Assembly: GCF_001887355.1 (NCBI RefSeq)
Contig: NZ_MPIN01000010.1
Span: 64,878-128,877, forward strand
DNA length: 64,000 nucleotides
Reading direction: 5' to 3'
Source: Cystobacter ferrugineus
GTDB taxonomy: Bacteria > Myxococcota > Myxococcia > Myxococcales > Myxococcaceae
Shown here one piece after another: positions 1 to 64,000 of the stretch (the stretch's first letter is position 1; every line of letters begins with the position of its first letter). Position numbers and translations under genes: made by a program. The notes under the pieces are model-generated. The model did not search any database and was not told the DNA's origin. It saw only the letters and a list, made by a program, of their open reading frames with translations.

Positions 1-180
1 CAGCTCGCTCGTCTGGTGCTGGATGATGAAGAGCAGCTCGTCGTGATGGGGGGGTTGCGAGCGGGGGACCTGCGCGGAGAGCAATCGCTCCAGCTGCAGA
101 TACTCGCCATAGGTGGTCCGACCGGCCAGGTCGGTAAAGATTCCAGGCTCCAGCTCGCGCTTGTTCATGAATTCCAGCAT
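1..180 (-). CDS. kynA: Tryptophan 2,3-dioxygenase, N-terminal 60 residues (cut by window edge)
   Basis: Reading the minus strand from an ATG at 180 gives 60 uninterrupted codons to the window edge. The protein contains [16 protein letters not shown] and [18 protein letters not shown], which match the highly conserved N-terminal part of haem tryptophan 2,3-dioxygenases (YxxYLxLxxLLSAQ and HHDExLFIIQHQxxEL). The HHDE histidine region belongs to the haem pocket of this family. The enzyme opens the indole ring of L-tryptophan to N-formylkynurenine, the first step of the kynurenine pathway. The start is chosen at the first Met; a second Met four codons later (168) is also possible. No strong ribosome site is visible before either. 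The rest of the gene lies beyond base 1. Family call is secure, start is moderate. Confidence 0.88.
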
Positions 181-267
181 GGCGGGCCCCCCCGAGGCCC
201 GCAAGGAGGACTGGACCTTCTCCGTCAGGAGAAAGACCTGTCCCCCGGTCGCCGTGCCAGGCGGAAA

Positions 268-822
268 CTACCCGGCGTTCTTCTGGGCCTCGGCCAGGGC
301 CTTGGCGGCGGCGCGGCCACGCGGCAGCTTGATGTCCTCCACGCTGTTGGGCTCGGCGTAGTCCTTCCACTCGCCCGGGCGGCGGTTGGTCTTCTCGAGC
401 ATGCGCAGCTTCTGGTAGTGCGCGGCGCAGTAGCCCTTGGTGCGGCTGGGCTTGCCGCAGCCAATGATGGCGCAATCCCGCGCGCCGCCCTCGGTGCTGG
501 CGGCCGGCTTGCGGCCACGGCGCTTGCCACCCGCCGAGGCGGAGGACGAAGAGGAAGAGGCAGCCGCGGACGAAGCGCGGGGAGGACGGCCCGGGCTGCG
601 CCGCGTGGCGGCGGCGGCCGCCGACGAGCGCTGAGCGCCACCCGACACGCCGAAGAGGGGACCCACCGCGCTGGCCAGCGGCGCGAGCTGCTCGGCCACG
701 CTGCGCAGGCTGTCGAGATCCGACGTGCCCGCCTCCAGACGCGACACCAGGTCGCGCAGCGGCTTGAGCTGAATCTCGATCTCGTTACGAACCATATCCC
801 TGAATGCCTTGTCGACCGACAT
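268..822 (-). CDS. Small basic protein with a C-terminal Cys/His motif, function unknown
   Basis: 184 residues from an ATG at 822, preceded by a GAGGAT-like ribosome site; a start at 867 would add 15 residues. The first 70 residues (MSVDKAFRDMVRNEIEIQL...) look helical and amphipathic. The middle is a low-complexity Ala/Ser/Arg/Lys stretch with GRPP and GRKPA patches like AT-hooks. The end carries CAIIGCGKPSRTKGYCAAHYQK, written here as C-x4-C-x9-C-x2-H, a pattern typical of small zinc ribbons. Together these suggest a nucleic-acid-binding protein, possibly a chromatin-like protein of the myxobacteria, but I cannot name its role. It lies 87 bases before kynA on the same strand, so the two could be co-transcribed. 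Upstream is an AT-rich block that probably holds the promoter. Confidence 0.72.
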   Translation of the reverse strand: MSVDKAFRDMVRNEIEIQLKPLRDLVSRLEAGTSDLDSLRSVAEQLAPLASAVGPLFGVSGGAQRSSAAAAATRRSPGRPPRASSAAASSSSSSASAGGKRRGRKPAASTEGGARDCAIIGCGKPSRTKGYCAAHYQKLRMLEKTNRRPGEWKDYAEPNSVEDIKLPRGRAAAKALAEAQKNAG

Positions 823-1440
823 GCTCTCGTATCCTCGTGCTCGATGGCCGCCGCTTCGGTGCGGCACGGCTCATCCTGGGGGTTTGCTGTTGGCGCTGCC
901 GTTGTACACAACAGCTCAACAAACATAACGCCATAAATACACCGTTTGTCGATTAAATTTAATTAAATGTCGTCTCCCCCGTGAATCAAGCTGCTACATC
1001 TGAACTTTCATTCAGTAGTCGATTGAGCAGGAATCCCAACCCCAAAAGCCTCGCGTGGGCCGCCAGCCACGAGCCATCGGACCCGCGTACAACACCAGGG
1101 GTTACAGCCGCACGCCGCCAGCCACACAGCCGGTCTCATCGCCGCGAGGCCGAAAATCGGCCCTCCGGCCCCGCGACCCCTCCCTTCAGGCCGACCCTCC
1201 CGCCCGCCTGACAACACTTCATGAGACTCCGAGAGCCCTGCCCCTCGGCCGGAGCCCCCGTCCCATCCCGGGACGGCCCGCGGGCGCGCCCGGCTGCAAG
1301 CTGTTGAGACACCGGTGAGACACCGGGGCTGCCAGACACCCCGCGTCACCGCCTCGCCAGGAGTTGACGGGCAGACAGGCAAGCCCGGGCGCCTCCCTCG
1401 TAGGTGCCATCCCAACCGGCCATCCCCACCTTCATTCCCC
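823..1440. other. 618-base intergenic region with one AT-rich block
   Basis: No credible gene is seen on either strand. The only clear structure is the AT-rich, palindrome-bearing segment at 901-968. Bases 1000-1440 are GC-rich with no coding signature and no obvious terminator. Confidence 0.5.
901..968 (-). promoter_or_regulatory. AT-rich palindromic block, probable promoter/operator of the 268-822 gene
   Basis: An island of very high AT content in GC-rich DNA. It contains GTTGT-AC-ACAAC (901-912) and two overlapping perfect palindromes, ATTAAATTTAAT (952-963) and ATTTAATTAAAT (957-968). On the minus strand TCGACA followed 17 bases later by GTTATG could be a weak -35/-10 pair. The promoter role is inferred from composition and position. 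Confidence 0.4.
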
Positions 1441-2151
1441 GTGGAGTCCGACCTGAATCCGTTGCGCCGTGCGTTTTTCCGCTTCGCCGAGCGGGGCGCG
1501 GCGCTGTCCGCCCGCTATCACCGGGCCCGGCTGCTGGGTGCACAGCACCTGCCCCCGGCGGGTCCAATCCTGCTCGTGGGCAATCACGGGCTCTGGGGTT
1601 ACGAAACCCCTGCCTTCTTCCATCTGCTGCACCGCGCCACGGGCCGCTACCCGCTGGGGCTCGCCGAGCGGGGATTCTTCAAGCTCCCCGTGGTGAAGAC
1701 ATTGCTGCCTTGGCTGGGAGGAGTGGAAGGCACACGTCAGAAGGCGCTGGAGGCGCTCGGGGAGGGCCACCTCGTGGTCTGCTATCCCGGCGGCGCCTGG
1801 GAAACCTTCAAGAAACCCCGGCACCACTACACCTTGCGGTGGGAGGAGACGGTGGGCTTCGCGCGGCTGGCGGCCCTGGCGCGGGTGCCGCTGGTGCCCT
1901 TCGCGGGGTTCGGGGTGGATGGCACCTTTGTCTGTCCAGAGGACGAGCGGTGGAGCGTGGCGTTGGCTCCTGGGGAGAAGTACCGCGTCCCGCTGGGCAT
2001 GCCCCTGCCGTTGCCGGTGAAGATGACCTTCGCCCTGGGCCGGCCGATACTGCCCCCCGCTCCGGAAGTGTCCGAGACGGAGCTCAAACGCTTCCGGGAC
2101 CGCGTCGCCACCCAGGTGCGCCACCTCCTCATCCGAGCCTGTCATGCCTGA
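1441..2151 (+). CDS. Lysophospholipid/diacylglycerol acyltransferase family protein
   Basis: 236 residues starting at GTG 1441 (VESDLNPLRRAFFRFAE). The body carries ILLVGNHGLWGYE (block I, the acceptor His region) and VVCYPGGAWETFKKP (the PGG-x-x-E block), the layout of membrane acyltransferases related to DGAT2 and bacterial lysophospholipid acyltransferases. The usual HxxxxD is HGLWGY here, with Glu one position later, which also occurs in the DGAT2-like branch. It would transfer acyl groups to a glycerolipid or wax/alcohol acceptor at the inner face of the membrane. The stop overlaps the start of the next gene (a hydrolase) by 8 bases, so the two are translationally coupled. Longer in-frame starts back to 1315 add a Pro/Arg-rich leader without family features. 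Confidence 0.8.
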   Translation: MESDLNPLRRAFFRFAERGAALSARYHRARLLGAQHLPPAGPILLVGNHGLWGYETPAFFHLLHRATGRYPLGLAERGFFKLPVVKTLLPWLGGVEGTRQKALEALGEGHLVVCYPGGAWETFKKPRHHYTLRWEETVGFARLAALARVPLVPFAGFGVDGTFVCPEDERWSVALAPGEKYRVPLGMPLPLPVKMTFALGRPILPPAPEVSETELKRFRDRVATQVRHLLIRACHA

Positions 2152-3007
2152 GGCCCTCGTCTCCGCCGCGCCGCCCCGCCTCGTGCCCGAGCCCGGGGAC
2201 ATCCAACACGGTTACGAATTGCCCTGCGAGGAGCGGCGGGTTCACGGAGCGTCCGTGCGCCTGTTCACCTTTCCAGAGGGAAACCAGGAGCCCTCGCGCA
2301 CCGTGGTGTGTCTGCCAGGACTGGGCGCCTCGGGCCGCTCCTTCGCGCCCATGCGCCCGCTCGCGTCCGACTGGCGGCTGTGGTTGTGGACGCCGCCGTC
2401 GCAGACGCCGCTGACCCATACACCCCTGCAATGGAACGTCGACGCGCTGGCGCGCCCCGAGGCGGGGCTCCCCGAGCGCTTCGCCCTGGTGGGCTCTTCC
2501 TTTGGAAGTCTCATCGCGCTCTCCCTCGCGCTCGAGCACCCCGAGCGCCTCAAGGCCCTGGTGTTGGTGTCTCCCGTGGCGAGCGTGCAACGCATCCGCC
2601 GCGGCGCCGTGGCGCTGTCCACCCTGGTGCGCATTCCCAAACCCTTCGCCTACCTCTTCGCCCCCACCGTGGCGCGCATCATGGGCGGGCGCTACCTGCC
2701 GGCCGAGGGCCGGGCGGAAATCGTGCGCGAGGGCCGCCGGCTCTCCCCCCTGGAGATGTTGCGGCGGCTCAAGGACATCCTCGCCGCGCGCCACCTGGAA
2801 GAGCTTGGGCGCCTGAAGGTCCCCACCCTCATCCTCCATGGAGGGCGGGACAAGCTCGTGCCCCTGTCCCATGCACGGGACGTGGCGGCGCGCATCCCCG
2901 GCGCGCGGCTGGAAGTGCTGCGCGAAGCCAGCCATCTTCCATACATGAGCCATACCGACGCCTTCAACGCCTTCGTCGACGACTTCCTCCGCCAACACGC
3001 CGCCTGA
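2144..3007 (+). CDS. Alpha/beta-fold hydrolase
   Basis: 287 residues with a complete alpha/beta hydrolase layout. The oxyanion-loop strand is TVVCLPGLGASGRSF (about 53-67), the nucleophile elbow is G-S-S-F-G with Ser119, the acid is in HGGRDKLVP (Asp236) and the base in ASHLPYM (His264). No signal peptide is seen, so it is probably cytoplasmic. The substrate cannot be read from the sequence. It overlaps the upstream acyltransferase by 8 bases and is followed 15 bases later by proline dehydrogenase, so the three genes look like one operon. A lipid ester substrate is a reasonable guess from the acyltransferase neighbour but unproven. Confidence 0.85.
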   Translation: MPEALVSAAPPRLVPEPGDIQHGYELPCEERRVHGASVRLFTFPEGNQEPSRTVVCLPGLGASGRSFAPMRPLASDWRLWLWTPPSQTPLTHTPLQWNVDALARPEAGLPERFALVGSSFGSLIALSLALEHPERLKALVLVSPVASVQRIRRGAVALSTLVRIPKPFAYLFAPTVARIMGGRYLPAEGRAEIVREGRRLSPLEMLRRLKDILAARHLEELGRLKVPTLILHGGRDKLVPLSHARDVAARIPGARLEVLREASHLPYMSHTDAFNAFVDDFLRQHAA

Positions 3008-3022
3008 GCCACCCCCGCCCCC

Positions 3023-3958
3023 ATGGACCCCACCACCTCGCTGTCCCGCTCCGCCCTGATGTTCCTCTCGCGCCGCGAGGGGTTGAAGGAAGCCGCCACC
3101 CGCGTGCCCGCCCTGGGACGGGTCGCCCGCCGCTTCATCGCCGGTGAGACGCTCGAGGATGCCGTCGCGGCGGTGAAGGAATTGAATGCCCGCGGCATCA
3201 CCGTCTCCTTCGACCACCTCAACGAAGCGGTGCGCACCCCGGACGAGACGCGCGCGGAGGTGGCCGAGTACCTCCGGCTGCTCGCGCGCATCGACCAGGA
3301 AAAGGCTCGCGGCAACGTCTCGCTGAAGCTCACCCAGTGCGGGCTGCTCTTCGACAAGGAGCTGGCGCTCGCCAACGCGCGCGAGGTGGTGGCCGAGGCG
3401 AAGCGGCGTGGCTCGTTCGTGCGCGTGGACATGGAGCAGAGCGAGGTGACCCAGGCCACGCTGGACGTGGTGCGCGCGCTGCACCGGGAATTCGGTGGCA
3501 AGCACGTGGGCGCGGTGCTGCAGAGCAGCCTGTACCGCACCGAGGCGGATGCGAAGGCCCTGTGCGCCGAGGGCATCCGCATCCGTCTGTGCAAGGGCGC
3601 CTACCTCGAGGGCCCCGACGTGGCGTACCAGGACAAGCGCGAGGTGGACGAGTGCTTCCTGCGCACCATGCGCGTGCTGCTCGACAGCGGGCTGTACCAT
3701 GGCATCGCCACGCATGACGAGCGGATGATCCAGGAGACGCTCGTCCACGCGAAGGAGAAGAAGCTCGAGCCCGGCGCGTTCGAATTCCAGATGCTCTATG
3801 GCATCCGCCGCGACCTGCAGGAGCTGCTCGTGGGCGAGGGCTACCCGGTGCGCGTCTATGTGCCCTACGGCAAGCACTGGTACCCGTACTTCATGCGCCG
3901 GCTCGCCGAGCGCCCCGCCAACGTCTGGTTCGTGTTGAAGAACTTCATGAAGGGCTAG
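3023..3958 (+). CDS. Proline dehydrogenase (monofunctional, FAD-dependent)
   Basis: 311 residues, the usual length of stand-alone bacterial proline dehydrogenases. It oxidises L-proline to pyrroline-5-carboxylate and passes electrons to the quinone pool. The beta/alpha barrel signatures are present: SLKLTQCG, VRVDMEQSE, RIRLCKGAYLE, IATHDERM, FEFQMLYGIR and VPYGKHWYPYFMRRLAERP. The last element holds the substrate-binding Tyr/Arg/Arg set. There is no P5C dehydrogenase domain, so that enzyme must be elsewhere. The gene is third in the acyltransferase/hydrolase operon and overlaps the convergent glutathione reductase gene by four bases at its stop. Confidence 0.95.
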   Translation: MDPTTSLSRSALMFLSRREGLKEAATRVPALGRVARRFIAGETLEDAVAAVKELNARGITVSFDHLNEAVRTPDETRAEVAEYLRLLARIDQEKARGNVSLKLTQCGLLFDKELALANAREVVAEAKRRGSFVRVDMEQSEVTQATLDVVRALHREFGGKHVGAVLQSSLYRTEADAKALCAEGIRIRLCKGAYLEGPDVAYQDKREVDECFLRTMRVLLDSGLYHGIATHDERMIQETLVHAKEKKLEPGAFEFQMLYGIRRDLQELLVGEGYPVRVYVPYGKHWYPYFMRRLAERPANVWFVLKNFMKG

Positions 3959-5358
3959 GCCTCCGCCACCTTGTGGCCCAGGTCCCCCACCCGCTCGGCC
4001 TCGGGATCCGGCCGCCGGGTGCGCAGGGTGACGAACTCCTCGGCCACCGTGGGGTGGATGCCCACCGTGGCGTCGAGCTGCTTCTTCGTGACGCCACACT
4101 TCAGCGCCACCGCCAGACCCTGGATGATCTCCGGCGCGTCCGCGCCCACCATGTGGATGCCCAGCACCCGGTCGCTCTCCCGCGCGACGATGACCTTGAG
4201 CATCACCCGCTCGTCGCGCCCGCTCAGCACGTGCTTCATGGGCCGGAAGCTGGACACATACACGTCCACCGCGCCGTGTTTGCTCCGCGCCTCGCGCTCG
4301 GTGCACCCCACCGTGCCCACCGGCGGCTGGCTGAACACCGCCGAGGCCACCCCCGTGTGGTCCATCCGCGTGGGATTGTCATGGAAGAGCGTCTCGGCCA
4401 CCGCCCGCCCCTCGGCGATCGCCACCGGGGTGAGGTTGATGCGGTCCGTCACGTCGCCCACCGCGTAGATGCTCTCCACCCGGGTGCGTGACCATTCATC
4501 CACCTTCACCGCGCCCCGCTCGTCCAACTCCACGCCCACCTCCTCCAATCCGAGCCCCTTGGTGTTGGGCACCCGCCCCGTGGCGAACAACACCGTGTCC
4601 ACCTCGAGCGTCTCCAGGCCCGCCAACACACTCAGCGACCCATCCGCCTGCTTCTCGATGCCTCGCAAGAGGCTCTCGGTGCGCAATTCAATCCCCTTCT
4701 TGCGCATCTCCTCCGCGAGCACCGCGCGCACGTCGTCATCGAACCCGCGCAGCACCGTGCCGCCGCGCAGGAACATCGTCACCCGTGAGCCCAACGCGTT
4801 GAAGATGCCCGCGAACTCCACCCCGATGTAGCCCCCGCCCACGATGGCCACCCGGCGTGGCAGCTCCGGCAGCCGCAGCGCCCCGTCCGAGGTGATGACA
4901 TGCTCGATGCCCGGAAGCTGGGGCAGGAAGGGATGCGAGCCCGTGGCCACCAGGATGTACCGGGCCGTATGGCGCTGGCCATTCACTTCCACCGTGTGCG
5001 CATCCACCACCCGGCCCCGGCCCTCGATGAGCCGCACGCCGGATTCGTGGAGCAGCCGCCGGTACACCCCATCCAACCGCTCGAGTTCCCGGTCCTTGCC
5101 CGCCTGGAGCTTCTTCCAATCGAAGCCGGGCTCGGCGATGGACCAGCCATGGCCCACCGCGTCCTCGAACTCCGCGCGGAAATGAGCGCCATGGACGAGC
5201 AGCTTCTTGGGCACACAACCACGGTGCACGCAGGTGCCCCCCACCGCCTGGTCCTCGCACAGCGCGACCCGGGCGCCATACCCGCCCGCCCGGCGGCTCG
5301 CGGCCACGCCTCCCGAGCCCCCGCCCAGGGTGAACAGGTCGAAGTCATAATCCGGCAT
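3955..5358 (-). CDS. gor: Glutathione-disulfide reductase
   Basis: 467 residues from ATG 5358, preceded by GAGGAAGAG; ten extra codons upstream to 5388 are unlikely. It is an FAD/NADPH-dependent cytoplasmic enzyme that reduces oxidised glutathione. Seen in order: FAD dinucleotide motif LGGGSGGVAASRRAG (10-24), the redox-active disulfide GGTCVHRGCVPKK (Cys43, Cys48), a second Rossmann motif VAIVGGGYIGVEFAG, AVGDVTDRINLTPVA, and the C-terminal HPTVAEEFV with the catalytic His/Glu of the partner subunit. GTCVxRGCVPKK favours glutathione reductase over dihydrolipoamide dehydrogenase or mercuric reductase. It runs convergently into proline dehydrogenase with a four-base overlap. Confidence 0.93.
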   Translation of the reverse strand: MPDYDFDLFTLGGGSGGVAASRRAGGYGARVALCEDQAVGGTCVHRGCVPKKLLVHGAHFRAEFEDAVGHGWSIAEPGFDWKKLQAGKDRELERLDGVYRRLLHESGVRLIEGRGRVVDAHTVEVNGQRHTARYILVATGSHPFLPQLPGIEHVITSDGALRLPELPRRVAIVGGGYIGVEFAGIFNALGSRVTMFLRGGTVLRGFDDDVRAVLAEEMRKKGIELRTESLLRGIEKQADGSLSVLAGLETLEVDTVLFATGRVPNTKGLGLEEVGVELDERGAVKVDEWSRTRVESIYAVGDVTDRINLTPVAIAEGRAVAETLFHDNPTRMDHTGVASAVFSQPPVGTVGCTEREARSKHGAVDVYVSSFRPMKHVLSGRDERVMLKVIVARESDRVLGIHMVGADAPEIIQGLAVALKCGVTKKQLDATVGIHPTVAEEFVTLRTRRPDPEAERVGDLGHKVAEA

Positions 5359-5544
5359 GGGCTCTTCCTCGCGGAGGGTTGAGTTCATCCTTCAGGACCA
5401 CACGATGGGCACGCTCCCGGACGCGCGTCCCCCATGGAGAGGGCTGGAGGCTTGCCCCTCCAGCGAGGAAGCGGCCGCACGCGCCCGGGAAGCCAGGACT
5501 CCTTACCTTCACCGAGGCATGCAGCCCACACGGAGGTGCCCCGG

Positions 5545-6018
5545 TTGGAACAACATTCAGCCCGCGTCCTCACAAGAGGCCTGGCCGCGGGAGCCCTGGG
5601 CACCCTGGCCTTGAGCGCCTGGGAACCCTTGCGCGATGGGCTGCTCGGGCATCCCCCACCGTATTCGGTGCGAGACATCGCCACGCGGGCGCTGCTCAAC
5701 ATCTGGGGCATCCGGCTCGCGCCGCGCGCGGCGCAACGCCTGGGACTGCTCATGCGCTGGCTTTACGGCCCGGCCTTGGGCGTGCTCTACGCCGGACTCA
5801 GGCCCGCGCTTCCGCCCGCCGCGAGGCGATGGGGCCTGGTGCTGGGGACGGGCGTGGGCCTCTTCGAGCAGCTCGCCTTTCCCCTCCTGCGCGTCACCAC
5901 GCCGCCCCGCACCTGGACACCCGCCGAACACACCCTGCTCGCCGTCCAGGTGCTGCTCCATGGCCTCGTCACCGAGGCCGTGCTTTCCGGGGCCAGGCCC
6001 GCGATGCCCGGGACGTGA
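5545..6018 (+). CDS. Small hydrophobic protein, function unknown
   Basis: About 157 residues from TTG 5545, chosen because CGGAGG (5531-5536) sits eight bases upstream; GTG 5536 in the same frame is the alternative. The protein is rich in Leu, Ala and Gly with several stretches that could cross the membrane (LTRGLAAGALGTLALSAW, GLLMRWLYGPALGVLYAGL, LLAVQVLLHGLVTEAVL). No family was recognised. It resembles the many small integral membrane proteins with four short helices found in myxobacteria. It is followed four bases later by the convergent DoxX gene. Coding status rests on codon use and the clean frame. Confidence 0.6.
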   Translation: MEQHSARVLTRGLAAGALGTLALSAWEPLRDGLLGHPPPYSVRDIATRALLNIWGIRLAPRAAQRLGLLMRWLYGPALGVLYAGLRPALPPAARRWGLVLGTGVGLFEQLAFPLLRVTTPPRTWTPAEHTLLAVQVLLHGLVTEAVLSGARPAMPGT

Positions 6019-6022
6019 GGAC

Positions 6023-6460
6023 TCAGGGGTCGCGCCGCAGCGGCAGCAGCGCGCGGATCCGCGCGTCACGCAGGAAGAGCCCCGCCCACACCACCACGCC
6101 AATGATGATGGGACTGATGAACTGATCCGAGATGCGCACGTGCGTCGCGACGGCTCCCCCGAGATAGGCCGTGAGCAACAGGGCGCCCAGCACGGCGGTG
6201 CGAGGCACCGCGTAGAGCACCAGGCAGAGCAGCTCGACGATGCCGATGGGGACCAGTGTGGACAGCGGGTAGCCCTGCTGCCCCTGCCAGCCTTGAACCA
6301 CCTGCGGATTCTGGGACAGCTTCATCACGGCGCTCATCAGGAACAAGGCCGAGACCAGGCCGGACAGGACACGTCCGGTCCACAGCATGGCCTTGCTGGT
6401 GGAGGGAGCCGCGGAGGCGGCAGGAGAAGACAGGGTGGAGGCGTCGGCGGGGGTGGACAT
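6023..6460 (-). CDS. DoxX family membrane protein
   Basis: 145 residues. After a Ser/Ala-rich N-terminus come four predicted membrane helices with the DoxX layout: GRVLSGLVSALFLMSAVMKL, the loop QGWQGQQGYP, STLVPIGIVELLCLVLYAVP, TAVLGALLLTAYLGGAVATHV, and PIIIGVVVWAGLFLRD. The helix-1 motif (RxxxGxxxxxxxxxxxxKL) and the GAVATHVR loop are typical of DoxX-like proteins such as the DUF4345/DoxX_2 groups. Members are inner-membrane proteins linked to quinone or thiol redox in some bacteria; no specific role can be assigned here. It is divergent from yigZ, with 158 bases between. Confidence 0.8.
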   Translation of the reverse strand: MSTPADASTLSSPAASAAPSTSKAMLWTGRVLSGLVSALFLMSAVMKLSQNPQVVQGWQGQQGYPLSTLVPIGIVELLCLVLYAVPRTAVLGALLLTAYLGGAVATHVRISDQFISPIIIGVVVWAGLFLRDARIRALLPLRRDP

Positions 6461-6618
6461 GGGGGGCTCCCGGGAGCGGAGAGAGGCTTCTGGATGGGGT
6501 GAACCGAACGAATGCCCGGCTGAATAGCGACCGGACGGAGCGCGCGCAAGGAGACACGGAGGGTGAATTTCACGCCGGAGCGTGCAACCGGCGTCCGAGG
6601 CCGTAGAGTGGACGGGGG

Positions 6619-7245
6619 ATGGAAGCCAAACGCTACCTCGTGCCCGCGCGCGTCCACCGGGTCGAGCAGGAGTTGCAGAAGAGCCGCTTCCTCACCACGG
6701 CCGCTCCGGCGCCCACGGTGGAGGAAGCCCGGGCCTTCATCGCCCGCGTGCGCGAGGAGTTCCCCGACGCCACCCACAACTGCTGGGCGTATGTGGCGGG
6801 CCCGCCCGGCTCCACCGCCCAGGTGGGCATGAGCGATGATGGCGAGCCCCATGGCACCGCCGGCCGGCCCATGCTCAATGCCCTGCTCCACGGCGGCGTG
6901 GGCGAGGTGGCCGTCGTCGTCACCCGCTATTTCGGAGGTACGCTGCTGGGCAAGGGCGGGCTCGTGCGCGCCTATACCGGGTGCGTGCAACAGGCACTCG
7001 AGAGCCTTCCCACGCTCGAGCGCGTGCCCAAGGCGCGTCTGGCCATCGAAATCGAATACGCGAGCGTGGATGGGTTGCGCCGCATGCTCCCCGCCCATGA
7101 GGCGGAGCTCGTGTCCGAGGAGTACGCCGCCACCGTGGGCTACCAACTCCTGCTGCCCCTCTCGCGGCTGGAAGCCTTCCACAAGGCGCTGCTCGACCTG
7201 ACCCTGGGCGAGGTGCTCATCGAGGTGCTCGAGCCCCGTCAGTAG
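6619..7245 (+). CDS. yigZ: YigZ/IMPACT family protein
   Basis: 208 residues matching the two-domain YigZ/YvyE family. The N-terminal UPF0029/IMPACT domain contains the EQELQKSRFL start, a DATHNCWAYVAG block, the signature SDDGEPHGTAGRPMLNALL, and VAVVVTRYFGGTLLGKGGLVRAYTG. The C-terminal domain (about 135-205) is the DUF1949 EF-G-like fold. The eukaryotic relative IMPACT binds GCN1 and tunes translation control; bacterial YigZ function is not settled. The start follows a GGGGGATGGAAGCC context. The stop overlaps the convergent 7239-7871 gene by seven bases. Confidence 0.92.
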   Translation: MEAKRYLVPARVHRVEQELQKSRFLTTAAPAPTVEEARAFIARVREEFPDATHNCWAYVAGPPGSTAQVGMSDDGEPHGTAGRPMLNALLHGGVGEVAVVVTRYFGGTLLGKGGLVRAYTGCVQQALESLPTLERVPKARLAIEIEYASVDGLRRMLPAHEAELVSEEYAATVGYQLLLPLSRLEAFHKALLDLTLGEVLIEVLEPRQ

Positions 7246-7871
7246 ACGATGCAGTCGAACTTCTCGATGACGGCCCGGAGTTCTTCGGGGGTGGTCTCCA
7301 TCCGCTTGGCGACCGAAGGAGCGTGATAGGTCAACGATCTGGTTGGAGCTGGTTGGGTGTGAAGCTCCTCCACGGTGACGCGTCCAAAGCGACCCGGCCA
7401 TCTGACGCTGCTCAACTCGGAGGCACGGCCAATGGGGTCCAGGAAGGTGAAGCAGGGCCACTTGGGAAAGCGCAGGGTGGAGGGATCACACCCCATGATG
7501 CGGCAACCATCCATCCAGGCCTCCGTGAAGTCGCAGTCCTCGATGGACCCGTGCTGATACCACGGCAGGCTCATGTATTCAGGCCAGAGGCCGAAGTCAC
7601 ACCCTGTCAGCCGCCCCTTGAACCGGCAGCCCTTGAGGGACGCGGCCACCCAGCTCTGGTAATTCTTCAACTCCTGCTTCACCTCGAAGGTGCAGTCGAT
7701 GAAGCGGGGCTGCTTGAGGCTCAGGCGCCGAGCGGACACCTTCAGCACGAGGGTACAGTTTCTCAGCGTCAGATTGGGACCGAGGATGTAGTTCGCCTTC
7801 TTGTCCGTCAGTTCCAACCGCTCGTTTTCGATTTCCTGGTCTTCGAAGACGACGTTACCCAGCGAATCCAT
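7239..7871 (-). CDS. Pentapeptide-like protein, probable immunity partner of the adjacent toxin
   Basis: 210 residues, cytoplasmic, no signal peptide. The middle reads as a loose beta-helix of short repeats centred on Cys/Phe (LRNCTLVLK, FIDCTFEVK, LKGCRFKGR, LTGCDFGLW, IEDCDFTEA, MDGCRIMGCD), close to the A(D/N)LxF pentapeptide pattern but irregular. A C-terminal helix ends in EKFDCIVY. It starts 11 bases after the SitA-like toxin gene on the same strand, the position expected of an immunity gene in myxobacterial Sit pairs. I infer the immunity role from this position and the family style, not from a known homologue. Confidence 0.65.
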   Translation of the reverse strand: MDSLGNVVFEDQEIENERLELTDKKANYILGPNLTLRNCTLVLKVSARRLSLKQPRFIDCTFEVKQELKNYQSWVAASLKGCRFKGRLTGCDFGLWPEYMSLPWYQHGSIEDCDFTEAWMDGCRIMGCDPSTLRFPKWPCFTFLDPIGRASELSSVRWPGRFGRVTVEELHTQPAPTRSLTYHAPSVAKRMETTPEELRAVIEKFDCIVY

Positions 7872-7882
7872 CGCCGTCCCTT

Positions 7883-8884
7883 TCAGAAGGTGAGCATCCG
7901 GAAGAACTCGCCCGCCATGCGCCTGCCATGCCGCGCCAGGTTCGACACCGTTCCGGAGAGGATCTCGTATCGGGTGCCCGTTGTTGGGTCAACCACGTCG
8001 ATGCCCTTACTCAGGCTGAAGTCGTAGAGGTGCTCGAACTGCGCTTTCACCTTCATTTGCACGTAGCGCCCCCGGGCCTCGCGCTCCAGCAGCCGCGCCA
8101 GCCAATACTCACCCTTGTCCAGAGCCTTTTTGATGGCTTCTTTCTCCGCGTCCGACAGCCTGTCGGGACCCCACTCCTTCGCCGCCTGGGTGACGGCCTC
8201 CTGGAGCATGTCCCCCACCTTGTCCTGGGCGGGAATGTCCGCGGCCGACTTGCCACGTGGCAGGTGCCAACGCTGACTGTCGCTCAGTTCCACCTGCCGG
8301 TTGCCACCCCGGTGGCGAATGACGGTTCGCGCGGAGCGGCCCCCAGGCGCCTTCACTGCCCCATGGCCCTGCCCCTTCTTGAACATCAGCACGGCCAGGG
8401 GGCCCTGTGGAGAGGTGGCCACCGTCTCCACCGACGCAATCGCCTGGGCCAGGGCCGCCTCCGTCGCGAGCGCCGTCTCCAGGACTTCCACGCGCTCCAT
8501 GACGGCGGCGCCGCCCTGTGCCTTCCACTGTCTCCCCGCGAGCTTGAAGCCCGGAAGCAACTTCACCCGAGGCAGCACCTGCCCCAGCGTGTGTCCGCTG
8601 AGCGTGGCCACCGCCAGAATCATCGCCCGTGCCGAGTCCTCGCCCAGCACCCGGCCAAACTCCTTGCCCGCCGCGTGCAGTTCCTCGAAGGTGCTGGCGT
8701 GGTGCGCCGTGTCGGCCAGGCGAAACCAGCCGTCCATCAGCCCGTACACCGTCTGGAGGCCCAGGTAACCCATGAGAAGGACGGTCAAGGAAGCAGCCAG
8801 TGCCTTGGTGATCGGCTCGGGCACCACCCACATCATGCAGTAGAGGGCCACCGTCCAGACGACCATGGACACGAGCGCCCGCAC
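7883..8884 (-). CDS. SitA-like polymorphic toxin, N-terminus apparently missing or frameshifted
   Basis: 333 residues from GTG 8884. The N-terminal half resembles the shared delivery part of myxobacterial SitA-type toxins, which are lipoproteins passed between cells by TraA/B outer-membrane exchange: a hydrophobic segment (SMVVWTVALYCMMWVV), LLMGYLGLQTVYGLMDGWFRLAD, ASTFEELHAAGKEFGRVLG, and KLLPGFKLAGRQW. The C-terminal 140 residues are a variable, charged domain ending in GIDVVDPTTGTRYEI and SGTVSNLARHGRRMAGEFFRM; the D...E-I spacing could fit a PD-(D/E)xK nuclease, but that is a guess. SitA proteins normally begin with a lipobox; here a lipobox lies just upstream in another frame, so the copy may be decayed. 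A probable immunity gene follows. Confidence 0.6.
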   Translation of the reverse strand: MRALVSMVVWTVALYCMMWVVPEPITKALAASLTVLLMGYLGLQTVYGLMDGWFRLADTAHHASTFEELHAAGKEFGRVLGEDSARAMILAVATLSGHTLGQVLPRVKLLPGFKLAGRQWKAQGGAAVMERVEVLETALATEAALAQAIASVETVATSPQGPLAVLMFKKGQGHGAVKAPGGRSARTVIRHRGGNRQVELSDSQRWHLPRGKSAADIPAQDKVGDMLQEAVTQAAKEWGPDRLSDAEKEAIKKALDKGEYWLARLLEREARGRYVQMKVKAQFEHLYDFSLSKGIDVVDPTTGTRYEILSGTVSNLARHGRRMAGEFFRMLTF

Positions 8885-8918
8885 GTCCAGTAGCGCTCGC
8901 CCCAGGGCCGCACGCGTC

Positions 8919-9023
8919 TCATCGAGTATCGTCGCGGTCGCTCTCGAGGAAGCAACCCCGTGGAGTGCTCGTGGCGCAGGCGGACTGCAGGAAGAGGACG
9001 AGGAGAAACCAGCCGCTCAGCAA
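8919..9023 (-). pseudogene. Out-of-frame lipoprotein signal, likely lost 5' end of the SitA-like toxin
   Basis: The minus strand encodes LLSGWFLLVLFLQSACATSTPR, a typical lipoprotein signal with lipobox LQSAC (Cys codon 8978-8976), then stops at 8919-8921. The CATSTPR context is usual for SitA-type toxins. The frame differs from the 7883-8884 reading frame, and no ATG or good ribosome site precedes it. A frameshift plus an internal deletion would explain the arrangement. Confidence 0.45.
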
Positions 9024-9064
9024 GGAGCGGAGCTGAGCGACAGTTGGGCACGGGCCAGCAGCTC

Positions 9065-9083
9065 GGGTGGGCACGGCCCACCC
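9065..9083 (-). terminator. Perfect 8-bp GC hairpin after the SDR gene (terminator or REP-like)
   Basis: GGGTGGGC (9065-9072) and GCCCACCC (9076-9083) form a perfect stem with a three-base loop, 32 bases past the stop of the minus-strand SDR gene. There is no U tract. It could end SDR transcription; its sequence also resembles dispersed GGTGGGC/GCCCACC REP-like hairpins of other bacteria. Confidence 0.4.
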
Positions 9084-9114
9084 TACACCGAAGCCACCTG
9101 ACCGCCCGCCGCGC

Positions 9115-10098
9115 CTAACGGGCCGCGCGCGCGAGCCTCGCCGCGCCCAGCACCGCGCCGCCCGCGAGCGCCGCGATGGCCGCCGTCGCCGAGAAGCGCT
9201 TCCAACGCGGCGTGGCTGGCACCGGGCCATAAGGACCCATCACCCGAGGCATCGGCTGGAAGAGATTGCCCTCGCGGCGATTCACCGGCTGCTCGCGCAT
9301 CTGCATGCGCTTGCCCCAGCGGCCGAGGATGAAATCCCCCACGAAGGGCACAATCGTGTCCATCGCCAGGATGAGCCAGCCCTGGAGGAACACCGGCACC
9401 AGCGTCTTGCCCGGGGACCTCGCGGCCCGCACCACCGCTCGCGCCACCACGTCCACGTCATACGTGGGCGGCACCGGCTTGGGCGCCCGGCTGAACATCG
9501 TCGGCGCGTGCGCGAACATGTTCGACGACACCGACGGCACCAGGATGTTGGACACGTGGATGTCCGTGTTCGTCAGCTCCAGCTTCAGCGACTTGGCCCA
9601 GCCGAGCGTCGCGTGCTTGCTCGCCGAATACGTGGACAACAGCGGCGCCCCGCCCTTGGACAGCATGGATTGCACGTTGAGGATGTGGCCGCCGCCCTGG
9701 CGCCGGAAGTGCGGCAGCACCGCCCGGGCAAAGCGCATGAAGCCAAAGCAATTCACGTCGAACACCCGCGTGATGTGCTCCCACGGCAGCTCGTCGAAGA
9801 GGCCGTAGGACTGCACCCCCGCGTCATTCACCAACAGGTCCACCCGTCCATAGTGCGCCACGCACTCGCGCACCACGTGCTCCACGTCCGATTGCACCGT
9901 CACGTCCCCGGGCACCGCGATGCACTCGCCCCCCTTGGCCTGGATGTCCTGGCACAGCCGCGCGAGCGCCTCCTCCGAGCGCGCCGTGACACACAGCCGC
10001 ACCCCGGCCTCCCCCAGCCGGACCGCCGCCTGCCACCCCACCCCGCTCGACGCCCCCGTCACGATGGCGATCTGGCCCTTCAAGTCCTGGCGACCCAT
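9115..10098 (-). CDS. Short-chain dehydrogenase/reductase
   Basis: 327 residues from ATG 10098, with a strong AAGGAGGGGG ribosome site just upstream; an in-frame extension far upstream is a shadow of the neighbouring gene. It has the classical SDR pattern: TGASSGVGWQAA cofactor loop (about 14-25), the NDAG variant of NNAG (LLVNDAGVQSYG), the catalytic Ser in NVQSMLSKGG, and YSASKHA with the YxxxK pair. The extra C-terminal 90 residues contain a hydrophobic stretch (WLILAMDTIVPFVGDFILG) and a final Ala-rich helix with Arg residues (FSATAAIAALAGGAVLGAARLARAAR), so the enzyme may attach to a membrane. Substrate unknown. It is divergent from the CrtI-like gene. Confidence 0.87.
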   Translation of the reverse strand: MGRQDLKGQIAIVTGASSGVGWQAAVRLGEAGVRLCVTARSEEALARLCQDIQAKGGECIAVPGDVTVQSDVEHVVRECVAHYGRVDLLVNDAGVQSYGLFDELPWEHITRVFDVNCFGFMRFARAVLPHFRRQGGGHILNVQSMLSKGGAPLLSTYSASKHATLGWAKSLKLELTNTDIHVSNILVPSVSSNMFAHAPTMFSRAPKPVPPTYDVDVVARAVVRAARSPGKTLVPVFLQGWLILAMDTIVPFVGDFILGRWGKRMQMREQPVNRREGNLFQPMPRVMGPYGPVPATPRWKRFSATAAIAALAGGAVLGAARLARAAR

Positions 10099-10293
10099 GC
10101 CCCCTCCTTGTCTCGTCCGGCTCCGCGGCACGCGGCCCCTGTGGGCACAGGATGCGAACGCCCCTCCCCCAACGCACACGCCCCTCCTCCCCTCGCACGC
10201 TTGTCCGCTCGGGTGCCCTCGCTCCAGACGACTCCGGACGTCCAGTGGTGAACGCATCGGGGTGGGATTTTCCACCTGGACTCCCCAGGTCGG

Positions 10294-11742
10294 ATGAAGC
10301 TGTCCGCCATGAGTTCGGTGCTCGACGCGATCGTGGTGGGCGCGGGACCCAATGGGCTCGCCGCCGCGGTGACCCTGGCCCGCGCGGGCCGCTCGGTGCG
10401 AGTCGTGGAGGCCGCCCCCACCCCCGGCGGCGGCGCGCGCTCGGCCGAGCTCACCCTGCCCGGCTACGTCCACGACGTCTGCTCCGCCGTCCACCCGCTC
10501 GCCGTGGCCTCGCCCTTCCTGCGCCAGCTCCCCCTCGCCGGCCACGGCCTGGAGTGGGTCCACCCCGACGCGCCCCTCGCCCACCCCCTGGAGGAGGGAA
10601 GCGCCGCCGTGCTCGAGCGCTCCCTGGAGGCCACCGCGCGGGGACTCGGCCCCGACGCCAGGCGCTACGTGCACTGGATGCGCCCCATGGTCCACGCCTT
10701 CGAGGACGTCATGGCCCAGCTCGGCGACCCCCTGCGCCTGCCCCGCCATCCGCTGCGGCTCGCCCGCTTCGGCCTGCGCGCCCTGCGCTCCGCCCATGCC
10801 CAGGCCCGGAGCGCCTTCCGGGCACCCCTCGCCCGCGCCCTCTTCGCCGGTGGCGCCGCGCACTCCTTCTCCGCCCTCGAGCACCCCCTCACCTCCGCCT
10901 TCGGCATCCTCCTGCTCGCCTCGGGCCACGCCGTCGGCTGGCCCTTCCCCCGAGGCGGCACCCAGAAGCTCGTGGACGCGCTCGTGAGCTACCTGCGCGC
11001 GCTCGGCGGTGAGGTGGTCACCGGCCAGCGCGTGACGAACGTGGATGAGCTGCCCCGCTCCCGCGCCGTGCTGCTCGACGTGACGCCCGCGCAACTCGTG
11101 GGGCTCGCCGGCCACCGGCTGCCACCGCCCTACGTGGAGAAGCTGCGGCGCTTCCGCTACGGGCCCGGCGTGTTCAAGGTGGACTGGGCCCTCGCCGGCC
11201 CCATCCCCTGGCGCGCCGTCGGGTGTGCTCGCGCGGGCACCGTGCACGTGGGGGGATGTCTGGAGGAGATCGCCGCGAGCGAGGCCGCGGTGGCCCGGGG
11301 GCAGGTGCCCGAGCGCCCCTTCGTGCTCGTGGCCCAGCACACGCCCTTCGACGACAGCCGCGCCCCCAAGGGCCGGCACACCGGGTGGGCCTACTGCCAC
11401 GTGCCCAATGGCTGCACCGAGGACATGACCGCGCGCATCGAGGCGCAGATGGAGCGCTTCGCCCCGGGCTTCGGTGAGCTCGTGCTCGCCCGGCACACGC
11501 GCTCGCCCGCACAATACGAGGCGTACAACGCCAACTGCATCGGCGGGGACATCTCCGGCGGCGCCATGGAGGGCCTGCAACTGCTCGCCCGGCCCGTGGC
11601 GAGCCTCGTGCCCTACGCCACGCCGGATCCCCGTCTCTATCTGTGCTCGTCCTCCACGCCCCCCGGAGCCGGAGTGCATGGGCTGTGCGGCTTCCTCGCC
11701 GCGCGCGCCCTGCTCTCCAGCGAGGTGTGGCGCAAGGGGTAG
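10294..11742 (+). CDS. CrtI-like FAD-dependent oxidoreductase
   Basis: 482 residues. The N-terminal FAD-binding motif is VVGAGPNGLAAAVTLARAG followed by VRVVEAAPTPGGGARSAEL, the layout of phytoene desaturases and the related PYROXD2-type oxidoreductases. The C-terminal flavin motif is seen in LYLCSSSTPPGAGVHGLCG, and GDISGGAMEG precedes it as in the family. True carotenoid desaturases are nearby relatives, but the LPGYVHDVCSAVHPL segment fits the PYROXD2-like group better. Substrate unknown. The start at 10294 has AGGTCGG just before it; Met at 10309 is an alternative. No carotenoid genes are nearby. Confidence 0.83.
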   Translation: MKLSAMSSVLDAIVVGAGPNGLAAAVTLARAGRSVRVVEAAPTPGGGARSAELTLPGYVHDVCSAVHPLAVASPFLRQLPLAGHGLEWVHPDAPLAHPLEEGSAAVLERSLEATARGLGPDARRYVHWMRPMVHAFEDVMAQLGDPLRLPRHPLRLARFGLRALRSAHAQARSAFRAPLARALFAGGAAHSFSALEHPLTSAFGILLLASGHAVGWPFPRGGTQKLVDALVSYLRALGGEVVTGQRVTNVDELPRSRAVLLDVTPAQLVGLAGHRLPPPYVEKLRRFRYGPGVFKVDWALAGPIPWRAVGCARAGTVHVGGCLEEIAASEAAVARGQVPERPFVLVAQHTPFDDSRAPKGRHTGWAYCHVPNGCTEDMTARIEAQMERFAPGFGELVLARHTRSPAQYEAYNANCIGGDISGGAMEGLQLLARPVASLVPYATPDPRLYLCSSSTPPGAGVHGLCGFLAARALLSSEVWRKG

Positions 11743-11779
11743 GCGAGAACGGCCGCTCTCCTGGGGAGCTTGAAAAAGC

Positions 11780-11875
11780 CTGTTATCTCCAGGGGTTGCG
11801 AACAGCCGCCTGCTCTCCTGTGGAGATGGAGTCGACAATGTCAGCTATGACAGCGTGGGATGAGCTGTTATCTTC
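11780..11875. promoter_or_regulatory. Repeats upstream of the HTH-ImmA gene, candidate operator
   Basis: An 11-base direct repeat, CTGTTATCT(C/T)C, occurs at 11780-11790 and 11865-11875. Between them lies the inverted repeat TGTCA-GCTA-TGACA (11839-11852). The segment sits 110-200 bases before the start of an HTH regulator that probably controls itself. Operator role inferred from position. Confidence 0.4.
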
Positions 11876-11986
11876 GACTTTGTCACAGGGCGGGGGGAAA
11901 TGGGCGAACTCAGCAGCGAGAGGCGAGGAGTTCGAGGGGTTGAAAGAGCTGTCACGCACCTCACGGACTCGGGCCACGGACCAACC

Positions 11987-13198
11987 ATGATCTCTTCAGA
12001 ACGGCTGGGTGAGCGAATTGCCCAGGCACGCAAACGGCTGGGTCTGAAGCAGGAGACGGTGGCGGCGAGTATCGGCGTCGCCCGGACAACGCTGGTGGCC
12101 ATGGAGAAGGGTGAACGGCGTCCGAGCAACACCGAGTTGCTCAAGCTCGCTCGGGTCCTCTCCGTTTCCGTGAATGAGCTGCTCCGCGAACACACGGTCA
12201 TCGCGGACGCCTCTCCCCGGTTCCGAATGGCTCCGAAACAAGGGAGGAGCGAGGCGGTCGAAGCCGCGGTCGAACAACTCAAGCAACTCGGAAGGCAGTA
12301 CGTCGAGTTGGAGCAGGTGCTCTCCATCACCCGGACGCCCGCCCCCCTGGAGGCCATCACCACCTACCACGCATCCGCCACGCTCCCGGCCATGTCTCCG
12401 CGCCTCCTGGGACAGGATGCGGCGCTCTTCCTGCGCAGACAGTTGGACCTGGGCGATGGGCCCGTGCTGCAACTCGAATCCCTGCTGGAGCTGGAAGCAG
12501 GTCTGCGCATCTTCAAGCTCCCACTCCCCTCCGAAGTCGCGGCCATCTTCCTATGGAGTGATGTGATGGGCGCCTGTGTCGCGCTCAACCGCCATCACCC
12601 CGAGGAGCGCAGGCGCTGGTCCCTCGTCCACGAATTGGGACACTTCCTGCGCGACCGCGAGGCCGGGGATGTCCTGTCCACCGAGCCCGAAAACCGGCGC
12701 GATCCCTCCGAGCAATTCAGTGAGGCCCTCGCCGCCGAGTTCCTCATGCCCGCCACGGGCGTGCGCCGCCGCTTCGCCGAGCACCTCCGGGACAAGGGCG
12801 CCCACTTCTCCGCCGCGGATCTCATCGCCATGGCCCGGTTCCATGCCGTGTCCTTCCAGGCCATGACCCTGCGCCTGGAGGAACTGCAACTGCTGCCAGC
12901 AGGCACCTACCAGAACCTGATGCGGCGCAACTTCCGGCCGGCCGCCGCCCAGAAGCAGATGGGACTGGCTCCGTTGCCCAAGCAGGCCGAACGGTGGCTC
13001 CCCCAGCGCTACGAGCGGTTGGCCCTGGAAGCCTATTCGCAGGAACTGCTTTCCGAGGGGGAACTGGCGCGCTACCTCGGGTGCGACCGCGTCACGGCAC
13101 GGGATCTGTATCTCTCCCGCCAGATCGAGGCCGCCGACGGAGGCGAGTTGGTGCTGGAGCTCGGCGAGGACGTCCTGGGCATGCCGGACGCGGGGTGA
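11987..13198 (+). CDS. XRE-type HTH protein with ImmA/IrrE metallopeptidase domain
   Basis: 403 residues from ATG 11987. Residues 5-65 are a Cro/C1 helix-turn-helix (LGERIAQARKRLGLKQETVA, IGVARTTLVAMEKGERRPS). A linker follows, then an ImmA/IrrE (DUF955) domain with the zinc-protease motif LVHELGHFLRD and the downstream Glu region EALAAEFLMPATGVR. Such fusions act as repressor/antirepressor proteins or as antitoxins whose repression is relieved by proteolysis. The next gene starts three bases after the stop and encodes a PIN-like protein, so the pair looks like a toxin-antitoxin or stress module. The additional C-terminal 110 residues (APLPKQAERWLPQRY onward) are shared with similar two-gene loci. 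Likely autoregulated through the repeats at 11780-11875. Confidence 0.85.
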   Translation: MISSERLGERIAQARKRLGLKQETVAASIGVARTTLVAMEKGERRPSNTELLKLARVLSVSVNELLREHTVIADASPRFRMAPKQGRSEAVEAAVEQLKQLGRQYVELEQVLSITRTPAPLEAITTYHASATLPAMSPRLLGQDAALFLRRQLDLGDGPVLQLESLLELEAGLRIFKLPLPSEVAAIFLWSDVMGACVALNRHHPEERRRWSLVHELGHFLRDREAGDVLSTEPENRRDPSEQFSEALAAEFLMPATGVRRRFAEHLRDKGAHFSAADLIAMARFHAVSFQAMTLRLEELQLLPAGTYQNLMRRNFRPAAAQKQMGLAPLPKQAERWLPQRYERLALEAYSQELLSEGELARYLGCDRVTARDLYLSRQIEAADGGELVLELGEDVLGMPDAG

Positions 13199-13201
13199 AC
13201 G

Positions 13202-13765
13202 GTGCCGGGAAAACAGGTGGTGGTCATCGACGCGTGCTCGGCGCTCAACCTGCTCGCGACAGGAAGAAGTGTGGAGTTCCTCCGCGCATTGGACTGGTCC
13301 CTCCTGGTTCTCCCCGAGGTCAAACACGAGGCCCACCGTCTCCGGGGACCCCTGGAGGAAGAGGGCCAGCCCACCTGGCTCCTCGCGGATTGGGCTCCGC
13401 TGGAGCAATCGGCGCTCATGACCCTCCACGCTCCGGAGTCTCCGAGCGAGGCCTTCGTCGAGGCCTTCATCTCCGCCGCGGAGAACCTCACCGACGTCGA
13501 TGCGGCCGCAGTGGCCCTGGCCGGATCGCTCGGGCTTCCCCTCCTCTCGGACGACAACAAGGTCCGCAAGGTCTTCCAGCGGCTGTACCCGGCACTCAAA
13601 CTCCAGGCGACGCTGTCATTGATTCGCGCTGCCTCGAACCACCTGGGCCTGAGCCCGGAAGCCCTCCGTGACGTCCTGGATGCGCTTCGGTGGAAGGCCC
13701 GGTTCGCGCCCCCCAAGCAGGATCCCCTGCGAGACTGGTACATGGAGCATCTGCGCAGCGGATGA
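13202..13765 (+). CDS. PIN-like domain protein, partner of the HTH-ImmA protein
   Basis: 187 residues from GTG 13202. The acidic residues of a PIN nuclease are in the expected places: VVVIDACSALNLL at the N-terminus, an acid patch in AENLTDVDAAAVALAGSLG, and LPLLSDDNKVRKVF near the C-terminal third. The order Asp...Asp-x-Asp...Asp-Asp matches the VapC/DUF3368 style. If active it would cut RNA. It is coupled to the upstream HTH-ImmA gene (three bases apart), an arrangement known for ImmA/PIN pairs. Whether this is a toxin or a housekeeping nuclease cannot be decided from sequence alone. Confidence 0.72.
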   Translation: MPGKQVVVIDACSALNLLATGRSVEFLRALDWSLLVLPEVKHEAHRLRGPLEEEGQPTWLLADWAPLEQSALMTLHAPESPSEAFVEAFISAAENLTDVDAAAVALAGSLGLPLLSDDNKVRKVFQRLYPALKLQATLSLIRAASNHLGLSPEALRDVLDALRWKARFAPPKQDPLRDWYMEHLRSG

Positions 13766-13910
13766 AGCACCTCCAGCCTCCACTTCTCCCCAGCAGGCGA
13801 GCAAGCCTCCATCCCATGCTCCCCGGGAGGTGGAGCAAGCGTGCCGCCGTGCACAACTTCTCCGCCATTCGTCTCATGACCCGCATCCACCGCGCCATCC
13901 CGCTCCTCGC

Positions 13911-15140
13911 ATGAGCCACACGCCCCCTCAAGGCACCCTGGTCGTCGAGCCCCGTCACGGGCACCGGCTCGTCCAGGGCCCCGTCCAGCCCATCGTTCCC
14001 ACCGCCCTCCCGCCCGAGGGCGCCTCCGGGTCGTGCCCCCAGTTGCGGCCCGGCCACCAGGTGGAACTGGTGTGCAACGGCCACATCTTCGAGGTCATCG
14101 AACGGGAGATCGCCCGGGCCCGCTCGAGCATCCACCTGTGCATCTACATCTGGCGCCCAGGCAGGGTGTCGGATCGCCTCGTGGCGGCCCTCGAGGAGCG
14201 GGCGCGCGCGGGCGTCGCCTGCCGGCTGCTCGTGGACGCAGTGGGCAGCCGGGGCGGCTTCGAGAAGCACGTGCGTCCCCGCCTGGAGCGCGCCGGATGC
14301 GAGGTCCGCCGCTTCCACCCTCCCCGCCTGCGCCGCTTCTGGCGGCTGCTCCTGCGCAACCACCGCAAGCTGCTCGTCATCGACGGGCGCGTGGGGCTCA
14401 CCGGCGGCTGGTGCATCTCGGACGAGTGGGCCGGCCACGGCCAGAGCGAGCACGAGTGGCGTGACACCAACGTGCGTGTGCTCGGCCCCGCCGCCCTCGC
14501 GCAGATGCAGGCCACCTTCTCCGAGGACTGGCAGCACTCCGGCGGCGAGCCACTCCCTCCCGACTCCTTCCCGGCCCTCGCCCCCGAGGGCCCCGCCCGC
14601 GCCGCCTTCATCCAGAGCCGCGCCCGCCCCGGCGCCGAGCCCGCCGAGCGGATGCTGGAAGCGGTCTTCAGCGCCGCCCGGCGCCGGCTGTGGATCTCCA
14701 GCGGCTACTTCGCCATCAACGACGCCTTCACCCGCCTGCTCATCCGCCAGCGCCACGCCGGCGTGGACGTGCGCGTGCTCGTGCCGGGCCCCATCAACGA
14801 CGTCCCCGTGGCGCGTGCCATGCAGCGCTCCACCTACCGCGCTCTGCTCAAGCACGGCGTGCGCATCTGGGAGTACCAACCCACGATGATGCACTCCAAG
14901 ACAGCCGTGGTGGACGAGCACCAGGCCATCGTCGGCTCCACCAACCTCGACCCCTTCTCCCTCAACGTGCTGCAGGAGGGCTCGCTCGTGGTGGAGGATC
15001 CGTCCCTCAACACGGCGCTCGCGCGGGCCTTCCTCGACGACCTCGACGTCTCGCGCGAGGTGCACGCGACGCCCTGGTACTACCTCCTGGTCTCCGCCGT
15101 GCGCCGCGTCCTCTGGTGGATATTCGACCGGTTCGACTGA
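13911..15140 (+). CDS. Phospholipase D-type cardiolipin synthase
   Basis: 409 residues from ATG 13911; upstream in-frame codons overlap the previous gene and are not used. Two HKD domains are visible. The first has NHRKLLVIDGRVGLTGGWCI and the second has MMHSKTAVVDEHQAIVGSTNLD, each with the His, Lys and Asp of the motif and followed by the Gly-Ser/Gly-Gly and Asn residues of the family. Length and motif spacing fit bacterial cardiolipin synthases (ClsA/B-like), which join two phosphatidylglycerol molecules, though the usual N-terminal membrane helices are absent as in ClsB. A C-terminal hydrophobic tail (YYLLVSAVRRVLWWIFDRF) may bind the membrane. Confidence 0.87.
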   Translation: MSHTPPQGTLVVEPRHGHRLVQGPVQPIVPTALPPEGASGSCPQLRPGHQVELVCNGHIFEVIEREIARARSSIHLCIYIWRPGRVSDRLVAALEERARAGVACRLLVDAVGSRGGFEKHVRPRLERAGCEVRRFHPPRLRRFWRLLLRNHRKLLVIDGRVGLTGGWCISDEWAGHGQSEHEWRDTNVRVLGPAALAQMQATFSEDWQHSGGEPLPPDSFPALAPEGPARAAFIQSRARPGAEPAERMLEAVFSAARRRLWISSGYFAINDAFTRLLIRQRHAGVDVRVLVPGPINDVPVARAMQRSTYRALLKHGVRIWEYQPTMMHSKTAVVDEHQAIVGSTNLDPFSLNVLQEGSLVVEDPSLNTALARAFLDDLDVSREVHATPWYYLLVSAVRRVLWWIFDRFD

Positions 15141-15258
15141 CGTCCATTCCTGGACAGCCACCTGGCGGGCGGGCGGATGTCGTCCCACGGACCGATGGCC
15201 ATGGGGCCGCGGCGTGCCCATGTTCACGCCGTAGCCCTGTCCATCCGGGAGAAGAACC

Positions 15259-18200
15259 GTGGGACTCTTCGACCTGCTGTCGCGCTGGCCCCTCCTGCGT
15301 CAAATCCAACGCAAGGACGCGTTCGGCCTGGGCGAGTCGGCCATGAGCGAGCGCAGCCGTCAGTTGGAGCCGCGCACCGTCCGGGCCGACAAGGTCGTCC
15401 CCTCCGTGTGCCCCTACTGCGCCGTGGGCTGCGGCCAGAAGGTCTACGTGAAGGACGGGAAGATCCTCGACATCGAGGGGGATGAGACGTCCCCCATCTC
15501 GCGCGGCCGGCTGTGTCCCAAGGGCAGCGCCAGCTTCCAGCTCGTCACGGGCAACCACCGCGTCCACGACGTGCTCTACCGGCGCCCGGGCGCCATGCAG
15601 TGGGAGAAGATTCCCCTGCACAAGGCCATGGACATGCTCGCCGAGCGCGTGAAGAAGGCGCGCGACGCCACGTGGCAGGCGAAGACGGAATCGGGCCACG
15701 TCGTCAACCGCACCCTGGGCATCGCCCACCTGGGCGGCGCCACGCTCGACAACGAGGAGAACTACCTCATCAAGAAGCTCTTCACCGCGGGACTCGGCAT
15801 CGTCCAGGTGGAGAACCAGGCTCGAATATGACACTCCTCCACGGTGCCCGGTCTGGGCATCACGCTAGGACGAGGCGGGGCCACCAACTTCCAGCAGGAT
15901 CTGGCCAACTCGGATTGCATCCTCATCCAGGGGAGCAACATGGCCGAGTGCCATCCGGTGGGGTTCCAGTGGGTGATGGAGGCGCGTGAGCGCGGCGCCA
16001 CCGTCATCCACGTGGATCCGCGCTTCTCGCGCACCAGCGCCATGGCCGACGTGTTCGTGCCCCTGCGCGCGGGCACGGACATCGCGTTCCTCGGCGGCAT
16101 CATCCACTACATCCTGGAGAACGAGCGCTACTTCCACGACTACGTGGTGCACTACACCAACGCGCCCGCCATCCTGCGCGAGGACTTCCGGGACACCGAG
16201 GACCTGGACGGGCTCTTCAGCGGCTACGACCCCGAGACGGGCAAGTACCAGCCGCACACCTGGCAGTACGAGGGGCTGGACGGAGTGGTGCCCGCCGCGG
16301 GCCACAAGGAGATCTTCGCCGAGCCCGGTGCCGGCGGTCACGGCAAGGTGCAGGGCAAGCACATCACCGAGGTGGCGCGGGACAAGACGCTCCAGCACCC
16401 GCGCTGCGTCTTCCAGGTGCTCAAGCGGCACTACGCGCGCTACACGCCGGCCGTCGTCTCGCGCATCTGCGGCGTGCCCGAGGAGCTGTTCCTCAAGGTG
16501 GCCAGGACGCTGTGCGACAACTCGGGGCGAGAGCGCACGAGCGCCATCTGCTACGCGGTGGGCTGGACGCAGCACTCGGTGGGCGTGCAGAACATCCGCG
16601 CCGCGGGCATCATCCAGTTGCTCCTGGGCAACATCGGCCGGCCCGGCGGCGGCATCATGGCCCTGCGCGGCCACGCCTCCATCCAGGGCTCCAGCGACAT
16701 CCCCACGCTCTACAACCTGCTGCCCGGCTACATCCCCATGCCGCACGCGCCGGACGCGCAGCGCTTCGACCAGTACGTGCACAACAACGTCTCGGCCAGC
16801 GGCTGGTGGAGCGAGTTCCCCAAGTACATCGTCTCGCTGCTCAAGGCGTACTACGGCGACGCCGCGACGAAGGAGAACGACTGGGGCTTCCACTGGCTGC
16901 CCAAGCTCACCGGGGACCACTCGCACATGACGACCGTGGCCGACATGGCCGACGGCAAGCTCAAGGGCTACTTCGTCATGGGGCAGAACCCCGTGGTGGG
17001 CTCGATGAACGGGGCCCTGCACCGCAAGGCCCTGCACGAGCTCGAGTGGCTGGTGGTGACGGACCTCACCCTCATCGAGACGGCCGAGTTCTGGCGCACC
17101 GCTCCGGAAATCCTCCGCGGCGACGTGCGGCCCCAGGACATCCAGACCGAGGTCTTCTTCTTCCCGAGCGCCGCGCACACGGAGAAGTCCGGCTCGTTCA
17201 CCAACACCCAGCGCCTGTTGCAGTGGCACTCGCAGGCGGTGGAGCCCCCGGGCGAGGCCCGGAGCGATCTACAGTTCATCTTCGAGCTGGGGCGGCGGCT
17301 CAAGGCGCTCTACGCGGACTCCACCGAGGAGAAGGATCGGCCCATCCAGGCGCTCACCTGGGACTACCCCACGCACGGCCCGCTCGACGAGCCGGACGCC
17401 GAGGCCGTGCTCAGGGAGATCAACGGCTACACGGTGAAGGACGGCGTGCCCGTGCCGGGCTTCGCGGAGCTCGAGGCGGATGGCAGCACGGCGTGTGGTT
17501 GTTGGCTCTACTCGGGCTGTTACGCGGACGGGGTGAACCAGCCGGCGCGGCGCAAGCCCGGCCAGGAGCAGACGATCGTCGCGCTCGAGTGGGGGTGGGC
17601 GTGGCCGGCGAACCGGCGGCTGCTCTACAACCGCGCCTCGGCGGATCCCGAGGGCCGCCCGTGGAGCGAGCGCAAGAAGTACGTCTGGTGGGACGAGGGC
17701 AAACGCCGATGGACGGGCGAGGACGTGCCCGACTTCATCGCGGACCGGCCACCGTCGTACCGGGCGAGCAAGGGAGACCAGGGGCTGGACACGCTCTCGG
17801 GGGATGATCCCTTCCTGCTGCAGGCGGATGGCAAGGGGTGGCTGTTCGCGCCGAGCGGCATGGTGGATGGCCCGCTGCCCACGCACTACGAGCCCCTGGA
17901 GTCCGCGGTGCACAACTTCCTCTACGGGCAGCAGTGCAACCCGGCGCGCTACGACTGGCGGCGGCGCGACAACCCCATGGCCCGGGCGTGGGAGGATCCG
18001 CGCTACCCGTACATGCTCACCACGTACCGGCTCACCGAGCACCACACGGCGGGCGGCATGTCGCGCTGGCTGTCGTGGCTGAGCGAGCTGCAGCCGGAGA
18101 TGTTCGTGGAGGTGTCGCCGGAGCTGGCGGCGCAGGCGGAGCTGGAGAACGGCGGCTGGTGCACGGTGTCCACGGCGCGCGGCCAGGTGGAGTGCCGGGT

Positions 18201-18525
18201 GCTGGTGACCGAGCGCCTGCGGCCGCTGCGGGTGGGCGACCGGCTCGTGCACCAGGTGGGCATGCCCTACCACTGGGGCTACACGGGGCGGGTGAAGGGC
18301 GAGAGCACCAATGATCTGACGGCCTTCTCGGCGGATCCGAACGTCTCCATCCAGGAGTCCAAGGTGCTCGCGTGCAACGTGCTACCGGGACAGCGTGGGC
18401 AGGGCAAGCTCGCGGCCATGGGCTGGGAGCCGCCGCCCCTGCCTCCAGGCGTGGTGGAGGTGCCGCGGGACAAGGAAGGCGTGGGTCCGCCCTCGCCTCA
18501 ACCCGAGCAGGACGCGAGGGAGTAG
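15259..18525 (+). CDS. fdnG: Formate dehydrogenase catalytic subunit, selenocysteine-containing (UGA at 15829)
   Basis: 1088 residues when the in-frame UGA at 15829-15831 is read as selenocysteine 191; without this the gene would look like two ORFs (15259-15831 and 15844-18525). The context VENQARI-U-HSST is the exact site at which FdnG/FdoG enzymes carry selenocysteine (QARV-U-HGPT). Cys51, Cys54, Cys58 and Cys86 (SVCPYCAVGCGQ, GRLCPKG) bind the [4Fe-4S] cluster. The molybdopterin-binding body follows (GSNMAECHPVGFQWVMEA, VDPRFSRTSAMADVFVPLRAGTDIAFLGG, YAVGWTQHSVGVQNIR, YRLTEHHTAGGMSRW). It oxidises formate to CO2. No twin-arginine signal is seen at the N-terminus, unlike FdnG. GTG start with GGGAGAAG upstream. 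First gene of a three-gene operon. Confidence 0.93.
15829..15859 (+). promoter_or_regulatory. UGA selenocysteine codon and SECIS hairpin
   Basis: After UGA (15829-15831) the RNA forms UGCCC (15845-15849), loop GGUCU (15850-15854), GGGCA (15855-15859). A five-pair stem capped by GGUCU, 18 bases from the codon, is the classical bacterial SECIS shape that SelB recognises. Confidence 0.85.
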
Positions 18526-18530
18526 CGCCC

Positions 18531-19331
18531 ATGGGACACAAGGGCTTCTTCACCGACACGACCATCTGCATCGGCTGCAAGGCGTGCGAGGTGGCCTGCA
18601 AGCAGTGGAACCAGTTGCCCGAGGACGGCCTGGAGATGACGGGCATGTCCTATGACAACACGGGGCACCTGGGCGCCTCCACCTGGAGGCACGTGGCGTT
18701 CGTCGAGCGGCCCGTGCCCATGCCCGGGCACACGGTGGGGCTGGTGGACTTCTCGTGGCTGATGAGCTCGGACGTGTGCAAGCACTGCCAGCGCGCCGGG
18801 TGCCTGGAGGCGTGTCCCACGGGCGCCATCATCCGCACCGAGTTCGACACCGTGTACGTGCAGCCGGACGTGTGCAACGGCTGCGGCTACTGCGTGTCGG
18901 CGTGTCCCTTTGGCGTCATCGACCGGCGCGAGGATGACGGGCGCGCGTGGAAGTGCACGCTCTGCTACGACCGGCTGGGCGAGGGCATGACGCCCGCGTG
19001 CGCCAAGGCATGCCCCACCGCGTCCATCCAGTACGGCGACGTGGACGAGCTGCGCGAGCGCGCCAGGCGCCGGGTGGAGCAGTTGCACGAGCGGGGCCTG
19101 GGCGAGGCGTACCTGTACGGCGCGGACCCGGAGAACCAGCCGGGCACCGGGGGACTCAACGCCTTCTTCCTGCTCGTGGACAAGCCCGAGGTCTACAACC
19201 TGCCGCCCGACCCCGTGGTGCCGACGATGAAGGGCAAGGAGTCCTGGGCGATGGCGGGCTGGGGCGCGCTGGGCATGGCGGCGCTGGCGCTCGGGGCGGT
19301 GCTGCTCGGACGGGGGAGTGCACGTGAGTAA
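18531..19331 (+). CDS. fdnH: Formate dehydrogenase iron-sulfur (beta) subunit
   Basis: 266 residues from ATG 18531, five bases after the catalytic subunit. Four ferredoxin-type cysteine groups are visible: CIGCKACEVACKQW, CKHCQRAGCLEACPTGAI, CNGCGYCVSACPFGV, and CTLCYDRLGEGMTPACAKACPT, enough for four [4Fe-4S] clusters. They carry electrons from the molybdenum site to the membrane subunit. Ending with GGLNAFFLLVDKPEVYNLP is typical of the FdnH/FdoH family. A single C-terminal membrane helix (AMAGWGALGMAALALGAVLLG) anchors it. It overlaps the next gene by eight bases. Confidence 0.93.
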   Translation: MGHKGFFTDTTICIGCKACEVACKQWNQLPEDGLEMTGMSYDNTGHLGASTWRHVAFVERPVPMPGHTVGLVDFSWLMSSDVCKHCQRAGCLEACPTGAIIRTEFDTVYVQPDVCNGCGYCVSACPFGVIDRREDDGRAWKCTLCYDRLGEGMTPACAKACPTASIQYGDVDELRERARRRVEQLHERGLGEAYLYGADPENQPGTGGLNAFFLLVDKPEVYNLPPDPVVPTMKGKESWAMAGWGALGMAALALGAVLLGRGSARE

Positions 19332-20490
19332 GGGCATCCGGCCGGAGGATCTGGACAAGCGCGGGGACGGGCGCGACATCGACCCGAGCCGGGGCGAGCT
19401 GTCCGGCGAGGGCGCCTGGCAGCGGGTGAAGGAGCGGGAGTTGGCTCCGCCCAACCCCACGCCCAGGGAAATGGGCATCCGGCCCACCCGCTCCGACGTC
19501 ACCTCGGAGACGCCGAGCTACTACGGGCAGCCCATGCTCAAGGAGCCGGTGTGGATCTGGAGCATCCCGCTCTACTTCTACGTGGGCGGCACGGCGGGCG
19601 CGGCGAGCCTCCTGGGTGCCACGGCGGAAGTGCTCGGCGGCGAGCGCCTGCGGCCCCTGGGGGTGCGGTGCCGGTGGCTCGGCGCGGTGGGCGACAGCGT
19701 GAGCGCGGGACTGCTCATCCATGACCTGGGCCGGCCCGAGCGCTTCCTCCACATGCTGCGCGTCTTCCGCCCCACCTCGCCCATGAACCTGGGCACGTGG
19801 ATCCTCTCGGGCTCGGGAGCGATGAACGGCGCGGCCGCGGTGCTCTCGGGCCAGAAGGGCTGGCTCGGGCGCGCGGGAGACGGGGCCGCCCTGATCGGAG
19901 GCCTGTTGGGCATGCCGCTCGCGGGGTACACGGCGGTGCTCATCACCAACACGTCGGTGGCCCTGTGGCAGTCCGTCCACAAGACGCTGCCCCTGTTGTT
20001 CATGGCCTCGTCGGTGGCGGGCGCGGGCAGCCTGCTCCAACTGCTGCCCCACGAGCCCGGGGAGGAGCGCATCCTCCACCTGTTCAGCATGGGGGGAAAG
20101 GTGGCCGCGCTCGCCGCGGGGCTGGCCACCCACCGAGACGTCTCGCGCGTGGAGGCCGTGGGCAGGCCGCTGCGCCAGGGATGGATGGGGGCGATGTGGG
20201 TGGCGGCCCAGGTGTGCACCGCGGCCTCACTCGCGCTGGACGTGTGGCCAGAGCGGCGACGTCCGGCGACGAAGGTGGCCGCGGCGGTGCTGGGCACGGC
20301 GGGGGCGCTGCTCACGCGCTTCGCCGTGTTCTACGCGGGCAAGAAGTCGGCGAGAGATCCGCAGGCCACCTTCCAGGGCCAGCGCCAGGGCCTGGGCGCC
20401 GCGGAGGTGACGGGACACACCCACGCCTCGGACGGCAAGCCGCTGAAGTTCCCCCTGCCCGTGCTGCGCGACGCCCCCGCCCTGAAATGA
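19324..20490 (+). CDS. nrfD: NrfD/PsrC-type membrane subunit of formate dehydrogenase
   Basis: 388 residues from GTG 19324, chosen because GGGGGA lies seven bases before; GTG 19318 is too close to it. After a 60-residue hydrophilic start come many membrane segments: VWIWSIPLYFYVGGTAGAAS, AVGDSVSAGLLIHDLGRPERFLHMLRVF, PMNLGTWILSGSG and others. LHMLRVFRPTSPMNLGTWIL and the acidic/His-containing helix ends are NrfD/polysulfide-reductase signatures. It would receive electrons from the beta subunit and reduce quinone; unlike E. coli Fdn-N there is no haem b FdnI-type subunit. The gene ends the operon. Confidence 0.9.
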   Translation: MSKGIRPEDLDKRGDGRDIDPSRGELSGEGAWQRVKERELAPPNPTPREMGIRPTRSDVTSETPSYYGQPMLKEPVWIWSIPLYFYVGGTAGAASLLGATAEVLGGERLRPLGVRCRWLGAVGDSVSAGLLIHDLGRPERFLHMLRVFRPTSPMNLGTWILSGSGAMNGAAAVLSGQKGWLGRAGDGAALIGGLLGMPLAGYTAVLITNTSVALWQSVHKTLPLLFMASSVAGAGSLLQLLPHEPGEERILHLFSMGGKVAALAAGLATHRDVSRVEAVGRPLRQGWMGAMWVAAQVCTAASLALDVWPERRRPATKVAAAVLGTAGALLTRFAVFYAGKKSARDPQATFQGQRQGLGAAEVTGHTHASDGKPLKFPLPVLRDAPALK

Positions 20491-20724
20491 TCCGGATGTG
20501 GGGCCGCGAACAACGGCCTGCCCCGCGGGACGAGCACTGTCCATCAACCCACACATGCCGGGCTCACCAGTGAACCCCGGCGGCCCGGGGGGCCGTGCCT
20601 CTGGCGCCGGAGCGTGGGAAGATGATCCCAACAGCTCAGCGCGCTGATGCCCATTCAGGGGGGAATGTACCGGGGGGGTACGTTCCGCCGGCCCCTTCAC
20701 GTCCGCCCCGACGGCCGACCGGTC

Positions 20725-22605
20725 ATGTCCAGCCAAGGCGCTCCAGACAGCGATGTTTCCCTCGCCCCGCCTACCAAGGGCGAGCAGGGCTCCGGGGTGG
20801 ATCCGCTCCTGGGCACGTGCCTGGGCAGCTTCCGGCTCACCCGCAAGCTGGATCAGGGAGGCATGGGCACCGTGTACCTGGGCGAGCACGTGGACATTGG
20901 CAGCCGCGTGGCCATCAAGGTGCTCCACCCCCGGTTGAGCGCCTCCACCCAGGTGATGCGCCGCTTCCGCATGGAGGCGCGCGCGGTGAACCTCATCGGC
21001 CACGAGAACATCGTCAGCATCATCGACATCAACCCGGCGCCGCCCCGGCCCTACCTCGTCATGGAGTACCTGGAGGGTGAGCCCCTGTCGGCACTGCTCG
21101 CCCGCGGCCCGGTGCCACCCGAGGTCGCCGTGGCCCTGCTCACCCAGGTGTGCGACGCGCTGGAGGCCACGCACGCCCAGGGCATCGTCCACCGGGATCT
21201 CAAGCCGGAGAACCTCTTCCTCGTGCAGCGAGGCCAGGGCCCCGCCTTCGTCAAGGTGCTCGACTTCGGCATCGCCAAACTGCTGGACACCGAGGAGCGC
21301 AACACCGACACCGCCGAGGGCGCCATCGTCGGCTCGGCGGACTACATGGCGCCGGAGCAGTCGCGCGGCGAGCCGCTGGATGGCCGCGCCGACCTCTACT
21401 CCCTGGGCGTCATCGCCTACCAGTTGCTCACCGGGCGGCGGCCCTTCGTGGAGAAGTCGCTCACCGCGCTGCTGCTCGCGCACCAGACCAAGCCCCCCAT
21501 TCCTCCGCACGTGCTGCGCCCCGGGGTGCCCTCGGCGCTCTCGAGCGTCATCCTCCGGGCGCTCGCCAAGACTCCCGAGGATCGCTACCAGAGCGCGTCC
21601 ACACTGCGCGGCGCGCTCCAGGTGGCGGTGGAGCAGGGCCATGCGCGGCCCACCACCCAGGCCACGCCCACGACCCTGTCCAACTTCGTGCTCAACCCCA
21701 CGCTGGAGCTGCCCGTGCGGGTGACGACGCCGGGCCCCGGCTCCACGAGCGAGATGCTGCGCTGCACGGAACTCACGCGCGCGGGCATGTTCCTGTGCAC
21801 CCAGCGCCTGCCGCCCCTCTTGTCGCGGCTGACGGTGTCCCTGGCGCACCCCGAGGGCGAGCTGAGCTGCGAGTGCGAGGTGGTGCGGCACGTGCGGCCC
21901 GACGAGGCGAGCGCCTGGGGCATGGAGCCGGGCTTCGGCGTGCAGCTCGTGGAGCCCTCCATCTCCTTCAAGGCCGCGGTGGCGCACCTGCTGCTCGGCC
22001 AGCCGCTGGACACGCTGCGGCCCCCCATCGATCCGGCCGCGGAGGCCGAGGTGGAGCAGGTGCTCGCCCCGTACTACGCGCGCGGCACCGAGGATCTCTA
22101 CGCCGTGCTCGCGCTGGCGACGGACAAGAGCTGCGAGGAGCTGCGGCTGCGCGCGCGCCGTGCCGGACAGGCCCTGGAGCGGCTGTGCGAGCGGCCCATC
22201 TCCCCGGCGCTGCGCGCCCGCGTCCACACGGTGCTCGAGCGCGTGCGCAAGGCGGGCAATACGCTCGGCCAGCCGCGGCGCCGCGCCCTCTACGACGCCG
22301 AGCGCGGCAACTTCACCGGCGTGGTGCGATGCCTCGCCGAGGGGCTCACGGTGAGCCAGTTGGAGGAGCTGCGCCACGACTTCCTCGCCCGGCATCCGCA
22401 CAGTCAGGCCTCGTTGAATGCCCACCTGACCCGGGCCCGGACCCACCACCAGGCCGGCAGGCTCGCGCTCGCGCGGGAGGACTACGAGCACGCCCTGCTG
22501 TTGGATCCCCTCTGTCTGGACTTGCACCGGCAGCACCACGCCGTCTGCCGCGCGATGGAGCAAAAGGCCCCCGTTCCCCCGAGGAACAAGGCCTCCGGCG
22601 AGTAG
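20725..22605 (+). CDS. Ser/Thr protein kinase with PilZ-type and degenerate J-like domains
   Basis: 626 residues from ATG 20725. Residues 36-300 are a complete Hanks kinase: glycine loop LDQGGMGTVYLGEH, Lys65 in VAIKVLHP, HRDLKPENLF with Asp158, and DFGIAK with Asp180, followed by SADYMAPEQSRGE. There is no membrane helix. About 335-440 is a PilZ-like domain (LELPVRVTTP, TELTRAGMFLCT, GFGVQLVE), of the type found in myxobacterial kinases; the RxxxR and D/NxSxxG c-di-GMP motifs are poor. Residues about 465-545 (TEDLYAVLALATDKSCEELR and LGQPRRRALYDAERGN) look like a J domain without the HPD motif, and a short TPR-like end follows. It probably phosphorylates cytoplasmic partners and may sense a nucleotide or polysaccharide signal. 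Confidence 0.88.
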   Translation: MSSQGAPDSDVSLAPPTKGEQGSGVDPLLGTCLGSFRLTRKLDQGGMGTVYLGEHVDIGSRVAIKVLHPRLSASTQVMRRFRMEARAVNLIGHENIVSIIDINPAPPRPYLVMEYLEGEPLSALLARGPVPPEVAVALLTQVCDALEATHAQGIVHRDLKPENLFLVQRGQGPAFVKVLDFGIAKLLDTEERNTDTAEGAIVGSADYMAPEQSRGEPLDGRADLYSLGVIAYQLLTGRRPFVEKSLTALLLAHQTKPPIPPHVLRPGVPSALSSVILRALAKTPEDRYQSASTLRGALQVAVEQGHARPTTQATPTTLSNFVLNPTLELPVRVTTPGPGSTSEMLRCTELTRAGMFLCTQRLPPLLSRLTVSLAHPEGELSCECEVVRHVRPDEASAWGMEPGFGVQLVEPSISFKAAVAHLLLGQPLDTLRPPIDPAAEAEVEQVLAPYYARGTEDLYAVLALATDKSCEELRLRARRAGQALERLCERPISPALRARVHTVLERVRKAGNTLGQPRRRALYDAERGNFTGVVRCLAEGLTVSQLEELRHDFLARHPHSQASLNAHLTRARTHHQAGRLALAREDYEHALLLDPLCLDLHRQHHAVCRAMEQKAPVPPRNKASGE

Positions 22606-22644
22606 GGCCCACTCCCCACCCGGAGGGCGGCCGTGCTAACTCCC

Positions 22645-22666
22645 GGGGCCTTCCTCCGGAGGCCCC
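22645..22666 (+). promoter_or_regulatory. Hairpin covering the ribosome site of the next gene
   Basis: GGGGCCT (22645-22651) pairs with AGGCCCC (22660-22666), enclosing an 8-base loop. The right arm includes GGAGG, the likely ribosome site for the ATG at 22670. It could act as a weak translational lid or as a terminator remnant of the kinase gene. Confidence 0.3.
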
Positions 22667-22669
22667 CTC

Positions 22670-23377
22670 ATGCCGCCCCCGTTTCCTTCCCTCGACATCC
22701 CCGCCCCGGTGCGGCGTGTGGCCAGACATGCCGTGGCCGCGGGCCTCACCCCGCTCGTCCCCGTGCCCTTCGTGGATGACCATGTGCTGCGCCGCGTGCG
22801 CGAGGACATGGTGCGCTCGCTGCTCGCCGAGCGCGGCCTCTCCGCGCCTGCGCGCACCGTCCGGGTGCTCGCCGGCCTCCACCCGCGCGAGGGCAGCCGC
22901 CTGCAACAATTCGCGGGCAAGGCGGCGCTCCTGTCGGTGCGGCTCGTCTGGCGCAAGAGCTACCGGCGCCTCATCACCGCCCTGTGGCTCAAGGACTGCG
23001 TGGACATGGCCTCGCTCTGCCTGCACCACGGCTATCTCTTGCACTACGCGCTCGAGCGGGGAGACCTGCCCGCGCACGCCCTCTCCACCCAGGACGCCGC
23101 GCGACGCGTGCAGACCGCCATCCACGCCGCCTGCGCCGAATTGGACGCGCGCCCCCTCAACCAGGCCCTGCGCCGGTTGTGGTCCGGCAGCCACCTGGTG
23201 AGCGAGGCCCTTTCCGAGGCCCTCGCCCACTTCCAGGGCGCCCCTTTGCGCCCCCACCTCGACGACTCCGGTGAGGAGACTTCACTGGCCGAGCGGCTCG
23301 CCGCCGTGCTGTGGGAAAAGCGTGGCTACTTCCTGACTCTGGAATCGCTTTACACGAAACACCTGAACTCCCCGTGA
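22670..23377 (+). CDS. Conserved-looking protein of unknown function
   Basis: 235 residues. The N-terminal part reads AVAAGLTPLVPVPFVDDHVLRRVREDMVRSLL, a pattern seen in EcsC/DUF697-type proteins where a Pro-rich hydrophobic turn precedes a charged helix. The remaining sequence is mostly helical with several amphipathic segments (LLSVRLVWRKSYRRLITALWLKD) and no clear catalytic motif. There is no signal peptide. It follows the kinase by 64 bases on the same strand. I do not recognise the family with certainty. Confidence 0.65.
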   Translation: MPPPFPSLDIPAPVRRVARHAVAAGLTPLVPVPFVDDHVLRRVREDMVRSLLAERGLSAPARTVRVLAGLHPREGSRLQQFAGKAALLSVRLVWRKSYRRLITALWLKDCVDMASLCLHHGYLLHYALERGDLPAHALSTQDAARRVQTAIHAACAELDARPLNQALRRLWSGSHLVSEALSEALAHFQGAPLRPHLDDSGEETSLAERLAAVLWEKRGYFLTLESLYTKHLNSP

Positions 23378-23516
23378 GGGTTTCCGACGGCCGATAAACT
23401 TGCGCTCCACCCGGTCCGTCGAAAATCATTCACTTCGCGCCGGTCATCCACATCACGCGAGTCGTCCATCCAGCCCCCCGGCGGCAGTGCCCCTTGTTGC
23501 TCTGGCGAGGTAGCTC

Positions 23517-24362
23517 ATGGCCAACCTGATTGATGCCGTGCGGTTGGGAGACACGGGCGTGGTCCGGGCGCTGTTCGAGAGGGATCCCCAATCCCTGCAC
23601 CGGGGAGACGCCCAGGGGATGACGCCACTGATGTGGGCCGCCTGGCATGGCGCGGTGGAGCTGGTGCGGTGGCTGCTCGCGCACGGCGCGCAGGCGGCGG
23701 TGAGGGACATCCGGGGCGCCACGGCGCTGGTGCTCGCGGCCGAGCGGGGCCACCTGGAGACGGTGCGCGAGCTGGTGGCACGGGCGGACCAGGACGAGCG
23801 CGGCGAGGCGCTGCGGCAGGCGGTGGGCGCCGGGAGGCACGAGGTGACGGCCTGGCTGCTGGACGAGGCGGGAGCGCCGCTGGAGTACGGTGGGGCGGAG
23901 GGCAAGACGCCCCTGACGTGCGCCGTGCTCGGAGGCCACTCGGCCCTGGCGGACGAGTTGCTGCGGCGGGGAGCGAACGTGGCGGCGCCCAGCTCCCACT
24001 TCCTCGCCTTGGAAAACCTCCAGGACTCCGGCTGGCAACCCCTGCACTACGCCGCGGATCGCCGGCACGCGCTGCTCGTGCAACAACTGCTCGACGCGGG
24101 CGCCACGGTGGACGCCGCGACGGTCCTGGGCACCACCCCGCTGATGCTGGCCGTGCTTCGCGGGGACGAGGACACCGTGCGGCTGCTCCTGCGCGCGGGC
24201 GCGGAGCCGCTGCGCGAGAACCTGGGCCGCGCCAGTGCGCTGTCGCTGTCGCGACAGCAGGGCAAACCCCACATCACCCGGCTGCTCGAGCGCCGGGCCG
24301 AGGAAGCCCCCCTCACGCGCGTCCAGCACCGCGTGAACGGCCTGGGCGAGCGCGCCTCCTAG
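23517..24362 (+). CDS. Ankyrin repeat protein
   Basis: 281 residues built almost wholly of ankyrin repeats. Repeats can be followed at GMTPLMWAAWHGAVELVRWLLAHGA, GATALVLAAERGHLETVRELV, GKTPLTCAVLGGHSALADELLRRGA, GWQPLHYAADRRHALLVQQLLDAGA and GTTPLMLAVLRGDEDTVRLLLRAGA, each with the TPLxxA/Gxxx(V/L)xxLLxxGA pattern. There is no signal peptide or enzymatic domain, so it probably binds another protein in the cytoplasm. It is separated from the previous gene by 139 bases and is convergent with the 24382-24909 gene. Confidence 0.9.
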   Translation: MANLIDAVRLGDTGVVRALFERDPQSLHRGDAQGMTPLMWAAWHGAVELVRWLLAHGAQAAVRDIRGATALVLAAERGHLETVRELVARADQDERGEALRQAVGAGRHEVTAWLLDEAGAPLEYGGAEGKTPLTCAVLGGHSALADELLRRGANVAAPSSHFLALENLQDSGWQPLHYAADRRHALLVQQLLDAGATVDAATVLGTTPLMLAVLRGDEDTVRLLLRAGAEPLRENLGRASALSLSRQQGKPHITRLLERRAEEAPLTRVQHRVNGLGERAS

Positions 24363-24381
24363 AAGAGGCCCGCGCCCCGCG

Positions 24382-24909
24382 TCAGTGCAGCAGACCGCCG
24401 CCGGAGCCACTCCCGGGGCCGTCCTCGTCGTCCGGTGCCTCGCGCACGCGCGCCATGGCCGTCTTGAAGCGCTCCAGGGAGCGGCGCAGCCGCGAGTCCA
24501 TCTGCACCGAGGGACTGTCCGAGCGCGCCAGGCACAGCGTCACCATCCGGCCCGACAGGGGCGGCTCGCCCGGCTCCAGCACCGCGTCCCAGGAGCCGCC
24601 GAACACCAGCCAGTCCAGCCGCCACAGCGCGTCGAGCCGCTGGCCGAAGTACTCCTCCATCTCCACGCGCAGCGGCTCGGGCAGCCCCGTCACGTCACAG
24701 AACTCCGCGCAGTCGCGCAGGAAGCCATTCACCGCCGAGCCCTCCTCCGCCTGCTCGGGCTCCTCGTGCGAGAAGTTGCACGCCAGCGCCCCGTCCAGCA
24801 GCCGGGCGAGCTCCTCCCCACAGGTCACCAGGCTCAATCGGGCGCCCTGCTCCGGCGCTCCCTCGTCCTGACGCAGGAACGTCTCCCCCGCGAGCGTGTC
24901 GAGTCTCAT
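24382..24909 (-). CDS. Acidic protein of unknown function
   Basis: 175 residues from ATG 24909 (MRLDTLAGETFLRQ); an ATG 21 bases upstream is possible, but the GGAGGGG ribosome-like site lies between the two and favours the shorter form. Mildly acidic, with helices around LRDCAEFCDVTGLPEPLRVEMEEYFGQRLDALWRLD. It has no signal peptide or recognised domain. The last 15 residues are Gly/Ser-rich (GPGSGSGGGLLH). Convergent to the ankyrin gene. Cannot be assigned a role. Confidence 0.6.
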   Translation of the reverse strand: MRLDTLAGETFLRQDEGAPEQGARLSLVTCGEELARLLDGALACNFSHEEPEQAEEGSAVNGFLRDCAEFCDVTGLPEPLRVEMEEYFGQRLDALWRLDWLVFGGSWDAVLEPGEPPLSGRMVTLCLARSDSPSVQMDSRLRRSLERFKTAMARVREAPDDEDGPGSGSGGGLLH

Positions 24910-25459
24910 CCTGGCCACGTACCCCTCCAAAACCCCGAACCCCCTACCCTACCGGGGCCCCGCCCTCGCGGTCACTTTTTCCAGCACCCACCCCGGCCCT
25001 CCGCGTCTTCAGCGTCGACCTCGCCCAGCATACAGGACCCCCCTGACATGACCCGGCTCCCCCCCGGAGGGGCCCCTGTACCCTGGTACATGTACTGAGG
25101 GAGGACACCCCCACCGTCCTGATTCAGGACAGTCACGTGGAAGACACCAACCCCTGGTTTTCCTTATGGCTCCCACGAGTCAGTGACGTGGGAACGACAA
25201 CGGGGCCGGTGAGGGAAGTGGAGCATCCATGCTCCACATCACGGGGGTAACGCGACGCGTCGTCCTGGCATTCGTGACGCATCAGGTCTGGCGTGGAAGT
25301 TGCTCAACACGTGGGCGCTGGGGGACGACTGGATGGTTTCAGCGCTTCCCGACGGCGAGTTCCCCGGCGAGCCAGACCAACGCAGCGTCCTTACCCCCCC
25401 TGCCTCCGTCCCCGGACCGGATGACCTCCGGCCCGGGGAACCCCAAGGAACCTTCTTTC
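24910..25459. other. 550-base intergenic region upstream of the lipase gene
   Basis: No gene seen. The segment 25086-25262 is packed with inverted repeats listed separately. Bases 24910-25085 hold nothing recognised, and 25263-25459 leads into the ribosome site AAGGAA (25445-25450). Confidence 0.5.
25086..25262. promoter_or_regulatory. Cluster of five inverted repeats before the lipase operon
   Basis: Perfect or near-perfect palindromes in order: GTACATGTAC (25086-25095), GTCCTGA-T-TCAGGAC (25116-25130), TCCCACG...CGTGGGA (25171-25193), GTGGAGCAT-CC-ATGCTCCAC (25218-25237), CGACGCGTCG (25253-25262). They differ in sequence, so they are probably sites for several regulators or RNA hairpins in a long leader. 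Confidence 0.45.
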
Positions 25460-26560
25460 ATGAAGCCATTGCCTGCCTTCGCGCTGGCTCTGTGCGCGCT
25501 GGGCCTGTCCCCCGTGGCCCACGCCGGAGCGGCGAAGACGACGTATCCCGTGGTGTTCGCCCATGGCATGGGCGGGTTCGACAACATCCTCGGCTACGAC
25601 TACTGGGGTGATGACTACGGCATGTTCGTGGGCACCACGTGCAGGAGCGCGTGGACGTGCAACGAGGACATCGACGACAACCAGCAGACGTTCGTGGGAC
25701 AGGTGCAGCCCATGCAGTCCTCCGAGGTGCGGGGCCTGGACCTGGCCAACGACATCGAGGGCTACATGGCGAGCGTGGGCGCCACGCGCGTGAACATCGT
25801 GGGCCACTCGCAGGGAGGCCTGGACGCGCGCAAGGCGGCCAAGGTGCTCCAGCAGCGCAAGGGCTACACGGTGGTGTCCGTGCTGGTGAGCGTGTCCTCG
25901 CCCCACCGCGGCTCGCCCGTGGCCAAGTACATCCTCGACCTCAAGCCCGGCGTCGTCAGCGTCATCAACGCCCTGGCCACGTACTACGGAGACGTCATCT
26001 ACGGGCCGGGCAACGACGGCTACTCGGCCGCCAAGCAGCTCGTCTACAACGACTACAGCGCCAGCGACGGCGTCACCACCGGCGCCCGGGCCTTCAACGT
26101 CAACAACCCCATCGACGCGAAGTACGCCTCGCGCTACGCCTCGCTCATCACCTCGCAGCGGGGCGCGAGCGTGAACCCCGCGCTCTACCTGCTCAAGGAA
26201 TTCCTCTACGACATCGACGGCAACGGCCATTGCATCGACGACTGCGACAACGACGGCGCGGGCGGAAAGGGCAACGGCAACGCCGGTGACGAGGACGATG
26301 ACGGGCTCGTGGGCATCAACTCGCAGCAGATGGGCTACCGGCTCAAGTACTCCGATAGCCTCTTCGGCTTCGACTCCGTCACCAACGACGCCAACGTCGC
26401 CTACCTGGGAGACCTCAACGCGCCCACCTCCGCGCAGATGACCTCCTCCTCGGGCCTCATCAACCAGGACCACATGGACGTGGTGGGCGTGGGGCCGGAT
26501 ACCTTCGACGAGCCCGAGTTCTACGCGGCGATCTTCCAGTACATCGGCAGCTACGACTGA
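25460..26560 (+). CDS. Secreted triacylglycerol lipase (family I)
   Basis: 366 residues from ATG 25460, with AAGGAA upstream. A Sec signal peptide (about 1-22, cleavage near AHA-GA) leads to an exported lipase. The catalytic set matches Pseudomonas/Burkholderia family I lipases: oxyanion loop VVFAHGMGGF, nucleophile GHSQGG with Ser117, acid in DDDGLVGINSQQMG, and base in NQDHMDVVG. Cys61/Cys67 may form a disulfide. A Gly/Asp/Asn-rich insertion (DIDGNGHCIDDCDND and following) precedes the catalytic Asp and resembles calcium-binding loops. It hydrolyses lipid esters outside the cell. The next gene is its probable foldase, as usual for this family. Confidence 0.92.
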   Translation: MKPLPAFALALCALGLSPVAHAGAAKTTYPVVFAHGMGGFDNILGYDYWGDDYGMFVGTTCRSAWTCNEDIDDNQQTFVGQVQPMQSSEVRGLDLANDIEGYMASVGATRVNIVGHSQGGLDARKAAKVLQQRKGYTVVSVLVSVSSPHRGSPVAKYILDLKPGVVSVINALATYYGDVIYGPGNDGYSAAKQLVYNDYSASDGVTTGARAFNVNNPIDAKYASRYASLITSQRGASVNPALYLLKEFLYDIDGNGHCIDDCDNDGAGGKGNGNAGDEDDDGLVGINSQQMGYRLKYSDSLFGFDSVTNDANVAYLGDLNAPTSAQMTSSSGLINQDHMDVVGVGPDTFDEPEFYAAIFQYIGSYD

Positions 26561-26628
26561 CCCGCCGTGCCTCTGCGGACGGCTCCCCCGTCGCGCGGGA
26601 GGGGCCTCCGGGAGTAGCCTTCCGCTTC

Positions 26629-27687
26629 ATGAACCGCCGCAAGGCTCCCCTGCTGATGGCCCTGGCCCTGCTCCTCGCGGGCACCGCCGTCCTCCTCACC
26701 CGGCCGCTGCCGGAGTCCGGCACTCCCCGAGGGGAGTCCCTGGAGCGGCGGGAGGCCTCCTCCCCCACCGGCGCGGCGCCGGGCATTCCCCGCGCTCTCG
26801 CCCGTCCGCCAGGCACGCCCCCCGAGACTCCCGACACCGAGCGCTCCGAGGAGGAGCTCATCGCCGCCCTGCGCGCCCGCTACGGCGCGCGCCTGCACGA
26901 GCCCCACACGCAGATGCGCCTGCTGGAGCAGCTCATGCGCCACTTCCAGCAGCGCAACCCCACGGGCTGGGAGGCGGAGCTGCTGGCGCTGGTGCGGCGC
27001 GCCTTCCCGGAACAGGCGGAGCTGCTCGCCCAACGGCTGCGCCAGCGCGTGGAGTACGGGCGGTGGATGGAGGAGCACCAGAAGGAGCTGCGCGGCATGC
27101 CCGAGGCCGAGCGCCGGGCGGCGGTGTGGGAGGAGCGCGAGCGGCTGTTCGGCCAGGACGTGGCCGAACAGTTGTGGGCGGGGGAGCTGCGCTCCGCGGC
27201 CGTGTCCGACGCGCTCGTGGCCATCGACGCCCTGCCCCAGGCGAGCGTGGGCGAGCGGCTCGATCGCTACCAGAAGAGCCTCGCCCAGACGTATGGCGCC
27301 GAGTCCACCGAGTACGTGCGGGCGCACCAGCAGGAGCTGATGAACCGCTTCCTCGACCTGGGCTCGGTGCAGCGCGACCTCGGGGCGATGTCGCCCGAGG
27401 AGCGCGCCCGGAGCCTGCGAGAGATCCGCCAGGGCATGGGCCTGGACGAAGCGGCGCTCGAGCGCTGGAAGGAGCTGGACCTGCGGCGCGACACGCGCTG
27501 GGAGCTGGGAGAGCGGTACATGGCCGAGCGAACCACCCTCACCCAGCAGGCCACGGGCCCCGAGCTGGAAGCCCAGCTCGCCGCGCTGCGCGCGCGCTAC
27601 TTCCCGGACGAGGCGGAGACGATCGCCGAGGAGGAGGCCAGCGGCTTCTTCCGCTTCGGCCAGCCCCGGCAGTGGGGCCGCAACTGA
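26629..27687 (+). CDS. Lipase foldase (lipase-specific chaperone-like protein)
   Basis: 352 residues. A single N-terminal membrane helix (LLMALALLLAGTAVLLT) is followed by a Pro/Arg/Glu-rich linker and a long helical domain, the layout of lipase foldases (Lif/LipB), which stay in the inner membrane and fold the lipase in the periplasm. Supporting segments are RYGARLHEPHTQMRLLEQLMRHF, RLFGQDVAEQLWAGE, SPEERARSLREIRQGMGLDEAALER and RYFPDEAETIAEEEASGFF. The classical RxxFDYxLSA motif of the first folding domain is not visible, so this is a divergent member. It starts 68 bases after the lipase stop and is likely co-transcribed. Confidence 0.72.
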   Translation: MNRRKAPLLMALALLLAGTAVLLTRPLPESGTPRGESLERREASSPTGAAPGIPRALARPPGTPPETPDTERSEEELIAALRARYGARLHEPHTQMRLLEQLMRHFQQRNPTGWEAELLALVRRAFPEQAELLAQRLRQRVEYGRWMEEHQKELRGMPEAERRAAVWEERERLFGQDVAEQLWAGELRSAAVSDALVAIDALPQASVGERLDRYQKSLAQTYGAESTEYVRAHQQELMNRFLDLGSVQRDLGAMSPEERARSLREIRQGMGLDEAALERWKELDLRRDTRWELGERYMAERTTLTQQATGPELEAQLAALRARYFPDEAETIAEEEASGFFRFGQPRQWGRN

Positions 27688-27703
27688 CGCGTCCCCCCCG
27701 CCC

Positions 27704-28558
27704 TCACTTCCGCACGGCGGCGGCGACGGCGTCGGCGAGCCGGGTGGTGGGACGGCCGATGAGCCGGCTCAGCACCCCGGAGACGTCATTCAGCTCGCCC
27801 CGGCCAGCCTTCTCGCTCGAGTTGACGAGGATTCCCGCGAAGGCGCCCGGCACGCCCGCCGACTCCAGCGCGCCCTGGTACTGCGCGGGCGGCAGGTCCT
27901 TGTAGACGACGTTCCGGCCCGACTGACGGGACACCTCGGTGGCCAGCTCGGACAGGGTGAAGGCGGTGTCACCCGCGAGCTCATAGACGCGGTTGTCGTG
28001 GCCGGTGCCGGTGAGCACCTCCACCGCCGCGGCGGCGTAGTCCGCCCGGCTCGCGGCGGAGATCCGTCCCTCGCCCGAGCTGCCCAGGAGGGCGCCATGC
28101 TCCAGCGCCGGCGCGAGGTTCTCGGTGTAGTTCTCGAAGTACCAGCCGTTGCGCAGGAAGACGAAGGGGATGCCGGAGTCGCGGATGAGCTGCTCGGTGG
28201 CCTTGTGCTCGGCGGCGAGCGCCAGGCCCGAGCTGTCCGCGCGCAGGATGCTGGTGTAGACGAGCAGGCGGACTCCGGCCTTCCGGGCGGCCTCCACCAC
28301 GGCCCGGTGCTGGGCGATGCGCTGGCCCACCTCGCTGGAGGAGATGAGCAGCACCCGCGTCGCGCCCGCGAAGGCGGCGTCGAGCGTCTCGGACCGGCTG
28401 TAGTCGGCCGGGCGCACCTGCACGCCCCGGGCGGCGAGCTCCGCCGCCTTCTGGGGATTGCGCACCGCCGCGATGATTTCCCCCGCGGGGACCTTCTTCA
28501 GCAGCCCTTCGATGACGTGACGGCCCAGCTTTCCAGTGGCTCCAGTGACGAGAAACAT
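27704..28558 (-). CDS. NmrA/QOR2-like NAD(P)-binding oxidoreductase
   Basis: 284 residues. FLVTGATGKLGRHVIEGLL (Rossmann loop TGATGKLG) opens the protein, and the middle has LLVYTSILRADSS and FVFLRNGWYFENYTENL, typical of the NmrA-like atypical SDRs that include E. coli QOR2 (YtfG). Members use NAD(P)H to reduce quinones or act as redox sensors without full SDR catalytic residues. It is divergently transcribed from an HxlR regulator with about 100 bases between, the same pairing as ytfG/ytfH in E. coli, so control by that regulator is likely. Convergent to the lipase foldase. Confidence 0.88.
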   Translation of the reverse strand: MFLVTGATGKLGRHVIEGLLKKVPAGEIIAAVRNPQKAAELAARGVQVRPADYSRSETLDAAFAGATRVLLISSSEVGQRIAQHRAVVEAARKAGVRLLVYTSILRADSSGLALAAEHKATEQLIRDSGIPFVFLRNGWYFENYTENLAPALEHGALLGSSGEGRISAASRADYAAAAVEVLTGTGHDNRVYELAGDTAFTLSELATEVSRQSGRNVVYKDLPPAQYQGALESAGVPGAFAGILVNSSEKAGRGELNDVSGVLSRLIGRPTTRLADAVAAAVRK

Positions 28559-28617
28559 GGGGACTTCCTTTCCATGCGGGTGTGCCGCGTTGAGGTGGCA
28601 CTTACCCTAACGCCGCC

Positions 28618-28649
28618 ACTTACCTTGCGTAAGTACCCACCTTTGGGTA
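28618..28649. promoter_or_regulatory. Two inverted repeats between QOR2-like and HxlR genes, likely HxlR operators
   Basis: ACTTAC-CTTGC-GTAAGT (28618-28634) and TACCCA-CCTT-TGGGTA (28634-28649) sit back to back, one base shared, in the short divergent promoter region. A further CTTACCC lies at 28601-28607. Position and symmetry fit dimer-binding sites for the HxlR protein encoded at 28660. Confidence 0.55.
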
Positions 28650-28659
28650 AGGTACTAAC

Positions 28660-29091
28660 ATGGCGGAAAGAAGGCGTCCGGGACGATTGGCCACGAAGGT
28701 GGCGCGGGCGGCACGCGAGGCGAGGGAGCAGGGCAACGTGCTCGCGCCCATGTGCCCCTCGCGCGGGGTGCTGGAGCACGTGACGAGCCGCTGGGGCGTG
28801 CTGGTGCTCGTGTGCCTGCTGGAGGACACGCACCGCTTCAGTGAGCTGCGGCGCAAGGTGGGGGGCGTGAGCGAGAAGATGCTCGCCCAGACACTGCAAG
28901 CGCTCGAGCGTGACGGCTTCGTGTTGCGCGAGGCCTACCCGGTGATTCCCCCTCGCGTGGACTACAGCCTCACGCCCCTGGGCCGCGAGGTGGCCGAGCG
29001 CGTGGAGTCGCTGGTGGATTGGATCGAGGACAACCTCGGGCGGGTGCTCGAGGCACGCGGCGAGCACGCGGCCGACGATCAGGCGTCCTGA
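28660..29091 (+). CDS. HxlR family transcriptional regulator
   Basis: 143 residues. The winged-helix body contains CPSRGVLEHVTSRWGVLVLVCL, with the conserved Cys about residue 32 and the WxxLIL-type helix, then HRFSELRRKVGGVSEKMLAQTLQALERDGFVLREAYP and PPRVDYSLTPLGREV, all signatures of the HxlR/MarR-like family. In QorR-type members the Cys senses oxidants and loosens DNA binding. The gene is divergent from the QOR2-like oxidoreductase and probably represses it and itself through the repeats at 28618-28649. Confidence 0.92.
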   Translation: MAERRRPGRLATKVARAAREAREQGNVLAPMCPSRGVLEHVTSRWGVLVLVCLLEDTHRFSELRRKVGGVSEKMLAQTLQALERDGFVLREAYPVIPPRVDYSLTPLGREVAERVESLVDWIEDNLGRVLEARGEHAADDQAS

Positions 29092-29107
29092 GGCCGCCGC
29101 GCGGGGC

Positions 29108-29890
29108 CTAGCGCGCGGTGTAGCCGCCGTCCACGACGAGTTCGGTGCCCGTCACGTAGCGCGCGCAGTCCGAGGCCAGGTAGAGGATGGCCTCGGCGAT
29201 CTCCTCGGGCTCGGCCATGCGGCCCAGGGGGGCGGAGGCATCCAACTGCTTCCACGCCTCGGCCTCGCTGCCCACCTGATCGACGAAGCCCTTCCACCAG
29301 TCGGCGTTCTGCCAGATGGGCGTGCGCACCCCGCCCGGGAAGACGGTGTTGACGCGGATGCGGTCGGCCGCGCACTCCATCGCCACCGCCTTGCTCAACA
29401 TGCGCACCCCGCCCTTGCTCGCCGAATAGGCCGCGGTGCCCGGACTGCCCACCAGCCCCGACACGCTCGCCACGTTGACGATGGAGCCCTGGCGCTTGCC
29501 CGCGCGCATGGTGCGCACCGCGTACTTGATGCCCAGAAAGACGCCGTCCAGGTTCACCGCGAGCTGCTCGCGCCACTCGGCCAGGGACAGGTCCGTCACC
29601 GCGCGCGACGTGGAGATGCCCGCGTTGTTCACCAGCACGTCCAGCCGCCCATGCGCCTCGAGCGTCCGGCTCATCACCGCGTGCCACTCCACCTCGTCCG
29701 TCACGTCGTGCCTGAGGAACAGCGCATGACCGCCCTCGGCGCGGATGTCCCGCGCCACCTCCTCGCCCACGGTGGCGATGTCCGTCGCCACCACCCGCGC
29801 GCCTTCCCTCGCGAACAGCAACGCCGTGGCCCGGCCAATCCCCGATGCGGCCCCCGTCACGAGGGCCACCTTGTCCTTGAGTCGATCCAT
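29108..29890 (-). CDS. SDR family oxidoreductase
   Basis: 260 residues from ATG 29890; a GTG at 29905 with an AGG site would add five. Classical SDR: TGAASGIGRATALLF cofactor loop, Asp for NAD preference in VVATDIATV, NNAGIST, catalytic Ser in VASVSGLVG, and YSASKGGV with Tyr and Lys. The C-terminus ends LASDCARYVTGTELVVDGGYTAR, as in 3-oxoacyl-ACP reductase and 3-alpha-hydroxysteroid/glucose dehydrogenase types. Substrate unknown. It is convergent with the HxlR gene (16 bases). Confidence 0.9.
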   Translation of the reverse strand: MDRLKDKVALVTGAASGIGRATALLFAREGARVVATDIATVGEEVARDIRAEGGHALFLRHDVTDEVEWHAVMSRTLEAHGRLDVLVNNAGISTSRAVTDLSLAEWREQLAVNLDGVFLGIKYAVRTMRAGKRQGSIVNVASVSGLVGSPGTAAYSASKGGVRMLSKAVAMECAADRIRVNTVFPGGVRTPIWQNADWWKGFVDQVGSEAEAWKQLDASAPLGRMAEPEEIAEAILYLASDCARYVTGTELVVDGGYTAR

Positions 29891-29951
29891 AGCTGGAAGA
29901 AACACACCTTACCTGGAACTCGGGCCTGTCCGGTCTGAAATGAAGAAGGAT

Positions 29952-30593
29952 TCAGTTCCCACTCCCCGCCGGGGGCAGCGAAGCGCCATGACGCGCCAAG
30001 TCCTCCGGCGTGTTCACGCTCACCACCGCGCGCAGCGCCGGGTCCACCGCCCGGAGGGACTCCTCGGGCAGGAGCCTCGCGCGGCAGCCGGCCAGCAGCG
30101 CGCGCAGGGAGGGCTCCCCCGCCTCGAGCGCCTCGCCCCAGGGACGCGCCAGGGCCCGGCGGTACAGGGCCAGCAACGGCTCCACCCGGCCCGCCACCGT
30201 GAAGGCCACCGCGTCCACCCCGGGCGCGCGCGCCTCCAGCAGCACCCGCACCACCTCCCGCGTCACGAAGGGCATGTCACACGCCACGGCCAGGACCCAC
30301 TCGGTGCGTGTGCCCACCAACGCCGCGTGGACCCCGCCCGGCGCCCCTCGCCCCCGCACCACGTCCGCCACCGCGCGCAAGCCCCAGCGCGCGTAGGGCC
30401 CGGGCTCATTGGCCACCAGCAGCACGTCCCCACACAGCCCGCGCAGCGTCAGCACGCGCTCGAGCACCGGCTGCCCCCGCACCTCCAACAACCCCTTGGC
30501 CACGCCTCCCAGCCGGGAGCCCCGCCCTCCCGCGATCACCGCCAGCGTCACCTCCGGGTACTCGGCCTGTTCACTCACCTCATCGCTCCTCAT
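29952..30593 (-). CDS. mobA: Molybdenum cofactor guanylyltransferase
   Basis: 213 residues from ATG 30593. It joins GMP to molybdopterin to make the MGD cofactor used by DMSO-reductase-family enzymes such as formate dehydrogenase. The nucleotide-binding motif VIAGGRGSRLGGVAKGLLEV fits LAGGxSxRMGxxK with the first residues changed, and LAVACDMPFVTREVV carries the metal-binding Asp of the fold. PLLALYRR and the C-terminal SVNTPEDL are also typical. It is divergent from moeA and the mobB-fdhD fusion, making a small cofactor cluster. Confidence 0.9.
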   Translation of the reverse strand: MRSDEVSEQAEYPEVTLAVIAGGRGSRLGGVAKGLLEVRGQPVLERVLTLRGLCGDVLLVANEPGPYARWGLRAVADVVRGRGAPGGVHAALVGTRTEWVLAVACDMPFVTREVVRVLLEARAPGVDAVAFTVAGRVEPLLALYRRALARPWGEALEAGEPSLRALLAGCRARLLPEESLRAVDPALRAVVSVNTPEDLARHGASLPPAGSGN

Positions 30594-30726
30594 GAAGCCT
30601 CGTCCGCGACGGCCTCCCCCGCTTCCCATTGGCTTCCCCGGGGACGTCCGCCACGCGAAACTACCTCTCCGCCCCGTGTCGCCGCCCGCCTCCGCTTTGG
30701 GCTAAAGCCCGGTGCACGAGCTGCCC

Positions 30727-31974
30727 ATGTCCCTCACGTCCCTCGCCACCGCCCGGCGGGCCGCCCTCGGCGCGCTCTCCCCCGCGCCCCCCGAGCCCGT
30801 CCCCCTCCTGGACGCCCTCGGACGCTTCCTCGCCCGGGAGCTCGTCGCCTCGCGCTCGGTGCCCGGCTGCCCCGTGTCCGCCATGGATGGGTATGCCGTC
30901 CGGGCCGAGGACACCACGCACGCCACGCGCGAGCAGCCCGCACGCCTGCGCGTCACCGACACCATCTACGCCGGCCACCTGCCCTCTCGCTCGCTCCAGC
31001 CCGGCGACGCCGCGCGCATCTTCACCGGCGCGCCCCTGCCCTCGGGCGCCACCGCCGTCGTGCGCCAGGAAGTCACCCGGCCCGTGACGGACAACGGCGC
31101 CGTGGACATCTTCGTCCCCGCGCCCCGCGGCAAGGACATCCGCTCCGAGGGCGAGGAGCTGCTCGTGGGCACCCCGCTGCTGCGCGCCGGCCAGCGCATC
31201 GATGCCTCGGTGCTCGGCGTCATCGCCTCGCTCGGCGAGACCCGGGTGCTCGTGCGCCCACCGCCCCACGTCGCCGTGCTCGCCACCGGTGACGAGCTGG
31301 TGCCCCCCGGCCAGCCCGCCCTCCCCCACCAGGTGTACGAGAGCAACCTCGTCCTCATCTCCGCGCTCGCGCGGGAGGCCGGCGCCGAGGTCGTCGCCCG
31401 GGAGCGCGCCGGGGACGACGACGACATGCTGCGCCTGGCCCTGCTGCGGCTGGTGGACCGCGCCCAGGTGCTCATCACCACCGGGGGCGCGTCCGTGGGG
31501 GACAAGGATCGCGTCAAGCGCGTGCTCACCACCCTGGGGGCCACCTTCCTCGTGGACGGCGTGGCCCTCAAACCCGGCAAGCCCGTGGCCGTCGCGCGCC
31601 TGGGCACCACCGCCGTCGTCGTGCTGCCCGGCACGCCGGGCGCCGCCCTCGTCGCCTTCGACCAGTTCGCCCGGCCCCTGCTCCTGCGTGCCCAGGGTGT
31701 GAGCGAGGAGCGCCAGCGGGTGCGCGCGCGGCTGGATGGGGAACAGCACAAGCAGGCGGGACTCACCTATCTGCTCGGCGGCACCCTGGAGACGCGCGAG
31801 GACGGCAACGTGTGGACGCGCCTGCGCGAGAAGGGGGGCGGCCATGCCCTGCGCCACATCGGCGCCGAGGGCTTCGCGCTGCTGCCTCCGGGCCGCGCCG
31901 ACTTCGCCGAGGGCGAGCTCGTGGACTTCGAGCGCTTCGACCATCCCCGCTACGTGCCCGTGGAGCCCGAATGA
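30727..31974 (+). CDS. moeA: Molybdopterin molybdotransferase
   Basis: 415 residues from ATG 30727 (GTG 30712 is an alternative). MoeA inserts molybdate into adenylylated molybdopterin. Family motifs are visible: SAMDGYAVR, GDAARIFTGAPLPSGATAVV, RSEGEELLVGTPLLRAGQRI, VAVLATGDELVPPGQP, TTGGASVGDKDRVK, LKPGKPVAVARLG and VVLPGTPGAALVAFDQF. The MoCF domain GG-SxG-x-x-D site is intact. Its TGA overlaps the ATG of the next gene by four bases (ATGA), so translation is coupled to the mobB-fdhD fusion. Confidence 0.95.
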   Translation: MSLTSLATARRAALGALSPAPPEPVPLLDALGRFLARELVASRSVPGCPVSAMDGYAVRAEDTTHATREQPARLRVTDTIYAGHLPSRSLQPGDAARIFTGAPLPSGATAVVRQEVTRPVTDNGAVDIFVPAPRGKDIRSEGEELLVGTPLLRAGQRIDASVLGVIASLGETRVLVRPPPHVAVLATGDELVPPGQPALPHQVYESNLVLISALAREAGAEVVARERAGDDDDMLRLALLRLVDRAQVLITTGGASVGDKDRVKRVLTTLGATFLVDGVALKPGKPVAVARLGTTAVVVLPGTPGAALVAFDQFARPLLLRAQGVSEERQRVRARLDGEQHKQAGLTYLLGGTLETREDGNVWTRLREKGGGHALRHIGAEGFALLPPGRADFAEGELVDFERFDHPRYVPVEPE

Positions 31975-33407
31975 CGCCAACGGCGGTTTCGATCATCGGC
32001 TGGTCCGGCGCGGGCAAGACGACGCTCATCACCCGGCTGGTGCCCGAGCTGCGCGCGCGGGGACTGCGCGTGGGCGTGGTGAAGCACACCTCGCACCCCC
32101 ACCCCCTGCACCCCGAGGGCCGGGACACCGCGCTCCATGCCCAGGCCGGCGCGGCGCTCGTCGCCTTCGCCACCCCCCAGGGCGTGCAGGTGTCACTCCC
32201 CTCGCCGCCCGCGCGTCTGAGCGCCCTGCTGGAGCGCTTCGCCGGGCACGTGGACCTGGTGCTCGTCGAGGGGTGGAAGGACGGACCCCTGCCCAAGCTG
32301 GAGGTGTGGCGCGAGGGACTCGAGGCGCCCCTGTCGGCCACGCGCTCGGACGTGCTCGCCTTCGTCGGGCCAGAAGGGAGCCCGGGAGTGGGCGCGGGCT
32401 CCACGATGGAAGGCCGCCCGCGCTTCGAGCCCGAGGACATGCGGGGCATCTCCGACTTCCTCCAGCGGGGCCTGCGCGAGGGGGGATGGCGTCCGGCGGC
32501 GCCCTCGCGACCCGAGGCTCCGACTCCGGGACGAGCGGGTCCCACCGTGCTTCCCCCGGGAGTCACCTGGCGGCCCGTGCGGCGCCACACCGCGGACGAC
32601 GGGCTGTCTCCCGAGCGGGACGATGCGGTGGCCATCGAGGAGCCGCTCGACATCCGCGTGAGTGGGGACACGGTGGCCGTCACCCTGCGCACTCCGGGCG
32701 CGGATCGCTTCCTCGTCACCGGCTTCCTCTTCGCCGAGGGCCTCATCCACGGGGCGGAGGACCTGGGGGGCCTGGTGCACTGCGGCCGGCCCGGGGAGGA
32801 GGGGTATGGCAACACGGTGGAGGTGACGCCCGCGCCGGGGCTCGTGCTCGACCTGGAGCGCGTGAGCGCCACGCGCCGGGGAACCCTCACCACGGCGGCA
32901 TGTGGCGTGTGTGGCCGGCGCAGCGTGGATGACCTGGTGGCCGCGTGCCACCCGGTGCCCCCGGGCCCGCTGTTCTCCGCGTCCGTGCTGGCCAATGCCC
33001 CCGAGCGCCTGCGCGGAACACAGCTCAACTTCGCCCATACCGGCGGAGTCCATGCGGCGGCGGCGCTCGACGCACACGGCGAGGTGCTCGCGGCCTTCGA
33101 GGACGTGGGGCGCCACAACGCGGTGGACAAGGTGGTGGGGGCGCTGGTGCTGGAGCACGGCCTGCGCTCGGCGCGCACGGCCCTCAAGGACTCGCCGCGT
33201 CCGGCGCTGCTGGTGGTCAGCGGACGGGTGGGCTTCGACATCCTCCAGAAGGCCGCCGTGGCGCGCATTCCCATTGTCGCCAGCGTGTCCGCCGCCACCT
33301 CGCTCGCCATCGACCTGGCCGGGCGCGCCGGAATCACCCTCGCCACCTTCGTGCGCGGCGGCCGCTTCAACGTCTATTCCCACCCCGAGCGCCTCCGCGA
33401 GGACTGA
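31971..33407 (+). CDS. fdhD: MobB-FdhD fusion protein (Mo-cofactor adaptor and FDH sulfurtransferase)
   Basis: 478 residues from ATG 31971. Residues 1-165 are MobB: P-loop IIGWSGAGKTTLITRL, GVVKHTSHPHP, DTALHAQAGA and LVLVEGWKDG. After a Pro/Arg linker, residues about 195-478 are FdhD: AIEEPLDIRV, FLVTGFLFAEGLI, TTAACGVCGRRS with the sulfur-carrying Cys pair (311, 314), FEDVGRHNAVDKVVG and the C-terminal GFDILQKAAVARIPIVASVSA. FdhD moves sulfur from a cysteine desulfurase to the Mo-bis-MGD site of formate dehydrogenase and is needed for its activity; MobB helps the GTP step of MGD synthesis. The two are normally separate genes. Coupled to moeA by a four-base overlap. Confidence 0.9.
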   Translation: MTPTAVSIIGWSGAGKTTLITRLVPELRARGLRVGVVKHTSHPHPLHPEGRDTALHAQAGAALVAFATPQGVQVSLPSPPARLSALLERFAGHVDLVLVEGWKDGPLPKLEVWREGLEAPLSATRSDVLAFVGPEGSPGVGAGSTMEGRPRFEPEDMRGISDFLQRGLREGGWRPAAPSRPEAPTPGRAGPTVLPPGVTWRPVRRHTADDGLSPERDDAVAIEEPLDIRVSGDTVAVTLRTPGADRFLVTGFLFAEGLIHGAEDLGGLVHCGRPGEEGYGNTVEVTPAPGLVLDLERVSATRRGTLTTAACGVCGRRSVDDLVAACHPVPPGPLFSASVLANAPERLRGTQLNFAHTGGVHAAAALDAHGEVLAAFEDVGRHNAVDKVVGALVLEHGLRSARTALKDSPRPALLVVSGRVGFDILQKAAVARIPIVASVSAATSLAIDLAGRAGITLATFVRGGRFNVYSHPERLRED

Positions 33408-33466
33408 CGCCGCGCGGAAACCAAGGGTAGCGCACGAGAAGCAAGAACATTCCGTGAATGCACGCC

Positions 33467-33495
33467 TTGACACTGAACGGGTGAGCCCCTACTAT
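33467..33495 (+). promoter_or_regulatory. Sigma-70-type promoter of the RNA upstream of the Abi gene
   Basis: TTGACA (33467-33472), a 17-base spacer, then TACTAT (33490-33495). This perfect -35 and five-of-six -10 is the clearest consensus promoter in the window. Transcription should begin near 33502. Confidence 0.75.
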
Positions 33496-33501
33496 TTTTC
33501 G

Positions 33502-33564
33502 CAACACACCCGCCTCGCCTCTGGCTCGTTGTTTGGGTCATGCGCCTCAGGCGGGTTTTTTTTT
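33502..33564 (+). ncRNA. Short RNA gene with intrinsic terminator, likely partner of the Abi protein
   Basis: From the predicted start near 33502 to the T-run is about 60 bases. ACCCGCCT (33508-33515) and AGGCGGGT (33549-33556) form a perfect eight-pair stem, with T at 33556-33564 right after, so the RNA ends in a Rho-independent terminator whose large loop (33516-33548) is the RNA body. No ORF fits inside. Structured RNAs are known directly upstream of many AbiF/Abi_2 genes (the AbiF RNA motif of comparative RNA surveys), where they are thought to neutralise the HEPN protein. This RNA matches in position, size and terminator, but I have not compared its fold with the published consensus. Confidence 0.6.
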
Positions 33565-33630
33565 GAATTATTCCCGGTACCAACACAACCGGCGCATGTT
33601 CGCCCGCTCCTGATTGGAGGGCAGCAGGAC

Positions 33631-34512
33631 ATGGGTAGGCCCTATACCAAACCCGCCCTGACGTTCGACCAGCAGCTCGCCCAGTTGGAAGGCCGCGGGA
33701 TGCGCGTTGGCGATCGCAACCTCGCCATCAGTGCTCTCGGCCGAATCAGTTACTACCGACTGAGCGCGTACTGGCACCCGTTCAAACGTCCTGACAAGAC
33801 CTTCGAATCAGGGGCAACCTTCGAGGAAGCACTCAAACTCTACGAGTTTGACCGGCGCCTCCGGCTCACGGTTCTCGACGCAATCGAGCGTGTGGAGATT
33901 CTCGTGCGCACGCGCGTCACGTACACGTTGGGCCATGGATATGGCGCGTTCGCGCATACGAAGGCGAGCAGCTTCGATTCCACGTTCAGGCACTCCGATT
34001 GGTACAGTGAATTGTCCAAAGAGGTAGCCCGCGCGAAAGAAACGTTTCTCGAGCACTATGGCGCGACCTACGACGGATTCCCCGACGTCCCGATCTGGAT
34101 GGCCTCCGAGGTAATGTCTCTCGGAACGCTCTCCAAGATGTTCAAGGGGATGCGGCACCCAGACCAGAGTGCGGTGACCTCCAGCTGGAAAGTGCACAGA
34201 ATCGTAGCCCAGTCATGGCTGCACACGCTCTCGTATGTGCGCAACGTCTGCGCCCACCATGCACGGCTATGGAACCGGGAATTGGCGATCAAGCCAGTGC
34301 TCCCCAAGCACCAGCCTGGATGGAACACACTACACAACGGGCGGGTCTACTTTGTTCTCTGCATACTCCGGCGGTTGGTCCAATCCGATCCCGACGGAAC
34401 TGGGTGGGCACAAAAGGTGGTTGGCCTGCTGACCGAGTTGAACGCCCTGCCGAGATGGCAACAGGCCATGGGCATTCCCACGAACTGGAACACCCAGGTG
34501 TTTTGGAAGTAG
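33631..34512 (+). CDS. Abi_2 (AbiD/AbiF) family abortive-infection protein with HEPN motif
   Basis: 293 residues from ATG 33631 (GGAGGGCAGCAGGAC upstream). The protein follows the Abi_2 pattern: KPALTFDQQLAQLEGRGM, a tyrosine-rich segment (ISALGRISYYRLSAYWHPF), YEFDRRLRLTVLDAIERVEI, WMASEVMSLGTLSKMF, and YVRNVCAHHARLWNREL. The last carries RN-x3-H, the HEPN ribonuclease motif. In lactococcal and E. coli relatives such proteins arrest infected cells by cutting RNA. GC content falls well below the neighbours over 33.4-34.5 kb, suggesting horizontal acquisition. It sits behind a small RNA gene with its own terminator, the arrangement of RNA-controlled toxins. Confidence 0.87.
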   Translation: MGRPYTKPALTFDQQLAQLEGRGMRVGDRNLAISALGRISYYRLSAYWHPFKRPDKTFESGATFEEALKLYEFDRRLRLTVLDAIERVEILVRTRVTYTLGHGYGAFAHTKASSFDSTFRHSDWYSELSKEVARAKETFLEHYGATYDGFPDVPIWMASEVMSLGTLSKMFKGMRHPDQSAVTSSWKVHRIVAQSWLHTLSYVRNVCAHHARLWNRELAIKPVLPKHQPGWNTLHNGRVYFVLCILRRLVQSDPDGTGWAQKVVGLLTELNALPRWQQAMGIPTNWNTQVFWK

Positions 34513-34531
34513 ATCTCCGACCAGAGCGCCC

Positions 34532-35974
34532 TCAGTAGGACACCTGCGCGCGCAGGGTCACGGTCTCTCCATCATCCCCGCCGGCGAAGTCGCCACCGCG
34601 ATTGTCCGTGTGCCAGTGGATGCCATTGAGCATCAGCCGGGTGAAGCTGTTGAGATACCAGTTCACGCCCACGGTCGCCGCCCAGCCCTCGCCCAACCGC
34701 GACTCCTGGGTGAAGGCCAGGCGCTCGTAGCGCGCGGTCAGCTCGATGGCCCCAGGGCCTCCGTCGAGGATGGACCGGCTCACCTTCGGCTGGGTGAAGT
34801 TGCCGAAGCGCGGATTGTAGGGCGGCGTCTCGCCCGTCACGAATCCGCCCACCGAGACACTCCAGGCATCGCTCAGGAAGTCCCGCTGGCCCGCCAGCCG
34901 CACCTCGCGCCGGCCCAGTTCCGCCATGGCCCACAGCGCGCGCCAGTAGCCTCCCAGTTCGGCCCCATAGCCGGTGTCGCCCGTGGCCCCCGTGAGCGGA
35001 CCCGTCGACACACGCAGACTCCCATTGAACCGGCCACCGATGACGGTGTTGCGTGTCACCGTGCCCGCCGCCGATGACAGCTTCTCATCGAAGCCCCATG
35101 CCCCCACGTGGACGACGGTGGTGTCCGTCTTCACCGGGTTCCAGTGCGCTCGCGCGATCACGGTGCGGCTGTCGTTGACGGCATAGGCACTGTCGACGTC
35201 GTCCCCCGTGAGCGTCAGCGAGGCGTGCCAGTTCGGCCCGAACAGCCGCCCCTGCGCGCCAATGCCATAGAAGCCCCGCTGCGGGATGATCGCCGTCCCG
35301 ACGACCGTCCGCTCGACGAAGGGCGTCGAGTCCGAGCCCGTCGAGCCCTCCAGGCCACGATCGTTGAAGAGGTTGCCAATGCGGATGTCGTAATCGAGCC
35401 CCAACACCTTGTGACGCCAGCCCAGGAAGGCGGTGACCACGTCGACCCCGTTCTCGGCGAAGTCGCTCTCGAACTGGTAGAAGAGGTGCGGACCGACGCC
35501 CCCCTCGATGCCCAGGCGCAGCGCCCGCGAGCCCGTCGTCGTGATGTTCCGGGCCTCGTAGCCAGAGCCCCCGCTGCCGCTCACATCGAGCAGGATTCGC
35601 CCGCGCGGCTTGAACGAGAAGACCCCGTCCCCCGAGCGGAAGATCGGAGCACCCGCGCCCCACTCGACCTGCACGTCCGTCACCTTCGCGCCGGGCACGG
35701 GCACGGCCACCGCTCGCGCCGTGTCGACCGGAGCCGTGGCCGGACCCGGAGGAACGAGCTGCGGGGCGATCGGCGCCATGACCGCGCGGACCTCCTCCAG
35801 TTCCTCATGGTCTCGCGCTTGTCTCTTCTCGAGCGATTCCAGCCGGGCGCGCAGCGCGTCGATCTCCGCCCGCCGCGCCTCGTCCGTCGCCGCACTGGAC
35901 ACAGTCTCCTGCGCGAGGGCGGGAGCGGAGCCCACCAGCAACGAGCCCACGAGCACACGCGTCAGAAGATCCAC
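34532..35974 (-). CDS. OprO/OprP-type outer-membrane porin
   Basis: 480 residues from GTG 35974, with GAAGGAGC six bases before; longer starts run into the ABC gene. Signal peptide about 1-20 (VLVGSLLVGSAPALA-QE). Residues 30-65 form a coiled coil (RRAEIDALRARLESLEKRQ), as found at the N-terminus of OprO/OprP porins. The rest is a beta-barrel with alternating strands, aromatic girdles and GLEGSTGSDSTPFVER, a family motif, ending with a short terminal strand (TVTLRAQVSY). OprP-type porins are phosphate/pyrophosphate selective. It overlaps the ABC ATPase gene by 13 bases, and so belongs to the importer operon. Confidence 0.82.
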   Translation of the reverse strand: MDLLTRVLVGSLLVGSAPALAQETVSSAATDEARRAEIDALRARLESLEKRQARDHEELEEVRAVMAPIAPQLVPPGPATAPVDTARAVAVPVPGAKVTDVQVEWGAGAPIFRSGDGVFSFKPRGRILLDVSGSGGSGYEARNITTTGSRALRLGIEGGVGPHLFYQFESDFAENGVDVVTAFLGWRHKVLGLDYDIRIGNLFNDRGLEGSTGSDSTPFVERTVVGTAIIPQRGFYGIGAQGRLFGPNWHASLTLTGDDVDSAYAVNDSRTVIARAHWNPVKTDTTVVHVGAWGFDEKLSSAAGTVTRNTVIGGRFNGSLRVSTGPLTGATGDTGYGAELGGYWRALWAMAELGRREVRLAGQRDFLSDAWSVSVGGFVTGETPPYNPRFGNFTQPKVSRSILDGGPGAIELTARYERLAFTQESRLGEGWAATVGVNWYLNSFTRLMLNGIHWHTDNRGGDFAGGDDGETVTLRAQVSY

Positions 35975-37017
35975 AGCCGCTCCTTCGGGAACGCGAGCGT
36001 GTATGCGCCGGGGGACAGGGCCTCGCGCGTGGTGGCGCGCAGCGCGTGACCCGCGAGCTGGAACTGGTGCTCCCAGCGGCCGCCCACGTAGATGGAACTG
36101 TCCAGGTGCGCCGGCAGCCGGTTCTCCCCGGGTTCGGACGCCAATGACAGCTCCTCCACGCGGATGACGGCCGTGGCGGCTCCATCTCCGCCCGTCCCGC
36201 CCCGCTGCTGACCCCACAACGACAGCCCGCCCACCTCCAGACGGGCCTCGTTCCCGCGGCGCTCCACCACCCGCCCCGGCAGGGTGTTGTTCACCCCCAT
36301 GAAGTTCGCGGCGAACAGGCTCTGGGGCTCCGTGTAGAGCTGCTCCGGCGAGCCGTCCTGCACCACGCGCCCTCCGTCCAGGAGCATGATGCGATCCGCG
36401 ATGGCCATCGCCTCCACCTGATCATGCGTGACGAAGAGGGCGGTGAGCCCCATCCGCTTGATGAGGGCGCGAATCCAGATGCGTGCCTCCTCGCGCAGCT
36501 TCGCGTCCAGGTTGGACAGGGGCTCGTCCAGCAGCACGAGCGGCGGGCTGTAGACGAGCGCGCGCGCCAGGGCCACGCGCTGCTGCTGGCCTCCGGAGAG
36601 CTGGCTGGGAAGACGATCGCCCACCCCCTCCAGGTCCACGCCCTTGAGCACCTCGCGCACCGCCCGGTCGATAGCGTCCTTCGACTGTTTGCGCAGCTTC
36701 AAGCCATAGGCGACGTTCTCCGCCACCGTCTTGTGGGGCCACAGCGCGTAGGACTGGAAGACGAGCCCCAGGTCGCGCTGCTCTGGCGGCAGGTTCACCT
36801 TCGCCGCCGCGTCGAACACCGTGCGATCGCCAATGTGGATGCGGCCCCGGAGGGGCGTCTCCAGCCCGGCGATGGAGCGCAGCAGCGTCGACTTGCCGCA
36901 GCCGGAGCGCCCGAGCAGCGCCACCACCTCACCATGCCGGAAGTCGGCGGTGATGCCCTTGAGGATGTCATTGGAGCCGAGCCGGACGTGCACGTCCTCG
37001 ACGAGCAACCTAGCCAT
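35962..37017 (-). CDS. ABC importer ATPase (FbpC/PotA type)
   Basis: 351 residues. Motifs in order: Walker [13 protein letters not shown]-loop [10 protein letters not shown], signature [15 protein letters not shown], Walker [18 protein letters not shown], switch His in [15 protein letters not shown]-like C-terminal domain follows ([27 protein letters not shown]). The layout is that of ATPases driving iron, spermidine, phosphonate or sugar-phosphate importers. It overlaps the permease by eight bases and the porin by 13, so it is one operon with the permease, the binding protein and the porin. Substrate discussed under the binding protein. Confidence 0.93.
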
Positions 37018-38680
37018 GGTGTGCCTTCCTTCCGAACAGGGTGATCAACAAGAGACCCGCGCCAACCATCGCGATGTTGATGACCGACAGGGCGACAACG
37101 GTGTCCACCGCTCCGGTGGCCCAGAGCGACACGAGCAACGAACCAATCACTTCCGTCCCGGGCCCCAGCAGATAGACACCGGTGGAGTACTCGCGCACGA
37201 AGGTGACGAAGACGAGCAACCAACTGCCGAGCAACCCCGCGCGAATCAGCGGCAGCGTGACGTCCAGGCTGACGCGCCCCGGAGAGGCCCCCACCACCCG
37301 GCCGGCCTCCTCCAGCTCCGGACCGATCTGCAGCAGGCTGCCGGACACCAGGCGCATGCCATAGGCCATCCACACCAGCGTGTAGGCCACCCACATGGCC
37401 AGCAGCGTCTGCCGCAACGGCTGCAACGGCGGGAAGAAGAGGAAGACCCAGAAGATGGCCAGACCGGCGACGATGCCCGGCATGGCGCGAGGCAACAGCA
37501 CGAGATAATCGATGACACGCGCCCAGGCCGACTGCCAGCGGTGCACCGCGAGGTTGATGAGGGTGTAGACGACCACCGACGCGGCTCCGCCCACCGCGGC
37601 CAGCACCAGGGTGTTGGTGATGCCGCGCATCAGGTTGGGGTAGTGGGTGAGCTCACGGAAGTGGTCCAGCGTCAGCGCGTCGGCCAGCACCACGCCCTCA
37701 CCCCAGCTCGACAGGAAGGCGCGCAGCACGAGCGCGCACACGGGCGCCACCACCACCGTGAGCAACCAGAGCGCGATGAACGCCGCCGCGGGCCAGCGCC
37801 ACGGGCCCAGGGCGATGGGCCGCGCGCTCTGCGCCTTGCCCTTGATGGACACGTAGCGGTTGGCGCTCTTGAGCAGCCGGTTCTGCAACCACACCAGCGG
37901 CACCGCGATGAAGACGATGACCATCACCACCACGGCCATGAGCTGGTAGGAGGGAATGCCCAGCACGTTCGTCAGCTTGTAGAGGTAGGTGGCCAGCACC
38001 AGCACGCCCTTGGGGTCCGCCAGCACCAGCGGCAGGCCGAACAGCTCGAAGCCCAGGAAGAACACGAGCACGCCGGCGTACAAGAGCGCGGGGCGGATCA
38101 TCGGCAGGCTGACGGTGGCGGCCACCCGCAGGGGCCCCGCGCCGATGGAGCGCGCCGCCTCCTCCACGTCCGAGCCCAGGCTGCGCAGCGCCGTGGCGGC
38201 ATAGAGGAACACGTGGGGCGCGTGCGTGAGCCCCGCGATGATGATGAGCGACGGCAGCGAGTAGACATCCCAGGGCAGCGAGCCCAGCCACCCCTTCACC
38301 CACAGGCTGATGATACCCACCGGCCCGAAGGCCACCACGAAGCCGAACGCCAGCACGATGGAGGAGATGAACATCGGCGTGAGGATGAGCGGCTCCATCC
38401 ACCGCCGGCCCGGCAGGTCCGTGCGCACCAGCAGGAAGGCCAGGAGCGCCCCCACGGGCACGGCGATGAGCGTCATGCCCACGGCCACCACCACCGAGGT
38501 CCCCAGCGCGCGGTAGAAGTCCGGATCCTCGAAGACGAATTGATAGGCCCCCAGCGTCGGGTGCACGTTGCGGGCGAAGAAGGGGCCGTCCAGGAAGCTC
38601 TGCCAGACGACCAGCAGCAGGGGGGAGAGAATGGCCAGCGCGGAGGCCAGGACGATCCCGATTCTCAATGAGCGGTTCAT
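37010..38680 (-). CDS. ABC importer permease, two transmembrane domains fused
   Basis: 556 residues from ATG 38680 (GGAGGA upstream). Twelve or so membrane helices are arranged as two tandem BPD-type permease domains, each with an EAA loop: EEAARSIGAGPLRVAATVSLP about residue 180-200 and EEAGRVVGASPGRVSLDVTLP in the second half. This FbpB-style fusion is common in iron(III), hexose-phosphate (AfuB) and phosphonate-like importers. It follows the binding-protein gene by 20 bases and overlaps the ATPase gene. Confidence 0.92.
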   Translation of the reverse strand: MNRSLRIGIVLASALAILSPLLLVVWQSFLDGPFFARNVHPTLGAYQFVFEDPDFYRALGTSVVVAVGMTLIAVPVGALLAFLLVRTDLPGRRWMEPLILTPMFISSIVLAFGFVVAFGPVGIISLWVKGWLGSLPWDVYSLPSLIIIAGLTHAPHVFLYAATALRSLGSDVEEAARSIGAGPLRVAATVSLPMIRPALLYAGVLVFFLGFELFGLPLVLADPKGVLVLATYLYKLTNVLGIPSYQLMAVVVMVIVFIAVPLVWLQNRLLKSANRYVSIKGKAQSARPIALGPWRWPAAAFIALWLLTVVVAPVCALVLRAFLSSWGEGVVLADALTLDHFRELTHYPNLMRGITNTLVLAAVGGAASVVVYTLINLAVHRWQSAWARVIDYLVLLPRAMPGIVAGLAIFWVFLFFPPLQPLRQTLLAMWVAYTLVWMAYGMRLVSGSLLQIGPELEEAGRVVGASPGRVSLDVTLPLIRAGLLGSWLLVFVTFVREYSTGVYLLGPGTEVIGSLLVSLWATGAVDTVVALSVINIAMVGAGLLLITLFGRKAHHG

Positions 38681-38700
38681 GACGAGGAGTCCTCCGCCGC

Positions 38701-39786
38701 TCAGCGGCCGCGCACGATGCGCTTCCACTGCTTGAGGAAGCGCAGGCGGGTGAGTTGATCCAGGTTGGCCAGGAGTTGCGGTCCCACGCGGATGGCGCGG
38801 ATCTGCTCGGCGGGAGGCCGGGGCACGCCGGTGTCTCCCAGGTCCGTCCTCACGGGCGTCATGTCACGCCGGGCCAGCAGCGACTGGCCACGCCGCGACA
38901 GCATGAAGTCCAGGAACAGCTTCGCGGCGTTGGGATGGCGCGCCTCCGTGGGAATGAAGGCGATGCGCGAGAGCGTCAGCGTGAAGTCGGCCGGGAAGAC
39001 GATGCCCACCGACGGATCCTTCTTCCGCCGCTGGAGCGCGTAGGAGCCGATCATGTTGTAGACGAGCAGGTGCTCGCCGGAGACGAGCCGCTCCATCATC
39101 GCGCCCGTGGAGGTGTAGAGCCGGGGCTCGGTGCCGGCCATGGCCTCCACCAGGTTCCACGTGTCCCGGCTGATCTGCACGTCCTGGGAGATGAACAGGA
39201 AGCCCACGCCGCTGCGCTCCGGGTCGTAGCTGGCCACCTTGCCCCGGTAGAAGTCCTTCTTCGCGCGCAACAACTTCTCCAGATCCGCGCGCGTGCGCGG
39301 CACGTCCTCCGCGGGCATCAGCCGCTTGTTGTAGGCGATGACGAGCGGCTCGGCGGTGATGCCATAACCCTCGTTCTTCCACACCGCCCATTCGGGCAGG
39401 TTCGGCTTCTCCGGCGAGGCATACGCCTGCGCGTAGCCGTCGTTGATGAGCTTCACCTGGAGGTCCATCGCCGAGCTCCACACCAGGTCGGCGGTTCCCT
39501 GCCCGGCCGCCACCTCCGCGATGAAGCGGCTGTAGATCTCCGTCGAGTTCTGGTCCGCGTACTCGACGCGCACGCCGGGATAGGTGGCCTCGAACTCACG
39601 GATGAGCGCGGCGGCCTCGCTCGCGTCCGTGGCGGAGTAGATGCTGAGCACGCCCTCCTTCTGGGCGGCCTCGATGATGCGGGCGTAGGAGCGGGGATAG
39701 CCTTCGGGCAGCGGAACGTCGGAGCCCTCGGCCGCGGCACCTGTCGACAACAGGGCCACCGCCAGGGCGGTCAGCATTCGTTTCAA
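38701..39786 (-). CDS. Periplasmic substrate-binding protein of the ABC importer (FbpA/AfuA-like)
   Basis: 361 residues from TTG 39786 (AGAGG six bases before), with ATG 39777 as an alternative. A Sec signal (LTALAVALLSTGAAAE) leads to a type 2 periplasmic binding fold: EGVLSIYSATDASEAAALI, FIAEVAAGQGTADLVWSSAM, LVIAYNKRLMP, SGVGFLFISQD and RHPNAAKLFLDFMLSRRGQSLLA. The fold is that of FbpA, AfuA and PhnS-type proteins. The paired tyrosines that bind ferric iron in FbpA are not visible, so iron is unlikely; sugar phosphates, phosphonates or other anions fit better with the OprP-like porin. Divergent from the response regulator. Confidence 0.88.
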   Translation of the reverse strand: MKRMLTALAVALLSTGAAAEGSDVPLPEGYPRSYARIIEAAQKEGVLSIYSATDASEAAALIREFEATYPGVRVEYADQNSTEIYSRFIAEVAAGQGTADLVWSSAMDLQVKLINDGYAQAYASPEKPNLPEWAVWKNEGYGITAEPLVIAYNKRLMPAEDVPRTRADLEKLLRAKKDFYRGKVASYDPERSGVGFLFISQDVQISRDTWNLVEAMAGTEPRLYTSTGAMMERLVSGEHLLVYNMIGSYALQRRKKDPSVGIVFPADFTLTLSRIAFIPTEARHPNAAKLFLDFMLSRRGQSLLARRDMTPVRTDLGDTGVPRPPAEQIRAIRVGPQLLANLDQLTRLRFLKQWKRIVRGR

Positions 39787-39890
39787 GGAAGACCTCTCGG
39801 GTGTCGGGGTTCCCAATCCGGCTTGTCTTGCAACACCGACGATATGAACCGAAGCTGTCACCAGCCTGTCGCGCGCGGGGAGGAGGGCGC

Positions 39891-40556
39891 TTGCGCATCC
39901 TGATTGTCGAAGACAACGCATCCCTGGCTCGTGGACTCACCGCGTCATTCAGGACGTCTGGGTTCGCCGTGGACCACGTAACGCATGGCGTCGCGGCACT
40001 CGATGAAGAGCGGCTCGTCCCCTACAACCTGATGATCCTCGACGTGGGCCTGCCGGACCTCAATGGCTTCGAGGTGTTGAGGCAACTGCGCCAGCGCGGC
40101 TCGAAGACGCCGGTGTTGATCCTCACCGCGCGCGCCGCCCTCAACGACAAGGTGAAGGGACTCGACCTGGGAGCGGACGACTACCTGCTCAAGCCTTTCG
40201 AGCCCGCCGAGCTGGAGGCCCGCGTGCGCGCGCTGCTCAGACGCGGCCAGGGACAGCCAGCGCCCGCTCTCACGCTCGGTGGGTTGGTGTTCGATCGCTC
40301 CACGGGCATCGCCACGCTGCATGGGCGCCCGCTGGAGCTGCGCCGGCGGGAATGGGCCGTCCTGGAGAGTCTGATGATGCGGGCGGGCAAGGTCGTCACC
40401 AAGGAGCGGCTGAGCACCGAGGTGTTCGGCCATGACGAACCGGTGGGGCCCAACGCGCTCGAGGTGTACGTGGGGCGGCTGCGCAAGAAGCTCGAGCCCG
40501 ACGGCCCCATCATCCGCACCATCCGCGGTCTCGGCTACCTGCTCAGCGCCCCGTGA
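39891..40556 (+). CDS. OmpR-type response regulator (TctD-like)
   Basis: 221 residues from TTG 39891, fixed by AGGAGGG at 39881-39887. Receiver domain with the acidic pair in LIVEDN, phosphorylation Asp51 in LMILDVGLPD, Thr/Ser in LILTAR and Lys in LLKPFEPAEL. The C-terminal DNA-binding wing (about 125-221) includes ELRRREWAVLESLMMRAGKVVTKERL and YVGRLRKKLEPDGPIIRTIRGLGY. Members of the TctD branch control importers of the adjacent locus. It is divergent from the binding-protein gene and its stop overlaps the histidine kinase start by four bases. Confidence 0.93.
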   Translation: MRILIVEDNASLARGLTASFRTSGFAVDHVTHGVAALDEERLVPYNLMILDVGLPDLNGFEVLRQLRQRGSKTPVLILTARAALNDKVKGLDLGADDYLLKPFEPAELEARVRALLRRGQGQPAPALTLGGLVFDRSTGIATLHGRPLELRRREWAVLESLMMRAGKVVTKERLSTEVFGHDEPVGPNALEVYVGRLRKKLEPDGPIIRTIRGLGYLLSAP

Positions 40557-41956
40557 AGACGTCCGGAGAATCCAGCTCCCTCACCACGCGGCTCGTGGTG
40601 GCCATGGCGGGGCCCCTGCTGGCCCTGGCGCTGGTGCTGGGATTGGGAGGCGCCTGGCTGATTCACGGCGTGGTGCAGCGCAGCGGGGATCGCATCCTCG
40701 CGGGCTCGGTGGGCGCCATCGCGGAGACGGTGGCGCTGGAAGACGGGGAGCTGACGCTGGACCTTCCGCCCGCGGCCTTCGGCATGCTGGAGAACCCCGA
40801 GCGCGACAACGTCTACTACGCCATCCGGCACGAGGGACGGCTCGTCACCGGCTACCCGGACCTGGCGTTCCCCCCCGAGCCCCCCGAGCGCGACACCGTG
40901 GCCTTCCGCGACGACACGTTCCGCGGCCAGCCAGTGCGCGTCGCGGCCGTGAGCCGGAGGATTCCGCGGCTCAAGGGGCCGGTGGTGGTGCAGGTGGCGG
41001 AGACGCTCGAGGCGCGGCGGGCGCTCCAGGCGCGCATGGTGCTGGGACTGGCCGTGCTGGAGGCCGCGCTCATCCTCGGCGCCGCGCTGGCGGCCCGGCC
41101 GGCCCTGCGCTGGGGACTCAAGCCCCTGGCCCGCGCGCGCGCCAGCGTGGAAGCCAAGGCCCGCGCCGCGCCCGTGGAGCTGTCGCCCCTGCCGCTCGCG
41201 CCCGTGCCCACCGAGCTGCGCCCCTTCGTCGAGGCCGTCAACGCGCTGCTGTCGCGGCTGGAGGAGTCCACCGCGCGCATGCGCCGCTTCACCGGCGATG
41301 CCTCCCACCAGATGCGCACCCCGCTCGCGGTGCTGCGCACGCACCTGGCGCTCGCCCTGCGCGAGGACACGACGGAGCAGCAACGGCACACCGCCCTGAC
41401 GGAGGTGCGGGACGCGACGCTGTCACTGGAGCGGCTCCTGACGCAATTGCTGACACTGGCGCGCGCGGAGGAGCGGGGAGCCCTGCCCGCGTTGCGGCGG
41501 GTGGACTTGAATGGCCTCGCGGCCCAGGTGACGGCGGACTTCGTGCCCCAGGCGCTGCACGCGGATGTCGAGGTCCAGTTCGAGGGCCATGAGCCGGAGC
41601 TGCCCATCCGTGCCGATCCGGTGCTGGTGCGCGAGGTGGCCGGCAACCTCCTGGACAACGCCATCCGCTACCACCGGCGGGGCGGACAGGTGACGGTGCG
41701 GGTCATGCTGCGCGACGGAGCGCCCTGGCTGGAGATCGAGGACGATGGCCCCGGCATCCCCCCGGAGCAGCGCGAGAGCGTGTTCCAGCGCTTCCACCGG
41801 CTGCCCCGGGACGAGGAGCGCACCGGGAGCGGGCTGGGCCTGCCCATCGTCCGCTCGCTCGCGCAACACATGGAGGCCGAGGTCCTCCTGCGCGAGGGGA
41901 CGGGCGGTGCCGGACTCACGGCCGCCGTGCGCTTCCAGCCGTGGCCCGAGCACTGA
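40553..41956 (+). CDS. Sensor histidine kinase (TctE-like)
   Basis: 467 residues from GTG 40553, overlapping the response regulator by four bases. A first membrane helix (VVAMAGPLLALALVLGLGGAWL) precedes a periplasmic 2CSK_N-type sensor (about 35-155) and a second helix (MVLGLAVLEAALILGAALAAR). The cytoplasmic half has the phosphoacceptor His in FTGDASHQMRTPLAVLR, N-box EVAGNLLDNAIRYHRRGG, G1 IEDDGPGIP, F-box RFHRLPRDEERTGSGLGL. It probably senses the substrate of the neighbouring importer in the periplasm and activates the paired regulator. Confidence 0.93.
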   Translation: MKTSGESSSLTTRLVVAMAGPLLALALVLGLGGAWLIHGVVQRSGDRILAGSVGAIAETVALEDGELTLDLPPAAFGMLENPERDNVYYAIRHEGRLVTGYPDLAFPPEPPERDTVAFRDDTFRGQPVRVAAVSRRIPRLKGPVVVQVAETLEARRALQARMVLGLAVLEAALILGAALAARPALRWGLKPLARARASVEAKARAAPVELSPLPLAPVPTELRPFVEAVNALLSRLEESTARMRRFTGDASHQMRTPLAVLRTHLALALREDTTEQQRHTALTEVRDATLSLERLLTQLLTLARAEERGALPALRRVDLNGLAAQVTADFVPQALHADVEVQFEGHEPELPIRADPVLVREVAGNLLDNAIRYHRRGGQVTVRVMLRDGAPWLEIEDDGPGIPPEQRESVFQRFHRLPRDEERTGSGLGLPIVRSLAQHMEAEVLLREGTGGAGLTAAVRFQPWPEH

Positions 41957-41962
41957 AGCCGC

Positions 41963-42667
41963 CTACCCCAACGCCGAAACCCCCGCGGCGCACAGGAGCA
42001 GGCCCGCCGCCACCAGCACCCCGCCCAGCACGTCCGAGCCCCTGAGGGAGGTGAGCTCCTTCTCCGTCCCGCCAAACACTTCCAACTCGGAGCCCCCCGT
42101 GAGCACGAGCCCTCGCGGTCCCTCCCTCACCCACCCCAGCGCGACCACGGGCGTGCCCAGTTCGAGCCGCTCCTCTCTCAGGTGCGTGCGCAGGTCCGTC
42201 CTGCCGTTGCGCGCGCTGATGTAGCGCGCGAGCAGATCCTGCCGGATCTCCGGGACCCAGGCGGCGAGGCCGGGGGAGAACTCGCGCGCGCGGAGACAGT
42301 GGAGCGCCGCGCCCTCGGGCTCGACCTCGATGCGGCCGGACTCGTCGTCCAGCCCCCAGCCCGTCGCGTATTCCTTCTCGGAGTACACGGTCTCCACGAT
42401 CTTCTTCATCTCCTCCTGCACTTCCCGGACGGACATCTGGAAGTAGGCGCAGTCCACGTCGGCCAGCGGCGCGCGCACGGGCTCCCGGGCCACCACCTGC
42501 CCCACCAGCTTCACGAACGAGCCCGCGCGGGCCTCTCGCACCGGGGTCCTCGGCAGGCGCCGCAACCGCGCGCGCAGCCTCCGGCCCACCGCCAGGAACA
42601 CGACCCCCGCGAGCGTCACACCCAGCCCCAGGAGGAGCACCACGAGCATGGACCTGGCGTCTTGCAT
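41963..42667 (-). CDS. GIDE/MULAN-like domain membrane protein
   Basis: 234 residues from ATG 42667; ATG 42649 is also possible. An N-terminal helix (LVVLLLGLGVTLAGVVFLAVG) and a C-terminal helix (SDVLGGVLVAAGLLLCAAGVSAL) frame a cytoplasmic or periplasmic domain with VKLVGQVVAREPVRAPLADVDCAYFQMSV and SGRIEVEPEGA, the pattern of the GIDE/BAM domain found in the mitochondrial ubiquitin ligase MULAN. The RING finger of MULAN is absent. Bacterial members have no known function. The gene is convergent with the histidine kinase. Confidence 0.78.
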   Translation of the reverse strand: MQDARSMLVVLLLGLGVTLAGVVFLAVGRRLRARLRRLPRTPVREARAGSFVKLVGQVVAREPVRAPLADVDCAYFQMSVREVQEEMKKIVETVYSEKEYATGWGLDDESGRIEVEPEGAALHCLRAREFSPGLAAWVPEIRQDLLARYISARNGRTDLRTHLREERLELGTPVVALGWVREGPRGLVLTGGSELEVFGGTEKELTSLRGSDVLGGVLVAAGLLLCAAGVSALG

Positions 42668-43052
42668 GGGTCCATTTGCTACCCCAGGTGGCTGGGAGAG
42701 CGACAGCACGTTTCGCCGCCGTCTTTCATATAAGCGCCAAACACTTTCACCAGGGCGCCAATCATGGGTATCCAGCCCAAGAACGACGCCTGGACCTCTC
42801 AACCGTTTCCAGGGAATTCACGTTGTTCAGTAGAAAACGATTTTACTTGAAGTCCATGTTGAGCCCATGCGAAGAGATTGAACCCAAGAGAAGGAACTCC
42901 AAGGCAGACATCCGCGAACACTCCTCGGGGGGGACGGTTTCCGTTCGAGATGGAGCCCTCCCATCCCCTCGAAGAGCGACACGTGTCCGCCAGGAGCGCC
43001 GGATGGACCGGTATCCTGCTCGACATCGAAACCAGCCGTTGAGGGGCACTGG
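42668..43052. other. 385-base intergenic region before the first Hint gene
   Basis: No gene. It holds the first copy of the duplicated leader (42745-43052) described separately. The divergent GIDE gene promoter must also lie here. Confidence 0.5.
42745..43052 (+). repeat. Duplicated leader, copy 1, upstream of Hint lipoprotein 1
   Basis: Shared with 44210-44513 in a series of identical blocks: CAGGGCGCCAATCATG just after the start; a 21-base block at 42834-42854 (AAAACG...GAAGTC); GTGTCCGCCAGG onwards at 42983-43003; and GAAACCAGCCGTTGAGG-type sequence up to the ATG. The unit continues into the coding region, so gene and leader were duplicated together. No ORF lies in it. Confidence 0.85.
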
Positions 43053-43970
43053 ATGAAGAACAGTGGCTTTACGCTGACCGTGTGGCTTGGAATGACGCTC
43101 TCCACCCTGGGCTGTGGCGACGCAACGGGAGTCGTCGAGGCGGATGAACTCAAGAGCAATGCCCAGACTCTGGAGGCCCTGCGTCCTATAGAAGATGTGG
43201 AACAGCTTCCGGAAGATCCGGGAGGAGGAGGTGGTGGTGGCGTGCCGACCACCGGCACGCCGATGAGTCTCGCGACGTTCCAGGCCCTGGGAGCCCAGAG
43301 CGACGCGTCGCTCCGCTGTACGGGCGCCATCGGCCCCGACGCGTGCCAGGCGGAGCTCGCCTATGGCCTGAGCATCAACCTCATCACCCTGGCGGCCTAC
43401 AATTGGGGGCTCGCCAACGGCTACTACCCGGTCATCGATCGCCACAACAACATCGGCGCGGTCTGCAAGTGCGGGTGCTTCGAGGCCAACGCCCTCATCC
43501 TGACGCGGGACGAGCAGGGCACCACCGCCTGGGTCCCCGCCAAGGACATCAAGACCAGCACCACGCTCTTCGCGCTCAACGAGGCGGCCACGCTGAGCCG
43601 GCCCACCTTCGACGCGAAGTCCATCAAGTCCGCCACGCGCGGTGAGGAGAAGCCGGCCCTCTATGCCTTCGAGCTCGACAACGACCGCACCCTGAAGGTG
43701 ACGCAGAACCACGGCATGCTCCTGAGCGATGGCCGGGTCGTCGAGGCCCGCACGCTCGGCGTCGGCGCCGAGTTCGTGGCCCTGGACGGCTCGACCGTGC
43801 GCGTGCGCGACCTGCGCTTCGAGCACACCGCCGAGGACGTGTACAACTTCGAGGTCAGCGCCCAGGACCCGGCCGGTCACATCATCGCCGCCGAGGGCGT
43901 GCTCGTGGGTGACCTGGCCTGGCAGAACCAGCTCAGCCGTGAGCTCGGCTCCATCGCCGTGCGCCGCTGA
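43053..43970 (+). CDS. Hint (Hedgehog/intein) domain lipoprotein 1
   Basis: 305 residues from ATG 43053. An N-terminal signal ends at a lipobox-like LSTLGC (Cys21). A Gly-rich linker (57-64) leads into a 60-residue domain with paired Cys89/Cys98, then a Hint domain from Cys142: CGCFEANALILTRDEQG (the GCF start of Hedgehog Hog domains), FELDNDRTLKVTQNHGMLL with the Thr217-x-x-His220 block, YNFEV, and EGVLVGDLAWQN at the end. The usual terminal His-Asn of splicing inteins is replaced by VGD, so the domain can probably start the Cys-driven cleavage but not splice. It may cleave off or modify the N-terminal part outside the inner membrane. Paralogue of the next gene. Confidence 0.82.
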   Translation: MKNSGFTLTVWLGMTLSTLGCGDATGVVEADELKSNAQTLEALRPIEDVEQLPEDPGGGGGGGVPTTGTPMSLATFQALGAQSDASLRCTGAIGPDACQAELAYGLSINLITLAAYNWGLANGYYPVIDRHNNIGAVCKCGCFEANALILTRDEQGTTAWVPAKDIKTSTTLFALNEAATLSRPTFDAKSIKSATRGEEKPALYAFELDNDRTLKVTQNHGMLLSDGRVVEARTLGVGAEFVALDGSTVRVRDLRFEHTAEDVYNFEVSAQDPAGHIIAAEGVLVGDLAWQNQLSRELGSIAVRR

Positions 43971-44513
43971 GCCCGTTCCTGCCCGACGAGCATGGCGCCA
44001 CTCGGCCGCCCTCGTCGGGAGCGGTTCAGCGCCCAGCCCATATCCAACGCGCAACGCGCTCAGCCAGCCCCCCGCGGTTCCACCCGCGGTGCGTCAAAGT
44101 CCAGGTCGCGCAAGCCATTCGATTCCCGTTGTGAACCAGGGCGGTCGCGTTCATGGCGCGCTCCCGCCCTGGTTGGGAACCTGAGCGCTTATCTAAATCC
44201 GCCAACCGCTTTCATCAGGGCGCCAATCATGCTGGACATCCCAATCGCCTTCAGGTAATTCCCGCCGTTCGCCTCAAAACGATTTTACTTGAAGTCATAG
44301 CAGAGTCTGTGAGAAGAGACTTCCCCGAGAGGGCCGATCCCTCTTCGAGGGAGGGAACTCCCAGGCAGACGTGCGCAATCACTCCGGGGGGGGAGGCGAT
44401 ACCCGTTTGGTCTCACCCATCCACACCCGCTGAGAGCAGTGAGTGTCCGCCAGGAGCGCCGGACGATCCGGCATTCCCGCTCGACATCAAAACCAGCCGT
44501 TGAGGAGCACTGT
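43971..44513. other. 543-base intergenic region between the two Hint genes
   Basis: No gene on either strand. Bases 44210-44513 are the second copy of the leader. Bases 43971-44209 hold no repeat partner, terminator or other feature that I can identify. Confidence 0.5.
44210..44513 (+). repeat. Duplicated leader, copy 2, upstream of Hint lipoprotein 2
   Basis: Second copy of the 42745-43052 unit. The identical 21-base block is at 44276-44296 and GTGTCCGCCAGG at 44443 onwards. Spacing from the block to the ATG is 238 bases here and 219 in copy 1, so the copies have diverged by small insertions. Confidence 0.85.
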
Positions 44514-45353
44514 ATGAAGAACAGTGGCTTTACGCTGACCGTGTGGCTTGGAATGACTCTCTCCGCTCTGGGCTGTGGCGGCGTGGCAGCAGCGCCCAGT
44601 GAGACGGAGTCGGCCGGACTTGCCGAGCAGAGCACGTCGCTGACCGAGGTGATGGGGCTCGATCAATTCAAATACCTTGGATTGACGAGCATCGAGCGCT
44701 GCGCGCGGGCGATCAGCGCCGAGGAGTGCAAGATCGAGCTCGATTACGGCTTGGAGCAGAACCTCATCACGCGGGAGGCCTATGACTGGGGTCTCGTCAA
44801 CGGCTACTACCCTGTCATCGGCCGTCGGGACACGGTCGATGCCGTCTGCAAGTGCGGGTGCTTCGAGGCCAACACGCTCATCCTGACGCAGGACAAGCTT
44901 GGCGCCCCGGCATGGATCGCCGCGAAGGACATCACGAAGGAGACGACGCTGTTCTCGCTCAACGAGCAGGCCACGTTGAGCCAGCCCACCTTCGACACGA
45001 AGCCCATCCTCGCTTTCACCAAGGGCGAGGAGCACCCGGCCCTCTACGTCTTCGAGCTCGACAACGGCCACACCCTGAAGGTGACGCAGAACCACGGCAT
45101 GCTCCTGAGCGACGGCCGGGTCGTCGAGGCCCGTACCCTCGAAGCGGGCGCCGAGTTCGTGGCCCTGGACGGCGCGACCGTGCGCGTGAAGAACCTCCGG
45201 TTCGAGCACACCAAGGAGGACGTGTACAACTTCGAGGTCGAGTCGCAGATCTCGGCGGGTCACATCATCGCCGCCGAGGGCGTGCTCGTGGGTGACATGG
45301 CCTGGCAGAACCAGCTCGGCCGCGAGCTCGGCTCCATCGCCGTCCGCCGTTAG
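44514..45353 (+). CDS. Hint domain lipoprotein 2 (paralogue of the previous gene)
   Basis: 279 residues from ATG 44514. It repeats the first Hint lipoprotein: nearly identical signal (MKNSGFTLTVWLGMTLSALG) with Cys21, but a different N-terminal region and no poly-Gly linker. The Hint domain starts at Cys116 (CGCFEANTLILT), has the TQNH block with His194, and ends EGVLVGDMAWQN without His-Asn. The shared Hint and signal and the divergent middle suggest that the middle is the cargo. It lies 544 bases after copy 1, with the duplicated leader between, and 81 bases before the next gene of the exported-protein operon. Confidence 0.82.
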   Translation: MKNSGFTLTVWLGMTLSALGCGGVAAAPSETESAGLAEQSTSLTEVMGLDQFKYLGLTSIERCARAISAEECKIELDYGLEQNLITREAYDWGLVNGYYPVIGRRDTVDAVCKCGCFEANTLILTQDKLGAPAWIAAKDITKETTLFSLNEQATLSQPTFDTKPILAFTKGEEHPALYVFELDNGHTLKVTQNHGMLLSDGRVVEARTLEAGAEFVALDGATVRVKNLRFEHTKEDVYNFEVESQISAGHIIAAEGVLVGDMAWQNQLGRELGSIAVRR

Positions 45354-45434
45354 TCCCATCCCGCTGTCGTCCTGACGAGTGCGGTGCCGAGTGGGCGCCG
45401 CCTCGTCCAGGAGCTTCGCCTCGGAGAAAATCCC

Positions 45435-46223
45435 ATGCCGCTCAGCAAGACGAAGTGGGCGGGCCTCGCGCTGGCCGCGACCTCGCTCATCATTGGACTC
45501 TCATTTTCCTGGGGCACGGACTCCCCGCCCCCCGCGCCCGCGCCCAGCGTGGCTCCCGCGGCGGTGACGGAACAGGCAATGGCCCGGATGGAAATCAAGG
45601 CCGCGGAGACCGCTCGCGAGCGGCTCGCGCAGATTCCCGAGCCTGTCGTTCCCCAGGAGGTGGGAGGGTTCTCCCATGAGGAGATTGGAAAGGCGTCCGT
45701 CGCGTTCCGCGAGATGCTCTCCGTGCAGGGCCTCTACAATCAGCGGGTGGCCCGGGGGCGCATCATCGACCGTCTCCTCGAGTCCCCTCGTGGCGCGGAC
45801 ATCGCGTCGAGGACGCTGACGGATCCCTCCTTCGCCCGGGAGGCCTTTGGAGATCTGCAGGCCGAGGCCCGTCTCTTCTCCATTGAAGTCTTGAAGGTCG
45901 CGGCCACACGGGGCCAGGAAGGCCCCCTGCTGCGCTCCGCGGAAGCCGTCGCTCAGCAGCTCTCCCAGTCGGATGATGGGGTCGCACCGCTGGACGCGGG
46001 CAGGTCCGCGGATCTGCGCGACATGGTTCGTGCCGTCATCGAAGTCAAAAGTGTCGAGGCCTTCTCGGATGGAAACCCACGGCTCGTCCGGGAGATGGGT
46101 TACGCGTCCACGCTCTCGCCTCGAGTGAAGTCCCTGTACGACGAAATCCTGTTCGCCTACCTCAAGCATCAATATGGCCGAGAGCGCGCCACCGAAATGG
46201 CCGCTGCCCTCCTGGACGGCTGA
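45435..46223 (+). CDS. Membrane-anchored helical protein, function unknown
   Basis: 262 residues from ATG 45435 (GGAG nine bases upstream). One membrane helix or uncleaved signal (KWAGLALAATSLIIGLSFSW) is followed by a Pro/Ala linker and a mostly helical domain with long charged helices (MARMEIKAAETARERLAQI, EEIGKASVAFREMLSVQGLYNQRVARGRIID, MVRAVIEVKSVEAFSDGNPRLVREMG). No family recognised. It starts the run of seven exported-protein genes and is followed six bases later by the subtilisin-like gene. Confidence 0.72.
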   Translation: MPLSKTKWAGLALAATSLIIGLSFSWGTDSPPPAPAPSVAPAAVTEQAMARMEIKAAETARERLAQIPEPVVPQEVGGFSHEEIGKASVAFREMLSVQGLYNQRVARGRIIDRLLESPRGADIASRTLTDPSFAREAFGDLQAEARLFSIEVLKVAATRGQEGPLLRSAEAVAQQLSQSDDGVAPLDAGRSADLRDMVRAVIEVKSVEAFSDGNPRLVREMGYASTLSPRVKSLYDEILFAYLKHQYGRERATEMAAALLDG

Positions 46224-46229
46224 GAACCC

Positions 46230-47660
46230 ATGATCCGCGCCACTCTTCTCACGATGTTCGTCTCCACCGGGTGTCTGGCCGAGCCCCACGTGACTCCCGC
46301 TCCGCCGAAGTTGGATGGCGACGCGCCGGATCTCGCCCAGCGCATCGCGGCCGCGAAAGCCAATGTCCTGGCCGACACCTGCTTCCAGACCGAGCAGGAT
46401 GCTTCGGTGTGTGACTGGGGGGATTTCGCCTATGACCCCAGCCAGTTCGCGATGACGCAGAGCACGAACGAGGCCATCCTCATCGTCGATGGCTTCTCGG
46501 AGCTGCCGTTCCGGGCCATTCGTTACCAGAACCGGCTCAAGGGCTTCTTCCGCGTGGGAGAAGGGGGAGAGTTCTCTCCCGTGTCCTTCTCCTGGCACGC
46601 GCCGGTGGTCCTCCACGAGACGCTCCGCGGGTTCGCCGATCCCGATCTCATCCCCGCCGAGTCCCTTCGCGAGCTCGGTGGCCCCCTGACGGACGTCTAC
46701 GGCCCCTACGCCCTGAACGCGGGCCACGGCAGCTACGTCTTCTCCATCCTCGTCGAGGCCAACCCACGTCAGCCCATCGTGATCCTCGACCATCTGAGGT
46801 ACGACAAGTTCGCGCTCGAGGAGTTCTGTGATGGCTCCGGGACGGATGCCTCCATCAGCCGCTTGCGCGAGAAGTCGCGGGTCGTCGCGGCCAACCTCCA
46901 GTGGTTGATGGCCGAGCAGAACGTGCGCTTCGTGAACGTGAGCGCGGGAGAATCGCTCGACACGATGCGGGAGCTGTGGACGAGCCGCTGCCGGGGAATC
47001 CGCCCCAGCGACTCGATCCTTCGCAAGAAGCTCAACGCCTACGCGCCCATCGTCGAAGCGCTCTACAAGACGCCTGGTGTCTTCGCGGCCCAGGCGTCCA
47101 TCAACGCCTCCAACAGCCAGGACTTCCCTTTCGACTATCCCTCACCGAGCTACCCGAACCGGGTCCTGGCCGGATTCTTCACCACGCTGAACTCGGGCCT
47201 GGATGAGAAGGGCAGGAAAGACGGCACGAGCAGCACCACGCTGTCGGGATGGCCGGGGCGGCAGAACGTCGACATCTACCTGAACAGTGGTGTGCAGCCC
47301 AACCGCCCCTTCCGGTACAACACGACGCCGCTGCTCCAGGTGGACTCCTTCGGTGTCGACATCTATCCCATCACCCAGACCACCACGTCCTGGATCGCGC
47401 CGCTGGCCCTCTCCCGCTTCATCCACCTGCGTTACGAGCGGTTCGGTGCCGAGGAGATGTCCGATGACCTCATCTCGCGCATCCGGAGCGAGATGACGCC
47501 AGGTGAGTGCCCCGAGCAGCCAGAGTCGAACTGCGCCTATCAGGATCCGCTCAAGCACGGGCAGATCGAGGCGGTGCGTCTTGGCTACCGGGCCCTCGAG
47601 TACGTGGAGCCGGATTCCCAGCAGTCAACGTTGTCTCGACGGATGGAGTATTCCCAATGA
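46230..47660 (+). CDS. Lipoprotein with subtilisin (S8)-like layout
   Basis: 476 residues. Lipobox FVSTGC (Cys15) at the end of a short signal. Segments line up with S8 peptidases: Asp87 in AILIVDGFS, His166 in NAGHGSYVFSIL (GHGTHVxGI pattern), NVSAGES, an oxyanion-region PGVFAAQASINASN followed by a YPSPSYPNRVLAGFF strand (as in AAxGN...YPAxYPxVIxV), and Ser387 in TTTSWIAPLALSRF (GTSxAxP pattern). The motifs are degenerate, so the protease may be inactive or specialised. It would sit on a membrane facing the periplasm or surface. Its stop overlaps the next start by four bases (ATGA). Confidence 0.68.
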   Translation: MIRATLLTMFVSTGCLAEPHVTPAPPKLDGDAPDLAQRIAAAKANVLADTCFQTEQDASVCDWGDFAYDPSQFAMTQSTNEAILIVDGFSELPFRAIRYQNRLKGFFRVGEGGEFSPVSFSWHAPVVLHETLRGFADPDLIPAESLRELGGPLTDVYGPYALNAGHGSYVFSILVEANPRQPIVILDHLRYDKFALEEFCDGSGTDASISRLREKSRVVAANLQWLMAEQNVRFVNVSAGESLDTMRELWTSRCRGIRPSDSILRKKLNAYAPIVEALYKTPGVFAAQASINASNSQDFPFDYPSPSYPNRVLAGFFTTLNSGLDEKGRKDGTSSTTLSGWPGRQNVDIYLNSGVQPNRPFRYNTTPLLQVDSFGVDIYPITQTTTSWIAPLALSRFIHLRYERFGAEEMSDDLISRIRSEMTPGECPEQPESNCAYQDPLKHGQIEAVRLGYRALEYVEPDSQQSTLSRRMEYSQ

Positions 47661-48277
47661 AGCAGATATCGAGTGTACTGGCCATGGTGGTGCTCCTGGG
47701 CTCGGGTGTGTCGGCTGCCCAGGACGAACAGGACGTGGAGGTGTCTTTCATTGACAATGGAGGGCTCAGCTACAAGGTCAATCCCTCCGCCTTCACCACC
47801 ACTCAATCCTATGGGAGCTTGACGTCGGAGGGCTACCTGGTTCCTCGCGCCGGTCTGATCCGCAATGGCTGCTTCGCCAGCACGCCATGGATCGACGTGA
47901 ACCATGGGCAGGGAAAGGCCTATGCCTTTCCGCACTTCACCCTGGAGTGGTGGGGTGAGGTGAACCCGGTGGAAGAGCCCGACGATACGCTGCTGCGGCT
48001 GACGCTCGAGGTGAAGCGGCAGAATGGCACCACGTCGCAGGTTCGCAGCTACATCTACACGGGACTGCTGGACCTGGAACTCCGGTACTACAACGAGGAC
48101 CGGACCCAGTTCTACTACTACGGGCGTCTGGACAACCTGGCCGACCAGGCGGAGATGCTCTTTGGAAACATCGCGGTCTCTCCCGGGGACAAGATCCGCT
48201 ACAACGTGTGCGATCTCTACGAGGGCGGCAAGCTCCTCATCCGCGACCTGACGTTGACGACCCTCCCCATCTTCTAA
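47657..48277 (+). CDS. Exported beta-rich protein, function unknown
   Basis: 206 residues from ATG 47657, overlapping the S8-like gene by four bases. Signal peptide MKQISSVLAMVVLLGSGVSAA. The mature part is rich in Tyr, Asn and beta strands (GLSYKVNPSAFTTTQSYG, TLEWWGEVNPVEEPDD, TSQVRSYIYTGLLDLELRYY, FYYYGRLDNL) and has two cysteines. No family recognised. Coupled translation with the subtilisin-like gene suggests joint action. Confidence 0.75.
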   Translation: MKQISSVLAMVVLLGSGVSAAQDEQDVEVSFIDNGGLSYKVNPSAFTTTQSYGSLTSEGYLVPRAGLIRNGCFASTPWIDVNHGQGKAYAFPHFTLEWWGEVNPVEEPDDTLLRLTLEVKRQNGTTSQVRSYIYTGLLDLELRYYNEDRTQFYYYGRLDNLADQAEMLFGNIAVSPGDKIRYNVCDLYEGGKLLIRDLTLTTLPIF

Positions 48278-48289
48278 GAGGTGAGCACA

Positions 48290-49102
48290 ATGAAGACTGT
48301 CACTTCATGGGCCGCGGCCGCGGTGTGTCTGCTGGGTGTCGAGGCCCAGGCCCTCGGTGAGAACCTGCTGTCCTGCCAGAGCAGCGGCTACATCCTGTCG
48401 CGGTGCACGCTGCTCAAGCTGCCCTTCGCCACGCCCGTCGTCGAGGACGATACCACCTTCGAGACGACGTACACCGTCACGTATGACTTCGCCTGCACCG
48501 GCCACTCGGTGAACGTCGGGGTCTCCACGGGGCAGCAGTACGTGCCCTTCGTGATGGGCGCCAGGAACGCCACGCTCCAGCTCAACGGCAGTGGCCGGGT
48601 CGAGTCGTATGATCCGGACCCGCAGACCACCCTGCGCCTGAGCTTCAAGCCGGGCTGCGCCCTGACGGTGTCCAACGTCAGCATCTTCCCGTCGGGCAAC
48701 ACCCTGGTGCTGTGGACGTCCCAGGCGCAATCCCAGGCGAAGATCATCAACCTGTCCCTGAAGCAGTACCTGCTCGCCAAGGACTACCAGGCGCTGGCGA
48801 CCTGGGATGACTCGAAGCTCATCCTCCTGCGCGACAAGCTCCAGGGGCTCGTCACCGCCTTCCCCACCAACATCCACTACAAGGTCATGCTCGACACGGT
48901 GAAGAGCGCGCTCGACAACGCGCCGCCTCCGTACTCGTACGAGCAGCTCGCCGAGTCGGGGGAGGAAGTCATCGCGGACCTCCGCGACGAGCTCGACGCG
49001 GAAGTCGCCAGGGGACAGAACCTCGTCAACCGCTTCATCCGCTGGCAGCAGCAGGCCGAGCAGTCCCTCGTGGACGTGCTCGCCAGCATTCCGCCGGCCT
49101 AG
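48290..49102 (+). CDS. Exported protein, beta-rich then helical, function unknown
   Basis: 270 residues from ATG 48290 (AAGAGG eight bases upstream; GTG 48281 possible). Signal peptide ends near AQALG. The N-terminal 130 residues alternate polar and hydrophobic residues with three cysteines (LLSCQSSGYILSRCTLLKL, YDFACTGHSVNVG, FKPGCALTVSNVSI); the C-terminal 110 are helical with a probable coiled coil (ESGEEVIADLRDELDAEVARGQNLV). No family recognised. Twelve bases follow the previous stop, consistent with a shared transcript. Confidence 0.72.
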   Translation: MKTVTSWAAAAVCLLGVEAQALGENLLSCQSSGYILSRCTLLKLPFATPVVEDDTTFETTYTVTYDFACTGHSVNVGVSTGQQYVPFVMGARNATLQLNGSGRVESYDPDPQTTLRLSFKPGCALTVSNVSIFPSGNTLVLWTSQAQSQAKIINLSLKQYLLAKDYQALATWDDSKLILLRDKLQGLVTAFPTNIHYKVMLDTVKSALDNAPPPYSYEQLAESGEEVIADLRDELDAEVARGQNLVNRFIRWQQQAEQSLVDVLASIPPA

Positions 49103-49313
49103 CCACACCGTTTCCCGACAATCCCCATGGCTCCACGAGGGCTCTTCCCGGGGGCGCCGGCATCACCGGCCGCGTCCGTGAGGGCCTTCGTGTGTCTTGG
49201 GGAAGGAATCCGGCCGGGTATTTCAACCACGGTCTGGCCCGTGGGCCGGACTGGCATGGGCGCGACCCGGGCCCCGGCGAGTTCAAGCGCACCATGTGGA
49301 GAGGGGGAGTTCC

Positions 49314-50447
49314 ATGAGACGTTGGATGGTATCTCTGTTGTTGACGGGCTCGCTCGCGGCGCCAGGTCTGGCCGCGGCCGCCGGCGACGACCTGGCCGTG
49401 CGCGAGGACAAGGCCCTGCGCGCCTACGCCGCGGCCACCGATCAGTCGCAGCGCCATGGGCGCTACCGGCAGGCCCGTGCCCTGCTGCTCACCCAGGAGG
49501 GCAACATCACCACCCGGGTCGAGGCGTGGGAGAAGGCCACCCAGCAGTGGGTGCTGGGTTGGTACAAGGTGATGGCGCTCGCGGATCTGCAGAAGGACAT
49601 TCCGTACACCCAGTTCGAGGCGGAGCTGCAGCAGCTACTGCGCGTCCAGCACGACGGGCTGTTGCAGTTGTCCAATGACGCCAAGAGCGTGAAGGCCTCC
49701 GCCGACATGGCCCTGGAGCTGCTCGGTCCGGCCAACCCTGGCACCACTCCCGCGGAGATCGGCGAGTACGCGAGCGTGCTGCAGGCCCTGACCCAGCGCG
49801 AGAACGAGCTGCGCACGGCCATCACCCAGTTGTCCGCCATTCCCACCAGCCGGATGGCCCGGCTCGAGACGCTCGCGCAGACCTCGCGGCAGATCATCCT
49901 CACCCGCGTGCGCGTCGCCCTGCTCAAGAACGCCCGCTATCCGTTGGAGCAGACCCTCGCCTCGGTCCAGGCGCTGCTCACCGCCGAGCAGGTCGTGGAT
50001 CCCGTCCTCGCGGCGCTCACGCGGGCGGAGAACGACATGAACCGCTTCGCGCTCAACCTCCAAGTCTACCACGTGGAGGAGGCGCTCGCGCAGGGGCGCA
50101 CCCTGTGCACGAGCAGCCAGGCGAAGCTGGCCGCCCTCACCTCGCCCGCGGCCTATGTGGCGCAGGCCCGCTCGCGCGCCACCCAGCTCTGCTCGGCCCT
50201 CGAGGCCCATGCCAGCGGGCTGCTCTCCTATGGCATCCCCAAGGCGGACCTCGTGTATGAGTCCATCGCCGTGGAGAAGGCGTCGCTGCGCACGATCTGC
50301 AAGAGCGCGCAGCCGCCCGTGGCGTGCGAGAAGCTCGCGATCCTCGCGGCCCTGACCCTGCCCGACCTCCAGTCCATGAACGACGCCAAGCTCCGCTTCG
50401 TGGAATACGGCTGGAGCGAGCTGTTCAAGGCCGCCACCCATCCCTGA
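49314..50447 (+). CDS. Exported helical protein, function unknown
   Basis: 377 residues from ATG 49314 (AGAGGGGG upstream). Signal peptide MRRWMVSLLLTGSLAAPGLA-AA. The mature protein is almost all helical with heptad-like segments (RYRQARALLLTQEGNITTRVEA, LQALTQRENELRTAITQLSAI, LAQTSRQIILTRVRVALLKN), three or four Cys in the C-terminal half (LCTSSQ, ATQLCSALE, RTICKSAQPPVACEKLA). No family recognised. It is separated from the previous gene by 211 bases, the largest gap of this operon. Confidence 0.75.
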   Translation: MRRWMVSLLLTGSLAAPGLAAAAGDDLAVREDKALRAYAAATDQSQRHGRYRQARALLLTQEGNITTRVEAWEKATQQWVLGWYKVMALADLQKDIPYTQFEAELQQLLRVQHDGLLQLSNDAKSVKASADMALELLGPANPGTTPAEIGEYASVLQALTQRENELRTAITQLSAIPTSRMARLETLAQTSRQIILTRVRVALLKNARYPLEQTLASVQALLTAEQVVDPVLAALTRAENDMNRFALNLQVYHVEEALAQGRTLCTSSQAKLAALTSPAAYVAQARSRATQLCSALEAHASGLLSYGIPKADLVYESIAVEKASLRTICKSAQPPVACEKLAILAALTLPDLQSMNDAKLRFVEYGWSELFKAATHP

Positions 50448-50461
50448 GGAGACCACCGACC

Positions 50462-52048
50462 ATGAACACACGACTCATCGCAGTGGCCATGTCGTCGCTC
50501 GTCTCGCTGGCGACGCTGGGCTTCTCCACCCCCGCCTCCGCGGCGACGTGCGAGAACATCCAGATCAACAAGAAGCCGCCCATCGCCTTCGTCCCCATCC
50601 CGATGAAGAATCCCCAGACGGGCGAGCCCTACCTGCCCAACGAGGAGATCGAGATCGCGCCCGGGCAGAAGATGCTCGCGGGGGACTTCTTCAATCAGAT
50701 CAACGACCTCGAGTATGACCTCAACCAGTGGGGCTACTCGCTGCGCGACACGGACGTCGCCACGCTCGCCGAGCTCAAGAGCTGCATCGAGCTGCTCTCC
50801 CAGCAGAGGGATCTGATCCTCGAGGACATCCGGCAGAACGGCGTCGGGGCCTGGACGCCCGAGGAGCGCCTCAAGCAGATCGAAGCCGCCTGGAAGCGCT
50901 ACCAGGAGCAGCTCCCCTCGTGGGACGAGCTGTACGAGAAGGCGAACGACGAGAGCGTGAAGGTGTACCTGCCCGAGGTGCCGCCCTTCAGCGCGCCCGT
51001 GCCGGAGATCAAGCGCGCGGAGCTCAAGCCCGTCTTCAAGGAGCGCACCTGGTCGTTCGACGTGGGTGAGAAGTCGAAGTTCTGGGTGAACGCCCAGGCG
51101 AGCCTGTCCTTGCGCGCGAGCAAGGTGGACGCGGTGGGCGACGCGCGCGGAGCCGTCAACGCGGCGCTGATGGGCAAGTGGGAGGGCGAGGTGCTCTCGG
51201 CCCGCGCCCACGCGGAAGCGCCCGCGACGAGCGACGGCAAGCTCCTGCTCGAGGTGCGCGGCCTGGGCAAGGTGCTCTGGAGCAAGAACTGGGAGATGCC
51301 GGGCATCCACTACGACGACAAGGTGGAGTGGCCGCTGGAGTACGGCGTGGACTACCGCTTCGCCATCGGTCCGGTGCCCATGCGCGCCCGGGTGGGCTTC
51401 CGGGCCACGGCCGGCGCGAAGTATGGCTATGACATCCTGCCCCTGCAGGTGGGCGCCCATGCCGTGCCCTTCGCGTCGGCGGATGCCTACGCGCAGGCCG
51501 GGGCCGACATCGGCATCGCCGGCGCGGGCGTGGGTGGCCAGCTCATCCTCATCCAGGACTACGTCACCCTGCAGGGCAACGCGCGGGTGGAGTTCGACGA
51601 GGAGCCCAGCCTCGTCGTGGAGCTCATCGGCACCAACAGCCTCACGGCGCTCAGCGGCCGGCTCTATGCCTACGCCTACATCAACTACCTCTTCGGCAAG
51701 TGGAAGGGGGAGTGGAACTTCTTCAAGTGGGAGGGCATCCGGCGGGATGGAAACCTCTTCAACTTCAAGTGGGTGTGGACTCCGGGCGGGGTGAAGGCCA
51801 CCGGCGACGTCAAGGCCGAGGACGTCATGGAGGTCAACCAGACCAACGCCGAGCTGCGGCTGATGGAGATCGAGAACAAGTCGCAGAGCCACGTCTGGAA
51901 TACGATGAAGGCCATCTCCGACGACGCCAACAGCCCCGCCGCGGCCAAGGTGCTCACGGAGCAGGGACGGCTGACGTCGCTCGCCACGGGAGTGGACGCG
52001 CTGCTGAACCAGTATGAGAACGAATTGAAGGAGTGGACGAAGTCATGA
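50462..52048 (+). CDS. Large exported protein, beta-rich, function unknown
   Basis: 528 residues from ATG 50462. Signal peptide MNTRLIAVAMSSLVSLATLG ending near PASA-ATC. After a helical/coiled region (RDLILEDIRQ, EERLKQIEAAWKRYQEQ) comes a long beta region with regular alternation: KFWVNAQASLSLRASKVDAVG, VRGLGKVLWSKNWEMPGIHY, RFAIGPVPMRARVGFRATAG, LYAYAYINYLFGKWKGEWN. The last 90 residues are helical. The middle resembles a lipid-binding or barrel-like sheet. No family recognised. The stop overlaps the next start by four bases. Confidence 0.75.
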   Translation: MNTRLIAVAMSSLVSLATLGFSTPASAATCENIQINKKPPIAFVPIPMKNPQTGEPYLPNEEIEIAPGQKMLAGDFFNQINDLEYDLNQWGYSLRDTDVATLAELKSCIELLSQQRDLILEDIRQNGVGAWTPEERLKQIEAAWKRYQEQLPSWDELYEKANDESVKVYLPEVPPFSAPVPEIKRAELKPVFKERTWSFDVGEKSKFWVNAQASLSLRASKVDAVGDARGAVNAALMGKWEGEVLSARAHAEAPATSDGKLLLEVRGLGKVLWSKNWEMPGIHYDDKVEWPLEYGVDYRFAIGPVPMRARVGFRATAGAKYGYDILPLQVGAHAVPFASADAYAQAGADIGIAGAGVGGQLILIQDYVTLQGNARVEFDEEPSLVVELIGTNSLTALSGRLYAYAYINYLFGKWKGEWNFFKWEGIRRDGNLFNFKWVWTPGGVKATGDVKAEDVMEVNQTNAELRLMEIENKSQSHVWNTMKAISDDANSPAAAKVLTEQGRLTSLATGVDALLNQYENELKEWTKS

Positions 52049-53937
52049 AGAAGCTAGGCGCGGGACTGCTCGTGGCTCTGGTTGGAGGCGTTCCTCTGGC
52101 ATGGTGGAAGTGGGGTCATGGGGATGCGGCGGAGTTGTCGCTCACGTGCATCCCGGGGAAGTCCCGCGCCTATGCCTTGTCGTATGAATCACGCGGACAG
52201 GTGTCGGATCCCACCTTCGGCCTGTCCCAGACGGATGCCCCCGAGGGCCAGTCCGTCGAGACGGTGGTGAAGGGCCGCTGGCGCGAGACGTGTGTGCGCG
52301 GCGATGCCACGGGCCACGTGCTCGAGGTCGCCGTCGAGGAGGCCCAGGGCCACTTCACCTCCAAGGGAGCGCTCGGCAGCGGCCCCGCCCCCGAGGACGT
52401 GAGCGGACTGGTCACGGGCAACAGCTACGTGGAGCTGGGCGCGGACGGGAAGGTGCGCTCCATCCACTTCGACCCCCGCATGTCTCCCCTGGGGCAGAAC
52501 CTCGTGCGCGACATGCTCTCGCTGCGCTCGATGCACCTGAGCCTCCCCGCGCGCGACGGCGCGAGCTGGACCTCCGACGAGGAGGACTTCAATGGGCGCT
52601 ACAGCGCGCCCTACACGCTCGCGTTCCCCGAGGAGGGGCTGGCGCGGGTGACCAAGGGGCCCCGCACGTACGCCGCCACGGGCGCCTCGAAGCTGACGAA
52701 GGTGGCGCCCCTGGTGCGCTCGCTGCCCTCCACCGGTGGCGAGTGGGTGCTGGAGCTGGACACGCACCAGCCCCGGAGCCTGCGCTCCCACGTGGAAGTG
52801 GAGCTCGTGGCGAGCTCGCGCGTCATCGGCCGCTCCCTGAGCCACCTGGAGCTGACGCCCCCCGAGCAGGCCGTCGTGGCCACGGTGGACGTGCGGCAGT
52901 TGCAGGAGTCCTTCCAGGCCCGTACCGCGCGGGGCGTGCGGCCGGGAGATCTCGCCGCGCGTGACGCGGACGCGCGCATCGAGGAGCGCATCCAGCGCGA
53001 GGAGCTGGGAAGCGACACCTGGTCGTCCCTGCTGGAGAAGGCGGGTGAGGCCTCGCCGGATCGCGCCAGGCTCTTCCTCAAGTTCAAGGCGCTCTTCCTG
53101 CTGCACCCGGAGACCTGCCGGGACGCGAGCGCCCTGCTCGCCATGTCCGACGGTCCCCATGACACCACCTTCCAGCTCGTGGCGGGCGCGCTGGTGTCCG
53201 CTGGTACGCCCGAGGCCCAGCACGCCCTGGTGGCCGCCATCGACGCCACGCGCGACCGGACTCCGCACCAGCGCACGCTGAGCGGCCTGCTGGGCACGCT
53301 CTCCCACCCCAACGAGGACGCGGAGTCGGTGCTGCATTCGCTCGTGAAGGGGCACGCGCAGGCGGAGGTGCGCGACACCGCGCGGCTCGCCCTCGGCAAC
53401 GTCGCCCGGAGCCTCCAGGGACAGGAGCCCCAGCGCGCGGAGCGGCTGATCCAGGACAGCGTCGCGTACGCCCGGAGCGCCGAGAGCCAGCCCGAGCGGA
53501 TCCTCGCCCTCCAGGCGCTCGGCAACACGGGGGCGACCCAGGGCCTCGAGGTCATCGAGCAGACGGTGAGGGATCCCGATGTCTCGCTCCGCCGCACGGG
53601 GGCCTCGGCGCTGCGCTTCATCGAGACGGAGCAGGCGGAGCGGCTGCTGCTCGAGCTGGTGACGCGGGATGCGTCCGAGAGCGTGCGCGGGGAGGCGGTG
53701 TCCGCGCTGTCCTTCCGGACGCTGTCGGCCGGAACGGTGGCCGAGCTGCTCCAGCGCGTCCGGCAGGATCCTTCCGAGTCCGTGCGGCAACTGCTCGTCA
53801 AGGTGCTGGCGGACGAGGCCCCGCGCCATGCCGGTGTCCTCTCGACGCTGGAAGAGGTCAGCCGGACCGATGCCTCGGCCGCGGTGCGCAAGCTGGCGAC
53901 GCTCGTCCTGCTCCGCCTCAACGCCTCCGAGGGGTAG
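52045..53937 (+). CDS. HEAT-repeat protein with N-terminal beta-sheet domain, lipoprotein/vitellogenin-like layout
   Basis: 630 residues from ATG 52045, overlapping the previous stop by four bases. N-terminal membrane helix or signal (GAGLLVALVGGVPLAWWKW). Residues about 30-280 are beta-rich with two cysteines (LTCIPGKSRAYALSYES, RETCVRGDATGHVLEVAVEE). From about 290 on helical HEAT-like repeats run to the end, e.g. RILALQALGNTGATQGLEVIEQ and VRGEAVSALSFRTLSAG. A sheet domain followed by an alpha-superhelix recalls large lipid-transfer proteins (vitellogenin/MTP), which I infer from layout only. It could shuttle lipid or lipoprotein in the envelope. Last gene of the exported operon. Confidence 0.7.
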   Translation: MKKLGAGLLVALVGGVPLAWWKWGHGDAAELSLTCIPGKSRAYALSYESRGQVSDPTFGLSQTDAPEGQSVETVVKGRWRETCVRGDATGHVLEVAVEEAQGHFTSKGALGSGPAPEDVSGLVTGNSYVELGADGKVRSIHFDPRMSPLGQNLVRDMLSLRSMHLSLPARDGASWTSDEEDFNGRYSAPYTLAFPEEGLARVTKGPRTYAATGASKLTKVAPLVRSLPSTGGEWVLELDTHQPRSLRSHVEVELVASSRVIGRSLSHLELTPPEQAVVATVDVRQLQESFQARTARGVRPGDLAARDADARIEERIQREELGSDTWSSLLEKAGEASPDRARLFLKFKALFLLHPETCRDASALLAMSDGPHDTTFQLVAGALVSAGTPEAQHALVAAIDATRDRTPHQRTLSGLLGTLSHPNEDAESVLHSLVKGHAQAEVRDTARLALGNVARSLQGQEPQRAERLIQDSVAYARSAESQPERILALQALGNTGATQGLEVIEQTVRDPDVSLRRTGASALRFIETEQAERLLLELVTRDASESVRGEAVSALSFRTLSAGTVAELLQRVRQDPSESVRQLLVKVLADEAPRHAGVLSTLEEVSRTDASAAVRKLATLVLLRLNASEG

Positions 53938-54002
53938 CCCCGCGCGCCTCGGACCCGGCCGGTCCGTTGTTATGCGCCACCTCTAGCGACGTGGCCTTGC
54001 TA

Positions 54003-54033
54003 GGTTCCCTCGCCAGGAACGGCCGAGGGAACC
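54003..54033 (+). promoter_or_regulatory. Perfect 10-bp inverted repeat at the ribosome site of the ATPase gene
   Basis: GGTTCCCTCG (54003-54012) and CGAGGGAACC (54024-54033), 11 bases between, directly before ATG 54040. The right arm overlaps the GAGGGA ribosome-like site. As DNA it could be an operator; as RNA a hairpin that hides the ribosome site. Confidence 0.55.
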
Positions 54034-54039
54034 CCCAGG

Positions 54040-55137
54040 ATGATCACGTCCATTCGACTCCAGAGCTTCAAGGGCCACCACGACACCACCGTGCCCCTGG
54101 GGCGTCTGTCCGTGCTCGTGGGTCCGAATGGCACGGGAAAGACCAGCGTGCTCCAGGCGCTCCGTCTGATCTCGGAGCTGGCGCACGACCCGGCTGTGAA
54201 TGTCCTTCGCGGTGACATGAAACCTCAGGATCTCCTGAGCCGCTCACATCAGGGGCCCACCACCCTCACCGTGGAAGGAACGGACAAGGAGCTGCCCTGG
54301 AGGCTCGCCCTGCAGTTCGCTGAACCGGACGTCCAGCAGGGGCCCATGAAGAGAACGGACTGGTCCTATGGTGGAGTGCACTCCGATGACCCGCGGATCG
54401 GCTTGAATGCCCTCCAGCACCTGGTAGACGAGGCCGTGGGCAGCAAGATCCCATCGCTCGTCAGCCCGGCGGTGCTCTACCACTTCGACGCCCGTCAGAT
54501 CGCCGCCGCAGCCTACAGCTCCGAGGAAAACCCAGCCGTCGACGTGGACGGAGGCAACACCGCGGTCGTTCTCGCGGCATTGAAGCTCGAGCGGGAGGAG
54601 ATCTTCGAGCGGATCGAATCGGAGCTGCGCAAGATCGTCCCAACCGTTCAGCGGATTCGCATCCGGCGGATCAAGCTACCATCTACCGACGACTCCAACG
54701 AGCCTCGGGTCGGCAACAAGATCTTCATCGATTTCCAGGGCGCCCCCGACGTCCCGGCCCATGGCGCCAGCGAGGGCACGCTCATCACCCTCGCGCTGCT
54801 GACCGCGCTCCTCAGCCCGAACCGCCCGCGCATCGTGCTGCTCGACGACATCGATCAATCCCTCCATCCCCAGGCGCAGATGGAGCTGATGGGCGAGTTG
54901 AAGCGCCTCCTGGAGAGTTTCCCAGAGGTCCAGCTCGTCGCCACCACGCATTCTCCCTACATCCTCGACGCGATCGAGCCCTCCGATGTCCGGGTGTTCG
55001 CCCCGCGCAAGGATGGTTCGATCGCATGCCGGAGCCTCTCGGAGCATCCGCAGGCGAAGAAGATGCGCGGCGCGCTCACCACCGGTCAGCTCTGGAGTCT
55101 CGACCCGGAGTGGCGTTGGGTCGCGGGAGAGCGCTGA
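54040..55137 (+). CDS. AAA ATPase (RecF/OLD/ABC-type head), partner of a TOPRIM-like protein
   Basis: 365 residues. N-terminal ITSIRLQSFKGHHDTTVPL and Walker A VLVGPNGTGKTSVLQ (about 27-41), then an insertion domain, a signature-like GASEGTLITLALLTALLSP and Walker B RIVLLDDIDQSLHPQ, and a final His switch in VATTHSPYILDAI. This is the compact AAA15/21 ATPase of defence systems such as OLD/Gabija, PARIS and Septu. No nuclease domain is fused; the next gene, one base after the stop, supplies a TOPRIM-like protein, so the two probably form a complex. A strong inverted repeat precedes the start. Confidence 0.88.
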   Translation: MITSIRLQSFKGHHDTTVPLGRLSVLVGPNGTGKTSVLQALRLISELAHDPAVNVLRGDMKPQDLLSRSHQGPTTLTVEGTDKELPWRLALQFAEPDVQQGPMKRTDWSYGGVHSDDPRIGLNALQHLVDEAVGSKIPSLVSPAVLYHFDARQIAAAAYSSEENPAVDVDGGNTAVVLAALKLEREEIFERIESELRKIVPTVQRIRIRRIKLPSTDDSNEPRVGNKIFIDFQGAPDVPAHGASEGTLITLALLTALLSPNRPRIVLLDDIDQSLHPQAQMELMGELKRLLESFPEVQLVATTHSPYILDAIEPSDVRVFAPRKDGSIACRSLSEHPQAKKMRGALTTGQLWSLDPEWRWVAGER

Positions 55138-55138
55138 G

Positions 55139-55936
55139 ATGGCGAAGCTCCTCGTCTTCTGTGAGTCCCCCGCTGATCTCGAGACCATCCAGGCCCTGGT
55201 CGAGCGCGTCCTCCGGGAGCAGGGTCCCGATTGGGTCCGGGAGCTCCTCGACGGTCCTCCCGAAGCCGCCCAAGCATTCCTCGAGTGGATGCCCGATGGA
55301 GAGGGCCGGAGCTATTTCGATATCCACAAGGTGTCGGACTATGCGCTCCGTCACAAGCTCCGCGTGGATCAAGGACACTTCGCGGGACAGCCGGGGGAAG
55401 CCGGCGCCCTGATGGGGCGCACGGCCTTTCGCGTGGCCCGCGAGTTCGCGCTCCGGGGCACGGAACTCGCAGCGGTCATCCTCGTCTGGGACATGGATGA
55501 CCAGGGACAGGACAGACGCAAGGGTCTGGCGCAAGCCAGCACCGAAGCGCGTCCCCTCGTCTCCTTCGAGATCGTCCTCGGCTGCCCCGACCCGATGCGC
55601 GAGGCCTGGGTACTCGCCGGATTCGAGCCCGAAACGGAGGCCGAACAAGCGCGTCTCGCCGACTTGCGCCAGGAACTCGGATTCAATCCCTGTGAAGAGG
55701 CACACCGGCTCGATGCGAAGGATGAGCAGGCCAAGCGAAATCCCAAGCGCGTGCTCAAGAAACTCACAGACGACGAGCGAGATCGAGCGGTCCGTTGCTG
55801 GACCGAAGCACCTCTCGTGCGACTACGCGCTCGCGGCGGGCCCAGCGGACTGGCCGTGTTCCTCGATGAGTCCGCGCGGACGCTGATTCCGCGCCTCAGT
55901 GGAGCGCCTCCCAAGCCGTCCCCCGCACAGGACTGA
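55139..55936 (+). CDS. TOPRIM-like protein, partner of the upstream ATPase
   Basis: 265 residues from ATG 55139, one base after the ATPase stop. TOPRIM features: LLVFCESPADLETIQALV with the first acidic residue, and VILVWDMDDQGQDRRKGL with the Asp-x-Asp pair. Between them is a variable segment with YFDIHKVSDYALRHKL. A C-terminal helical domain is rich in Glu/Arg. Small TOPRIM proteins next to an AAA ATPase occur in defence systems (DUF4276/DUF4435-like genes). Nuclease activity is inferred from the acidic motifs only. Confidence 0.72.
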   Translation: MAKLLVFCESPADLETIQALVERVLREQGPDWVRELLDGPPEAAQAFLEWMPDGEGRSYFDIHKVSDYALRHKLRVDQGHFAGQPGEAGALMGRTAFRVAREFALRGTELAAVILVWDMDDQGQDRRKGLAQASTEARPLVSFEIVLGCPDPMREAWVLAGFEPETEAEQARLADLRQELGFNPCEEAHRLDAKDEQAKRNPKRVLKKLTDDERDRAVRCWTEAPLVRLRARGGPSGLAVFLDESARTLIPRLSGAPPKPSPAQD

Positions 55937-56012
55937 CCACCCTTCCACCGAGGGCCTCATCCACCGCATCCGGCCCGCAGCGGAGGACGGCGGTGACGCC
56001 GCCCTCTTGTCC

Positions 56013-56077
56013 GGATTGTGCGAATCCGCGCATATCTGCACTTTTAGTTGCGAACTCCTCCGCGTTTGTGCACTTTT
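56013..56077. promoter_or_regulatory. Repeats upstream of the DUF4406-NUDIX/DeoR operon
   Basis: TGCACTTTT occurs twice (56037-56045 and 56069-56077), 32 bases apart, about three helical turns. Upstream is GGATT-GTGCG-AATCC (56013-56027). They lie directly before ATG 56084 and are likely sites of the DeoR-type regulator encoded in the same operon. Confidence 0.5.
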
Positions 56078-56083
56078 CCGAGC

Positions 56084-57118
56084 ATGAACGCGCACAAGCC
56101 CCTGATGGTCCTCGTGGCGGGCCCCTACCGGTCCGGAACGGGGGATGATCCCGCGAAGCTCGCCGCGAACGTGCGGGTGATGAACGAGGCCGCGCTCGCC
56201 CTCTACCGGGCGGGACACATGCCGGTGACGGGCGAGGCCCTGGCCCTCCCGTTGATCGAGCTGGCCGGCAGCAAGGTCATCGGCGACAGCGTCTTCAACG
56301 AGATCTTCCACCCCATCGCCCGCCGGCTCATTCCCCACTGTGACGCCGTGCTGCGCGTCGGGGGCCCCTCGGCGGGAGCGGACGAGATGGTCAGCCTCGC
56401 CCTCGCCCACGGCAAGGCGGTGTACTTCGGGCTCGACGAGCTGCCCCCGGCCCATGGCGAGGCACCGCCGCCTCCGGTGCCTCGCAATCCGGGCGGCTTC
56501 CGAGATCCACGGACGGAGCCGGAGCCCTCGCGCAACGAGGCCGTGCGCATCACCGACGTGCAGGTCCTGTCCTCCAACTGGTACGTCCTGCGCAAGGTGA
56601 CGTTCGACTACCGGCGCTCGGATGGCACCTGGAGCCGTCAGCACCGCGAGGCCTATGACCGCGGCAACGGGGCCACCGTCCTGCTCCATGACGCCTCGCG
56701 GGGCACGGTGCTGCTCACCCGCCAGTTCCGCCTGCCGGCCTACGTCAACGGCCACCCCGACGGCATGCTCATCGAGGCCCCCGCGGGTCTGCTCGATGGC
56801 GAGCACCCCGAGGCGGCGATCCGCCGGGAGGTCGAGGAGGAGACCGGGGTGCGCATCGGCAAGGTGCGGCCCGTCTTCGATGTCTTCATGAGCCCGGGCT
56901 CGGTCACCGAGCGCCTGCACTTCTTCGCCGCGCCCTACACCCGGGACACCCGGGCCTCGGAGGGAGGTGGGCTCGCCTCCGAGGGCGAGGACATCCAGGT
57001 GCTCGAGCTCCCGTTCTCCGAGGCCCTGCGGAAGATCGACTCCGGAGAGATCATTGACGCGAAAACCATCCTGTTGCTCCAGTGGGCCGATCGTCACGGC
57101 ATCCTGAAGAGGACTTGA
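56084..57118 (+). CDS. DUF4406 (deoxyribosyltransferase-like)-NUDIX fusion protein
   Basis: 344 residues from ATG 56084. Residues 1-130 match DUF4406/nucleoside 2-deoxyribosyltransferase-like proteins (LMVLVAGPYRSG, GHMPVTGEALALPLIELAGSK, GGPSAGADEMVSLA). Residues about 155-340 are a NUDIX hydrolase of the ADP-sugar/GDP-mannose branch: VLLTRQFRLPAYVNG and the Nudix box GLLDGEHPEAAIRREVEEET with the REVEEE core. It could cleave a nucleoside diphosphate sugar or nucleotide while the other domain handles a base or sugar exchange, i.e. NAD or nucleotide salvage. Its TGA shares one base with the next ATG. Confidence 0.82.
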   Translation: MNAHKPLMVLVAGPYRSGTGDDPAKLAANVRVMNEAALALYRAGHMPVTGEALALPLIELAGSKVIGDSVFNEIFHPIARRLIPHCDAVLRVGGPSAGADEMVSLALAHGKAVYFGLDELPPAHGEAPPPPVPRNPGGFRDPRTEPEPSRNEAVRITDVQVLSSNWYVLRKVTFDYRRSDGTWSRQHREAYDRGNGATVLLHDASRGTVLLTRQFRLPAYVNGHPDGMLIEAPAGLLDGEHPEAAIRREVEEETGVRIGKVRPVFDVFMSPGSVTERLHFFAAPYTRDTRASEGGGLASEGEDIQVLELPFSEALRKIDSGEIIDAKTILLLQWADRHGILKRT

Positions 57119-57882
57119 TGCTCAAGGAAGAACGCCAGCGCCGCATCCTCGAGATCCTCGGCACCGAGGGCCGGGTCGTCGCCGGAGAGCTGAGCGACAT
57201 GCTCGGGGTCTCGGGCTATACGATCCGCCGCGACCTGGATGAGCTGGCGGAGGAGAAGCGTCTGCGCCGGGTTCATGGGGGGGCCGTGGCGCGCTCTCCC
57301 GTGGCGCCCACGTACGCGGAGCGCCAGCAGCAGGGAGTGCCGGGGAAGATCGCCACGGCGCGCGCCGCCGCGGCGATGCTCGAGCCGGGACAGGTCGTCA
57401 TCCTCGATGGGGGCACGACGGCCCTGCACCTGGTGGATGCCCTGCCGCCAGACCACACCGGGACGTTCATCACCCACAGCCCGGCCGTGGCCACGGCGCT
57501 CTCCCGCCTTCCCGGCATCGAGCTCATCGTGGTGGGGGGCACGTTCGACCGGCGGGCCATGGTGTCCGTGGGGGCCAATGTCCTCGAGACCTACCGGCGC
57601 ATCACCGCCGACGTGTGCTTCCTGGGCGTCTGGAGCCTCAACGCCACCAGTGGCATCAGCGGGCCCTACTACGAGGAAGTGGAGGTGCGCCGGGTGCTGA
57701 TCGACCGCGCGGATCGCATCGTCGGGCTCGCCTCGCGCGAGAAGCTCGGCACCGCGGCGCCCTTCTCCATCGGCCCCGCCACCGCGCTGACCCACCTGGC
57801 CACCGAGCCAGACGTCCCCGAGGAGATGCTCCGGCCCTTCACCGAGCTGGGCATCCACATCCTCCAGGGCGGAGCGCGTTGA
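57118..57882 (+). CDS. DeoR family transcriptional regulator
   Basis: 254 residues from ATG 57118. N-terminal DeoR HTH (EERQRRILEILGTEGRVVAGELSDMLGVSGYTIRRDLDEL, GRVVAGEL and TIRRDLDEL being the helix-turn-helix core), then the DeoR sensor domain VVILDGGTTALHLVDALP, FITHSPAVATAL, VVGGTFDRRAMVSVG and ADRIVGLASREKLGTAAPF. This family usually represses sugar or nucleoside catabolic genes and is released by a phosphorylated sugar. It follows the DUF4406-NUDIX gene by overlap and probably binds the repeats at 56013-56077. Confidence 0.92.
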   Translation: MLKEERQRRILEILGTEGRVVAGELSDMLGVSGYTIRRDLDELAEEKRLRRVHGGAVARSPVAPTYAERQQQGVPGKIATARAAAAMLEPGQVVILDGGTTALHLVDALPPDHTGTFITHSPAVATALSRLPGIELIVVGGTFDRRAMVSVGANVLETYRRITADVCFLGVWSLNATSGISGPYYEEVEVRRVLIDRADRIVGLASREKLGTAAPFSIGPATALTHLATEPDVPEEMLRPFTELGIHILQGGAR

Positions 57883-57900
57883 GGCCCTCGCCGGAGGGCC
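57883..57900 (+). terminator. Hairpin after the DeoR gene
   Basis: GGCCCTC (57883-57889) and GAGGGCC (57894-57900) form a seven-pair stem with loop GCCG, starting right after the stop. No T-run follows, so it is a hairpin that could help end transcription. Confidence 0.45.
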
Positions 57901-58044
57901 GCCCTCCCCCGGGTGGAAGCCTGGACCCCGGTATGGCTCCGGTGCTCGCGCTCCTGCCCGCCACCCGGCCCGAGGCCACCTCTGCTTCCGGGAGGGGGGG
58001 CTTGTTCCGCGCACGCCCCGTCTCATAAGCAACACCTCCAAGCC

Positions 58045-59184
58045 ATGCGCTCTCTCCTGCTCACCCTCACCCTGCTGCTCTCCGCTCCGTTCTCCTCCGC
58101 GCTCGCCGCCGAGGACTCCGCCTGGAGCACCACCTTCCCCGCCGAGTCCCTGGCCACCTGGCTCGACGCGGCCCCCGCCCGCTACCTGCTGGTGCCCGCG
58201 GGCGCCGAGTCCCCGGCACTCACCCAGGTGGAACAGGCGCTCGCGGCGGCGCTGCGCGCCAGCGGCAAGGCGTCGCTGGTGATGGATGCCCAGGCACTCG
58301 GCCCGGTGGCGCGCGCGGATGACGCCACCATCGTCCAGCGCGGCGCGGGCTTCCCCGTGGACCGCGTCCTGGTGCTGCGGCTCTTCCCGGATGCCTCCGG
58401 TGAGCTGACCCAGGCCGTGGTGACCGTCTATGACACCGCGGGCCAGCCGCGCGGCGCCTTCTCCGCGACCCGGGGAACCGCGCTCGCGTCCAGGACCCCG
58501 GCGGCCCCCGAGCCCGCGCCCAGGCCCATGCCTTCCAAGCCCGCGCCGCCTTCCATTGCGTCAATGGATCCCGTGGAGCAGTACGAGCAGCAGTACATCG
58601 GCTTCGACGAACTCGTCGCGGTGCACACCAGAACGGGCACCGTGATGTCCCAAAGCACCCTTCCCTATGAGGGCAAGTTCAAGAAGCCGCTCCAGGGAGA
58701 CGCCTTCTACCAGAAGGTGGGCCGGACGGACCTGGTGGAGGCCTATCACGGCAAGATGACCTTCAAGACGGTCCTGGGAGTCGTGGGCGGAGGGGCCCTC
58801 GTGGGGGGAATCATCGCCGGTGTCGCTGGCTCCGCCGCCAACAAGGCCGAGGACTGCGATGCGTTCAACGACTTCAGCGCGTGCTTCGATCGCAACTGGG
58901 AGCGGGCGGATCGGCGACGGGCGGCGTTCGTGACGGGCCTCGGGATTTCCGGGGCGGGCATCGCCGTGCTGGCGGCGGCCCTCTTCATCAACCCCCACCC
59001 CGTGACGCCCAGCGAGGCGCGCGAGCTGGCCGACGGCTACAACAAACAGCTCCGGTCGGACCTGGGGCTCTCCGAGGACGGCAAGCCCGTCGCTCCCCCC
59101 AGGTCGCCCTCGACCATCCAGGCCCGCTTCTCCCCCGTGTTCCGCGCCGACGGTGGCGGCCTGCTGCTCAGCGGCACCTTCTGA
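58045..59184 (+). CDS. Exported protein with C-terminal membrane hairpin, function unknown
   Basis: 379 residues from ATG 58045. Signal peptide MRSLLLTLTLLLSAPFSSALA. The N-terminal 115 residues are a mixed alpha/beta domain (TWLDAAPARYLLVPAGAES, VDRVLVLRLFPDASGELTQAVVTVYD) resembling periplasmic nucleotide- or peptide-handling folds without a clear family. A Pro-rich linker and two strong membrane helices follow (TVLGVVGGGALVGGIIAGVAG and FVTGLGISGAGIAVLAAALFI). No family recognised. Convergent with the PAS histidine kinase. Confidence 0.7.
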   Translation: MRSLLLTLTLLLSAPFSSALAAEDSAWSTTFPAESLATWLDAAPARYLLVPAGAESPALTQVEQALAAALRASGKASLVMDAQALGPVARADDATIVQRGAGFPVDRVLVLRLFPDASGELTQAVVTVYDTAGQPRGAFSATRGTALASRTPAAPEPAPRPMPSKPAPPSIASMDPVEQYEQQYIGFDELVAVHTRTGTVMSQSTLPYEGKFKKPLQGDAFYQKVGRTDLVEAYHGKMTFKTVLGVVGGGALVGGIIAGVAGSAANKAEDCDAFNDFSACFDRNWERADRRRAAFVTGLGISGAGIAVLAAALFINPHPVTPSEARELADGYNKQLRSDLGLSEDGKPVAPPRSPSTIQARFSPVFRADGGGLLLSGTF

Positions 59185-59196
59185 GCCCGAGCCGCC

Positions 59197-60456
59197 TCAC
59201 TGGCGCATGAGCTGCTTGAGCGGCAGCGAGATGACGAAGGCCGACCCCGCCCCGGGGGTGCTCCGCGCCCGGATGCTCCCCCCGTGCCGCTCGACGATCT
59301 TGCGGCAGATGGCGAGGCCAATCCCCGTGCCCTCGTACTGGCCACGCCCGTGCAGGCGCTGGAACACGTCGAAGATGCGCTCGGCGAACTTCTCCTCGAA
59401 GCCGATGCCGTTGTCCTCCACCACCAGCTCACATCGCCGGGAGCGAGGATCCACCGTGCCACGCACGGAGATGGCCGGAGGCACCCCCTCACGGCGGAAC
59501 TTGAGGGCATTGCCCACCAGGTTCTGCAGGAGCTGGCGCATCTGCGTGGCATCGGCCTCGAGCACGGGCAGCTCCCCCAGCGTGACGGTCGCCCCCGCCT
59601 GCTCGATGGACGTCTCCAGGTCCGCCAGCACCTCGCGGGCGACGACGGCGAGGTTCACCTGGGTGTAGGGCCGGGCCTTCGACGACACCCGGGAGAAGGT
59701 GAGCAGGTCGTCGATGAGCCGGCGCATGCGCGTCGCGGCCCCCTGCATGCGCTCGACGTAGTCGCGGCCCTCGGGGCTGAGCGTGGCGGCGGACGTCTTC
59801 ACCAGGCGCTCGCCGAAGGTCTGGATCTTCCGCAGCGGCTCCTGCAGGTCGTGCGAGGCCACGTACGCGAAGCTCTCCAGCTCGCGGTTGGAGCGCTCCA
59901 GACTGAGCTGGGAGCGCTTGAGCTCGGAGATGTCGGTGAGGATCACCGTGAAGCCGACGGTCTCCTGCTCCCTCCGGATGGGCGCGACCCGGGCCATGTA
60001 CCACTCGGCGCCGGTGTGGAGGGAGGGAGGAATCTCGAAGGCATGGCTCTCCCCGGTCGTGAGCACCTTCTCGATGACGCCGCGGACCCGCTCGACCATG
60101 TACGGCTCGAACCAGGAATAGAGGATGGTCCCCATCGCCCTCTCGGGGGTGTGCATGGGCAGGGTGTAATTGATGAAGCGAATCCGCGCCTCGACATCAC
60201 AGGCGAACATGACGTTCGGGGACTGCTCGATCAGCGTCTGGAGGCCGAACACCCCCTCCGTCTTCTTCTCGTGGCTCGTCGCGAGCCGGGCGGCCAGGTC
60301 ATTGAGCGCCACGGCCAGTGGAGCAAGCGGTCCACTCCCCACGCGCAGGGAAACATGCGGCTGCTGGGCCGCCATCTTCCCGACCAGCTCGAGCAACTCC
60401 GCGACCGTGGTCTCGGGGGCCGCCGCCGTCTCCGGGGTCTCGTCCTCTACACGCAT
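59197..60456 (-). CDS. PAS-domain sensor histidine kinase (soluble)
   Basis: 419 residues from ATG 60456 (AGGGGGGAC before); longer starts are implausible. A helical start and a PAS domain (LIEQSPNVMFACDVEARIRFINYT, SLHTGAEWYMARVAPIR, GFTVILTDISELKRS) lead into the phosphoacceptor His in LESFAYVASHDLQEPLRK, N-box LLQNLVGNALKFRREG, G1 ELVVEDNGIGFEEKF and G2 GTGIGLAICRKIVERHGG. No membrane helix. The cytoplasmic PAS probably senses a redox or ligand signal. The partner regulator is not in the window. Confidence 0.92.
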   Translation of the reverse strand: MRVEDETPETAAAPETTVAELLELVGKMAAQQPHVSLRVGSGPLAPLAVALNDLAARLATSHEKKTEGVFGLQTLIEQSPNVMFACDVEARIRFINYTLPMHTPERAMGTILYSWFEPYMVERVRGVIEKVLTTGESHAFEIPPSLHTGAEWYMARVAPIRREQETVGFTVILTDISELKRSQLSLERSNRELESFAYVASHDLQEPLRKIQTFGERLVKTSAATLSPEGRDYVERMQGAATRMRRLIDDLLTFSRVSSKARPYTQVNLAVVAREVLADLETSIEQAGATVTLGELPVLEADATQMRQLLQNLVGNALKFRREGVPPAISVRGTVDPRSRRCELVVEDNGIGFEEKFAERIFDVFQRLHGRGQYEGTGIGLAICRKIVERHGGSIRARSTPGAGSAFVISLPLKQLMRQ

Positions 60457-60775
60457 GTCCCCCCCTGCAATGGGTATGTTCCCGAGGGAAGTCTTCTGCT
60501 GCTGGAGAAGGTAGTGACGCCATCGTGCGTGCGGACAGGGGGAAGCGCCAGGACCCTCTCCAGGCGCGCCTTCAGCCAGGCCGAGCCCTCGTAGGCCGGC
60601 GGTGTCCACCCCCGGAGGTCCACGAGCAGCGCTCGTCAGCTCCGGAGGAACCGGGACGTCCCTGGCGCGGCGGACGCTCCGGCGTCCACGACCGCGGCTG
60701 CTGACCCGAGGTCTCGAATCCATTCGCACACGTCCCCCGTGCCCCTCCGGGCGCGGGCCAGATTCCGAGAAGGTC
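60457..60775. other. 319-base intergenic region between the PAS kinase and rtcB
   Basis: Divergent promoter region. No gene, repeat or hairpin was recognised; the ribosome sites of both genes lie at its ends (AGGGGGGAC for the kinase, GAGAAGG for rtcB). Confidence 0.5.
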
Positions 60776-62200
60776 ATGCAGCCGAACTTGAACCGGCTCC
60801 TGCGGGCGCTCGCCCGCGAGGGGCTCGATGTGACGTACGACGGTCGTGTCTACACCGTGCGCCTCCAGGAGGACGGGAACGCGCCTCCCGCCGAGGTGCT
60901 CCTCCCTCCCGACCTGCCCGTGGAGGGCAAGGCCTTCCAGCAACTCGCCGCGCTCGCCGCGCTGAAGCACCCGGACGGAGGCAGCGTGAAGCGCGTGCGC
61001 GCCACGCCAGACTTCCACCCGGGCGACTCCGGAGTGGCCATCGGCTCGGTGGTGCACACGGAGGGCCTGGTGGTGCCCGGCGCGGTGGGCACCGACATCA
61101 ACTGCGGCATGCGCCTGCACGTCGCGGACATTCCCGTGGAGGCCTTCCTCGCCCACCGCGACGCCTTCGTCGAGCGGATGAAGGGCCACTACTTCTTCGG
61201 CACCCGGGACGTGGCCCTGGGCTCGCGCGCGATGGAGGCGCTCCTGCGCGACGGCCTGCCCGGCTGGCTCGTGGAGACGCTGGAGCGGCCGTTGGGCGCG
61301 GTGGCGAGGGCGGACCTGGGACAGCTCGATCGGGAGTCCACGCGGGTGTACCTGGGAGGAGCGCTCGAGGGAGATCCAGCGTGGGCGCCCCCAGGGCTGC
61401 GCCGCGAGGGCGTGGTGCGAGACCCGGGGCTGGCGACCATCGGCGGGGGAAACCACTTCGTCGAGGTGCAGCGGGTGGAGGCGGTGATGGATCGCGCGCG
61501 GGCGTGGCAGTGGGGCGTGCGCGAGGGGCAGCTCGCGTTCATGGTGCACTCCGGCTCGAGGGACATGGGCAAGCACGTGGGGCGCACGTGGCAGGAGCGG
61601 GCGAGGGCCGCGTGGCCGGTGGGAGCGCCCTTCCCCGAGAGCGGAATCCTGCCCTTGGCGGATCCGGGGCTGGTGCGCGAGTACCTCCGGGCCGAGGCCA
61701 CGGCGGCCAACTACGCCTTCCTCAACCGGCTGCTCTTGGCGGAGCTGTTGCGGCTCACCCTGCGGGAGCTGTTCGGGGACGTGGAGGCGCCGCTCGTCTA
61801 CGACGTGCCGCATAACATCACCCTGCCGTGGGAGGGCGGGTGGCTCGCACGCAAGGGCGCGTGCCCGGCGGAGGAGGAACAGCCGGTCATCATCCCCGGC
61901 TCCATGGGGGCCGAGTCCTACCTGATGGTGGGGCTGGGCAACGCGCGGGCGCTGGCATCGGCGTCACACGGAGCGGGGCGGGCGCGCTCGCGCTTCTCCA
62001 TGGCGCGGGGCGGAGCGGATCACCGGGAGGAGGCGCTGGGCCTGACGGGGGTGGATTGCATCACCCTGCGAGCCGAGCGCCGCATCGAGGAGGCCCCCGC
62101 GGCCTACAAGCCCATTGGCCCGGTGGTGGCCTCGCAGGTGGAGGCGGGCATCGTCCGGGAGGTGGCACGGATGCGCCCGCTGATGACCTTCAAGGCGTGA
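60776..62200 (+). CDS. rtcB: RtcB family RNA-splicing ligase
   Basis: 474 residues from ATG 60776, preceded by GAGAAGG. RtcB joins RNA 2',3'-cyclic phosphate or 3'-phosphate ends to 5'-OH ends using GTP and Mn2+. Family motifs: VGTDINCGMRL (metal-binding Cys), TIGGGNHFVEVQ, FMVHSGSRDMGKHVG, VYDVPHNI, ARKGACPA, VIIPGSMGAESYLM, and SASHGAGRARSR with the guanylated His. No archease or rtcA/rtcR gene is beside it. Convergent with the TOPRIM-like gene. Confidence 0.94.
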   Translation: MQPNLNRLLRALAREGLDVTYDGRVYTVRLQEDGNAPPAEVLLPPDLPVEGKAFQQLAALAALKHPDGGSVKRVRATPDFHPGDSGVAIGSVVHTEGLVVPGAVGTDINCGMRLHVADIPVEAFLAHRDAFVERMKGHYFFGTRDVALGSRAMEALLRDGLPGWLVETLERPLGAVARADLGQLDRESTRVYLGGALEGDPAWAPPGLRREGVVRDPGLATIGGGNHFVEVQRVEAVMDRARAWQWGVREGQLAFMVHSGSRDMGKHVGRTWQERARAAWPVGAPFPESGILPLADPGLVREYLRAEATAANYAFLNRLLLAELLRLTLRELFGDVEAPLVYDVPHNITLPWEGGWLARKGACPAEEEQPVIIPGSMGAESYLMVGLGNARALASASHGAGRARSRFSMARGGADHREEALGLTGVDCITLRAERRIEEAPAAYKPIGPVVASQVEAGIVREVARMRPLMTFKA

Positions 62201-62203
62201 GGC

Positions 62204-62971
62204 TCAAGGCGACCGGGTGCCGGAGGTGGCGCAGGTCCGCTCCAGCGCCGCCGTCAGCTCGTCACACTCCAAAAGCCCGTCAACAGTCCGCGCGAAAGAC
62301 GCCTCGGCCTCGTAGACGTCTCTCGCGGGGAACCCGGAAGAAGCGAGCCGCGCGTTGTGCTTGTCCTTCAAGCACAGCGTCGTCTCCTTGGGCTGGGTGA
62401 CTTCATCGAGGCTCGCGCGGTTCTTCTCCCAATCCGTGAGCTGCGAGTGGCACCGACCACAGCCCTCTTCCGAGCAGAGCCGCGTGGCCTCGCGGGTGTG
62501 CTGATAGAGCCACGCCTCGATGCTGTAGAAGGGCACGAGGAGGCGCAGGCGCTTCATCCGCGTCTCCGCCTCCGCTGGGAGTTGAGAACGCACGCCTGCT
62601 TCGATGGGAGGAATCATGCGCGCGAGAAACTCGCGGACGTTCGCGCTAGACTTACGCTGGGACCAGGGCACATCTCCATCGATGTGGTAGAGCACGAAGC
62701 CATTGGGCTTGAGGATCTCGGTAATGATGCTGCGGATGAGCAGCCTGCGTGCGGGCTCGTCGAGCGGGTTGGTGCTCTGCCAGGTGGTGCCACGCATGGC
62801 GAGACGCGCGCGCTCGTCCTCAAGTGGCTTGAAGTCGATGCGGTGGGTCCACACAGCGGGGACGAGCAACTTGAGCATCTCCTTCACCAGTGCGCGCACG
62901 GTGTCGTAGGCGTCCGCTCCGGAGTCCTCGGTCAGCACCAAGACCGACAGGGTTTTGGTGTGGCCGCTCAC
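62204..62971 (-). CDS. TOPRIM-like protein, partner of the adjacent ATPase
   Basis: 255 residues from GTG 62971, overlapping the ATPase stop by four bases; longer starts run inside the ATPase gene. VLVLTEDSGADAYDTVRALV holds an acidic start like the TOPRIM Glu, and GFVLYHIDGDVPWSQR holds an Asp-x-Asp pair. A Cys pair cluster (RLCSEEGCGRCHSQ) suggests a zinc knuckle. C-terminal helical part rich in Glu/Arg. As in the 54-56 kb pair, a small TOPRIM-like protein follows an ATPase, so a two-protein nuclease/ATPase complex is inferred. Sequence is not obviously related to the other TOPRIM protein. Confidence 0.65.
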   Translation of the reverse strand: MSGHTKTLSVLVLTEDSGADAYDTVRALVKEMLKLLVPAVWTHRIDFKPLEDERARLAMRGTTWQSTNPLDEPARRLLIRSIITEILKPNGFVLYHIDGDVPWSQRKSSANVREFLARMIPPIEAGVRSQLPAEAETRMKRLRLLVPFYSIEAWLYQHTREATRLCSEEGCGRCHSQLTDWEKNRASLDEVTQPKETTLCLKDKHNARLASSGFPARDVYEAEASFARTVDGLLECDELTAALERTCATSGTRSP

Positions 62972-64000
62972 CAGAGCCCCTTCGACTGGAGCAGCTCGCC
63001 CACCTGCTGGAAGCCGACCTTGTAGGAGTCGAAGAAATCCTCCGCTGCTTCTTGGGACATGTTCTCCCAGGCCATCTGTTCGGCTCCCTTGTCCCGACGG
63101 CACAGAACAAACGTGGCTCGGACATCCTCTGGAGACTGGAAGCGCAAGTAGTCGAGCAGGAGCGGGTTCTGGCTGGTGAGAAAGACCTGCCGCTCACCCA
63201 ATAGCTCAAAGCAGGCACGAATCCATTGATGGTGCAGTCCGTTGACGAGTTCGTCGGCGATGACGGCGTACCTCGCCGAGGCCAGGTAATGCATGATCGC
63301 AAGCATGCGCTTCTGGCCATAGCTGAGCATCTTCTCCGAAATCCTCGTCCCACTCGGGCGTCGGAAGTAAAATCGCAGATTTCCCAGACGCATGACACTA
63401 CCTTCGTCACTCTTGGTCGATTCTTGCAATTCGACAATTGCCTCGGCGGATTCGAAATCAAGAAGCTGGACTGTGCGCCCAAGAAATTGGATGTTGCTAC
63501 TCGTCAGGACATATCGGTCCGCTCCCCAGTTTTCATGAGCGAGCGCGGCAATTTCGTCTCGCATGACGCCAAGAGGATCCATGACGTCAACCGCATAGGT
63601 CCTTCCACTCGAATCCTGAGTCACTCTGAAATAGCGTTCGCCAAGACTATTAAAATAACCGAGTGACTCGTCGAAACGACCTGAAGAGCCCCCCAAGAAC
63701 AGTTGCAAAAATTCGAGAACGAGCTCATCCAACGTGGGCTTCGCTTGCGCAAGCTGTGTCAGCCCCACAAGCACTACCGTTTTAAAGGGATAGCCAACCA
63801 TCGCAGAAGAAATCTCAAGAGCCGAACCTGGTGTCGACTCCTCTACATATTGAATCGAACCACCCTTCCCATCGAACTCTATTTTCACTTTAGAATCCGA
63901 GTTTTTACTGACGATAACAAGTGCAGAGGAGAAGACTGGCGCGCGCAGTCCACTTGCTGAAGCCAGGGCGTCCGAATGCAGACCCGACAGGCCCTCCAAC
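62968..64000 (-). CDS. AAA ATPase (OLD/AAA15-type), C-terminal part, cut by window edge
   Basis: About 344 codons to the right edge, open at base 64000, so the N-terminus with Walker A is outside. The visible part has a Walker-type signature region (MLSYGQKRMLAIMHYLASARYAVIADELVNGLHHQW) with the YGQKR signature and the ADELVNGLHH Walker B/D-loop, then FLTSQNPLLLDYL (the switch). These fit compact ABC/SMC-like ATPases of defence genes. AT content rises towards the edge (63.4-64 kb), unlike most of the window, so the locus may be acquired. It overlaps the downstream TOPRIM-like gene by four bases. Confidence 0.82.
   Translation of the reverse strand, partial: LEGLSGLHSDALASASGLRAPVFSSALVIVSKNSDSKVKIEFDGKGGSIQYVEESTPGSALEISSAMVGYPFKTVVLVGLTQLAQAKPTLDELVLEFLQLFLGGSSGRFDESLGYFNSLGERYFRVTQDSSGRTYAVDVMDPLGVMRDEIAALAHENWGADRYVLTSSNIQFLGRTVQLLDFESAEAIVELQESTKSDEGSVMRLGNLRFYFRRPSGTRISEKMLSYGQKRMLAIMHYLASARYAVIADELVNGLHHQWIRACFELLGERQVFLTSQNPLLLDYLRFQSPEDVRATFVLCRRDKGAEQMAWENMSQEAAEDFFDSYKVGFQQVGELLQSKGLW

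What the first reader, a model, noticed from the sequence alone, without database searches (positions are those of the whole stretch)
45435..53937. Seven-gene exported-protein operon of unknown function behind the Hint genes
Seven co-directional genes, mostly with signal or lipobox and several with four-base start/stop overlaps, encode a helical anchor, a subtilisin-like lipoprotein, two beta-rich proteins, a coiled-coil protein, a large sheet protein and a HEAT protein. No gene resembles a named system. With the Hint pair this reads as a secretion, maturation and lipid/protein transfer device at the envelope.
Basis: partly seen in the sequence, partly recalled or inferred. Interest (0 to 1): 0.8.

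Follow-up and report, generated by a model that had tools for sequence, protein, structure and literature searches.

The report
Bacterial two-gene vitellogenin-like lipid carrier
The last two genes of this exported-protein cluster look like a two-gene bacterial version of the animal proteins that load fat onto egg-yolk and blood lipoproteins, and they often sit near a self-processing (Hint) protein, which makes them a lead on where those animal proteins came from.

Summary
The seven co-directional exported-protein genes are real (45435-53937). They read as two conserved blocks joined together. (1) g6-g7, 50462-53937: g7 is homologous to the N-terminal two thirds of animal large lipid transfer proteins (vitellogenin, MTP, apoB): Pfam Vitellogenin_N 1.8e-16, and the six best Foldseek PDB rows are all MTP, lipovitellin or vitellogenin. 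The model of a g6 homologue has MTP as its two best Foldseek rows and aligns to MTP 610-877, the lipid-binding sheet, where g7 stops (613). That g6 match is weak. In 193 Myxococcota genomes 97 of 123 g6-family hits lie within 4 kb of a g7-family hit, 0.3 expected. (2) Hint-g1-g2 (Hint lipoprotein, anchored helical protein, protease-like lipoprotein) recurs in loci without g6-g7. The whole set was seen in one other genome. Best reading: an envelope lipid-transfer device working like MTP split into two proteins, possibly serving the Hint-matured lipoprotein. g7's homology is strong, g6 as its lipid cavity likely, function inferred. Nine searches of an open-access library listed no paper on a bacterial relative. 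I do not file it as an LLTP: the C-terminal sheet is not in the same chain.

The parts
43053..43970 (+). Hint gene A: lipoprotein-type N-terminus plus C-terminal Hint domain
   Evidence: PT-HINT 3.5e-5, below cut-off; tandem duplicate of gene B
44514..45353 (+). Hint gene B: lipoprotein-type N-terminus plus Hint domain; Cys112, Cys116, Thr191 and His194 invariant, no terminal His-Asn
   Evidence: PT-HINT 3.7e-6, at cut-off; alignment of 14
45435..46223 (+). g1: N-terminal membrane anchor plus helical domain (262 aa)
   Evidence: Homologues between Hint and g2 in L032, L141 (twice), L142, L143, L146
46230..47660 (+). g2: lipoprotein with a subtilisin-like Asp87/His166/Ser387 pattern (476 aa)
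   Evidence: Asp87, His166, Ser387 and Cys15 invariant in 11 of 11; no Pfam or PDB profile match to a protease
47657..48277 (+). g3: secreted protein (206 aa); 4-nt overlap with g2
   Evidence: Coding frame; homologue in L032 only, 26%
48290..49102 (+). g4: secreted protein (270 aa)
   Evidence: Homologue in L032 only, 64%
49314..50447 (+). g5: secreted, probably helical protein (377 aa)
   Evidence: Besides this genome, found in G154 at 71% and one weak partial hit, of 96 family genomes
50462..52048 (+). g6: secreted protein (528 aa) with a beta-sheet domain, proposed lipid-cavity half
   Evidence: Model of a homologue: 6i7s MTP at Foldseek ranks 1 and 2, aligned to MTP 610-877 in 8eoj; within 4 kb of g7 in 97 of 123 hits, 106 of 123 with profile checks and 6 kb
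52045..53937 (+). g7: membrane-anchored vitellogenin-N/MTP-like protein (N-sheet plus HEAT-type helical domain, 630 aa); 4-nt overlap with g6
   Evidence: Vitellogenin_N 1.8e-16; Foldseek rows 1-6 all MTP/lipovitellin/vitellogenin; model 33-613 aligned to MTP 26-613
53950..53966 (+). terminator-like hairpin after g7
   Evidence: Pattern scan; 3 found in the region against 4.4 expected by chance, so weak

Best explanation
g6 and g7 are the two halves of a bacterial lipid-transfer protein built like animal MTP/vitellogenin. g7 is held in the inner membrane by its N-terminal helix and reaches into the periplasm with an N-sheet and a helical horseshoe (homology shown; location inferred). g6 is exported and supplies the amphipathic beta-sheet that forms the lipid-binding cavity against the horseshoe (likely: fold ranking, complementary domain boundary, conserved pairing). 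Together they would take a lipid from the membrane and hand it to an acceptor in the envelope (inferred). The upstream Hint-g1-g2 block is a maturation unit: a lipoprotein whose C-terminal Hint domain can form a thioester and release or modify its N-terminal part, with an anchored helper and a serine-protease-like lipoprotein (inferred from residues). Its product may be the acceptor or cargo of g6-g7 (speculative, from recurrent linkage). My estimates: g7 homology 0.95, g6 as the cavity half 0.7, lipid transfer 0.6, coupling to Hint 0.35.
For: g7: Vitellogenin_N 1.8e-16; all 19 members of A2 (window plus 18) match it. In this genome HEAT_2 gives 67 matched stretches but Vitellogenin_N one place, g7, and none in 14 control genomes. 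The N-part alone, without HEAT repeats, hits Vitellogenin_N in 5 of 19 members at E up to 10, best 5e-4, the next family in 2. Foldseek rows 1-6 of the PDB are MTP, lipovitellin and bee vitellogenin (7e-15 to 2e-8), ahead of the designed repeat proteins; VIA aligns model 33-613 with MTP 26-613. g6: the model of the Myxococcus eversor homologue has MTP at ranks 1 and 2 and aligns to MTP 610-877 (8eoj, 206 residues). A review puts MTP's lipid-binding sheet at 604-894 (PMC3337244, passages). In 12 model strands of g6 polar and hydrophobic residues alternate (1.74 against 0.99 +/- 0.20 shuffled). Pairing: 97 of 123 g6 hits within 4 kb of a listed g7 hit, 0.3 expected; 106 of 123 with profile hits and a 6-kb limit. 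Hint family: of 54 strong hits in 20 genomes 36 lie within 12 kb of g6 and 13 within 6 kb of g2; of 51 weaker hits to the Hint part none lies within 12 kb of g6. Hint-g1-g2 elsewhere: L141 (twice), L142, L143, L146.
Against: The g6 match is weak: no PDB row at or below 1e-3, TM 0.25-0.30 for the two best rows, and in VIA outer-membrane barrels score Z up to 6.3 against 4.6-4.9 for MTP; one of the two MTP rows (6i7s) spans chain residues 208-877, not only the C-terminal sheet. g6 has no match in Pfam, NCBIfam or PDB sequences beyond noise. The folded g6 is a homologue (22% identity), not the window's own. In the g7 model the N-part has low confidence (ten-residue pLDDT means 27-77 before residue 310); VIA ranks MTP 26th, with rmsd 16.1, below shorter HEAT proteins, and says that parts outside 313-630 are barely tested. 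A profile of the N-part hit no LLTP in the PDB, and the window's own N-part alone hit no Pfam family. Of the 36 strongest g6 places in the 20 genomes searched for Hint, 13 have no strong Hint hit within 12 kb (less one place in G126, which was not searched). The Hint alignment was built mostly from neighbours of g6-g7, so its linkage count is biased upward. Nothing here shows lipid binding.
Confidence: 0.6

Rival explanations
1. g7 is only a HEAT-repeat scaffold whose likeness to vitellogenin is generic alpha-solenoid similarity, and g6 is an unrelated beta protein.
For: HEAT_2 scores as well as Vitellogenin_N in g7; VIA ranks designed HEAT proteins above MTP by Z; the N-part profile hits no LLTP chain in the PDB and the window's own N-part hits no Pfam family.
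Against: In this genome other HEAT_2 proteins do not hit Vitellogenin_N (67 HEAT_2 stretches against one place). The N-part without HEAT repeats hits Vitellogenin_N in 5 of 19. Foldseek puts six LLTP rows first, with 626-760 alignment columns. The g6-family model independently ranks MTP first.
Confidence: 0.1
2. g6 is an outer-membrane beta-barrel or channel, and g7 is its periplasmic arm, forming a lipid or protein export conduit to the surface.
For: VIA lists barrels (FyuA, LptD, NalP, OmpF) at Z 5.2-6.3; the strands are amphipathic; g6 looks exported and g7 membrane-anchored (by eye).
Against: The barrel rows of Z 5 or more align 92-173 residues, against 206-224 for MTP. Only 3 of 17 members end in an aromatic residue (F or Y), the usual barrel assembly signal (recalled). 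Foldseek ranks MTP first.
Confidence: 0.2
3. The locus is a surface-lipoprotein display or kin-recognition cassette: Hint cleavage and the g2 protease shape a secreted ligand, and g6-g7 act as a chaperone without moving lipid.
For: Hint, anchor and protease recur together, with or without g6-g7; several g7 paralogues in many genomes suggest diversification.
Against: g6-g7 also occur without a Hint gene nearby (13 of 36 g6 places); the fold matches are to lipid-loading proteins.
Confidence: 0.15

Closest known systems
Microsomal triglyceride transfer protein, large subunit (MTP; PDB 6i7s, 8eoj)
   Same: g7 covers MTP 26-613 (N-barrel plus helical domain); the g6-family model aligns to MTP 610-877. 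MTP works in the ER lumen (recalled), the topological counterpart of the periplasm.
   Different: Two proteins instead of one chain; bacterial; g7 has an N-terminal membrane anchor (by eye); a PDI-like partner was not looked for; lipid activity untested.
Vitellogenin / lipovitellin / apoB (LLTP superfamily; Pfam Vitellogenin_N)
   Same: Vitellogenin_N above cut-off; lipovitellin and bee vitellogenin are Foldseek rows 4-6.
   Different: Much shorter; no other vitellogenin or apoB domain reported by Pfam; C-terminal sheet, if g6 is it, in a separate gene. LLTPs are described from animals (PMC1783640 and PMC3337244, passages).
Bacterial secreted Hint proteins (MXAN_6253 / STIAU_1829 group) and Hedgehog-type Hint
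   Same: Secreted N-terminus and C-terminal Hint with motif A Cys and T-x-x-H; no terminal Asn. A bacterial Hint group including M. xanthus MXAN_6253 was noted in PMC2362128 (passages).
   Different: Membership in that group not tested; chemistry and acceptor unknown.
Subtilase family S8
   Same: g2 has invariant Asp, His and Ser in subtilisin-like contexts (contexts recalled). True S8 proteases (7 of 7 Peptidase_S8) follow Hint and an anchored protein beside g6-g7 in L038, L055, L056, L058.
   Different: No profile match of g2 to S8.

Membership tests
[quoted passage not shown]
   g7 60.3 bits, cut-off 24; all 19 members of A2 match at E 0.01 or better. The matched stretch is the helical part (377-584)
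[quoted passage not shown]
   For: strands before the helical part, alignment of model 33-613 to MTP 26-613, N-part alone hits Vitellogenin_N in 5 of 19. Against: N-part pLDDT low, no PDB hit by profile, window's own N-part hits nothing. I think it is met
[quoted passage not shown]
   g7 ends with the helical domain; the sheet candidate is the separate gene g6
[quoted passage not shown]
   MTP at Foldseek ranks 1-2 (1.4e-3, 3.5e-3), VIA Z 4.6-4.9 below some barrels, no sequence match
[quoted passage not shown]
   Needs biochemistry
Hint domain proteins | Motif A Cys, motif B T-x-x-H, Hint profile match | tested here: met
   Cys116, Thr191, His194 invariant in 14 of 14; PT-HINT at cut-off for gene B, below it for gene A
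Subtilase S8 (g2) | Asp/His/Ser triad in S8 context plus profile match | tested here: inconclusive
   Asp87, His166, Ser387 in 11 of 11, but no profile match
Outer-membrane beta-barrel (g6) | C-terminal aromatic residue of the assembly signal (recalled) and barrel fold | tested here: inconclusive
   3 of 17 end in F or Y; barrel rows at Z up to 6.3 over 92-173 residues

The most novel reading that the evidence does not exclude
Animal yolk, apoB and MTP proteins descend from, or share an old ancestor with, a two-gene periplasmic lipid loader of myxobacteria (the order g7-g6, as in the animal chain, exists in 24 of 97 pairs); and the bacterial pair works with a Hint-processed lipoprotein, a bacterial parallel to Hedgehog riding on lipophorin (the animal case is recalled).
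Probability: 0.2. Interest if true: 0.97.

Novelty: new variant of a known kind. Interest (0 to 1): 0.85.

Why it matters
Large lipid transfer proteins are known as the machinery by which animals load fat onto yolk and blood lipoproteins; how they arose is an open question. A bacterial relative found across much of Myxococcota, apparently with the lipid-cavity half in a separate gene, would give a simple system to study how the parts work and where they came from. It would also point to an uncharacterised lipid route in the envelope of myxobacteria, many of which carry genes to make sterols (PMC12004948, passages). The tractable species Myxococcus xanthus (strain AM003) carries a pair (L067).

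Tried and rejected
Homology of g1 to the TM-anchored helical proteins (families F3 and F12) beside other Hint genes: hhalign probabilities 10-42, so position and architecture only. Homology of g2 to the S8 proteases in equivalent places: probabilities 18 and 1.5, not shown. A sequence link between g6 and g7: none. Plasmid records: no relative of a g7 homologue. Pfam domains in eight large g6 variants: none over the cut-off. First genome-contig scan with g7 alone: nothing; with alignment A1: 18 loci. Nine paper searches listed no paper on a bacterial relative of vitellogenin or MTP; I saw listings only, which are capped (for example 10 of 4,221 papers and 10 of 1,600), of an open-access library without most subscription journals. 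PMC6791001 on bacterial lipid-transfer homologues has none of five such terms in its main text. Phyla other than Myxococcota could not be searched beyond the 14 control genomes; whether the family exists elsewhere is open. After, 17 of 123 g6 hits remain unpaired: L131 ends at a contig edge, L135 and L136 show no g7, the other 14 were not looked at. One search used a looser limit (6 kb, start to start) than (4-kb gap), and one of its pairs (G041:C22:250) has another g6 copy between.

Rows left out of counts: the weaker Hint set (48) was my pick of listed rows that match the Hint part; three such rows were missed and added (0 of 51 within 12 kb of g6, 1 of 51 within 25 kb); rows matching only the N-terminal half were left out, and the answer does not list all matches. 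The g6 list holds the strongest hits only (E < 1e-80) and one place in G126, a genome not searched for Hint, so its 23 of 37 should read 23 of 36.
Full report
Observation. The window belongs to a 12.05 Mb Myxococcota genome. Two of six junctions are ATGA overlaps. All seven start with a hydrophobic segment (by eye). Two tandem-duplicated Hint genes precede them. A terminator-like hairpin follows g7, though such patterns are no commoner here than by chance. I call the genes g1 to g7 in order.

What g7 is. Pfam gives Vitellogenin_N at 1.8e-16, 60.3 bits against a cut-off of 24, over residues 377-584 matching profile 359-585 of 590, besides HEAT_2. All 19 members of alignment A2 (window plus 18 homologues from named contigs) match it. 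Because HEAT repeats could cause a generic match, I used a control. In this genome HEAT_2 has 67 matched stretches, some stronger than g7's, but Vitellogenin_N has one place, g7; none of 14 control genomes has a match. As a second control, the N-terminal part without HEAT repeats (A13, window residues 34-312) was scanned at E up to 10: 5 of 19 members hit Vitellogenin_N, best 5e-4, and the next family only 2. Single chance hits reach 4e-3 in the same scan, and the window's own N-part hit nothing. A PDB profile search of this part found no LLTP chain. So the helical part is firmly related; the N-part is supported but not beyond doubt by sequence.

The AlphaFold2 model of the window's g7 (mean pLDDT 72.8; over 90 in most of the helical part, ten-residue means 27-77 before residue 310) has a beta region with an internal helix, then an alpha horseshoe. 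Foldseek against 350,542 PDB chains puts MTP (three chains), lipovitellin and bee vitellogenin (two chains) as rows 1-6, E 7e-15 to 2e-8; a designed repeat protein follows at 2e-7. VIA aligns model 33-613 with MTP 26-613, Z 16.8, 487 residues. That row is 26th, its rmsd is large (16.1), shorter HEAT proteins have higher Z, and the tool warns that residues outside 313-630 are barely tested.

What g6 is. g6 has no family match above noise. I folded a family member from Myxococcus eversor (L052:10113-11264, 22% identical to the window's g6) because its alignment is closer; mean pLDDT 76.7, long beta strands. Foldseek rows 1 and 2 are MTP (1.4e-3 and 3.5e-3, probability 0.96 and 0.99); lipovitellin is row 10 and a second MTP structure row 14; no row reaches 1e-3. 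VIA aligns model 127-377 with MTP 610-877 (8eoj, 206 residues, rmsd 4.7, Z 4.6) and model 23-376 with 224 residues of 6i7s between 208 and 877 (Z 4.9). Several outer-membrane barrels have higher Z (to 6.3) over fewer residues, 92-173. A review gives MTP's domains as 22-297 barrel, 298-603 helical and 604-894 lipid-binding sheet (PMC3337244, passages). By the 8eoj row, g6 begins in MTP numbering where g7 ends. The 12 strands tested alternate hydrophobic and polar residues more than shuffled ones (0 of 2000 shuffles reach it), which fits a lipid-facing sheet but also a barrel; only 3 of 17 members end in an aromatic residue.

Conservation. g7 relatives are in 71 of 193 Myxococcota genomes and g6 relatives in 70 of 193, both in 60. 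Of 123 listed g6 hits, 97 lie within 4 kb of a listed g7 hit, 0.3 expected by chance: order g6-g7 in 66, g7-g6 in 24, divergent in 7. Adding Vitellogenin_N and profile hits, with a 6-kb limit, gives 106 of 123. In distant Myxococcota the sheet domain sits at the C-terminal end of proteins of up to 1426 aa, still beside g7, in L051 again with a 4-nt overlap. Among 18 loci from named contigs, 17 show g6 beside g7, in L066 as an 84-aa piece at the contig end; the other, L061, has g7 itself at the contig end. They include Myxococcus xanthus AM003 (L067) and Archangium violaceum (L055).

The neighbours. With an alignment of 14 Hint proteins, 54 strong hits (E < 1e-50) were found in 20 genomes: 36 within 12 kb of a strong g6 hit, 13 within 6 kb of a g2-family hit, 46 either. 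Of 51 weaker hits to the Hint part, none was within 12 kb of g6. Since the alignment came from the neighbourhood of g6-g7, this shows that the family is mostly linked, not that Hint proteins in general are. Of the 36 strong g6 places, 23 have such a Hint gene within 12 kb (corrected for G126). The g2 family is in 22 of 96 family genomes. Hint-g1-g2 recurs in L141 (twice), L142, L143 and L146, four of the eight loci fetched around g2 hits, with no g6-g7 in those 14-20 kb stretches. In L038, L055, L056 and L058 g6-g7 is followed by Hint, an anchored helical protein and a true subtilase, but homology of the latter two to g1 and g2 could not be shown. g5 is known from this genome, G154 and one weak partial hit, of 96; g3 and g4 were seen only in L032 (G154) among 46 loci. 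I infer that the window is a join of two modules with three lineage-specific genes between them.

Mechanism. Shown: g7's homology to the LLTP helical module; conserved pairing of g6 and g7; invariant Hint Cys and T-x-x-H; invariant Asp/His/Ser in g2. Likely: the g7 N-part is the LLTP N-sheet and g6 supplies the lipid-cavity sheet. Inferred: an inner-membrane-anchored g7 and a periplasmic g6 form a lipid-transfer device like MTP. Speculative: the Hint-matured lipoprotein is its acceptor or cargo. In insects the LLTP apoLp-II/I is cut by furin, and a crustacean relative at a subtilisin-like site (PMC1783640, passages); the protease here may play a similar part, but this is analogy.

Known or new. 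LLTPs are described as animal lipoprotein-assembly proteins. Nine searches of the open-access library listed no paper on a bacterial relative (capped listings). Pfam's profile does reach the protein, so databases may already carry the bare domain label. I do not file it as an LLTP because the C-terminal sheet is not in the same chain; it is a split bacterial relative that probably works like one.

Noticed in passing
window 42790-45323: The two Hint genes are a tandem duplication that includes about 250 nt of upstream sequence (blocks 73-93% identical).
   Followed up: partly
L141, L142 (G085, G166): Expanded clusters with three Hint and two to three g2-type genes, with no g6-g7 in the fetched stretch.
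   Followed up: partly
G085:C1:1837314, G081:C8:56329, G166:C26:18648: The N-terminal half of the Hint proteins (profile about 1-170) gives hits of its own, apart from any listed hit to the Hint part.
   Followed up: no
L068:9599-13892: HMG-CoA reductase, a GHMP kinase and a diphosphomevalonate decarboxylase-like protein are encoded convergent to a g6-g7 pair; L069 shows genes of the same sizes there.
   Followed up: no
L125, L140 (G077, G107): Two g7-family genes lie in one cluster, one beside a large g6 variant (about 808 aa).
   Followed up: no
L135:2002-8292: A 2096-aa reading frame carries the g6 sheet domain at its C-terminal end with no g7 detected in the 16-kb stretch.
   Followed up: no
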